A DNA stretch of 32,185 nucleotides from positions 1-32,185 of the forward strand of contig JAJRVV010000050.1 of the NCBI GenBank assembly GCA_024277135.1, read 5' to 3'. The stretch's first letter is position 1, and every line of letters begins with the position of its first letter. The notes under the pieces are model-generated. The model worked only from the letters and a program-made list of their open reading frames with translations, did not search any database and was not told the DNA's origin. The translations under genes were made by a program, and so were the position numbers. Source of the DNA: Chloroflexota bacterium. Its GTDB lineage: Bacteria; Chloroflexota; Anaerolineae; Promineifilales; Promineifilaceae. This document shows, one piece after another, positions 1 through 32,185 of this stretch.

Positions 1-72
1 CAGGACATCACGCACGCTGATTTGCAGGTCAAGTGTTTTTTCGTAATCGGCGGTTCTGAATTTTCTTGTCAT
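1..72 (-). CDS. Transposase, N-terminal fragment (runs off window edge)
   Basis: The reverse strand from 72 down to 1 reads as an open frame starting ATG (MTRKFRTADYEKTLDLQ and so on) and leaves the window after 24 codons. This opening (RKF-TADYEKTLDL-VRD-L) resembles the start of DDE transposases carrying an N-terminal DUF772-type domain, as in IS1182/IS5-like elements. The resemblance is from memory and the family is not certain. Only the N-terminus is visible, so integrity, length and catalytic residues cannot be judged. The element would lie mainly to the left of the window, with its upstream end somewhere in 73-250. Confidence 0.6.
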   Translation of the reverse strand, partial: MTRKFRTADYEKTLDLQISVRDVL

Positions 73-347
73 GCCTAAAGTTTACACCAAAATTATCTTT
101 GTTTGGAGAATTGGACTTCTCCGACAAACTGCTAGCCCGCTTTTTTGACAAATTTTATTTCGATCTATTTATCCGCATTGTTAAGGTACAGCACCAGAAA
201 AGTCGCCTTCAGGATCGTTTGTTGTTCGTTATGTCTACTCTGAATCTTGACGACCCCTGACGCATATGATAGACTGCGTTATGTTTACTAGCCAGTGAAA
301 ATGACGCATTATTTTGATTGTTTGCCTATCTGACAAGGAGGCCATTC
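73..347. other. Non-coding spacer with a stem-loop and a possible IS end
   Basis: This AT-richer spacer lies between the divergent transposase start and the LysM lipoprotein. An imperfect stem-loop sits at 98-128 (GGAGAA at 105-110 pairs with TTCTCC at 117-122, with flanking TTTGT/ACAAA). Its place just upstream of the transposase would suit an element end or a barrier to read-through. A 64-residue open frame at 66-260 has no ribosome-binding site or recognisable motif, and I do not call it a gene. Confidence 0.4.
247..275 (+). promoter_or_regulatory. Possible sigma-70-type promoter for the LysM lipoprotein
   Basis: TTGACG at 247-252, a 17-nt spacer and TAGACT at 270-275 make a moderate match to a housekeeping promoter about 70 bases ahead of the start codon. 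The -10 box matches only 4 of 6 consensus positions, so this is tentative. Confidence 0.3.
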
Positions 348-1001
348 GTGAAACGCAATTCAACCATGAAACTCATGTCTCTCTTATTTGCCCTTTTAAT
401 GATGACAGCGCTGACGGCGTGTGTGCGCACCATTGATAACGACGATAATGGCGGCAGCGACCTGCCCACCGCCGAACCGTTGGTGATGCCTACGGCCGTT
501 CCCGTAAATACCCCGGTTTCTGAACCGCCGGTTCCTGAGCCAACGGCCGTCATTGAAGACGCCACCGAAGCCACCACAGACACGACGAATGAGGGAACAA
601 CCACAACTGAAGAAACCACTGAAACAACCGACGCCGCTGAAACGGCCGATGCGCCCGGTGTCTACACTGTGCAAACCGGGGATACTCTGGGCGAAATCGC
701 CGAGCAATTTGGCGTGACTGTAGAAGCGCTGGCCGCCGCCAACGGCATCACCAACCTGGATACGTTGGACGTGGGCCAAGTGCTCACCATTCCCATCCCA
801 GGCGAGGCGGATACCACCGCCGAACCGCCGGACACGACTTCGACCGAAGAACAAGTTCACATCGTTAAAGCGGGCGAAAATCTGTTCCGCATCGGTCTGG
901 CCTACGGCTTTACCATTGATGAACTCGCCGAATACAATGGCATCACCAATGTCAATGAGTTGGAAGTGGGTCAGGAAATTCGGATTCCGCCTAGCAATTA
1001 A
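348..1001 (+). CDS. LysM-domain lipoprotein
   Basis: The product is a predicted surface lipoprotein of 217 residues that probably binds peptidoglycan or another N-acetylglucosamine polymer. I chose the GTG at 348 because AAGGAGG at 335-341 lies 6 nt upstream; an in-frame TTG at 318 has no such site. The N-terminus has a basic start, a hydrophobic stretch and a lipobox (LTAC, Cys25). A Thr/Pro/Glu-rich linker covers about residues 30-104. Two LysM repeats follow at about 106-149 and 171-214, each beginning Y/H-x-V with G-D-T-L or G-E-N-L and ending in an I-P motif. No catalytic domain is present, so the likely role is wall binding or anchoring. A terminator follows at 1076. Function beyond binding is not shown. 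Confidence 0.9.
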   Translation: MKRNSTMKLMSLLFALLMMTALTACVRTIDNDDNGGSDLPTAEPLVMPTAVPVNTPVSEPPVPEPTAVIEDATEATTDTTNEGTTTTEETTETTDAAETADAPGVYTVQTGDTLGEIAEQFGVTVEALAAANGITNLDTLDVGQVLTIPIPGEADTTAEPPDTTSTEEQVHIVKAGENLFRIGLAYGFTIDELAEYNGITNVNELEVGQEIRIPPSN

Positions 1002-1009
1002 GCGGGATT

Positions 1010-1053
1010 GGAGACTGGAGACTGGAGACAGCCAATCTCTAGTCTCCAGTCTC
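1010..1053. repeat. Dispersed inverted repeat, GAGACTGGAGAC family (copy 1)
   Basis: Tandem GGAGACT units (GAGACTGGAGACTGGAGAC) are followed by the reverse complement TAGTCTCCAGTCTC, which makes a fold-back structure. A second copy of the family lies at 20968-21022 in the thrS leader. The repeat sits just after the LysM stop codon and before the terminator. Confidence 0.75.
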
Positions 1054-1075
1054 AGGAAGGAGATTAAAAAGATTC

Positions 1076-1104
1076 GGAGATTGGCGCGCCAATCTCCTTT
1101 TTTT
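1076..1104 (+). terminator. Rho-independent terminator after the LysM gene
   Basis: A perfect 22-base palindrome (GGAGATTGGCG followed by CGCCAATCTCC, 1076-1097) is followed directly by seven T residues (1098-1104). It ends transcription of the lipoprotein gene 15 bases before the NUDIX start codon. Confidence 0.9.
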
Positions 1105-1118
1105 ATGCGGAGGCACGG

Positions 1119-1646
1119 ATGAAAGTTACTGATTCGCGCCGGGTGTTGACCGGATCATCCTGGCGGTTGCGGGTGGAGACGTTGACTTCGGCCGACGGCC
1201 GTCAAATGGAACGAGGCGCTATCGAGCATCCCGGCGCAGTTGTTTTAGCGCCGCTCCTGTCCAACGGCGAGGTGTTAATGATTCGACAGCACCGGCACCC
1301 CATTGACCAGACGATCCTGGAGCTGCCTGCCGGCACACGTGGATGGAATGAGGATTGGCAAGCGTGTGCCCAGCGAGAATTGCGCGAAGAAACCGGCCAC
1401 CGCGCCCAAGAGTTGACCCGATTAGGCGAATTTTGGCCGGCGCCGGGGTTATCCAGCGAGCTGCTGGTGTTGTATCTGGCGCAGGCGCTGTGCCCCGACC
1501 CTTTGCCCCAGGATGAAGATGAGACGATTGAGGTCGTCCGCCTGCCGTTGGTTGATCTGCTGGCGATGGCGCGAGACGGCCGTATCCACGACGCCAAAAC
1601 GATTGTCGGCATCTGGCGCGCGGCCGTCCACCTGGGATTAGCGTAA
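1119..1646 (+). CDS. NUDIX hydrolase, ADP-ribose pyrophosphatase-like
   Basis: This is a 175-residue NUDIX protein that probably hydrolyses ADP-ribose or a related nucleoside diphosphate derivative to AMP and a phosphosugar. The Nudix box is at residues 72-94 in the pattern G-x5-E-x7-R-E-x-x-E-E-x-G (G72, E78, R86, E87, E90, E91, G93). The last hydrophobic position is His instead of Ile, Leu or Val. The preceding I-R-Q-x-R segment and the E-L-P-A-G turn are typical of the ADP-ribose pyrophosphatase (NudF) group. The ATG at 1119 has GGAGG at 1109-1113. The gene follows a terminator and so probably has its own promoter. Substrate specificity cannot be read from the sequence. Confidence 0.9.
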   Translation: MKVTDSRRVLTGSSWRLRVETLTSADGRQMERGAIEHPGAVVLAPLLSNGEVLMIRQHRHPIDQTILELPAGTRGWNEDWQACAQRELREETGHRAQELTRLGEFWPAPGLSSELLVLYLAQALCPDPLPQDEDETIEVVRLPLVDLLAMARDGRIHDAKTIVGIWRAAVHLGLA

Positions 1647-1686
1647 GCCCGCGTGTAAGCGACAACGGCTACAGTGACCGCAAACC

Positions 1687-2757
1687 ATGGTCGAGAATCC
1701 AGAAACCCAACCAACCCTACTATCTATCTCCGTCGTCATCCCCGTTTACAATGGCGGCGACGCCTTCCGCCGCTGTCTGGAAGCGTTGGCCCAGACCGCC
1801 TATCCTCATTGGGATTGCCTCGTCATTGACGATGGTTCGACGGATGATTCTGCCCAGTTGGCCCAAAGCTGCGGCGCGGCCGTCATCCCCAGCCGCGCGC
1901 CGCAAGGCGGCCCGGCCCAGGCTCGCAATCAAGGCGTCCAGGCCGCCGGAGGGGACGTGGTCTTTTTCATTGACGCCGACGTGCTGGTGCAGCCGGACAC
2001 CATCGGCCTGGTGGCTCAAATCATGCAAGACGACTCCCTGGCGGCCTGCTTTGGCTCCTATGATGACGCCCCTACCGAACCCAACTTCCTCTCCCAATAC
2101 CGCAATTTGCAGCACCATTACGTCCACCAAATGGGCAGCGAAGAAGCTTTCACTTTTTGGAGCGGCTGCGGCGCCATGAGGCGGGATATTTTCTTGCAGA
2201 TGGGCGGGTTTAATGTGGCCGCCTATCCCCGGCCCAGCATTGAGGACATTGAATTGGGCTACCGGCTGCGGGCGGCTGGGCATCGCATCCGGCTGGAGAA
2301 ATCGCTGCAAGTGGGCCACATGAAGCGGTGGACGCCGCCAAAAGTGCTGTTGACGGACATTCGGGATCGGGCCATCCCCTGGACACGGCTGATTCTGCAA
2401 GACCGGGACATCCCCAACGATTTGAATTTGCAGGCGTCCCAGCGCATCAGCGCCGCCGCCATTTTTTTGCTGATGGGGTCGCTGTTGGCGGCGTTGTTTT
2501 GGCCGGGGATGCTGTTGGTAACGGCCGTCGTCATTCTTACACTGCTCTGGCTGAACCGGGATTTTTACGACTATTTGCGCCGGAAACGGGGTCTCTGGTT
2601 TGTTCTGCAAGCCCTACCCTGGCACTGGTTGTACTTCGTATACAGCGGCGTGACTTTTGGCGCCTGTCTGCTCATCTATCGGGCGTTGAAGCGGGAAAAT
2701 CCGGCTCCCAGATCGAATGTGATACGGCCGTTGCCCCCCGACCCGGCGTCGTTGTAG
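1687..2757 (+). CDS. Family 2 glycosyltransferase with C-terminal membrane segments
   Basis: This is a 356-residue GT2 enzyme that probably transfers a sugar from a nucleotide sugar to a lipid or polysaccharide acceptor at the inner face of the membrane. The GT-A fold starts at SVVIPVYNG (residues 15-23). The nucleotide-binding DDGS is at 48-51, the metal-binding DAD at 96-98, and the probable catalytic-base motif ED at 186-187 lies in a SIEDIELGYRL segment. Hydrophobic segments at about 254-289 and 303-332 anchor the C-terminus. No convincing ribosome-binding site precedes the ATG at 1687. It is the first member of a rightward set with an acyl carrier protein and a second GT-like protein. 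Donor and acceptor are unknown. Confidence 0.88.
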   Translation: MVENPETQPTLLSISVVIPVYNGGDAFRRCLEALAQTAYPHWDCLVIDDGSTDDSAQLAQSCGAAVIPSRAPQGGPAQARNQGVQAAGGDVVFFIDADVLVQPDTIGLVAQIMQDDSLAACFGSYDDAPTEPNFLSQYRNLQHHYVHQMGSEEAFTFWSGCGAMRRDIFLQMGGFNVAAYPRPSIEDIELGYRLRAAGHRIRLEKSLQVGHMKRWTPPKVLLTDIRDRAIPWTRLILQDRDIPNDLNLQASQRISAAAIFLLMGSLLAALFWPGMLLVTAVVILTLLWLNRDFYDYLRRKRGLWFVLQALPWHWLYFVYSGVTFGACLLIYRALKRENPAPRSNVIRPLPPDPASL

Positions 2758-2761
2758 ACCG

Positions 2762-2832
2762 GCGAGGGCAATCCTCCGGGAGGTTTCGATATTCACACAG
2801 ACATTGTGACAAACCTCCCGGAGGTTCCTCGC
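2762..2832. repeat. Palindromic repeat (CCTCCGGGAGGTTT) forming a long hairpin
   Basis: CCTCCGGGAGGTTT at 2773-2786 is the exact reverse complement of AAACCTCCCGGAGG at 2811-2824. The stem is extended by GCGAGG (2762-2767) pairing with CCTCGC (2827-2832). Each arm is itself palindromic (CCTCCGGGAGG). It lies between the glycosyltransferase stop codon and the ACP ribosome-binding site. It has no T-run, so it is probably a REP-like repeat rather than a classical terminator. Confidence 0.75.
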
Positions 2833-2862
2833 GGGTCTCTATGGCTATTTGAAAGGAAAACC

Positions 2863-3117
2863 ATGAAGAATGTGGAAACGGCCGTGCGCCAATTTATTCT
2901 GGAAAAATACATACTGGGACAAGATGCAGCACAGTTGACGCCAGAATTGCCCCTGCTGGAAACCGGCGTGCTGGATTCCATCTCCATTTTCGAGATGGTA
3001 ACATTCGCCGAAACCCGCTTTGATGTGGTGATTGAGGACACCGAAATCCTGCCCGAAAATTTCAATTCCATCGCCAGCATCGCCGCCCTCATCAGCCGCA
3101 AGCTGCCCGCCGCCTGA
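2863..3117 (+). CDS. Acyl carrier protein
   Basis: This is an 84-residue stand-alone carrier protein. The phosphopantetheine attachment site is Ser39 in the motif ETGVLDSISIFEMV, which matches the LDS signature that a 4'-phosphopantetheinyl transferase would modify. The length and four-helix pattern fit the ACP/PCP family. The in-frame ATG at 2806 lies inside the repeat hairpin and has no ribosome-binding site. The ATG at 2863 follows GAAAGGA and was chosen. The stop codon lies 3 bases before the GTG of the next gene, so the two are probably translationally coupled. No ketosynthase, ligase or phosphopantetheinyl transferase lies beside it. A role in acylating a glycan or glycolipid built by the neighbouring glycosyltransferases is an inference. 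Confidence 0.9.
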   Translation: MKNVETAVRQFILEKYILGQDAAQLTPELPLLETGVLDSISIFEMVTFAETRFDVVIEDTEILPENFNSIASIAALISRKLPAA

Positions 3118-3120
3118 GTT

Positions 3121-4011
3121 GTGTCCCGCCTCACCGTCATCGTCGCCAGCCAGAATACTCCGGCGCAACTACGCGCCTGCCTGGATTCTTTGCGGGGGCA
3201 AACATCCCCGGTGCAACTCATCGTCGCCGACAGTTCTGCCGATAACACGGCCGTTGCCATCACCCAATCCTACCCAAACATTCAATTCATCCACCAGCCT
3301 GTGCCCGCACCGGCAGCCCAACTGCACGCCATCGCCCTGCCCCACGCTGATGGCGATGTAGTTGTTTTTACCGAAGCCATTTGCACTTTCGCGCCAGAGT
3401 GGGCGACGGCCGTCCTGAAAGTACACGACGAGGATGAAACTCCGGCGATTGGCGGCGCGATAGCTCCGGCTCCTGATTTACGGCCGTCCGACCTGGGGCT
3501 ATTTTGGGTGGATTACGGTCGTTTCTTGCCGCCATTGAACGGCGGCCCAACGCGGGATTTGCCCGGACTCAATCTCACGTTTAAGCGAGAACCGTTGTTG
3601 GCCGCTATTGAACAGAATGGGATTAACATGGCCGATCTTTCCTGGAAAACGACCGTCCTCCGCCGTTTTGCCGTCGATGAACAGACGCCACAGCTCACCC
3701 CCGACATTCATGCCATCTACCATCGCCGGGCCAGCAAGGGGGAGATTTTACGGCGGCAGTGGCGGCACGGCCGTTGTTTTGGCGGCCGTCGCGCCGTCAA
3801 CGCGCCCCCTTTGCGCCGCCCCCTCATCGCCTTGTTCGGCTGGTTTCTCATTCCGGCTCTGATGAAGCTGCAATTTTGGCGGGATGTGCGCCCCAAAATC
3901 CAGGCCCGCCCCGATTTTTGGCTCACCCTGCCCCACGTCGTCCGCGCCATTTTGGCCTGGTCGGCCGGCGAATGGTGGGGCAATTTATTTGGCCCAGGCC
4001 AGACCTGTTAA
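3121..4011 (+). CDS. GT2-like glycosyltransferase, atypical metal site
   Basis: This 296-residue protein has a GT-A-type opening (SRLTVIVASQNTPAQLRACLDSL) and an LIVADSSADNTA segment equivalent to the nucleotide-binding region of GT2 enzymes. Where family members carry D-x-D, the text is VVVFTEAICTFAPEWA, so the canonical metal-binding pair is missing and only a Glu remains. A hydrophobic segment near residues 230-250 suggests membrane association. The start is GTG at 3121, three bases after the ACP stop codon, with no clear Shine-Dalgarno, so re-initiation is likely. It may be a metal-independent or inactive GT2 relative working with the ACP and the upstream GT2. Its donor is unknown. Confidence 0.75.
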   Translation: MSRLTVIVASQNTPAQLRACLDSLRGQTSPVQLIVADSSADNTAVAITQSYPNIQFIHQPVPAPAAQLHAIALPHADGDVVVFTEAICTFAPEWATAVLKVHDEDETPAIGGAIAPAPDLRPSDLGLFWVDYGRFLPPLNGGPTRDLPGLNLTFKREPLLAAIEQNGINMADLSWKTTVLRRFAVDEQTPQLTPDIHAIYHRRASKGEILRRQWRHGRCFGGRRAVNAPPLRRPLIALFGWFLIPALMKLQFWRDVRPKIQARPDFWLTLPHVVRAILAWSAGEWWGNLFGPGQTC

Positions 4012-4038
4012 AATCGGAGAGTGGTGATTAACCAGTTT

Positions 4039-4139
4039 CAGTAGATCCAAAATCTGCCACGAATTGCACAAATTTCACGAATTAAGAACGTGTTTTTCGT
4101 GTAATTCGTGGCATTCGTGGCGAAAATCTTGATCTACTG
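4039..4139. repeat. Large inverted repeat with CACGAATT units (copy 1)
   Basis: This intergenic element of about 100 bases lies between two convergent genes. The outer arms CAGTAGATC (4039-4047) and GATCTACTG (4131-4139) are exact inverted repeats. Inside are CCACGAATT and TTCACGAATTA on the left, and TAATTCGTGGCATTCGTGG on the right. A related copy lies at 15612-15671. It has the outline of a small non-autonomous palindromic element and no coding capacity. Confidence 0.75.
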
Positions 4140-4152
4140 AGTTTCCATTCCT

Positions 4153-6207
4153 CTAGTTTTCAATCGTTAACTGATAGTTAGCCGTTTGCAGCGAGTCGGG
4201 AGCTGAGGCGGCGATGATGAGGATGGGAGATTTGGCGTTGGCGGGGGCGGTGAATACGGCCGTTCGCCCATCCGCCAAAGCCACCAACTCCACCACCGGC
4301 ATATCCCCCTCAAACGTGATCAATTGAATGTGCCACTGCTGCGGGATGACGGCCGTCGCCCGCACAAACCCTTCCGCCGTCCATCCCGCGCCGTCCGACC
4401 CCGCATCATCAAAAAAGCCGATTTCGGGGATGGCGATGTTGTCCAGAGCAAAACCGCCATACGTCAAAATCAGGTCGGTGACATACTCAAAGCGGAGCAA
4501 AATCTCCTGCCCGGCATAAGCGGACAAATCCACCCGTTCTTGGAACCAGGCGTGCAGCTCGCCTGTGTAAAACCGCTCGGCCAGCGCCGAGTCAGCCGGA
4601 TTATCCTCCGCTTCCAGCCCTTGCATGTTCTCGGCCACCAACGGCTGCCAGGTACGGCCGTCATCGGTTGATACCGACACGTAAGCAAAATCATACCCCT
4701 GCTCGATGTCCACATACGCCCAATACTCCAGCGTGGCCGCCGCTGCGTCCCGCAAATCAACGGTGCGGGTGAGCCGGGGATTGCTGTAATTGGCGCGTTG
4801 GGCATACCAGTATCGTGCGCCGGAGATGGGCGGCGTGTCCAACAGCGGCACGGCGGCGTCGCCAGTGAAGGTGACGGTCACGGCCGTGTCCGCCGGCAGC
4901 GCATAGTAATCCGCCGCAAATTGGTTGACCGTTGTCCCGGCCGTGAATGGCAGATCGGACACGGCCGTCATCGCTGCCGTGTCCAGCGCCACCCCCTTGA
5001 ACTGGTACATCTCCGGCGCCGTCGGTTCGTTATGGATAGCCAGCGCTGCCAGCCAATCGAGCCAGAGCGATTCGCCGGTGATGGGCAGCCCGTTCGCCTC
5101 GGCGACGGCCGTCACCGCATCCAGGCCATAGCCGGGGCTGGTGGCAAACTCCCGGTACAACTTCGCCCCCAGCCGGTCATAAATGTACCGGTTGAGAACG
5201 TAGCCCATGCCGTAGTGGGGGGTGCGGTTGGTGTCTGACCAGGCGTTAAGCTGCAAATCGGGATCGCTCATGAATAGGTTGCCCCGCAGTTGGGGGCTGC
5301 GCGTGTAACCCAGTAGCTCTTCCGCCAGTGTGGCCGAGCCTTCCGCCTCCCAATCGGCGTCGCCCCGGTCATAGTTGTCTTCAATCATGTGCCGAAATTC
5401 ATGGCCCAGCACATTCCGGTAAAAGTTGGTTCCGAACTGGGTGATGTTCATGATGAACATTTCGCGGGCGTTGGAACTGGGTTCGACGGCCGGAGGCAGC
5501 ACATTGTCTGAGCTAAAATAACCGGCAAAACCACAGTCGGCGGCCGTTTCCACCGTCACGTCACACAAGGCCAGCGGCGAGGCGTGGACGATATGCACGC
5601 GCGGGTCGCCATCAATGCCGGGGTTGGCCTCCGAGCCGAAATACTGCACGTTCAGCTCGTAAATCTCGTCGAAGAGGGCGGCCATCTCCGCCAATTCATC
5701 TTCATCCGGGTCAATGGAGCCGGGGCCAGTGTCGAACCAGAAGTAGGCGTGGTCGCTGACGGCCAGCAGCGCCGTATCAATTTCGGAGACGGTGTTGGTG
5801 TCCAAATTGCTGATATTGAAGGAGAGATGATCGCCTTCGGCATAAACTTCAGCGGCTTGGGGCGGATCGGTTATTTCGGTGACGCCTGAATAGGCCATCG
5901 CCAGCGCCACATCATCCCGTTCCGGCGGGCGGGAAGCGGCTAATTCGGCAAAAACGGCCTGCTCATCAAGAGAGACGGCCGTGCGCGACAATGGTTGAGG
6001 TAGAGAAACGGCCGTAGGCCAAACCGGCGGCGTCACCCCAACCACTTCAATGGTGGGCAATGGGGTGGGCGTCGGCGGGCGGGGGGTGTGCGTGGGCACG
6101 GCAGTGGGCAATGGCGTGGGCGTCGGTTCCTGCTGGACACAGGCGGCGAGAAGTAAAACAAGGACGAGTAGTTGAGGGTAACGAATCATAAGTTTTGATG
6201 GTATCAT
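4153..6207 (-). CDS. Secreted zinc-metallopeptidase-like lipoprotein
   Basis: This is a 684-residue predicted lipoprotein protease. The signal peptide ends at a lipobox (LAAC, Cys23) and is followed by a Thr/Pro-rich linker (about 28-66). The zincin motif HEFRH at 269-273 has the catalytic Glu at 270. A W-E-A-E-G-S-A segment at 286-292 is placed like the third zinc ligand (probably Glu289) of gluzincin-type families. A C-terminal beta-sandwich at about 463-597 (YWAYVDIEQGYDFAYVSVS, then STDDGRTW) resembles the jelly-roll domain of immune-inhibitor-A (M6) proteins. The ATG at 6207 has a weak GGAAA upstream; ATG at 6189 is an alternative. The gene stands alone, convergent with the glycosyltransferase set. 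Exact peptidase family and substrate are uncertain. Confidence 0.8.
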   Translation of the reverse strand: MIPSKLMIRYPQLLVLVLLLAACVQQEPTPTPLPTAVPTHTPRPPTPTPLPTIEVVGVTPPVWPTAVSLPQPLSRTAVSLDEQAVFAELAASRPPERDDVALAMAYSGVTEITDPPQAAEVYAEGDHLSFNISNLDTNTVSEIDTALLAVSDHAYFWFDTGPGSIDPDEDELAEMAALFDEIYELNVQYFGSEANPGIDGDPRVHIVHASPLALCDVTVETAADCGFAGYFSSDNVLPPAVEPSSNAREMFIMNITQFGTNFYRNVLGHEFRHMIEDNYDRGDADWEAEGSATLAEELLGYTRSPQLRGNLFMSDPDLQLNAWSDTNRTPHYGMGYVLNRYIYDRLGAKLYREFATSPGYGLDAVTAVAEANGLPITGESLWLDWLAALAIHNEPTAPEMYQFKGVALDTAAMTAVSDLPFTAGTTVNQFAADYYALPADTAVTVTFTGDAAVPLLDTPPISGARYWYAQRANYSNPRLTRTVDLRDAAAATLEYWAYVDIEQGYDFAYVSVSTDDGRTWQPLVAENMQGLEAEDNPADSALAERFYTGELHAWFQERVDLSAYAGQEILLRFEYVTDLILTYGGFALDNIAIPEIGFFDDAGSDGAGWTAEGFVRATAVIPQQWHIQLITFEGDMPVVELVALADGRTAVFTAPANAKSPILIIAASAPDSLQTANYQLTIEN

Positions 6208-6280
6208 GCTTTCCAGAAAACCGGCAAACTTGCCAAGAGCATTTTTATATCACACACAGGCTGATTAGAAACCTTATCCC

Positions 6281-7006
6281 ATGCTTTCATTAGACCAACA
6301 AAATGAATTGCGACAGCAGTACCGGCAACGACGGCCGGGCTGGCGGCCGGCCACAGAGCAGTATGCTGATCTGGTGCGGCGGCAGTTGGCCGGATGGGAA
6401 GCCCCGCGCCTGCTCGACCTGGGCTGCGGCCGGGGCGGATTGGTGGAGCAGTTGGGGCTGCCGCTGACCCAAGTCGTCGGGGTGGACCCGGATATGGCGT
6501 CGCTGCAAGAACACCGGCTGGCTTTGCCCCGCGCCGCCGGGTTCAGCGATGCGCTGCCGTTTGTCGCCGATTCGTTTGACCTGCTGTTTTCGAGTTGGCT
6601 GCTGGAACATCTGGCGCGGCCGTCCCGGACATTGGCCGAAATCCACCGCGTTTTACGGCCGGGCGGAAAGTTCGTCTTCATCACGCCCAACGGCCGTCAC
6701 CCGCTGGCGCTGCTCAATCGGGGGCTGGGCCGGTTTGCCCGGCTGCAAGGCCGTATGGTGGCCCGTTTTTACGGCCGCGCCGCCGACGACGCCTTTCCCA
6801 CCCATTACCAGGCCAACACCGCCGCCGACTTGCAGCGGCTGTGTACCCAAACCGGCCTGCACTTGACCACCTTGCTCACCATCCCCGACCCGACTTACCT
6901 GGCCTTCACCCCCGCCTTGTTCCGGCTGAGTTGCGCGTTGGAGGAGTGGCTGCCAGACGGCCGTCACGTCCATCTCGCCGGCGTCATCCAAAAAGAAGCG
7001 TCCTAA
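6281..7006 (+). CDS. Class I SAM-dependent methyltransferase
   Basis: This is a 241-residue Rossmann-fold methyltransferase of the Methyltransf_11 type. Motif I is LLDLGCGRGG at residues 44-53. The acidic residue binding the SAM ribose is in VVGVDPD at 65-71. The segment LPFVADSFDLLFSSWLLEHL at 92-111 corresponds to motifs II and III, and VLRPGGKFVFITPN follows at about 124-137. The stop codon overlaps the first bases of a CCAAAATC-type repeat. The substrate cannot be predicted; small molecules, lipids or quinones are all possible. It is divergent from the metallopeptidase and probably starts its own transcript. Confidence 0.88.
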   Translation: MLSLDQQNELRQQYRQRRPGWRPATEQYADLVRRQLAGWEAPRLLDLGCGRGGLVEQLGLPLTQVVGVDPDMASLQEHRLALPRAAGFSDALPFVADSFDLLFSSWLLEHLARPSRTLAEIHRVLRPGGKFVFITPNGRHPLALLNRGLGRFARLQGRMVARFYGRAADDAFPTHYQANTAADLQRLCTQTGLHLTTLLTIPDPTYLAFTPALFRLSCALEEWLPDGRHVHLAGVIQKEAS

Positions 7007-7042
7007 TCCAAAATCCAAAATCGTAAATCCGAAATCAGAAAA
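7005..7042. repeat. Dispersed CCAAAATC repeat (copy 1)
   Basis: The direct units AATCCAAAATCCAAAATC, then GTAAATCCGAAATC, start at the methyltransferase stop codon. Related copies are at 10190-10226, 24941-24978 and (inverted) 25451-25490. All are in spacers immediately beside gene ends or starts. Confidence 0.7.
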
Positions 7043-7078
7043 GTTTCCCCAATCGACAATCCCTCATAAAATAGACCC

Positions 7079-7792
7079 ATGCATGATCTGCCGCCGCTCA
7101 AAAAAACTTATTATGCTGTTCTGGGAACGATCTTCGCCCTCGCCTACCACAGCAAAACCCGCCGCTTTTGGGGCATGAGCGGGCGCGGTTGGCTGAATCT
7201 GGGCTGGCTGGCGCTGCTGGCCGCCGCCTGGGCGGGGCGATGGCCGGCGTGGCCCTGGTTGTTGGCGCTGTTTTCGGGCTGGCAGTTGGCTTATTGGGCA
7301 GCCCGCCGGGCCGGATACAGCAAGTTCGTGGCAGACAAAACGGCCGTCATCCCCCCCAATCACCCCCTCAACACCATTCCGCCAAACCAGCACACTAACC
7401 TGTGGGCCAGCGGCCTTTTTGCCGTCCGCAACAGAGAAGAACGGGTGTTGCTGCGCCCCGCCGAGTATTGGCAGGCGCCATTGGGCGAACACATCGTCAT
7501 GGTCAAGATGGGGGTAGAAAAGTTCCTCTACCAATTTTTTGACGCGGCCAAACTGCAACAAATTGAGATGGGTTGGCTGATTTTTGGCCGACGGCCGTTC
7601 CCCACCGCCGCCATCACCTTTCTGGCCCCGGAATCAGACAATCCGCTGCCCTTGTACGCCATGCTGCAAGGGTATGAGGGGGAGCAGAAACAAAACCCAC
7701 GCACCATTTATTTGACATTTGACAACACTGACAAGCAGACGGCCGTGTGGCACAACATCGTCAGCGATGCCCGGCGGGTGCGGTCGGGGTGA
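7079..7792 (+). CDS. Membrane protein of unknown function
   Basis: This 237-residue protein matches no family I recognise. Two hydrophobic segments at about residues 38-52 and 57-75 are rich in Trp and Ala ([17 protein letters not shown], then [18 protein letters not shown]). They are followed by a soluble region of about 160 residues with no recognisable catalytic motif. The N-terminal 30 residues are basic, which suggests that end stays in the cytoplasm. There is no Shine-Dalgarno before the ATG at 7079. The AT-rich CATAAAAT just upstream could be a -10 box of a leaderless transcript, which is inference. Polyphosphate glucokinase lies directly downstream, behind a hairpin. Codon use and several in-frame ACGGCCGT copies support a real, resident gene. 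Confidence 0.75.
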
Positions 7793-7797
7793 AGTCA

Positions 7798-7830
7798 AGA
7801 AATCCGATTTCTCCCAGAAATCGGATTTCT
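7798..7830. repeat. Perfect 15-bp inverted repeat ahead of ppgK
   Basis: AGAAATCCGATTTCT at 7798-7812 and AGAAATCGGATTTCT at 7816-7830 are exact reverse complements separated by CCC. They form a very stable hairpin that ends 4 bases before the ppgK Shine-Dalgarno region. A related inverted repeat with a longer loop is at 12411-12470. No T-run follows, so it is not a classical terminator. It could be a mobile palindrome, an mRNA-stability element or a translation modulator. Confidence 0.85.
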
Positions 7831-7845
7831 ACGATGGAGATTGAC

Positions 7846-8589
7846 ATGCACATCTTGGGCATTGACGTAGGCGGTTCCGGCATCAAAGGGGCTTTGGTGG
7901 ACATCGAAACCGGCCAATTTGCCAGCGACCGGCTGCGGATTGACACGCCCCAACCGGCCACGCCCACGGCCGTCATCCAAACCATCCAACAAATTGCGAC
8001 CCATTTTGCCTACCAGGGGCCGCTGGGCGTGGGGTTTCCGGCGGTGGTGTTGGATGGGGTATTGATGAGCGCGGCCAATGTGGATGAAAGCTGGATCGGC
8101 TACCCTGGCCAAACGGCCGTCGCCGAAGCCACCGGCTGTCCCACCGTCCTGCTCAACGACGCCGACGCCGCCGGGCTGGCGGAAATGCGGTTTGGCGCCG
8201 GGAAAAACCGGGGCGGCGTGGTCATGATTTTTACGTTGGGGACGGGGATTGGCAGCGCCATGTTTGTGGACGGCCGTCTCGTCCCCAACCTGGAACTGGG
8301 CCATCTCTACCTGCAAAACATGCGGCTGGACGCCGAAGATTTCGCCACCGACCGGGTGCGCAAAGCGGAAGATTTAAGCTGGAAACAATGGGGGCGGCGG
8401 CTGAACAGCTACTTCCAGCACATCGAAGGTCTTTTCTCGCCCAACACCATTATCATCGGCGGCGGCGTCAGCAAAAAGCATGAAAAATTCCTGAAATACA
8501 TAGATGTCCGCGCCCAGGTAATGCCGGCGCAGATGTTGAACCGGGCCGGCATCGTCGGCGCGGCGCTGGCGGCGGAAGTGAAAGGGTGA
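7846..8589 (+). CDS. ppgK: Polyphosphate glucokinase (ROK family)
   Basis: The predicted enzyme phosphorylates glucose to glucose 6-phosphate using polyphosphate, and perhaps ATP, in the cytoplasm. The 247-residue protein opens with the phosphate-binding loop [13 protein letters not shown] (5-17). The catalytic Asp is in [12 protein letters not shown] (Asp105, or possibly Asp107), and the second phosphate loop is [14 protein letters not shown] (130-143). LELGHL (149-154) contains the sugar-binding Glu and His. The cysteine zinc motif of ROK repressors and ordinary ROK kinases is absent, as expected for the PPGK subgroup. I chose the ATG at 7846 (GGAG at 7835-7838); ATG 7834 lacks a site. The 15-bp hairpin lies just upstream. 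Confidence 0.9.
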
Positions 8590-8672
8590 AGGGGGCGCGC
8601 AGGGGAGACTTGACATCGTTTTCTGCGTCATCCTTCCGTCTTCATCCTTCCCTTGCTATACTGTAGAGCGTT

Positions 8673-10022
8673 ATGCTTAAAAATAAGCCGGGACAACGTC
8701 TCGCCTTTCTCCCGGGGGCTGATGTGGCGCGTTTGGCCGAATGCCTGGTGGCCTTTGCCAATGGGGATGGCGGCCTGATTGTGCTGGGCCTGGATGAAGA
8801 CGGCCGTGCCACCGAAGACATCTGGGAAGAGGAGGCGGAATACGCTTTACGCGAGGCGGCCGCTTTGTGCCGCCCGCCCGTCCCTACCCATTGGCAGCCG
8901 GTGGAAATAGGGCAGGGCGCGCTGGTGGGCATCCAGGTTCCGCGCAGTCCCGACCTGCACAGTTTGGCCGACGGCCGTATCCTCATCCGCAGCCACACCC
9001 GCAACCGCCCCCTCGTTGGCGATGAAGTGCGCCATCTGGCCGCCACCAAAAACTCCGCCGAATTCGAGACAGACGCAGCGCCGGGAGCACGGCCGTCCGA
9101 CTTGGATCAAGAGGTCATCGGCGACTACCTGGAACAGCGGGAAAAACGGGGCGGCGCGCCCATTGCCTCGACCGCCGATCTCCTCTATGAAATCGGGGCT
9201 GCCGACCGGGACGGCCGTCCTACCACCAGCGGCATCCTCCTGTTTGGCAGAAACCCGCAGATGTTTTTCCCGCAAAGCGGCCTGGTATTCGTCAAATTCA
9301 TGGGCACAGAACCGCGGGGCGAGGATGGCGGGGTGGGATACGGCCGTCGGGACGAACTCACCGGCCCGCTGGCGCGCATCATTGATCGCGCCTGGAACAT
9401 CATCTTTGAAGAGATGCGGGTGGGGGCGCAGGTAAACAACCTGGAGCGGGAAGAAGTGACCGAATATCCCCGCTTTGCCGTCCGCGAAGCGTTGGTCAAC
9501 GCCATCGCCCATCGGGATTATCGCATCACCGGCCGTCGCATCGAAATCCGCATGTATGCCAATCGGATGGAAATCATCAGTCCGGGCGGCTTGCCCGGCT
9601 ACATGACCCTGGATAACCTGGTAGAAGAACATTTTTCGCGCAATCCGCGGCTGGTCAACGGTCTGTTCCAATGGGGTTACATCGAAGAGTTGGGGTTGGG
9701 CATTGATCAGATGATCGAAGAGATGGTGAACGCCGGCCACAAACCGCCCGCCTTCAAAGCCGCCCCCCACTCCTTCACCGTCACCTTGTCCAACAAGCGG
9801 GAACGGGCGGCCATGCCCCGCTGGACGCGCAACATGAACGAGCGGCAGGCGCGGGCGATGGCCTTTGTGCAAGAATCGGGCAGCATCACCAACCGGGAAT
9901 ACCGCCAGTTTTGCCCCGATGTCTCGGCGGAAACGCTGCGGTTGGATTTGGCCGATCTGGTAGAGCGGGGACTGCTGCTCAAAATCGGCGCCAAGAAAGG
10001 CACTTATTACATTTTGAAATGA
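8673..10022 (+). CDS. AlbA_2 (Schlafen-like) plus ATPase-domain transcriptional regulator
   Basis: This 449-residue protein belongs to the COG2865-type predicted regulators. The N-terminal AlbA_2 (Schlafen-type) domain is at about 5-125 (FANGDGGLIVLGLDEDGR at 28-45). A GHKL-like HATPase_c_4 region at about 240-370 contains REALVNAIAHRDY (271-283), ISPGGLPG and LGLGIDQMIEEM. A C-terminal winged helix is at about 385-449 (ITNREYRQF, then LRLDLADLVERGLLLKIG). The family is usually seen as putative DNA-binding regulators, some in defence islands; no biochemical role is assured. A strong TTTATCCCAA/TTGGGATAAA palindrome lies directly after the stop codon. No obvious target operon is next to it. 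Confidence 0.85.
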   Translation: MLKNKPGQRLAFLPGADVARLAECLVAFANGDGGLIVLGLDEDGRATEDIWEEEAEYALREAAALCRPPVPTHWQPVEIGQGALVGIQVPRSPDLHSLADGRILIRSHTRNRPLVGDEVRHLAATKNSAEFETDAAPGARPSDLDQEVIGDYLEQREKRGGAPIASTADLLYEIGAADRDGRPTTSGILLFGRNPQMFFPQSGLVFVKFMGTEPRGEDGGVGYGRRDELTGPLARIIDRAWNIIFEEMRVGAQVNNLEREEVTEYPRFAVREALVNAIAHRDYRITGRRIEIRMYANRMEIISPGGLPGYMTLDNLVEEHFSRNPRLVNGLFQWGYIEELGLGIDQMIEEMVNAGHKPPAFKAAPHSFTVTLSNKRERAAMPRWTRNMNERQARAMAFVQESGSITNREYRQFCPDVSAETLRLDLADLVERGLLLKIGAKKGTYYILK

Positions 10023-10027
10023 TTCTC

Positions 10028-10076
10028 TTTTTCCCAAATTTATCCCAAATCCGCAATTGGGATAAACTTGGGAAAA
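10028..10076. promoter_or_regulatory. Long palindrome, possible operator or RNA hairpin
   Basis: TTTTTCCCAA-A-TTTATCCCAA on the left pairs with TTGGGATAAA-C-TTGGGAAAAA on the right over 21 bp with one mismatch, separated by a short loop. It starts within 10 bases of the stop codon of the AlbA_2/HTH regulator. Each half contains two TCCCAA boxes, which would suit a dimeric DNA-binding protein. A further TTTTCCC-AAAAAA occurs at 10104. A terminator function is possible but no T-run follows the hairpin. The role is inferred. Confidence 0.6.
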
Positions 10077-10116
10077 ATGATATTTCGCCATCGTGAACGT
10101 GACTTTTCCCAAAAAA

Positions 10117-10226
10117 GCCACAGAGAACACAGAGAAAAATCATATGACAAAAGATTTTGGAATTCCTCACGAATTGCCCAAGTGTAACTCAATCCAAAAT
10201 CCAAAATCTAAAATCGCAAATCCAAC
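10117..10226. repeat. Spacer with two dispersed repeats (CACAGAGAACACAGAG and CCAAAATC copy 2)
   Basis: Positions 10117-10137 carry the tandem-like CACAGAGAACACAGAGAAAA. Positions 10190-10226 carry AATCCAAAATCCAAAATC, then TAAAATCGCAAATCC, which abuts the ATG of the next gene. As a result no Shine-Dalgarno is visible for that gene. I see no coding capacity here. Confidence 0.65.
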
Positions 10227-12398
10227 ATGACACTGACCCAACAATTCCTAATCGTTTCGATTTTACCGCTCAGCTTTTTGCTGATGGCGCTTTATACGTG
10301 GCGGCAGGATGTGCAACGGCCGTCTCTTGGCGGCCGTTGGGGTTTTACATTGGTGACAATGGCATTGTGGGGCAGTTCTGCGCTGCGATATTACGGCGGC
10401 GTCAACTTTTCCGTATCCCTGGTGCATACCTGGGGCGTCATCGGTTCCTACTTACTCAGTTTGACGGCCGTCGGCATCCTCATCACCACCCTCAGTTACT
10501 TGTCCGTCCCGGAGCGCGTGAGTCGAATCACCGTCGGCATTAGCGTTCTGTTCTTTTTGATCGGATTGGCGCTGGACCCGGCTGTTTGGGCCTACCAAAT
10601 TCCCGACACGGTGTTAGCCGGGTATCCCATTCGCCAGTTTGACCTGTGGGCCGGGGCCTGGATCGCCAGTTGGCTGCTGCCTCTGGCCGCCGCCTGGATT
10701 TTGACCATGCAGGTGAACAACAACCTGCCCAGTTCTATCTATCGCAATCAAATTCATTATTGGCTGTTGGTGCTGACGCTGATTTTCATCGGCAGCGCCC
10801 TGGCTTCCATCCGCCAGCCCGGCCAACCTGTCTGGCAGGAGATTGGCCTGCTTTTCCTGGTATTGGCGGCGCTCATCGGCACTATCAGCATCGTCAATCC
10901 ACAACTCCCAGAACTGCAATTGGCCGTACGTCAGTTGCTCAGCCGTTTGTCCGGCTCGCTCATCATCTTTGGCCTTACCTGGCTGGCGTTGTCCATCATC
11001 GTTCAGGGCATCACCAACATGGGCGGGGACACCAATCCCAACCTGATTCTGACTTTGGCGGCGGCCGCTTTTGCCGGGCTGTTCACCGCCATTTACCGGA
11101 TAGTCAATGAGTTGACGCGGCGGCTGTTTGTGCCGGCGGTGGCCCGGCGCAAAGTGGTGATGGCGGAGTATGCCAACGCCATCGGTAATTTGCCGGAACC
11201 GGCGCAGTTGGGACAGCTTTTTTTGCGGAATGTGCAGTCGAATCTGGCGACGGATGACGCCTGGTTTATGACGGTAGAAACAGGGCCACAGGGGAAGTTG
11301 ATGTTACGGCCGTTAACCGCCCTCACCGATACCCCGCTGGAAACCGCCAGTTTCAGCCATGACAGTCCCCTCGTCGCCCATCTGCGCCAGAACCAGATGC
11401 CCTTGGCGCAGTACGATGTGGATACTCTGGGCCGGTTCAGCCAGATGAACCAGGCGGAACGGGTAGCGCTGGTGGGCTGGCAGCGGGTGGTGTACATGCC
11501 GCTTCATGCCGGGGACAGCCTGGTGGGGTTGTTGGGATTGGGCAAAAAGTATTCCGGCGAATCGTACAACGCGCAGGATTTTGAATGGCTGCAAGCGATG
11601 TCCGGGCAAATCGGCCCGCTTCTGGCCCAAGCGCAAAACATGGCCAGTCTGCGCCGTATCAATGATTTTGTGTTTACCCAAAACCAGGTAATGGGCCGGG
11701 AAAAACAGCTTTTGGCTGAACTGGCGACTTTGCAAGGCCGATTCATCGAGATGGTATCGCCGGATTTGCGACGGCCGTTCACCGTCATCAAGCAAAAATT
11801 GCACAGCCTGGAGCAAAGCGTCGGCGACAACGGCCAGTTGCCGCTGGTGCAGGAACTCAGCCAGCAGATTGACGCCATAAAAGCGCCGCTCGATCACCTC
11901 ATCGCCATGTCCGGCCGCATTCAGCGGCGCAGCGCCTTCGATTTTCAGCCGGTGCATCTGGACGAACTGGCGCGCAACGCCATCCGCAACCTGCGCACCA
12001 TGGCCGAAGCGCGGCGGGTGCGCGTAGATTTCAACGCCATCCCCGGCTTGCCCACCGTGTTGGGCGACGGCGACCAACTGCGGGAGGCGATTCAGCACCT
12101 TTTGCACAACGCCATCAAATTCAACCGGATCGGCGGCGCGGTCACGGTGAACTGCGGCGTGCATGGCGGCCACATTTGCGTGCAGGTGACGGACAGTGGC
12201 GTCGGTCTGGCGGAAGATCGGCTGGCGACGCTGTGGGACGAAATCAATCAGCCGCAAAGCCGGGCGCTGGGCGCAGGATTGGGTTTGCCGCTGACCCATT
12301 TCATCGCGGCGGCGCATGGCGGCCGTGTGGAAGTTGAAAGCGTCTATGGCACGGGCAGCGCCTTTTCTCTGTTTGTGCCCATCTCTTTTGAAGAGTAA
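10227..12398 (+). CDS. 7TM/GAF histidine-kinase-like sensor lacking the phospho-acceptor His
   Basis: This 723-residue membrane sensor begins with about eight hydrophobic segments (residues 5-293), resembling the N-terminal sensor of 7TM-type histidine kinases. A GAF-like region is at about 315-470 (VVYMPLHAGDSLVGLLGLG). A dimerisation helix follows at 495-565, then a HATPase_c domain at about 610-719 with the N-box HLLHNAIKFN (624-633), DSGVGL (656-661) and GAGLGLPL (682-689). In the H-box the expected S-H-E-L-R-x-P reads S-P-D-L-R-R-P (511-517), so Pro512 replaces the phosphorylated His. The protein may be a pseudokinase, or may bind ATP for another purpose. No response regulator is adjacent. 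The VWA protein follows 83 bases downstream. Confidence 0.85.
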   Translation: MTLTQQFLIVSILPLSFLLMALYTWRQDVQRPSLGGRWGFTLVTMALWGSSALRYYGGVNFSVSLVHTWGVIGSYLLSLTAVGILITTLSYLSVPERVSRITVGISVLFFLIGLALDPAVWAYQIPDTVLAGYPIRQFDLWAGAWIASWLLPLAAAWILTMQVNNNLPSSIYRNQIHYWLLVLTLIFIGSALASIRQPGQPVWQEIGLLFLVLAALIGTISIVNPQLPELQLAVRQLLSRLSGSLIIFGLTWLALSIIVQGITNMGGDTNPNLILTLAAAAFAGLFTAIYRIVNELTRRLFVPAVARRKVVMAEYANAIGNLPEPAQLGQLFLRNVQSNLATDDAWFMTVETGPQGKLMLRPLTALTDTPLETASFSHDSPLVAHLRQNQMPLAQYDVDTLGRFSQMNQAERVALVGWQRVVYMPLHAGDSLVGLLGLGKKYSGESYNAQDFEWLQAMSGQIGPLLAQAQNMASLRRINDFVFTQNQVMGREKQLLAELATLQGRFIEMVSPDLRRPFTVIKQKLHSLEQSVGDNGQLPLVQELSQQIDAIKAPLDHLIAMSGRIQRRSAFDFQPVHLDELARNAIRNLRTMAEARRVRVDFNAIPGLPTVLGDGDQLREAIQHLLHNAIKFNRIGGAVTVNCGVHGGHICVQVTDSGVGLAEDRLATLWDEINQPQSRALGAGLGLPLTHFIAAAHGGRVEVESVYGTGSAFSLFVPISFEE

Positions 12399-12410
12399 AG
12401 TGACTGTAGA

Positions 12411-12470
12411 GACATCCGATTTCTCGTTGTCGAGTATGCCAACATCATGAGTGACAAGAAATCGGATGTC
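12411..12470. repeat. Inverted repeat ATCCGATTTCT (copy 2)
   Basis: GACATCCGATTTCT at 12411-12424 and AGAAATCGGATGTC at 12457-12470 are exact reverse complements with a 32-base loop. The core matches the arms at 7798-7830. It fills most of the 83-base gap between the sensor and the VWA protein. Confidence 0.8.
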
Positions 12471-12481
12471 TTGTCAAAATT

Positions 12482-15394
12482 GTGAGCTTAACGACACCCC
12501 TTGCCCTCCTTTTCCTGTTGACGCTGCCCTACTTTGTCTGGGTGGGACGGCCGTCGGCATACGGCCGTGCCCGGTGGCGGGATTGGGCCAGTTTGATCGC
12601 GCGGCTGCTGATTTTGCTGCTGCTCACCCTGAGTTTGGCGGGAACCCAAATCGTCCGCGCCGCCGATGAGTTGGCCGTCGTCTTTCTGGTGGACGCCTCC
12701 GACTCCATTGGGCCAGAACAATCGGCGCAGGCGGAGGAGTTCGTGCGCGCCGCCATGGAAACGATGACGCCCAATGACCAGGCGGCCGTCATCCTGTTTG
12801 GGGCTAATGCGCTGGTGGAACGTCCCATGTCCGGGCTGGCTGAGTTAGCCCCTGTTACCTCCGTCCCCCAACAATTGCACACCGATCTGGCGGAAGCTAT
12901 TCGCCTGGGGATGGCGCTGTTCCCGGCTGGGAGCGCGCGGCGGCTGGTCATCCTCAGCGATGGCGCGGAGACGATTGGGGATGCGGCGCAGGCGGCCAAA
13001 CTGGCGGCGGCTTCGGGGGTGGTGATTGATTTTGTGCCATTGTCACGGCCGTCGGGCAGCGCCGAGGTCTTGCTCACCAATGTAGACGCGCCCACCCGTG
13101 TGGTTGAAGGCGAAACCTTTCGTATTGACATCACTGCCGAGAGTACGACGAATACGACGGCCGTGCTGCGTATCCTGGCGGGGGGCAGCGTGGTGTACGA
13201 AGACCCGGCGGTACAGTTGAACGCCGGCGTCAACAACTTTGCCGTCCGTTTACAAGCGGCGGCGCAGGAATTCGCCCGCTACCGGGTGCGGTTGACCCCC
13301 ATCGAGGACACCTATTTCCAAAACAACGAGTTGGCCGCCTTCACCGAAATCGTCGGCCCGCCGCGCATTTTGCTGGTGTCCAACGACGGCACGCTGGCGG
13401 ATGATGGCACGCCGCTGCTAGACGAATCCCCTCAACTCGTTCTGGGGCTGACCGCCGCCGGACTGACGGTAGACCGCACCACGCCCACCAATTTGCCCGC
13501 CAGCCTGGCCGAATTGAGCAACTACGCCAGCGTACTGCTGGTCAACGTCAACGCCAAGAACCTGTCGCCGCGCAAGATGACGCTGCTGCAAAGCTACGTG
13601 CGCGATTTGGGCGGCGGGCTGGTGGTAGTGGGTGGGCCGCAAAGTTACGGTATGGGCGGTTATTTCCAAACTCCGCTGGAAGAGACGCTGCCGGTGGAGA
13701 TGCAGATCAAAGACCAGGAGCGCTTCCCTTCGGTGAGCATCGTCATCGTCATTGATCGTTCGGGAAGCATGGGGATGCAGGAGGGGGGCTTGACCAAAAT
13801 CCAATTGGCGGCGGAAGGAGCGGTGCGGGTGGTGCAACTGCTCAATGATTTTGACGAAATCACCGTCATCCCGGTGGACACGGCGCCGGATAACCAGATC
13901 GGCCCGATGCCGGCCAGCGACCGGGAGACGGCCATCGGCCTGATCCGGCAGATTGGGGCGGGCGGCGGCGGCATTTATGTGCGTACCGGCCTGGAGGCGG
14001 CGGCCGAGGCGTTGGCGCAGTCGCCCAATCAGGTGAAGCACATCATCTTGCTGGCGGATGGCTCGGATTCGGAGCAAAAAGAGGGCGTGCCGGAGTTGAT
14101 TGACGCGCTGGTGGCGGAGGGGGTGACGTTGACTTCGGTGAGCATCGGCAATGGGCCGGACACGCCCTGGCTGCAACAGATGGCGGAACGGGGGGGCGGC
14201 CGTTTCCATTTCACCGACCGCGCCGCCAACCTGCCCCAAATTTTCACGCAGGAAACCACCTCGATCCAGCGCAGCTACCTGGTGGAAGAGCGATTTTTTC
14301 CGGCGTTGGTCAACAGTTCGCCTATTTTGGCGGGGATTACGGCCGTGCCGCCGCTCTACGGCTACGTGGGCACGACGGTAAAAGGGACGGCGCAGCTTAT
14401 CCTCAAAACGCACATGGATGATCCGCTGCTGGCGGCGTGGCAGTATGGTCTGGGCCGCTCGGTGGCCTGGACATCGGACGCCACCGGCCGTTGGGGGGTG
14501 GATTGGGTGCGCTGGGACGGCTTCCCCGCCTTTTGGGCGCAGGCGGTGCGTTGGACGATCACCCAGGATCGGGAAAACAATGTGGAGACGGCGGTGGATT
14601 TTTCCGGCGAGCAGGCGCGGCTGACGGTAGATGCGCGGGGATCGAACGGCGATTTTCTCAATAATTTGACGATGGAAGCGAATGTGGTGGCCCCGGATGG
14701 CGAGGTGGTCAACCTGACTTTGGCGCAGGCGGCTCCGGGCCGGTATGAGGCGATGTTTACGCCAGAGACGGATGGCGCCTATTTCATCCGGGTGGCGGGC
14801 ACGGCGGCGGATGAGGATACCAGCGTTGGTCAGACGAGCGGCTGGGTGTTGGGGTATTCGCCGGAGTACGCCCAGTTTGAGACGAATCCTGGTTTGCTGG
14901 CCTCGTTGGCGGAGCTGACGGGGGGGCGAGATGTGGTGGGGGGCGTGACGGCCGTGTTCAATCACGATTTGCCGTCTGACGTGACCCGCCGTCCGATTTG
15001 GCCCTGGCTGGCGCTGGCGGCGACGCTGCTGCTGCCATTTGACATCGCCTTGCGCCGGCTGGTCATCACCCGGCGGGATTGGCAGCGGGCGTGGACGGCC
15101 ACGTTTGGCCGTTTGCGCCCAGCGGCGGCCATCCCGGAACGAGCCGAGCCGATGTCCCGTTTGTTCCAGGCGAAGCGGCGGGCTGGGGTGCAGAGCGGGG
15201 AGCGGGAAGCGGGGAGCGCGCCGCCACCGATTCAGCGGCAGGATGCGGTGAAAACGGAGACGCCGCCGATTCAACCATCTCCGCCTAAACAGAAGCCGGA
15301 ACCAAAGGCACGGCCGTCCGCGCCGCCGGCCGGGGGCACGCTGGCATCTCGTTTGCTGCAAAAAAAGCGGGAGCAGGAAGATTCCGACCAGTAA
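12482..15394 (+). CDS. Membrane protein with two von Willebrand factor A domains
   Basis: This is a 970-residue predicted envelope protein. Hydrophobic segments at about 5-20 and 36-54 precede a first VWA domain (about 64-190) with MIDAS motif DASDS (71-75). A class-I glutamine-amidotransferase-like segment follows (about 294-405: RILLVSND, LLVNVNAK, GGGLVVVGGPQSYG). A second VWA domain (about 418-595) has MIDAS motif DRSGS (425-429). A beta-rich region and a C-terminal transmembrane segment (about 838-857) end in a Pro/Lys/Arg-rich cytoplasmic tail. This layout is known in large BatA/YegL-like proteins of many bacteria, where MIDAS-bound metal mediates protein contacts. The start is GTG at 12482 with a weak site. 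The C-terminus is repetitive in charge but not truncated. Confidence 0.85.
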   Translation: MSLTTPLALLFLLTLPYFVWVGRPSAYGRARWRDWASLIARLLILLLLTLSLAGTQIVRAADELAVVFLVDASDSIGPEQSAQAEEFVRAAMETMTPNDQAAVILFGANALVERPMSGLAELAPVTSVPQQLHTDLAEAIRLGMALFPAGSARRLVILSDGAETIGDAAQAAKLAAASGVVIDFVPLSRPSGSAEVLLTNVDAPTRVVEGETFRIDITAESTTNTTAVLRILAGGSVVYEDPAVQLNAGVNNFAVRLQAAAQEFARYRVRLTPIEDTYFQNNELAAFTEIVGPPRILLVSNDGTLADDGTPLLDESPQLVLGLTAAGLTVDRTTPTNLPASLAELSNYASVLLVNVNAKNLSPRKMTLLQSYVRDLGGGLVVVGGPQSYGMGGYFQTPLEETLPVEMQIKDQERFPSVSIVIVIDRSGSMGMQEGGLTKIQLAAEGAVRVVQLLNDFDEITVIPVDTAPDNQIGPMPASDRETAIGLIRQIGAGGGGIYVRTGLEAAAEALAQSPNQVKHIILLADGSDSEQKEGVPELIDALVAEGVTLTSVSIGNGPDTPWLQQMAERGGGRFHFTDRAANLPQIFTQETTSIQRSYLVEERFFPALVNSSPILAGITAVPPLYGYVGTTVKGTAQLILKTHMDDPLLAAWQYGLGRSVAWTSDATGRWGVDWVRWDGFPAFWAQAVRWTITQDRENNVETAVDFSGEQARLTVDARGSNGDFLNNLTMEANVVAPDGEVVNLTLAQAAPGRYEAMFTPETDGAYFIRVAGTAADEDTSVGQTSGWVLGYSPEYAQFETNPGLLASLAELTGGRDVVGGVTAVFNHDLPSDVTRRPIWPWLALAATLLLPFDIALRRLVITRRDWQRAWTATFGRLRPAAAIPERAEPMSRLFQAKRRAGVQSGEREAGSAPPPIQRQDAVKTETPPIQPSPPKQKPEPKARPSAPPAGGTLASRLLQKKREQEDSDQ

Positions 15395-15708
15395 CTCATT
15401 CCTGCGCCCGATCCCCACGCTGTCCCATCAGCCTGATTTCCCTCTGGTAGACCACAATAGGAAAAAGGTACTTCACCAGAAATCCTATTGAGATTCCTCT
15501 GGCAAACCCCCATACTATGATCAGGAAATTTTGTATTTTGCGGCTGTTGTCAGAAATGGCCTTTATTTAGTACCTTATCAATGAAGTTTCTGTTTGATAT
15601 ACAAGAATTTTCGCCACGAATTTCACGAATTGCACGAATTTAGGCCGTTTTAATTCGTGTAATTCGCGGCAACATCTTTTCTGGTTTATCCAGGTTAGGA
15701 GTAATAAC
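15395..15708. repeat. Non-coding spacer with CACGAATT inverted repeat (copy 2)
   Basis: A short inverted repeat CAATAGGA (15455-15462) and TCCTATTG (15483-15490) lies in the first half. Positions 15612-15671 hold GCCACGAATTTCACGAATT, then a centre containing GGCCG, then AATTCGTGTAATTCGCGGC. This is related to the element at 4039-4139. A good Shine-Dalgarno (TAGGAGT, 15696-15702) for the protease gene ends the spacer. I see no gene here. Confidence 0.7.
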
Positions 15709-17448
15709 ATGAAACGTGTAGCAGTATTCACCATCTTCATTCTCATCTTTACTGCCATGTTTAGCGTGATGGCAGTTCCGACCGCTCCGGCTGACACGGT
15801 GGCCCTTATCATTCAAGCCGACAGCGCGGAAACGGCCGCCTCTTTGGCCCAGGAATATGGCGGCCAGGTAGATGAGGTATTGTCCATCATCAACGCCGTT
15901 TCCGCCGAAGTGCCGGTGGCGATGGTGGATGAATTGGAAGCAGACGGCCGTGTCGTTTACGTTCATCAAGATTTAGTCGCCACGGTAGCTGATGGCGATG
16001 ATGACCATGATGGCGATGACGATCATGGTCACCATGGTAACCATGATGATGCCGACGAGCCGGAAGACGATAGCTTTACGGTTGACTTCCCGCAAGTCAT
16101 TGGGGCTGATTTGGCTTGGGAAGAAGGCATCAAAGGCAAAGGTATCACCGTCGCTGTGGTGGATACCGGTATCGCCAAAATGGGTTGGAATCGCGGCCGT
16201 GTCATCGCCCGTTACGACGCCCTGGATGATGGCCCGCGCAAAAAAGACCCCAACGGGCACGGCACCATGATGTCCAGTTTCATTGGCAACAAGAAAAAAG
16301 ATGACGTTGGTTACGTTGGTATTGCCCCTAAAGTTAAATTTGTAGATGTCCGCGTCATGGATGAAGAGGGGAAAGGCACTTACACCGACATCGTGGAAGG
16401 GTTGGACTGGGTGCTGACCCACAAAGATGAATACAACATCCGCGTCGTCAACCTCTCGTTGGTGGGCGCTGTCAACAGCCCCTACTGGGCCGATCCCATC
16501 AACCAGGCTGTGGAACGGTTGTGGGAAGCGGGCATCGTCGTGGTTGTGGCTGCTGGCAATGGCGGCCCCGACCCGTTGACGATTTCGGCCCCAGGTAATG
16601 ATCCTTTTGTCATCACGGTGGGGGCATTCACGGATAATTACACGCCGGAAGACAGTGGCGACGATTACATCACGCCGTTCAGCGGCGCCGGCCCTTCGGA
16701 AACAGGCTTTGTGAAGCCGGATGTGGTCGCTCCCGGCGCCCATATGATTGCGCAGGTGAAGAAAAATTCTGCTTGGGCGCAAGCGAATCCTGATGCCAAG
16801 GTCAAAGGGAATTATTATCAGACGGCCGGAACTTCGTCAGCAACGGCCGTGACCACCGGTATCGTGGCTCTGATATTAAACGAAAACCCGGATATGACGC
16901 CCAACGAAGTGAAATATGCTTTGATGGCCGGCGCTCAAGTCGCTTTTTATGAAGACGGCACGCCAGTTTGGAGCATCTTCCAGCAAGGCGCGGGGCGGGT
17001 ATGGGCGCCAACGGCCGTGATGGAACCGGCTGAAGGCGAAGCCAACATCGGCATGATCCCCGGCGAAAAATACGTCGGCCCCATCGCTTACCAGGATGGC
17101 GAGTTCGTCTTCGTCAACGAAAATGGCGAGAAACTTGCCGACATTGAAGGTTACACCTGGTTGGGCGGCTACACCTGGTTGGGCGGCTACACCTGGTTGG
17201 GCGGCTACACCTGGTTGGGCGGCTATACCTGGCTGGGCGGTTACACCTGGCTGGGCGGTTACACCTGGTTGGGCAGCGTCGACTGGCAGCCTCTCGCCGA
17301 AGGCGACGTATGGCAAAGCGGCTATACCTGGCTGGGGACGGATGCCTGGTCTGGCGGCTATACCTGGCTGGGCGGCTATACCTGGTTAGGCGGTTACACC
17401 TGGTTGGGTGGTTATACCTGGTTTGGCTTCGTTGAATATGATGGATAA
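15709..17448 (+). CDS. Subtilisin-like (S8) secreted protease with GYTWLG tail repeats
   Basis: This is a 579-residue secreted serine protease. Residues 1-22 form a signal peptide. Residues about 29-92 look like an I9-type inhibitor propeptide. A stretch extremely rich in Asp and His (about 95-121) follows and may bind metal. The S8 catalytic domain is at about 125-420, with Asp152 in VVDTGI, His184 in NGHGT, the oxyanion Asn284 in AAGNGG and Ser376 in GTSSAT (usually GTSMA). The C-terminus (481-573) contains twelve GYTW(L/F)G units in three groups. The ATG at 15709 has TAGGAGT upstream. A strong terminator follows at 17483. A membrane histidine kinase lies downstream. Secretion route and substrate are unknown. 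Confidence 0.93.
   Translation: MKRVAVFTIFILIFTAMFSVMAVPTAPADTVALIIQADSAETAASLAQEYGGQVDEVLSIINAVSAEVPVAMVDELEADGRVVYVHQDLVATVADGDDDHDGDDDHGHHGNHDDADEPEDDSFTVDFPQVIGADLAWEEGIKGKGITVAVVDTGIAKMGWNRGRVIARYDALDDGPRKKDPNGHGTMMSSFIGNKKKDDVGYVGIAPKVKFVDVRVMDEEGKGTYTDIVEGLDWVLTHKDEYNIRVVNLSLVGAVNSPYWADPINQAVERLWEAGIVVVVAAGNGGPDPLTISAPGNDPFVITVGAFTDNYTPEDSGDDYITPFSGAGPSETGFVKPDVVAPGAHMIAQVKKNSAWAQANPDAKVKGNYYQTAGTSSATAVTTGIVALILNENPDMTPNEVKYALMAGAQVAFYEDGTPVWSIFQQGAGRVWAPTAVMEPAEGEANIGMIPGEKYVGPIAYQDGEFVFVNENGEKLADIEGYTWLGGYTWLGGYTWLGGYTWLGGYTWLGGYTWLGGYTWLGSVDWQPLAEGDVWQSGYTWLGTDAWSGGYTWLGGYTWLGGYTWLGGYTWFGFVEYDG
17149..17427 (+). repeat. Tandem 18-bp repeats encoding GYTWLG
   Basis: Seven consecutive 18-base units (17149-17274) encode GYTWLG. 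After a 45-base insert comes one unit at 17320-17337, then TDAWSG, then four units at 17356-17427 with the last reading GYTWFG. The nucleotide units differ mostly at third codon positions (GGC/GGT, TAC/TAT, TTG/CTG). This points to tandem duplication held in frame under selection on the peptide. Confidence 0.95.
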
Positions 17449-17482
17449 GTTCAAACTGCAAAGAACACGTTAAAGCGTTCTC

Positions 17483-17522
17483 AAGTCCCCATGATCTCCT
17501 ATAGGCATCATGGGGACTTTTC
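17483..17522 (+). terminator. Rho-independent terminator after the S8 protease
   Basis: AGTCCCCATGAT (17484-17495) and ATCATGGGGACT (17507-17518) form a perfect 12-bp stem followed by a short T-run. Confidence 0.85.
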
Positions 17523-17586
17523 ATTAGAATAGGTCTGACTAACTGATGTGAAGCTATATCAACATGATTCAAGTCCAGCAAAATCA

Positions 17587-19050
17587 ATGAATCGCTTGCG
17601 GCAAATTTATTCCATTCTCATTTCCCTATCAGGCATCGCCCTCATCGTCTGGGGCATGATACAGTTAGGCGATTTTTCCCCACTCAGAACATTCCTCTTA
17701 CTCGTTCTCCTCGCCGTTTTATCACAAACGTCAATGACTGCATTTGTGGGCGGCACTTCTGGGGTTTCTGTCAGTTCAGCCATCAGTCTGGCAACAGCTT
17801 CCTTGTTTGGCCCTGTCGCTGGCGCTATGGTAGCGGCCATGGCCGAAGCGGGATTTTGGGCTTATCGTGTCTACACTAAACAAATAGGCAACCGGGATCG
17901 TCAAGCGCTCATCGAACTTCTGGGCGTCAATGTGGGCATGAACAGCTTGGCCATCTTCCTGGCTGGCCTCACCTACCATTTTGTTTTAGACCAGCTTGGC
18001 CCCGCCACTTTTCTCGGCCAGACCATTCCCTGGTTAACGGCCGCGCTCGTTGGCGATCAAGTCAACCTGTGGCTTCTGTCCATCATCATCTTCCTGGCGC
18101 ACGGCCCCAAACCCAGCGATACCTGGAAAGAGAACCGGTGGGCCATTCCCATTAACGTGCTGGTCATGAGCGTGGGCGGCGGCTTGTTGTCCGTCGCTGT
18201 CAGCCAGTTCGATCTGCTGGGCATCGCCATTTTCTTCCTCCCCATCATCCTTTCCGCCTACTCCTTCCGTCTTTATGTCAGCCAGACAAAAAAGCAGATG
18301 GATCAACTGGAAGAACTGGTTGAGTCGCGCACCCGCGACTTGGCGACAGCCAACGAAGAGTTGGCGGAACTCAGTCGTGACAAGGATGCCTTCTTGGCTG
18401 TTCTCACCCATGATATGCGCACGCCGCTCACCAGCATCAAAGGATATGCCAGCATCCTCCGCGACCGCGACCTGGGACGAGACCAGCAGACGCACATCGC
18501 CAAAATCATTTTGCGCAGCGAAGAGAATCTACTAGAAATTGTTAACAACATCCTGGATATCGAGAAGTTGCAATCCGGCACCCCCATCTTGCTGGAACGC
18601 AACGAATTTGACCTGGCTTTGCTGGTTAAATCGGCCGCCGAACCACTCGAATCCCTGGCAATGGAGAAAAACATCACCCTCTGCTATGATGAAGTGCCAT
18701 CGCCAGTGATGGTGACGGCCGATGAAAGGAAGATTCAGCGCGTCTTAACCAATCTCATTTCCAACGCGATCAAATACACGCCGGAAGGGGGAGAAGTCAC
18801 AGTAGGCACACGACTTAAGGGGAGTTATGCGCTCTTTGAAGTGGTTGATACTGGTTATGGCATCCCGGAAGATGAATTGCCCCACATTTTTGAAAGGTTC
18901 CGCCGGGTCAAGCGGCATCAAAAAGTAGCGGTGGGCACGGGCCTGGGCCTGGCAATCGTCAAGAGCCTGGTTGACGCCCATGACGGCGAAATCTCTGTCG
19001 TCAGCCAGGAAGAGGTGGGCAGCGCCTTCACTGTAAAACTGCCGGTTTGA
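17587..19050 (+). CDS. Membrane sensor histidine kinase
   Basis: This is a complete transmitter-type kinase of 487 residues from the ATG at 17587; an in-frame GTG at 17548 would add 13, and neither start has a clear Shine-Dalgarno. A hydrophobic sensor with about six membrane segments covers residues 7-229 and resembles MASE1- or biotin-transporter-like modules. A coiled coil (about 232-265, QLEELVESRTRDLATANEEL) leads to the HisKA domain with His275 in AVLTHDMRTPLTSI. The HATPase_c domain follows, with NLISNAIKYT, DTGYGIPEDEL and GTGLGLAIV. All catalytic boxes are intact. No response regulator gene is adjacent, so the partner is elsewhere. It shares little with the His-less sensor upstream. 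A terminator closes the gene. Confidence 0.92.
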   Translation: MNRLRQIYSILISLSGIALIVWGMIQLGDFSPLRTFLLLVLLAVLSQTSMTAFVGGTSGVSVSSAISLATASLFGPVAGAMVAAMAEAGFWAYRVYTKQIGNRDRQALIELLGVNVGMNSLAIFLAGLTYHFVLDQLGPATFLGQTIPWLTAALVGDQVNLWLLSIIIFLAHGPKPSDTWKENRWAIPINVLVMSVGGGLLSVAVSQFDLLGIAIFFLPIILSAYSFRLYVSQTKKQMDQLEELVESRTRDLATANEELAELSRDKDAFLAVLTHDMRTPLTSIKGYASILRDRDLGRDQQTHIAKIILRSEENLLEIVNNILDIEKLQSGTPILLERNEFDLALLVKSAAEPLESLAMEKNITLCYDEVPSPVMVTADERKIQRVLTNLISNAIKYTPEGGEVTVGTRLKGSYALFEVVDTGYGIPEDELPHIFERFRRVKRHQKVAVGTGLGLAIVKSLVDAHDGEISVVSQEEVGSAFTVKLPV

Positions 19051-19063
19051 CATCAATCTAAGA

Positions 19064-19100
19064 AGCAAAAAAGGACGGCCGCGCGGCCGTCCTCTTTTTA
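19064..19100. terminator. Bidirectional terminator between convergent genes
   Basis: The perfect 22-base palindrome AGGACGGCCGC/GCGGCCGTCCT at 19072-19093 is flanked by AAAAAA on the left and CTTTTTA on the right. It can end transcription from both the histidine kinase and thrS. Confidence 0.9.
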
Positions 19101-19119
19101 TTTCGATCAGGTTTGAGCA

Positions 19120-20943
19120 TCACAGTTCTTGCGTCTTGGCGTTGATCTTGGACAAAATTTGTTTTTCAAATTCAGCCAGGGGAACAGCGCCCAGGTCCTC
19201 GTTATTGCGTGTCCGCACTGCCACCGTCCCATCTTCGCTTTCTCTATCGCCAACCACCAGCATATAAGGAGTTTTCTGCAATTGGGCATTGCGAATCTTT
19301 TTATTCATCCGGTCGCCACTGGCATCCACCGCAACGCGGACGCCTTTGGCGCGCAAATCGGCGGCCACCTTTTCAGCATAGGGCAGGTGACGGTCGGTGA
19401 TGGGAACCATCACCACTTGCACCGGGGCCAGCCACAGTGGGAAGGCGCCGGCGTAATGCTCGATCAACACGCCCATGAACCGCTCCATCGAACCTAACAA
19501 GGCGCGGTGAATCATGTACGGCCGATGCGCTTCCCCATCCTGGCCGATATACGTCATATCGAACCGCTCCGGCAAATTAAAATCAAATTGAATCGTACTG
19601 AGCTGCCATTCGCGCCCCAGCGCGTCAATCATTTTCAGATCAATTTTCGGGCCGTAGAACGCCGCGCCGCCTTCGTCAACGTCATAATTGAGTTCAGCGC
19701 GTTCCAAAGCGGCTCTCAGCGCATCTGTTGCCTCCTGCCACCGTTCAGCATCTCCGGCCGATTTTTTCTCGTCGCGCGTAGACAGATAAGCGTGGAATTT
19801 GTCCATGCCAAAGCTGCGTAAAATGTGCAGACAAAAGTTCAGCGCCCGGTCAATTTCGTCCGGCATCTGGTCTTGGCGGCAGAACAAATGGGCATCATCC
19901 TGCGTAAAGCCGCGCACCCGCATCAATCCGTGCATGACGCCGCTACGTTCGTAACGGTACACTGTTCCCCATTCGGCCATGCGTAAGGGCAGGTCGCGGT
20001 AGCTGTGCATCTTGTCCTTGTAAATCATGATGTGAAACGGGCAGTTCATCGGTTTGAGAAAATACTCATCTTCATCAATCTGGATAGCCGAGTACATATC
20101 ATCCTTGTACCAGGTGAGATGGCCGCTTGTCTTCCACAACGTACTGCGCCCGATGTGCGGCGAATAGACCATATCGTAGCCGTTGGCGAGGTGTTCGTTT
20201 TTGCAGAACTCTTCGGCTAGATGGCGCACCAAGCCGCCTTTGGGATGCCAGAGAATCAATCCGCCGCCCACTTCTGGCGATGTGCTGAACAAATCCAGCT
20301 CTTTGCCCAATTTGCGGTGGTCTCGTTTTTTGGCTTCTTCCAGCCGCTCCAGGTAAGCGGCTAATTCTTCTTTGTTGGGCCAGGCCGTGCCGTAGATGCG
20401 CTGCAACTGCGCCCGATTTTCGTCGCCGCGCCAATAGGCGCCGCTGGAACGGAGGATTTTGACGGCGTTGGCCCGTACTTTTTTGGTGAAGGCAACGTGC
20501 GGCCCACGACACAAATCCACAAAGTCCCGGTGCTGGTAAATGCCGACTTCGGTCACTGGTTCGCTGATGGGATTACCGTTTTCGTCCACTTTGCCGGCGG
20601 CCAGTTGGTCAATGAGTTCCAGCTTGTACGGCTCGTCGGCGAAAAACTGCCGCGCTTCGGCAATGGTTTTGCTGGACTGCTCGAATTTGGCGTTCTTTTT
20701 GAGCAGTTTCTTTAGGGTGACTTCGATTTCTTCCAGGTCTTCGGGCAAGAAGGCTCTGGGTTTGCCGTTTTCGTCTTGGCCCAGGTCGAAGTCATAGTAA
20801 AAGCCATCGGCGATGGGCGGGCCGATGGCCAGTTTGGCTTCGGGGAAATGTTCCAGCACGGCCTCGGCCATGACGTGCGCCGCCGAATGGCGGAGGCGGT
20901 ATAGGTCGGACTGTTCGTAAGGGATATTATCGTTTTCGGACAT
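19120..20943 (-). CDS. thrS: Threonyl-tRNA synthetase without TGS domain
   Basis: This class II synthetase of 607 residues charges tRNA-Thr in the cytoplasm. The editing domain carries HSAAH (19-23) and the paired CRGPH (145-149). The catalytic domain has zinc ligands Cys301 (MNCPFH), His352 (DDAHLF) and His479 (MIHRALLGS), motif 2 RYERSGVMHGLMRVRGF and a motif 3 region ending GSMERFMGVLIEH. The C-terminal anticodon-binding domain starts near residue 505 (APVQVVMVPIT). The protein begins directly at the editing domain and lacks the N-terminal TGS domain of longer homologues (642 residues in E. coli). I chose the ATG at 20943 because TTGGAG lies upstream. Expression is probably T-box controlled (21031-21396). 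Confidence 0.97.
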   Translation of the reverse strand: MSENDNIPYEQSDLYRLRHSAAHVMAEAVLEHFPEAKLAIGPPIADGFYYDFDLGQDENGKPRAFLPEDLEEIEVTLKKLLKKNAKFEQSSKTIAEARQFFADEPYKLELIDQLAAGKVDENGNPISEPVTEVGIYQHRDFVDLCRGPHVAFTKKVRANAVKILRSSGAYWRGDENRAQLQRIYGTAWPNKEELAAYLERLEEAKKRDHRKLGKELDLFSTSPEVGGGLILWHPKGGLVRHLAEEFCKNEHLANGYDMVYSPHIGRSTLWKTSGHLTWYKDDMYSAIQIDEDEYFLKPMNCPFHIMIYKDKMHSYRDLPLRMAEWGTVYRYERSGVMHGLMRVRGFTQDDAHLFCRQDQMPDEIDRALNFCLHILRSFGMDKFHAYLSTRDEKKSAGDAERWQEATDALRAALERAELNYDVDEGGAAFYGPKIDLKMIDALGREWQLSTIQFDFNLPERFDMTYIGQDGEAHRPYMIHRALLGSMERFMGVLIEHYAGAFPLWLAPVQVVMVPITDRHLPYAEKVAADLRAKGVRVAVDASGDRMNKKIRNAQLQKTPYMLVVGDRESEDGTVAVRTRNNEDLGAVPLAEFEKQILSKINAKTQEL

Positions 20944-20967
20944 GGTTATCTCCAACTTTCTAAGACT

Positions 20968-21022
20968 AGAGACTGGAGACTGGAGATTGAGAGATGTTTG
21001 CAGTCTCCAATCTCCAGTCTCT
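20968..21022. repeat. GAGACTGGAGAC inverted repeat (copy 2) in the thrS leader
   Basis: AGAGACTGGAGACTGGAGA is followed, after a short loop, by CAATCTCCAGTCTCT, forming a fold-back. It lies between the T-box terminator and the thrS ribosome-binding site and is therefore transcribed as part of the 5' leader. The first copy is at 1010-1053. Confidence 0.75.
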
Positions 21023-21096
21023 AATCTCCTAAAATAAAAACGCCATCACCCGTATTGGGGCGATGGCGCTCGCGATTCCACCCAATTTTAGCGTTC

Positions 21097-21150
21097 AGTT
21101 GTCAGTGTTCAGTACCAACCGAATACTGAACAGTGATTACTGAAAACTCT
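21097..21150. repeat. CAGTATTCAGT-type repeat (copy 1) inside the T-box leader
   Basis: CAGTTGTCAGTGTTCAGTAC and later CCGAATACTGAACAGTG and TTACTGAAAACTCTC belong to the same family as 22445-22502. In the minus-strand RNA it lies between stem I and the antiterminator and can pair with itself (GTTCAGTA with TACTGAAC). Confidence 0.7.
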
Positions 21151-21195
21151 CATTGACGGCCGTTAACGGGGCCAGCCGGGTTTTCTTAATGAGTG

Positions 21196-21219
21196 GGGGC
21201 AGACTGTCAGGTCTGCCCC
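21196..21219. repeat. GGGGCAGAC inverted repeat inside the T-box leader
   Basis: GGGGCAGAC (21196-21204) and GTCTGCCCC (21211-21219) form a perfect 9-bp stem with a 6-base loop. A second small inverted repeat, GGACA...TGTCC, lies beside it at 21224-21246. These extra stems are not part of the usual T-box core. They may be intermediate stems or inserted repeats. Confidence 0.65.
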
Positions 21220-21402
21220 TAGACGGACAAACTAAATAGTCTGTCCTTACCGTTCGGAAAATCACTCTCGGGGGGTTTTCGCTGATTTGTTTTACGGTGA
21301 TGGCTTGCAGCCGACGGCCGTCACTCTCTGTATCGTCTCAAAAAAGCTACTCATCCCGATCAACGTGTTGAAGTGAGATGAATTATTTTGTTGGTAGGAG
21401 CC

Positions 21403-21430
21403 ATTATAAAACAGAGCGCGGCCTTGTCAA
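21403..21430 (-). promoter_or_regulatory. Consensus sigma-70 promoter driving the thrS leader
   Basis: On the minus strand, a perfect TTGACA (complement of 21425-21430), a 16-base spacer and a perfect TATAAT (complement of 21403-21408) precede the T-box leader. The start of transcription is expected near 21396. It is the best promoter match in the window. Confidence 0.9.
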
Positions 21431-21528
21431 GATAAAGCAAAGATGAAGATTGCCGTTGTCAGCTTGCGCGCCACAATCAAAATCTGTACAAATGACCTCT
21501 CTTGCAACTTAAAAACGGAGTAAAAGAT

Positions 21529-22443
21529 ATGTTTAGAGGCATCGCCGACGTTTGTCACAGGTTAGGCCAAGAACAATACATCGCCTCCGAAGAAATCGGC
21601 GCCGTCGTGTATCTGGCGCAATCTTTGTGTAAGCCGGTGTTAGCCGAAGGGCCGGCCGGCGTGGGCAAAACCGAATTGGCCAAGGCGTGGGCGCAAGCCA
21701 CCGGCCGGCCGCTTGTCCGCCTGCAATGCTACGAAGGGCTGGATGAAAGCAAAGCGCTTTACGAATGGGAGTACGCCAAGCAAATGCTGTACACTCAACT
21801 TTTGCGCGATACCCTGCGCCACATCCTCGACGACGTCAACACCCTATCCGAAGCGGCCGACCGGCTGGCCCAAGAAGAGAATGTCTTTTTCTCCGAGAAC
21901 TTCCTCCTGCCCCGCCCCCTCCTCACCGCGCTCATGTCCGACGAGCCGGTACTGCTCCTGATTGATGAAATTGACCGCGCCGATGTGGAATTCGAAGCCT
22001 TTCTGCTGGAAGCGCTGTCCGATTTCCAGGTGAGCGTGCCGGAATTAGGCACCATCCATGCCAAACATCAGCCGATGGTTTTGCTCACCAGCAACAACAC
22101 CCGCGAACTAAGCGAGGCGCTCAAACGACGCTGCCTTTATCTTTATGTGGATTATCCCAGCCACGATGCCGAGTTGAATATCGTGCGCCTGAAAGCGCCC
22201 GATTTGAAGCCGGAACTGGCTCAACAAGCGGTGGCTGTGGTGCATCAACTGCGTAACATGGATTTGCGTAAAGTGCCCAGCATCAGCGAAACGCTGGACT
22301 GGGCGCGGGCGCTGGTCACGCTCAATGCCGATTCGATTGATGAAAAGACGCTCACCAATACGCTCACCGTTCTGCTCAAATATGAAGCGGATGTCACCAA
22401 GGCCAAGCGCATGATGGGGGGCGGCAGCCGGTATGGGCAGTAA
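21529..22443 (+). CDS. MoxR-family AAA+ ATPase (CoxD-like)
   Basis: This is a 304-residue AAA+ ATPase of the MoxR/CoxD type, thought to act as a chaperone that remodels or activates a partner complex together with a VWA protein. Walker A GPAGVGKT is at 41-48, Walker B LLLIDEID at 142-149, and sensor 1 LTSNNTRELSEALKRRC follows at about 182-198. The ATG at 21529 is preceded by CGGAG at 8 nt; an upstream in-frame TTG at 21502 has no site. The CoxE-like VWA gene follows after 76 bases occupied by a repeat, and the pair is the classical MoxR-VWA arrangement. No carbon monoxide dehydrogenase genes are in the window, so the client is unknown. Confidence 0.92.
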   Translation: MFRGIADVCHRLGQEQYIASEEIGAVVYLAQSLCKPVLAEGPAGVGKTELAKAWAQATGRPLVRLQCYEGLDESKALYEWEYAKQMLYTQLLRDTLRHILDDVNTLSEAADRLAQEENVFFSENFLLPRPLLTALMSDEPVLLLIDEIDRADVEFEAFLLEALSDFQVSVPELGTIHAKHQPMVLLTSNNTRELSEALKRRCLYLYVDYPSHDAELNIVRLKAPDLKPELAQQAVAVVHQLRNMDLRKVPSISETLDWARALVTLNADSIDEKTLTNTLTVLLKYEADVTKAKRMMGGGSRYGQ

Positions 22444-22444
22444 T

Positions 22445-22502
22445 CAGTATTCAGTTGGCAGTTCAGTCACCAGTCGGTCACTGAAAACTGAATACTGAAC
22501 AC
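22445..22502. repeat. CAGTATTCAGT inverted repeat (copy 2)
   Basis: CAGTATTCAGTT (22445-22456) and AACTGAATACTG (22486-22497) are exact reverse complements. Between them are GTTCAGTCACCAGTCGGTCA units. It occupies the spacer between the CoxD-like and CoxE-like genes and is transcribed with them if they form an operon. Confidence 0.8.
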
Positions 22503-22519
22503 TGGCAACAGGAGTCGCC

Positions 22520-23896
22520 ATGGACGATAGGATCGTTGATTTTGTGCGAGGTTTACGGGCGGCGGGAGTGCGCGTGTCGCTGGCGGAATCGGTGGATGCC
22601 ATGAACGCGGTGGCAGCGTTGGGCGTCAATGATAAAACCACCTTCCGCGAGTCGCTGCGAACCACGTTGATCAAAGAGTCGGATGATTTTGCGGCATTTG
22701 ATGAATTGTTCCCGCTTTACTTTGGCAGCGGCGGCCCGGCGTTGCAAAGCGCCCTGGAGGATTTGAGCGCGGATGAGCAGCAGATGTTGCAGGCGGCCTT
22801 GCAGGCGATGAGCGGCCGTTTGCAGCAGTTGATGGATTGGCTCACCAGCGGCGATGGCCCTACTAAGGAGCAGTTGGCAGAGTTATCCCGCCGCGCCGGA
22901 GCCGATTGGGCGGACAGCCAGCGGGAAGGGCGCTGGGTAACGCGGCGGATGCTGCAACAAATGGGGTTTGCCCACCTGGAAGAGCAAATTCAGCAGTTGG
23001 TGGAGCAACTGCAAAAGATGGGGATGAGTCAGGAGGCCATCGAGAAACTACTGGGCATGGTGGAAGCGAATCGGGAAGCGTTGGCGCAGCAGGCAGCGCA
23101 GCAAGTTGGCCAGCAAATCGCCCAGCAGCGGGCTAATCGCCCCGAAGATTTTAATGGCCCCGATTTGATGCATAAGCCGTTCCAATCGTTGACGGAAGAA
23201 GAAGCCAATTTCTTGCGTAAAGAGGTGCGGCGGTTGGTGACGCAGCTGCGCAGCCGGGCGGCGCTGCGGCGCAAGCGGGGGAGCAAGGGCAAGTTTGACG
23301 CCAAAGGGACGATTCGCGCCAACCAGCGGTATGGCGGCGTGCCGCTGGAGTTGAAGTTCAAGAAGAAAAAGTTGAAGCCGAGCCTGGTGCTGATTTGTGA
23401 TGTGTCTACCTCGATGCGGCAGGTGGCGGAGTTTATGCTGCGGTTGATTTATGAACTACAAGACCAGGTGGCGAAGGCGCGTAGTTTTGCCTTTAATTCG
23501 GATATGCAAGAAATCAGTGTGACGCTGTCGGGCAAGCGGGCGGCGGAGGCGATCACGGCCGTCCTCTACAACATTCCCCCCGGTTACTACGCCACCGACC
23601 TGGGCCACAGCCTGAACACCTTTTGTAATGAGTGGTTGAGCGCGGTAGACGGCCGTTCCACTGTCGTGATCGTGGGCGACGGCCGTAACAACTACAACTC
23701 GCCCCGTACCGACCTGATCAAGGCGTTGCAGCGGCGGGCCAAACGGCTCATCTGGCTCAACCCGGAGCCGCAGCGGCAATGGGGCACCGGCGACAGCGAC
23801 ATGTGGGAATATGCGCCGCTGTGTGACAGCGTTCATGTGGTTCGTAATTTGGCGCAGTTGGCAACGGCCGTGGACAAACTGATGACGGGCGGGTAG
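22520..23896 (+). CDS. VWA-domain protein, CoxE-like partner of the MoxR ATPase
   Basis: This is a 458-residue cytoplasmic protein of the CoxE family. A helical N-terminal region with a Gln-rich coiled stretch (about 155-205) precedes a C-terminal VWA domain starting near 286, with MIDAS motif DVSTS (294-298) and a downstream VVIVGDGRNNY segment. MIDAS-bound metal usually mediates contact with the client or with the ATPase hexamer. The ATG at 22520 is preceded by CAGGAG. It pairs with the upstream CoxD-like ATPase. In carboxydotrophs this pair matures CO dehydrogenase, but related pairs occur widely in other contexts. The target here is unknown. Confidence 0.9.
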   Translation: MDDRIVDFVRGLRAAGVRVSLAESVDAMNAVAALGVNDKTTFRESLRTTLIKESDDFAAFDELFPLYFGSGGPALQSALEDLSADEQQMLQAALQAMSGRLQQLMDWLTSGDGPTKEQLAELSRRAGADWADSQREGRWVTRRMLQQMGFAHLEEQIQQLVEQLQKMGMSQEAIEKLLGMVEANREALAQQAAQQVGQQIAQQRANRPEDFNGPDLMHKPFQSLTEEEANFLRKEVRRLVTQLRSRAALRRKRGSKGKFDAKGTIRANQRYGGVPLELKFKKKKLKPSLVLICDVSTSMRQVAEFMLRLIYELQDQVAKARSFAFNSDMQEISVTLSGKRAAEAITAVLYNIPPGYYATDLGHSLNTFCNEWLSAVDGRSTVVIVGDGRNNYNSPRTDLIKALQRRAKRLIWLNPEPQRQWGTGDSDMWEYAPLCDSVHVVRNLAQLATAVDKLMTGG

Positions 23897-23916
23897 CTCA
23901 AAATGAAACAACAAAT

Positions 23917-24930
23917 CTAAGTCCTGCGGTTGAGAAAACCCGCTTCGCGCAGCCAAACTTCCGCCTGTTCCATGCCATCATCAATGCCCACCCGGGGCCG
24001 GTAGCCAAGCAGCGTTTCTGCTTTCGTGATGGGAAACACCGTCCGGCGCACGTAAAACTTCAGCCGCTCCCGCGTCAGAGGCAGGCTCAGGCGCAGCTTT
24101 TCGCTGGCAAAGGCCAAGACATGCGCCGCCCACAACGGGATTTGCCGCGCTTTCTCGCCGCTCATCTCGGCGTAATAGCCGAAGAACTGCCGCCAGGTGA
24201 CCGGCTCATCCACGAAATTGAACGCTTCCCCCGCCGCTTCCGGGCGCACGGCCGTCAGCAGCAAACCATCTACCAAATTGTCAATAAATGTAGGATACGC
24301 ATACCCGTCGCCCTCCCCAAAAATGACTGGGATGCCCTGCCGCAGCGTCTCCACTATGCGCGTTGACCAGCTTTCCGAGCGGGGGCCATAAACCATCCCC
24401 GGCCGGACGATGACCAGTTCAATGCCAGTTTCAGCGGCGGCGGTGCGCGCCACTTGTTCCGCCTGGGCTTTGGTACGGCCGTAAAAGTCACGCTGGTCGG
24501 GGTTGAGGGGATAGGTTTCATCTATCAAATCCCGCGTGGGCGGGCCATAGGCGTTGATGGAACTGATGTGGATGACGCGACGGGCGCCGGTTTCTGCCGC
24601 CAGCCGCACCAGATTGCCCACCGCCTGCACATTCACCGCCTCCGCCTCGGCTGCGGACGGCTGTGATTGCAGCCGCAGCGCCGCCGCGTGAAAAACGATC
24701 TCCTGACCGGCTAACAGTTGGCGCAGCACGGCCGTATCCCGCATATCCGCCTGCTTTAGCTGAACGCCCGCCTCCGCCAAAAAGGGAACTTTGTCCAACT
24801 GGCGGCCCAGGCCGGTGACAACTGCCTTTTCCTCAACCGCCAATCGCTGCGCCAGCCGCCCGCCGATGAAGCCGGTGGCCCCCGTCACCAGAACTTTTTT
24901 ACCTTTCAGTGCATAATTGAGAGTGAACAT
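23917..24930 (-). CDS. NAD-dependent epimerase/dehydratase (extended SDR)
   Basis: This is a 337-residue extended short-chain dehydrogenase/reductase that acts on a nucleotide sugar or sterol-like substrate. The Rossmann motif GATGFIGG is at 17-24. The substrate-site Ser is at 123-124 (HISSINAYG) and the catalytic pair is Tyr150/Lys154 in DFYGRTKAQ. The NFVDEP segment near 240 and a C-terminal FYVRRTVFPITKAETLLGY segment resemble members of the 3-beta-hydroxysteroid dehydrogenase/NDP-sugar epimerase group. The ATG at 24930 has no clear Shine-Dalgarno and is preceded by a CCAAAATA-type repeat. It converges on the CoxE-like gene with a 20-base gap. The substrate is unknown. Confidence 0.88.
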   Translation of the reverse strand: MFTLNYALKGKKVLVTGATGFIGGRLAQRLAVEEKAVVTGLGRQLDKVPFLAEAGVQLKQADMRDTAVLRQLLAGQEIVFHAAALRLQSQPSAAEAEAVNVQAVGNLVRLAAETGARRVIHISSINAYGPPTRDLIDETYPLNPDQRDFYGRTKAQAEQVARTAAAETGIELVIVRPGMVYGPRSESWSTRIVETLRQGIPVIFGEGDGYAYPTFIDNLVDGLLLTAVRPEAAGEAFNFVDEPVTWRQFFGYYAEMSGEKARQIPLWAAHVLAFASEKLRLSLPLTRERLKFYVRRTVFPITKAETLLGYRPRVGIDDGMEQAEVWLREAGFLNRRT

Positions 24931-24940
24931 GGAAGAATGG

Positions 24941-24978
24941 TAAATCCAAAATAGAAAATCGCCAATCCAAAATAGAAA
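24941..24978. repeat. Dispersed CCAAAATC/CCAAAATAG repeat (copy 3)
   Basis: AAATCCAAAATAGAAAATC, then GCCAATCCAAAATAGAAAC, contains two unit copies between the epimerase start and the tmRNA terminator. It overlaps the T-rich tail of that terminator on the minus strand. Confidence 0.65.
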
Positions 24979-25004
24979 CGGCCCTCTCGAAGAGACGGCC
25001 GTTT
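24968..25004 (-). terminator. Terminator of the tmRNA gene
   Basis: AAACGGCC (24976-24983) pairs with GGCCGTTT (24997-25004), with an inner CTCT/AGAG stem and a CGA loop. On the minus strand the hairpin is followed by CTATTTTGG. It lies about 40 bases beyond the 3' end of the tmRNA. Confidence 0.75.
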
Positions 25005-25042
25005 CAAGGAGACTGTGCTCCTACGGAGTCGCAATGCCCCAG

Positions 25043-25450
25043 TGGAGATGGTGGGAATCGAACCCACGTCCGAAAAAGTAGACCGCTGCACCTCTACAAG
25101 CTTAGTTGGCCTATTTGAGATTCGCTGCCAGGCGCCCCAGCCAACCGGGTCAACTGTTAGCTAGCCGATGGCCCCCGAAAGGGCCGCTTGATCATCTCCA
25201 TCGGCGTCGAGATGAGGCACGTTGACTAAAGTGTCGCCTGCGCTCACCCGGTCAACGAGCGAAATGAGGCAGACGCAGCTCCGCTTTGGAGCCTCCGCTT
25301 ATCCTAAAGCCGCCTTAAGCAGCCAGAGGAAGAGCGTTGTAAGAAGCAGTGCGATTGGCACTTAATTGTTTGCTTCCAGTTTTACGAGATGTAAAGCGTG
25401 CTCGGCTTGCAGTACAGGGACATCCTTCCCCGTCGAAACCTGTCATCCCC
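25043..25450 (-). ncRNA. ssrA: Transfer-messenger RNA (tmRNA)
   Basis: This is a one-piece tmRNA of 408 bases that rescues stalled ribosomes together with SmpB. The minus-strand 5' end GGGGATG (from 25450) pairs over 7 bp with CATCTCC at the 3' end (25044-25050), including one G-U pair. A T-arm GTGGGTTCGATTCCCAC lies just before the 3' end, and ACAGGTTTCGACGGGG follows the 5' end as in other tmRNAs. The discriminator is A at 25043. The next bases are CT, so CCA is not encoded and must be added. The tag reading frame at 25315-25359 starts after TTAAGT with GCC and reads ANRTASYNALPLAA, then stop TAA. The resume codon is inferred from the motif position. Confidence 0.95.
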
Positions 25451-25490
25451 AATCCGTTTTTGATTTTGGATTTATGATTTTGGATTATAG
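25451..25490. repeat. Dispersed CCAAAATC repeat (copy 4, inverted)
   Basis: The plus strand reads TTTTTGATTTTGGATTTATG, then ATTTTGGATTA, the reverse complement of the CCAAAATC unit. It lies between the tmRNA 5' end and its likely -10 box and would be part of the precursor removed by 5' processing. Confidence 0.65.
25484..25489 (-). promoter_or_regulatory. Probable -10 box of the tmRNA promoter
   Basis: A perfect TATAAT on the minus strand lies 33 bases upstream of the mature tmRNA 5' end. The -35 region 16-17 bases further upstream is only T-rich and weak (it overlaps the neighbouring terminator). Confidence 0.55.
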
Positions 25491-25500
25491 CATGAATTTA

Positions 25501-25551
25501 CCGAAAAAAGCCACCACGGAGACACCGAGGCGTGTCTCCGTGTTTTTTCGG
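25501..25551. terminator. Bidirectional-looking terminator after the acyl-CoA dehydrogenase
   Basis: CACGGAGACAC (25515-25525) and GTGTCTCCGTG (25532-25542) form a perfect 11-bp stem. The outer CCGAAAAAA and TTTTTTCGG arms provide T-runs on both strands. It lies 13 bases beyond the dehydrogenase stop codon. CCACCACGGAGACACCGAG is also the form of a common dispersed repeat. Confidence 0.8.
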
Positions 25552-25563
25552 AAGAGTCATGAA

Positions 25564-26718
25564 CTACTTACGAAACAACTCCCGCACCACGATATTCCGT
25601 TGAATCTGGCTGGTGCCTTCATAAATCTGAAAAATCTTGGCGTCCCGCATCAACTTCTCCACCGGATACTCCGACATATACCCGTAGCCGCCAAAAACCT
25701 GCACCGCCTCCGTGGCGATTTTCATGGCAGCGTCAGCGGCATATGCTTTGGCAAATGCCGAGATCGTGGTGTTCTTCACCCCGGCGTCCACAGCCCAGGC
25801 TGACTTCCACACCAGCAGCCGCGCCGCCTCCAATTCCATCGCCATGTCGGCGATCTTGTGGCCGATGGCTTGGTGTCGCCAGATCGGTTTGCCCATCGCC
25901 ATGCGGGTTTTGGCGTAGGTGATGGATTCTTCCAGCGCCCGGCGAGCCAGGCCCAAAGCGCCGGAGGCCGTGCCGGGACGACTGCGATCAAACACCTTCA
26001 TGGCGATCAAAAATCCCATCCCTTCTTCACCTAAAAGACAATTGGCGGGTACTTTCACATCTTCAAAAATGACTTCGGCTGTGTCCGAGGCGTGTTGACC
26101 CATCTTGTCAAACGGCTTGCCCACACTCACCCCTTCCCAATCCCGATGAACCACAAAACAGCTCATGCCGTTGTACTTCTTTTCCGGGTCGGTGTAGGCA
26201 AATACAGTATAAAAGTCGGAGACGGTGGCCCCGGTGATGAAGGTTTTGCTGCCGTTGAGAATGTAATGGTCGCCGTTTTTGATCGCTCGCGTCTTGATGC
26301 CGGCCACATCCGAACCCGCTTCTGGTTCAGTCAGGCAGTAAGCCGCCATTTGTCCATTGGCCAGACGGCCGCCATACTCTTTCTTTTGCTCCTCATTCCC
26401 GGCAACCAACACCGGCAAAATCGCCAGCCCATTGACGACGATGGCGGTGCTCATGCCAGAACAGCCCCAGGCCAGTTCTTCGCCCACCAACACCTCTTCA
26501 AACAGGCTGAACCCCATGCCGCCATACTGTTCCGGCACATTGAGGAAGGTAAAGCCCATCTCCTGCGCCTTCTTGACCACCGGCCAGGGATACTCATGCG
26601 TTTTGTCGTAATGCTCAGCCACGGGAGCGATTTCGTTCTTGGCGAATTCGCGGGCCAGCATCTGGATTTCACGTTGTTCATCTGTTAAGGCAAAATTTAT
26701 GCTTCCGTTCATGCTCAT
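25564..26718 (-). CDS. Acyl-CoA dehydrogenase
   Basis: This is a 384-residue FAD-dependent acyl-CoA dehydrogenase that introduces the alpha-beta double bond in fatty acyl-CoA and passes electrons to ETF. Family signatures are the FAD-binding CLTEPEAGSD segment (about 128-137), the ITGATVSD region (about 161-168) and the catalytic Glu367 in QIYEGTSQIQRN near the C-terminus. Length is normal for the family. The ATG at 26718 is preceded by AAGGAG at 8 nt; ATG 26712 is also possible. It lies 16 bases downstream of the acyl-CoA ligase on the same strand, so the two form an operon for fatty-acid activation and beta-oxidation. Chain-length preference is not visible. A terminator follows. Confidence 0.95.
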   Translation of the reverse strand: MSMNGSINFALTDEQREIQMLAREFAKNEIAPVAEHYDKTHEYPWPVVKKAQEMGFTFLNVPEQYGGMGFSLFEEVLVGEELAWGCSGMSTAIVVNGLAILPVLVAGNEEQKKEYGGRLANGQMAAYCLTEPEAGSDVAGIKTRAIKNGDHYILNGSKTFITGATVSDFYTVFAYTDPEKKYNGMSCFVVHRDWEGVSVGKPFDKMGQHASDTAEVIFEDVKVPANCLLGEEGMGFLIAMKVFDRSRPGTASGALGLARRALEESITYAKTRMAMGKPIWRHQAIGHKIADMAMELEAARLLVWKSAWAVDAGVKNTTISAFAKAYAADAAMKIATEAVQVFGGYGYMSEYPVEKLMRDAKIFQIYEGTSQIQRNIVVRELFRK

Positions 26719-26734
26719 CTCTTTGGCTCCTTCT

Positions 26735-28291
26735 TTATGCTTCTTTTCTCAATTCAGTCTTCAAAATCTTGCCGGTGGCGTTCATCGGCAGGGTGTCGCG
26801 GAATTCGATGCGGCGCGGATATTTGTAAGCGGCCATGTTTTCTTTTGACCAAGCGATCAACTCATCGGCCGTCACCTGCGCCCCGTCCTTGAGCACGATA
26901 AACGCTTTGATCTCTTCGCCATACTGCTGGTGAGGAATGCCAATGACGGCCGCCAGGCTCACATCCGGGTGGGCAACCAAGGTCTCTTCAATTTCGCGCG
27001 GATACACGTTGAAGCCGCCGCGAATGATCATATCCTTCACCCGATCCACAATGTAAATGTAGCCATCCTCGTCGAATTTACCGATGTCGCCGGTATAGAA
27101 CCAGCCATTGCGGAAGGCGGCTTCGTTGGCTTCAGGCTTGTTGTAATACCCTTTCATCACATTGTGGCCGCGAATGAGGATTTCACCCAACGCGCCTACC
27201 GGCACATCGCTGTCTTCCTCGTCCACAATGCGGATTTCCACGCCCCAGACAGGCAGGCCGATGGAGCCGGGCTTGCGCACTTTGTCCATCCGATTAAAAG
27301 TGGCGACCGGGCTGGTTTCGGAGAGGCCATACCCTTCCAGGATGGCGACGTTGAACTTGGCTTCGAACGCTTTCATCACTTCGACAGGCATGGCCGCGCC
27401 GCCGGAGGCGCAAAGGCGCAAGTTGTTGGCGATTTTCTCCAAATCATACTTTTCTTCGGCGCCGGGCAGGTTTAGCATGGCCCAATACATGGTAGGCACG
27501 CCGGCGAAGATGGTGACGTTGTCCCGTTCCATGATGGCCAGCGCTTGCGCGGGGTCGAACCGGGGCATGAGGGTGATGGTTCCACCGCGATAAAGGGTGG
27601 CGTTCATGACCACACTCTGGCCGAAGCTGTGGAAGAGGGGCAGGACGGCCAAAGCCACGTCTCCTTCCTGGTCGTCATACATGTTATCACTGAGACGGGC
27701 GTTCATGAGCATGTTGGTGTGGCTCAGTTCGGCCCCTTTGGGACGGCCGGTGGTGCCGCTGGTGTAGAGGATGACGGCCGTATCCTCGCTGCTCGTTTGC
27801 ACGGTGGGGAAAACCGGCGGCTGTGTCCCCATAAACATGCCCAACGTGGCGGCCCCTTCAATGGGGGATGGGGCGGCGGGGTTGGCCGTCATGATGATGA
27901 AATGTTCGCAGCCGTCCACTTCGTTGAACGCCGCCCAACCCATCTGGCCCATCGGCAACTGCTCCGTGCCTTCAAAACAGAAATACACTTTGGCGTCAGA
28001 ATCTTGCAGATGGTAAGCGATTTCGCGCGGCTTGAGCAGCACATTCAATGGCACCACCACCGCCCCGGCTTTGAGGATGCCGTAATAGACGATGGGAAAA
28101 AAGGGCAGGTTGGGACAGCCCAAAGCGACTTTGTCGCCGGGTTGAACGCCTGCTTTGACCAGCCCATTGGCGACCTGATTGGCGGCGGCGTTCAGGGTGG
28201 CGTAGTCGAATTTCATCTCGTTAAAGATGACGGCTGTCTGCTGCGGCCGTTCGCGGGCGCTGTTTTCGAGTAAAACTGCCAGGTTCAACAT
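26735..28291 (-). CDS. Long-chain fatty-acid-CoA ligase (AMP-forming)
   Basis: This is a 518-residue ANL-superfamily ligase that activates a carboxylic acid via an acyl-adenylate to the CoA thioester. The P-loop-like A3 motif YTSGTTGRPKG is at about 176-186. The GYGLSETSP motif (A5), WFYTGDIG (A7), the DRVKDMIIRGGFNVYP hinge (A8) and the catalytic Lys in NATGKILKTEL (A10) are all present. The ATG at 28291 is preceded by CGGAGG. Directly downstream is the acyl-CoA dehydrogenase. Sequence features fit medium- to long-chain ligases, but the substrate is not proven. The gene has few ACGGCCGT palindromes compared with others in the window. Confidence 0.94.
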   Translation of the reverse strand: MLNLAVLLENSARERPQQTAVIFNEMKFDYATLNAAANQVANGLVKAGVQPGDKVALGCPNLPFFPIVYYGILKAGAVVVPLNVLLKPREIAYHLQDSDAKVYFCFEGTEQLPMGQMGWAAFNEVDGCEHFIIMTANPAAPSPIEGAATLGMFMGTQPPVFPTVQTSSEDTAVILYTSGTTGRPKGAELSHTNMLMNARLSDNMYDDQEGDVALAVLPLFHSFGQSVVMNATLYRGGTITLMPRFDPAQALAIMERDNVTIFAGVPTMYWAMLNLPGAEEKYDLEKIANNLRLCASGGAAMPVEVMKAFEAKFNVAILEGYGLSETSPVATFNRMDKVRKPGSIGLPVWGVEIRIVDEEDSDVPVGALGEILIRGHNVMKGYYNKPEANEAAFRNGWFYTGDIGKFDEDGYIYIVDRVKDMIIRGGFNVYPREIEETLVAHPDVSLAAVIGIPHQQYGEEIKAFIVLKDGAQVTADELIAWSKENMAAYKYPRRIEFRDTLPMNATGKILKTELRKEA

Positions 28292-28334
28292 GGGAAAACC
28301 TCCGTTCTAATTGTCAATTGCACATTGCCAATGG

Positions 28335-28892
28335 TTAACTGTTCATTTTGGCTTCTGGTTCAGATGGTTCATCAGGTTTAGGCGGCGGCTCTTGATACAA
28401 CCTTTCCACTTTGGGTAGATCGACGGTCATTTTACCGTCGGTGTGGCCGGTATCAATCAACGCTTCCCGATAAATAATGCCTTTTTCGGCGATAGTGCCC
28501 TCGACGAAGATTTTTGCCAGGGCGAAGCCGCTGATGTGTCCTTCTTCGCCCAGGACAATGTCGCCAATAGTGCCGACTTTGGTGCCGCCGGGCGTGTCCA
28601 CTTCCCGTCCCCGCAGTTTGTCCAGCCGCTGCCAATCGGCCACTTCAGGCAGTTCTTTGTCGTCCGTGATGACATCCGCTTGTTTGACTAGAATGGCGTC
28701 AATGCCAAAGATGACAACGTTGTCGCGGTGAATGACCAGAGCTTTCCGTTTGAGCAGCCCTTCCTGACCAACGTGGATGCCGGTGAGCCAGTAAAGCTCC
28801 GTGTTGACGTAGAGGTCTTTGACGTTGCCTAAGTGACGGCCGTCGTTGATACTGATGATAGGTTTACCCGTTAAATCTTTTCCCAGTCTCAT
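28335..28892 (-). CDS. Protein with two PRC-barrel domains
   Basis: This is a 185-residue small soluble protein. A PRC-barrel is at about 3-75 (LTGKPIISINDGRHLGNVKDLYV) and a second one at about 88-160 (LRGREVDTPGGTKVGTIGDIVL). The C-terminal tail is rich in Pro and Glu. PRC-barrels occur in RimM, photosynthetic reaction-centre H subunits and many uncharacterised stress or regulatory proteins. The specific role here is unknown. I chose the ATG at 28892 because AGGAG lies 6 nt upstream; the TTG three bases earlier is less likely. A promoter lies at 28955-28982. The 43-base gap to the ligase contains no terminator, so read-through to the ligase is possible. Confidence 0.85.
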   Translation of the reverse strand: MRLGKDLTGKPIISINDGRHLGNVKDLYVNTELYWLTGIHVGQEGLLKRKALVIHRDNVVIFGIDAILVKQADVITDDKELPEVADWQRLDKLRGREVDTPGGTKVGTIGDIVLGEEGHISGFALAKIFVEGTIAEKGIIYREALIDTGHTDGKMTVDLPKVERLYQEPPPKPDEPSEPEAKMNS

Positions 28893-28954
28893 CAAGATCT
28901 CCTGTTTCCAGTCAATTCCTGGATGGTATATGAGAACACAAGGATCATAATCTG

Positions 28955-28982
28955 ATTATAAACGGTGTTGGCCGTCTGGCAA
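28955..28982 (-). promoter_or_regulatory. Sigma-70-type promoter of the PRC-barrel gene
   Basis: On the minus strand TTGCCA (complement of 28977-28982), a 16-base spacer and a perfect TATAAT (complement of 28955-28960) precede the start codon by about 60 bases. Confidence 0.75.
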
Positions 28983-29230
28983 GCTGGAATGATCGCCCGA
29001 GCATCAATGGCACAGGAATGCTTCTTAGCCTTAAAACTGTTACAATTCCGGCGGGAAAACGCTTCTGACTATGAGGGGAAACCTCAAGGTTTACCAACTT
29101 CTTTTGGCTGATTGGAGAGTGATATGCCGTTTTTCTCCTCTCCATCGCCACGCCCCAACCGGGACGACGAAACCGTATAGGACGGCCTGAAGGCCAAACG
29201 CAGCCTGAATTTTGACACAGGAGCTTGTTG
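28983..29230. other. Spacer upstream of the ClC channel
   Basis: This spacer of about 250 bases has no gene I can support. It contains an inverted repeat TGGAGAG...CTCTCCA (about 29112-29144) and a GAGGGGAAACCTC stretch with a following AAGGTTT (29070-29093). No known ion-sensing riboswitch consensus was recognised. The Shine-Dalgarno CAGGAG at 29218-29223 belongs to the ClC gene. Confidence 0.5.
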
Positions 29231-31333
29231 ATGAGTAAACAAGGGGAAAATATCAAAAAATCAATTAAATCGCCTTATTTTCTGCCGGGGCGGCTCGGTG
29301 GTTTATTAGATAAATGGCAGCCCAATGCCGAACTTGTTCTAATGGGGACAGCCCTGATAGTCGGGATAGGCACTGGCATTGGCGCCGTGCTTTTTCGTTA
29401 CCTTATTAATGGCGTAACCTGGGTGGGTTACCAATGGATACCTGATGTCACCAACATCTGGGGCAAAGCCTATGTCTTATTCATCCCTGCTATCGGCGGT
29501 TTGCTCGTTGGCTTGCTTGTATACTATTTCGCTCGTGAGGCTAAGGGGCATGGTGTACCGGAAGTGATGGAAGCTGTTGCCTTAAAAGGGGGTAGAATCC
29601 GCCCCAGAGTGGCCATCGTCAAATCGCTGGCTTCTTCAATTTGTATTGGTAGTGGCGGATCGGTAGGTCGGGAAGGGCCAATTGTTCAGATTGGATCGGC
29701 TATTGGTTCCTCAATTGGGCAGGCCCTGAACTTATCAGATGAACGGGTAAGCAACCTTGTTGCCTGTGGCGCCGCCGCTGGCATTGCCGCTACTTTCAAC
29801 GCGCCTATTGCCGGGGTGATCTTTGCTTTGGAAATAATTTTAGGCAGGTTCAGTGTGCGCCATTTCAGCTCAGTTGTGATTGCATCTGTATCCGCCAGCG
29901 TGATTGGGCGCGTCGCCCTTGGAGATACGCCCGCATTTGCCATCCCATTTGAGTACGGTATTAACAGTTTGTGGGAGTTTTTGTTTTATCCTGTCTTAGG
30001 CATCCTGGCGGCCATTGTCGGTGTGGTGTTTACACGCTCCCTATATTGGACAGAAGATCTGTTTGACAATTGGAAACATATTCCTGAGTGGGGTAAACCG
30101 GCTGTTGGCGGAACCTTAATCGGGATTTTGGCTCTGGTGTATCCTCTGTCCACATTTACACAGCCACTTACATGGGTACGAATGCCGCAAGTCTTCAACG
30201 TAGGCTACGAGGTTATCGAAAGCGCACTAGCAAATAATCTTCTGTTTTTCGTAGCCGCTGCCCTTCTTCTATTAAAGTTAATTGCTACTAATCTAACGCT
30301 GGGATCAGGCGGATCCGGTGGTGTTTTTGCGCCTTCATTGTTCCTGGGAGCTATGCTGGGGGCAGCATTTGAGTTAGGCGTGAATCGTTTATTCCCCGGT
30401 GTTAGCGCACCGCCCGGCGCCTACGCACTGGTGGGAATGGCGGCCGTTTTTTCGGCCAGCGCTCATGCTCCTCTTACGGCCGTTATCATTTTGTTTGAGT
30501 TAACCGGCGATTATCGCATCATCTTACCACTCATGTTAACAGTTGTTATTGCTACCTTACTATCGCAACGGCTATTGCAGGGTGAATCTATTTACACGCT
30601 TAAATTATCGCGGCGCGGGGTTCGGCTACAGCATGGGCGCGACATTGATATTCTGCAAGGCGTCCTGATTAGCGAGGTGATGACGCATACCGTAAAACCT
30701 GTCTCCAAGTATATGACAATCGTTGAACTGGCCGACGTAATTACCCATTCTCATCGTAATGGGTTTGGTGTTCTCGATGATCAAGGAAAACTGTTTGGAA
30801 TCGTTACTTTGAGTGATTTGGAACGCGCTTTAACGAATGAACAACCGCACAATACACCTGTTGCTGAGATCGCAACAACTTGGCCGCATCTAAGAGTATC
30901 CTTTCCAGACGAGACCATAGGGGATGCGCTAACCCATATGGGAGCGCAGGGTTTGGGGCGTTTGCCGGTGGTATCTCGTGATGATCCATATCATTTGCTG
31001 GGTATTCTCTGGCGAGAAGATATTATTCGAGCTTATGATCTGGCTCTAACACGTCGGGCTGAGATTCAACACAGTACAAAACGGATAGAGCAACAACATC
31101 AAGATTCAACCGAATTCATTGACATCCATCTATCATCCAATGACAAAATTATTGGTAAAACAGTGGCAGATCTCGCCGCAGTCATACCCAGGGATTGTGT
31201 CCTGGTGTCCATTCAGCGTAATGGGAGAGTCATCATTCCGCATGGAGATACTACTTTTCAGGCGGGGGATCAAATCACTGCCTTTGTCCGTGTCCAGGAC
31301 TCCCACAAGTTGTACCAATGTCTACATGGGTAA
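29231..31333 (+). CDS. ClC-type chloride channel/antiporter with CBS and TrkA-C domains
   Basis: This is a 700-residue membrane protein of the ClC family. Signature segments are GHGVP (106-110, GSGIP in E. coli), GSGGSVGREGP with the gating Glu at 148, and GGSGGVFAP (360-368) before the last helices. The GREGP form argues for chloride rather than fluoride selectivity. A CBS pair follows at about 478-605 (SEVMTHTVKPVSKYM, LPVVSRDDPYHLLGIL). A TrkA-C/RCK_C domain at about 628-698 suggests regulation by a nucleotide or ion. The ATG at 31331-upstream frame begins at 29231, where CAGGAG lies 7 nt before it. The DNA is more AT-rich and carries only one ACGGCCGT, unlike neighbours. It is next to a broken IS element. 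Confidence 0.94.
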   Translation: MSKQGENIKKSIKSPYFLPGRLGGLLDKWQPNAELVLMGTALIVGIGTGIGAVLFRYLINGVTWVGYQWIPDVTNIWGKAYVLFIPAIGGLLVGLLVYYFAREAKGHGVPEVMEAVALKGGRIRPRVAIVKSLASSICIGSGGSVGREGPIVQIGSAIGSSIGQALNLSDERVSNLVACGAAAGIAATFNAPIAGVIFALEIILGRFSVRHFSSVVIASVSASVIGRVALGDTPAFAIPFEYGINSLWEFLFYPVLGILAAIVGVVFTRSLYWTEDLFDNWKHIPEWGKPAVGGTLIGILALVYPLSTFTQPLTWVRMPQVFNVGYEVIESALANNLLFFVAAALLLLKLIATNLTLGSGGSGGVFAPSLFLGAMLGAAFELGVNRLFPGVSAPPGAYALVGMAAVFSASAHAPLTAVIILFELTGDYRIILPLMLTVVIATLLSQRLLQGESIYTLKLSRRGVRLQHGRDIDILQGVLISEVMTHTVKPVSKYMTIVELADVITHSHRNGFGVLDDQGKLFGIVTLSDLERALTNEQPHNTPVAEIATTWPHLRVSFPDETIGDALTHMGAQGLGRLPVVSRDDPYHLLGILWREDIIRAYDLALTRRAEIQHSTKRIEQQHQDSTEFIDIHLSSNDKIIGKTVADLAAVIPRDCVLVSIQRNGRVIIPHGDTTFQAGDQITAFVRVQDSHKLYQCLHG

Positions 31334-31501
31334 TTTCCTTGTGGGCAATGCCATGATGTGGGAAATCCCGGTGATCAGATGAGATAGTCCGCACCGGGTA
31401 GCGGGTAATGAGTCCAGAGATAAGACCCCCATCGGAATGTGTCAAGGGTTTGGGGAAATTAGTACCTTAACAATCAAATTCTTGTACACATAGCAAGAAG
31501 T
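31334..31501. other. Spacer between the ClC gene and IS remnant
   Basis: No gene was found. The stretch TGTCAAGGGTTTGGGGAAATT at about 31439-31460 is reminiscent of an insertion-sequence end, but no matching inverted repeat can be checked because the other end lies outside the window. Confidence 0.35.
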
Positions 31502-32116
31502 TCAGGCCACATCAAATGCAAGAGACGGAATAATCACCATCTCGCGCAACTTGAGCGCCATCATGACCACTTGCCGACCAAAGTTAGTGAGGTAATAACG
31601 ATAATGTTTCCTCACTCGCTGGTCGGCTGCCATATATCCCACCACGTACCGGCTGAAGATATCGAGGATGGCGTATAAGTAATAGTAGGTGTGGGTCACG
31701 GGTCCGCGTAGTTTGGTGATGTCCCATGACCAAACTTGATTGGGTGCAGTGGCCACCAGTTCCGGCTTTTTGTACGCGGGATGTTGTTTCTGATTGCGTC
31801 GTTCCCGTACTTCGCCATTGGCTTGCAATATCCGGTACATCGCGCGGACAGAGCAGAGGTGTTCTCCCTCATCCAGCAGGACGCCATACACTTGATAAGG
31901 CGAGCAGTCTACGAATCTTTCGCTGTTGAGGGTATCCTCCACAACACTCCGTTCTGAAACGGGTAAGGCTCGCGGCGATTCCGTGATGAGGCGCTTCTGT
32001 CTGCCAACCGTTTTCTTTTGCGGCGGCCGATAGTAGCTGCTGCGTGGATAACCCAGTACGTCACAGGCTCGTTGCGTGGTTATTTTTTGCGCGAGTTCTC
32101 TCACTGTGGCTTTCAT
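31502..32116 (-). pseudogene. IS3-family transposase orfB, truncated and fused to foreign sequence
   Basis: The frame encodes 204 residues. The first 167 are a normal IS3-type OrfB: an HTH-like segment (VRAMYRILQANGEVRERR), then the start of the integrase core with the first catalytic Asp at 132 (VWSWDITKLRG) and LYAILDIFSRYVVGYMAADQ. Just after this the protein switches to RKHYRYYLTNFGRQVVMMAL and a short tail that is not IS3-like. The second Asp and the catalytic Glu of the DDE triad are therefore missing, and the enzyme cannot be active. The ATG overlaps the orfA stop codon (ATGA). The tail resembles the C-terminus of another, unidentified protein, so a deletion or nested insertion is likely. 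Confidence 0.85.
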
Positions 32117-32185
32117 CTGCTCTCGAGTTTCTCCCGTTCCAACGTAATTCCTAATATCTCCGATAGTTTTTTTTGAGCCTCGATG
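32113..32185 (-). CDS. IS3-family transposase orfA, C-terminal fragment
   Basis: The minus strand from 32184 reads IEAQKKLSEILGITLEREKL and a few more residues before TGA at 32115-32113. The AQKKLSEILGI segment is typical of the leucine-zipper end of IS3 OrfA. The stop codon overlaps the orfB ATG, which allows coupled or frameshifted expression. The rest of orfA lies outside the window. Confidence 0.75.
   Translation of the reverse strand, partial: IEAQKKLSEILGITLEREKLESR

Follow-up and report, generated by a model that had tools for sequence, protein, structure and literature searches.

The window, as we call the whole 32,185-nucleotide stretch of Chloroflexota DNA that was analysed, carries on its minus strand the gene thrS (19120..20943), encoding threonine--tRNA ligase (TIGR00418, 719.5 bits), whose nearest named ThrS matches came from Chloroflexota, mainly MAGs of Anaerolineae and Ardenticatenales. 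On the same strand, to which the coordinates of the leader region below refer, a sigma-70-type promoter (21403..21430) precedes a T-box leader (21053..21372), an intrinsic terminator and a further hairpin. The promoter consists of TTGACA (21430-21425), 16 nt and TATAAT (21408-21403) with 12/12 consensus matches, and the orthologous leaders L037 and L040 showed similar promoters. A second thrS-like gene (about 48–52% identity) adjoins thrS in the relatives G007, G021, G023, G024, and G034. The window also contains a minus-strand tmRNA gene (25040-25450) with the tag peptide ANRTASYNALPLAA.

Covariance analysis revealed that positions 21372-21053 matched the T-box model of Rfam (RF00230) over its full length (1–219 of 219) with 77.3 bits and an E value of 5.1e-17. 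This score falls short of the gathering score of 93, so that a default Rfam scan of the whole window misses the thrS T-box; the ortholog G012/L012, which has no inserts, scored 119.6 bits, over the cut-off. Strict cut-offs in T-box searches pass over leaders of such build, this one included. Matches to miRNA families in the leader were rejected, as they reflect long palindromes only.

The leader contains the parts of a transcriptional T-box. The specifier loop of stem I (GAAA-ACC) presents the codon ACC (Thr; 21274..21276) in the covariance alignment, and its register was fixed by comparison with the genome's other T-boxes (Ile AUC, Ser UCC, Val, Trp, and Leu) and the genes downstream of them; the specifier is thus cognate to the regulated gene. 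Stem II (21179..21263) has a lower helix with 95.9% of cells paired and double changes in 5/7 pairs, and the stem IIA/B element (21164..21179) includes CCGUUA, as it also does in the f1 thrS leaders of relatives. The order RRRxG, stem III, AA is represented by the purine string GAGAG (21151-21147), a helix and AAAA (21089-21086); these flanks are described as the working part of T-box stem III (PMC7583486). The T-box sequence (UGGA) and antiterminator (21053..21083) overlap the terminator hairpin (21071-21038; −25.4 kcal/mol, z −5.5), which is followed by a U-run to 21031, giving competing structures. The first-pass annotation of this DNA had proposed the thrS T-box leader, its consensus promoter and the overlapping terminator, and all three proposals held. 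Covariance match, orthologs and covariation together show that the core, namely stem I with ACC, the base of stem II, IIA/B, the stem III flanks, antiterminator and terminator, is intact.

Two features of the leader point the other way. The S-turn of stem II retains GAA and has AUUA in place of the AGUA typical of most orthologs, and one A-C mismatch lies in stem II; the switch could be weakened by these changes. The UGGA bulge predicts U73 in the tRNA-Thr of this genome, and no tRNA-Thr was found in the sampled contigs. The corresponding UGGC of the serS T-box fits G73 of two tRNA-Ser genes in contigs of relatives.

The first-pass annotation had further placed two dispersed repeats between stem I and the antiterminator, lodged in a linker of the riboswitch. 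The element related to CAGTATTCAGT is indeed dispersed, the GGGGCAGAC inverted repeat is a single-copy conserved hairpin, and the idea of an unstructured linker holding repeats was rejected because the elements fall on stems II and III, which they form or extend.

The GGGGCAGAC inverted repeat, exact at 21219-21196, is one of two hairpins that make up the crown of stem II, a region that folds with a z of −3.9. Among 14 orthologs, hairpin A (GGACAGAC/GTTTGTCC; 21225..21246) had 98.2% of its cells paired, with compensatory changes in 3 pairs, and hairpin B (GGGGCAGAC/GTCTGCCCC; 21196..21219), which is the inverted repeat itself, was paired in 100%. Across the 14 thrS leaders of this family, which carry both hairpins, 98.1% of cells were paired and 11/24 pairs showed double changes, and 0/500 shuffles were as good. 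The genome has a single copy of the GGGGCAGAC palindrome, which therefore cannot be called dispersed, and a comparison of the element with the genome samples gave no match above shuffled sequence. With one genomic copy and covariation in 14 thrS leaders, the hairpin was rejected as a dispersed repeat. The tips of stem II are plain in the thrS orthologs L038 and L039. These results show that the two-hairpin crown is an inherited part of stem II, specific to the thrS leaders of this family.

Stem III (21090..21148) has a different origin. The segment from CCGUUA to the T-box folds with a z of −3.8, and most of stem III is made of a dispersed CAGT-heptad hairpin, as identified from its fold and its match to own-genome repeats. 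The element, at about 21143-21093, is a diverged copy of the CAGTATTCAGT family (CAGTAAT.CACTGTT.CAGTATT...); the exact 11-mer lies in the window not in the T-box but at 22445-22497, where a hairpin of exact copies stands between a gene for a MadB-like ATPase and its neighbour. The genome contains 212 copies of the exact CAGTATTCAGT 11-mer and 2 of the reversed control sequence, and eight relatives had 0–5 copies each, equal to the control level, which indicates recent spread in this lineage. The best match of the stem III segment was likewise to the own-genome sample (44.8 bits), compared with at most 25.6 bits in three relatives and 31.4 bits for shuffled sequence.

The orthologous sites do not share this element. 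L038 and L039 have a plain 7-bp stem III without an insert. In G010/L037 stem III is a TTAGC/GCTAA hairpin and in G028/L040 a CACGGA tandem, each matching only the repeats of its own genome. The CAGT element is therefore a dispersed heptad repeat, multi-copy here and absent as such from orthologous sites; the CAGTATTCAGT repeat was also found in two further T-boxes, those of trpE and alaXM, within stem II. The first-pass annotation had named matching stems at matching positions in homologous leaders as evidence against its own proposal. The GGGGCAGAC hairpin proved to be shared in this way by 14 leaders, and the CAGTATTCAGT element was not, the orthologs showing either a plain helix or a different repeat there. 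Outer stem III is thus shown to have been replaced or lengthened by a period-7 repeat hairpin that recently spread in this genome.

A third repeat lies between the terminator and the start codon, where it had been noted in the first-pass annotation as a dispersed element. It is a TGGAGAC-heptad hairpin of 25 bp (GAGACTGGAGAC/GAGACTGGAGA element; 20962..21028, z −7.8), and its unit GGAGACTGGAGA had 64 genomic copies against 0 in the control. This hairpin is a dispersed repeat standing outside the switch.

Five further T-boxes were identified in this genome, before valS, serS, trpE, alaXM, and leuS, the specifier of the serS T-box being UCC (Ser), as settled by the downstream gene. Coverage by period-7 arrays in 34 T-boxes from six genomes was 31.6% for the linker plus stem III, 12.5% for stem II, 0.9% for stem I and 0.3% for the antiterminator. 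The arrays covered 951 bases, against 139 ± 84 in length-matched random intergenic segments (about sevenfold; maximum 490 in 1000 draws), in a test in which the orthologs are partly dependent and the intergenic control rests on a simple ORF caller. T-boxes scoring 90–114 bits carried repeats too. The RRRxG and AA flanks of stem III persist in these leaders. Throughout the sampled genomes, period-7 arrays were enriched in intergenic and not in coding DNA, and neighbouring periods were much weaker; G012 showed only a small excess. These densities derive from contig samples of 230–400 kb per genome.

Several other observations were made on these T-boxes. The alaXM T-box (L004, G000:C53:14546-14923) has an Ile-like specifier AUC before a gene for an alanyl-tRNA editing protein (AlaXM), and its stem II holds the CAGT repeat. 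Stem III of the Trp T-box (trpE, L003 1501-1868; L228, L229, L230, L233, L245) contains a terminator-like GC hairpin with a U-run in five genomes. The octamer palindrome ACGGCCGT had 585 copies in the own-genome sample L176-L195 plus the window (329 kb), or 1.78 per kb, where base composition predicts 7.9 copies in all, an abundance that resembles that of the HIP1 palindrome of cyanobacteria; it also occurs in the thrS T-box at 21163-21156, where it is kept in many orthologs, and in stem I.

The explanation that we consider very probable is that a transcriptional T-box sensing uncharged tRNA-Thr controls read-through into thrS with an intact core and variable arms, the latter being the inherited stem II crown and a genome-private repeat in outer stem III, and that repeats are tolerated at the arm tips. 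By the known T-box mechanism, uncharged tRNA-Thr would pair with ACC and UGGA, and its binding would stabilise the antiterminator so that transcription reaches thrS. A self-folding hairpin that caps stem II or stem III would prolong the helix outward and hold its ends together; tip hairpins are probably tolerated because these helices are extended outward, so that tRNA binding and antiterminator formation could go on despite them, and they might also tune the speed of folding. Selection would presumably eliminate such a repeat from stem I or the antiterminator.

The enrichment over other intergenic DNA could also mean selection for repeats. The repeats in stems II and III would then be regulatory guests, either binding sites for a repeat-binding protein or RNA or kinetic elements whose pause or delay gives the tRNA time before the terminator. 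The roughly sevenfold density of period-7 arrays in the linker and stem III relative to random intergenic DNA is in line with this, as is the crown, which keeps its stem sequence and not pairing alone at ThrS identities down to 60%. However, the sequence and presence of repeats vary among orthologous T-boxes, several of which have none, and the same repeats stand at many unrelated intergenic sites, which makes selected guests unlikely. It is similarly improbable that nothing was inserted and that native stem III grew by heptad slippage into a longer palindrome, resembling genomic repeats through shared slippage-prone motifs. The tandem arrangement of the repeats with a period of 7 favours this view, and certain copies, such as CACGGA in G028/L040, look like pure tandem expansion; yet each stem III segment fits the repeat family of its own genome and not those of relatives, and CAGTATTCAGT is abundant in this genome alone and recurs in stem II of two other T-boxes (trpE, alaXM). 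Decay of the T-box, with arms filling with repeats after selection ceased, could account for the low score (77 bits), AUUA for AGUA and the A-C mismatch but is very improbable, since every part from promoter and specifier through CCGUUA, purine string, T-box and antiterminator to the terminator is intact, repeat-bearing orthologs retain the same core, and leaders of 90–114 bits hold repeats as well.

The leuS T-box of this genome (L006 1501-1943, G000:C226:8936-9378, minus strand) carries a complete tRNA-Ala(GGC) gene (L006 1586-1660) between both strands of stem III; the arrangement was also found in L146-L168, L172, L175, L196-L225, L314-L317, and L323-L330 and is conserved across Chloroflexota. 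A tRNA-Ala(CGC) gene ends just ahead of stem I, and the order tRNA-Ala(CGC), stem I, tRNA-Ala(GGC) in stem III is the same in most leuS leaders of the family. A search of this genome for a second tRNA-Ala(GGC) found none besides the copy in the leuS T-box.

We searched more widely with a pattern consisting of a tRNA T-arm, 33–63 nt and GTGGTACC. Within the class, 39/396 genomes were positive, and the tRNA was tRNA-Ala(GGC) in 27 of the 30 loci checked. Within the phylum, 56/400 genomes were positive, about 44/56 looking true by eye, and hits in the reversed control were rare. Outside the class, leuS lay about 130–900 nt downstream in 12/12 tRNA-Ala(GGC) loci examined, and T-box models spanned the embedded tRNA with up to 109.5 bits. 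Stem III of at least 5 bp, preceded by the purine motif, enclosed the tRNA in 34 of 39 non-identical loci, and its strands covary (GATGG/CCATC, GTCGGAG/CTCCGAC, GGCAGGG/CCCTGCC, GGTAGAAA/TTTCTACC, AGCTAAT/ATTAGCT). In the leuS leaders of one genus, represented by G019 (L165) and G033 (L174), the tRNA-Ala CGC and GGC genes form a tandem with a spacing of about 25 nt, in which no T-box was found; this arrangement may reflect either T-box loss or an ancestral state.

These loci suggest a broader proposal, the chances for and against which we regard as evenly balanced: stem III of Chloroflexota T-boxes would be a general guest site, open to repeats and to a working gene; leuS would have held tRNA-Ala(GGC) in a large part of the phylum; the tRNA would be present in all leader transcripts, whether terminated or read through; excision by RNase P and RNase Z would part the tRNA-Leu-sensing half from the leuS mRNA; and the supply of tRNA-Ala would be coupled to the T-box decision within a single molecule. 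The tRNA would be produced with each leader and would need excision, which may part sensor from message. In the favoured explanation, the leuS T-box with its whole tRNA gene is the extreme case of the arm tolerance proposed for thrS, and a tRNA gene within a tRNA-sensing riboswitch poses questions on tRNA processing and switch timing. The literature searched contained no account of a tRNA gene inside a T-box; earlier descriptions elsewhere may exist.

A recent review lists insertions in T-boxes whose structure and role are not understood among the open questions of the field (PMC7583486). The tRNA-bearing arm of leuS hints at the origin of such unexplained insertions, and the origin of one class of them becomes visible and testable here. 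Period-7 hairpins private to single genomes collect at the ends of stems II and III, whereas stem I and the antiterminator are almost free of them; this distribution also maps the sites at which a T-box can be altered. The known insertions (a stem II region of about 10–200 nt) likewise lie in stems II and III and leave the core kept; the difference is that some can be traced here to a source, namely dispersed repeats of period 7 and, for leuS, a tRNA gene.

Direct repeats of heptamers, TAACTGA among them, have been described from Beggiatoaceae, Cyanobacteria, and Bacteroidetes (PMC4679880). The repeats reported here share with them an intergenic location, a period of 7, many sites per genome and a frequent position just before start codons, but differ in comprising several private families per genome, in forming hairpins with tandem arms and in lying inside a riboswitch. 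The thrS leader itself agrees with the transcriptional, stem II-containing T-boxes of RF00230 in its stem I specifier, stem II with a putative S-turn region, IIA/B with CCGUUA, RRRxG-stem III-AA order, UGGN bulge, competing terminator and downstream cognate synthetase gene, and it differs in its two-hairpin stem II crown and in an outer stem III derived from a dispersed genome repeat. Overall, the leader represents an established type of switch in a new form and belongs to a wider pattern.
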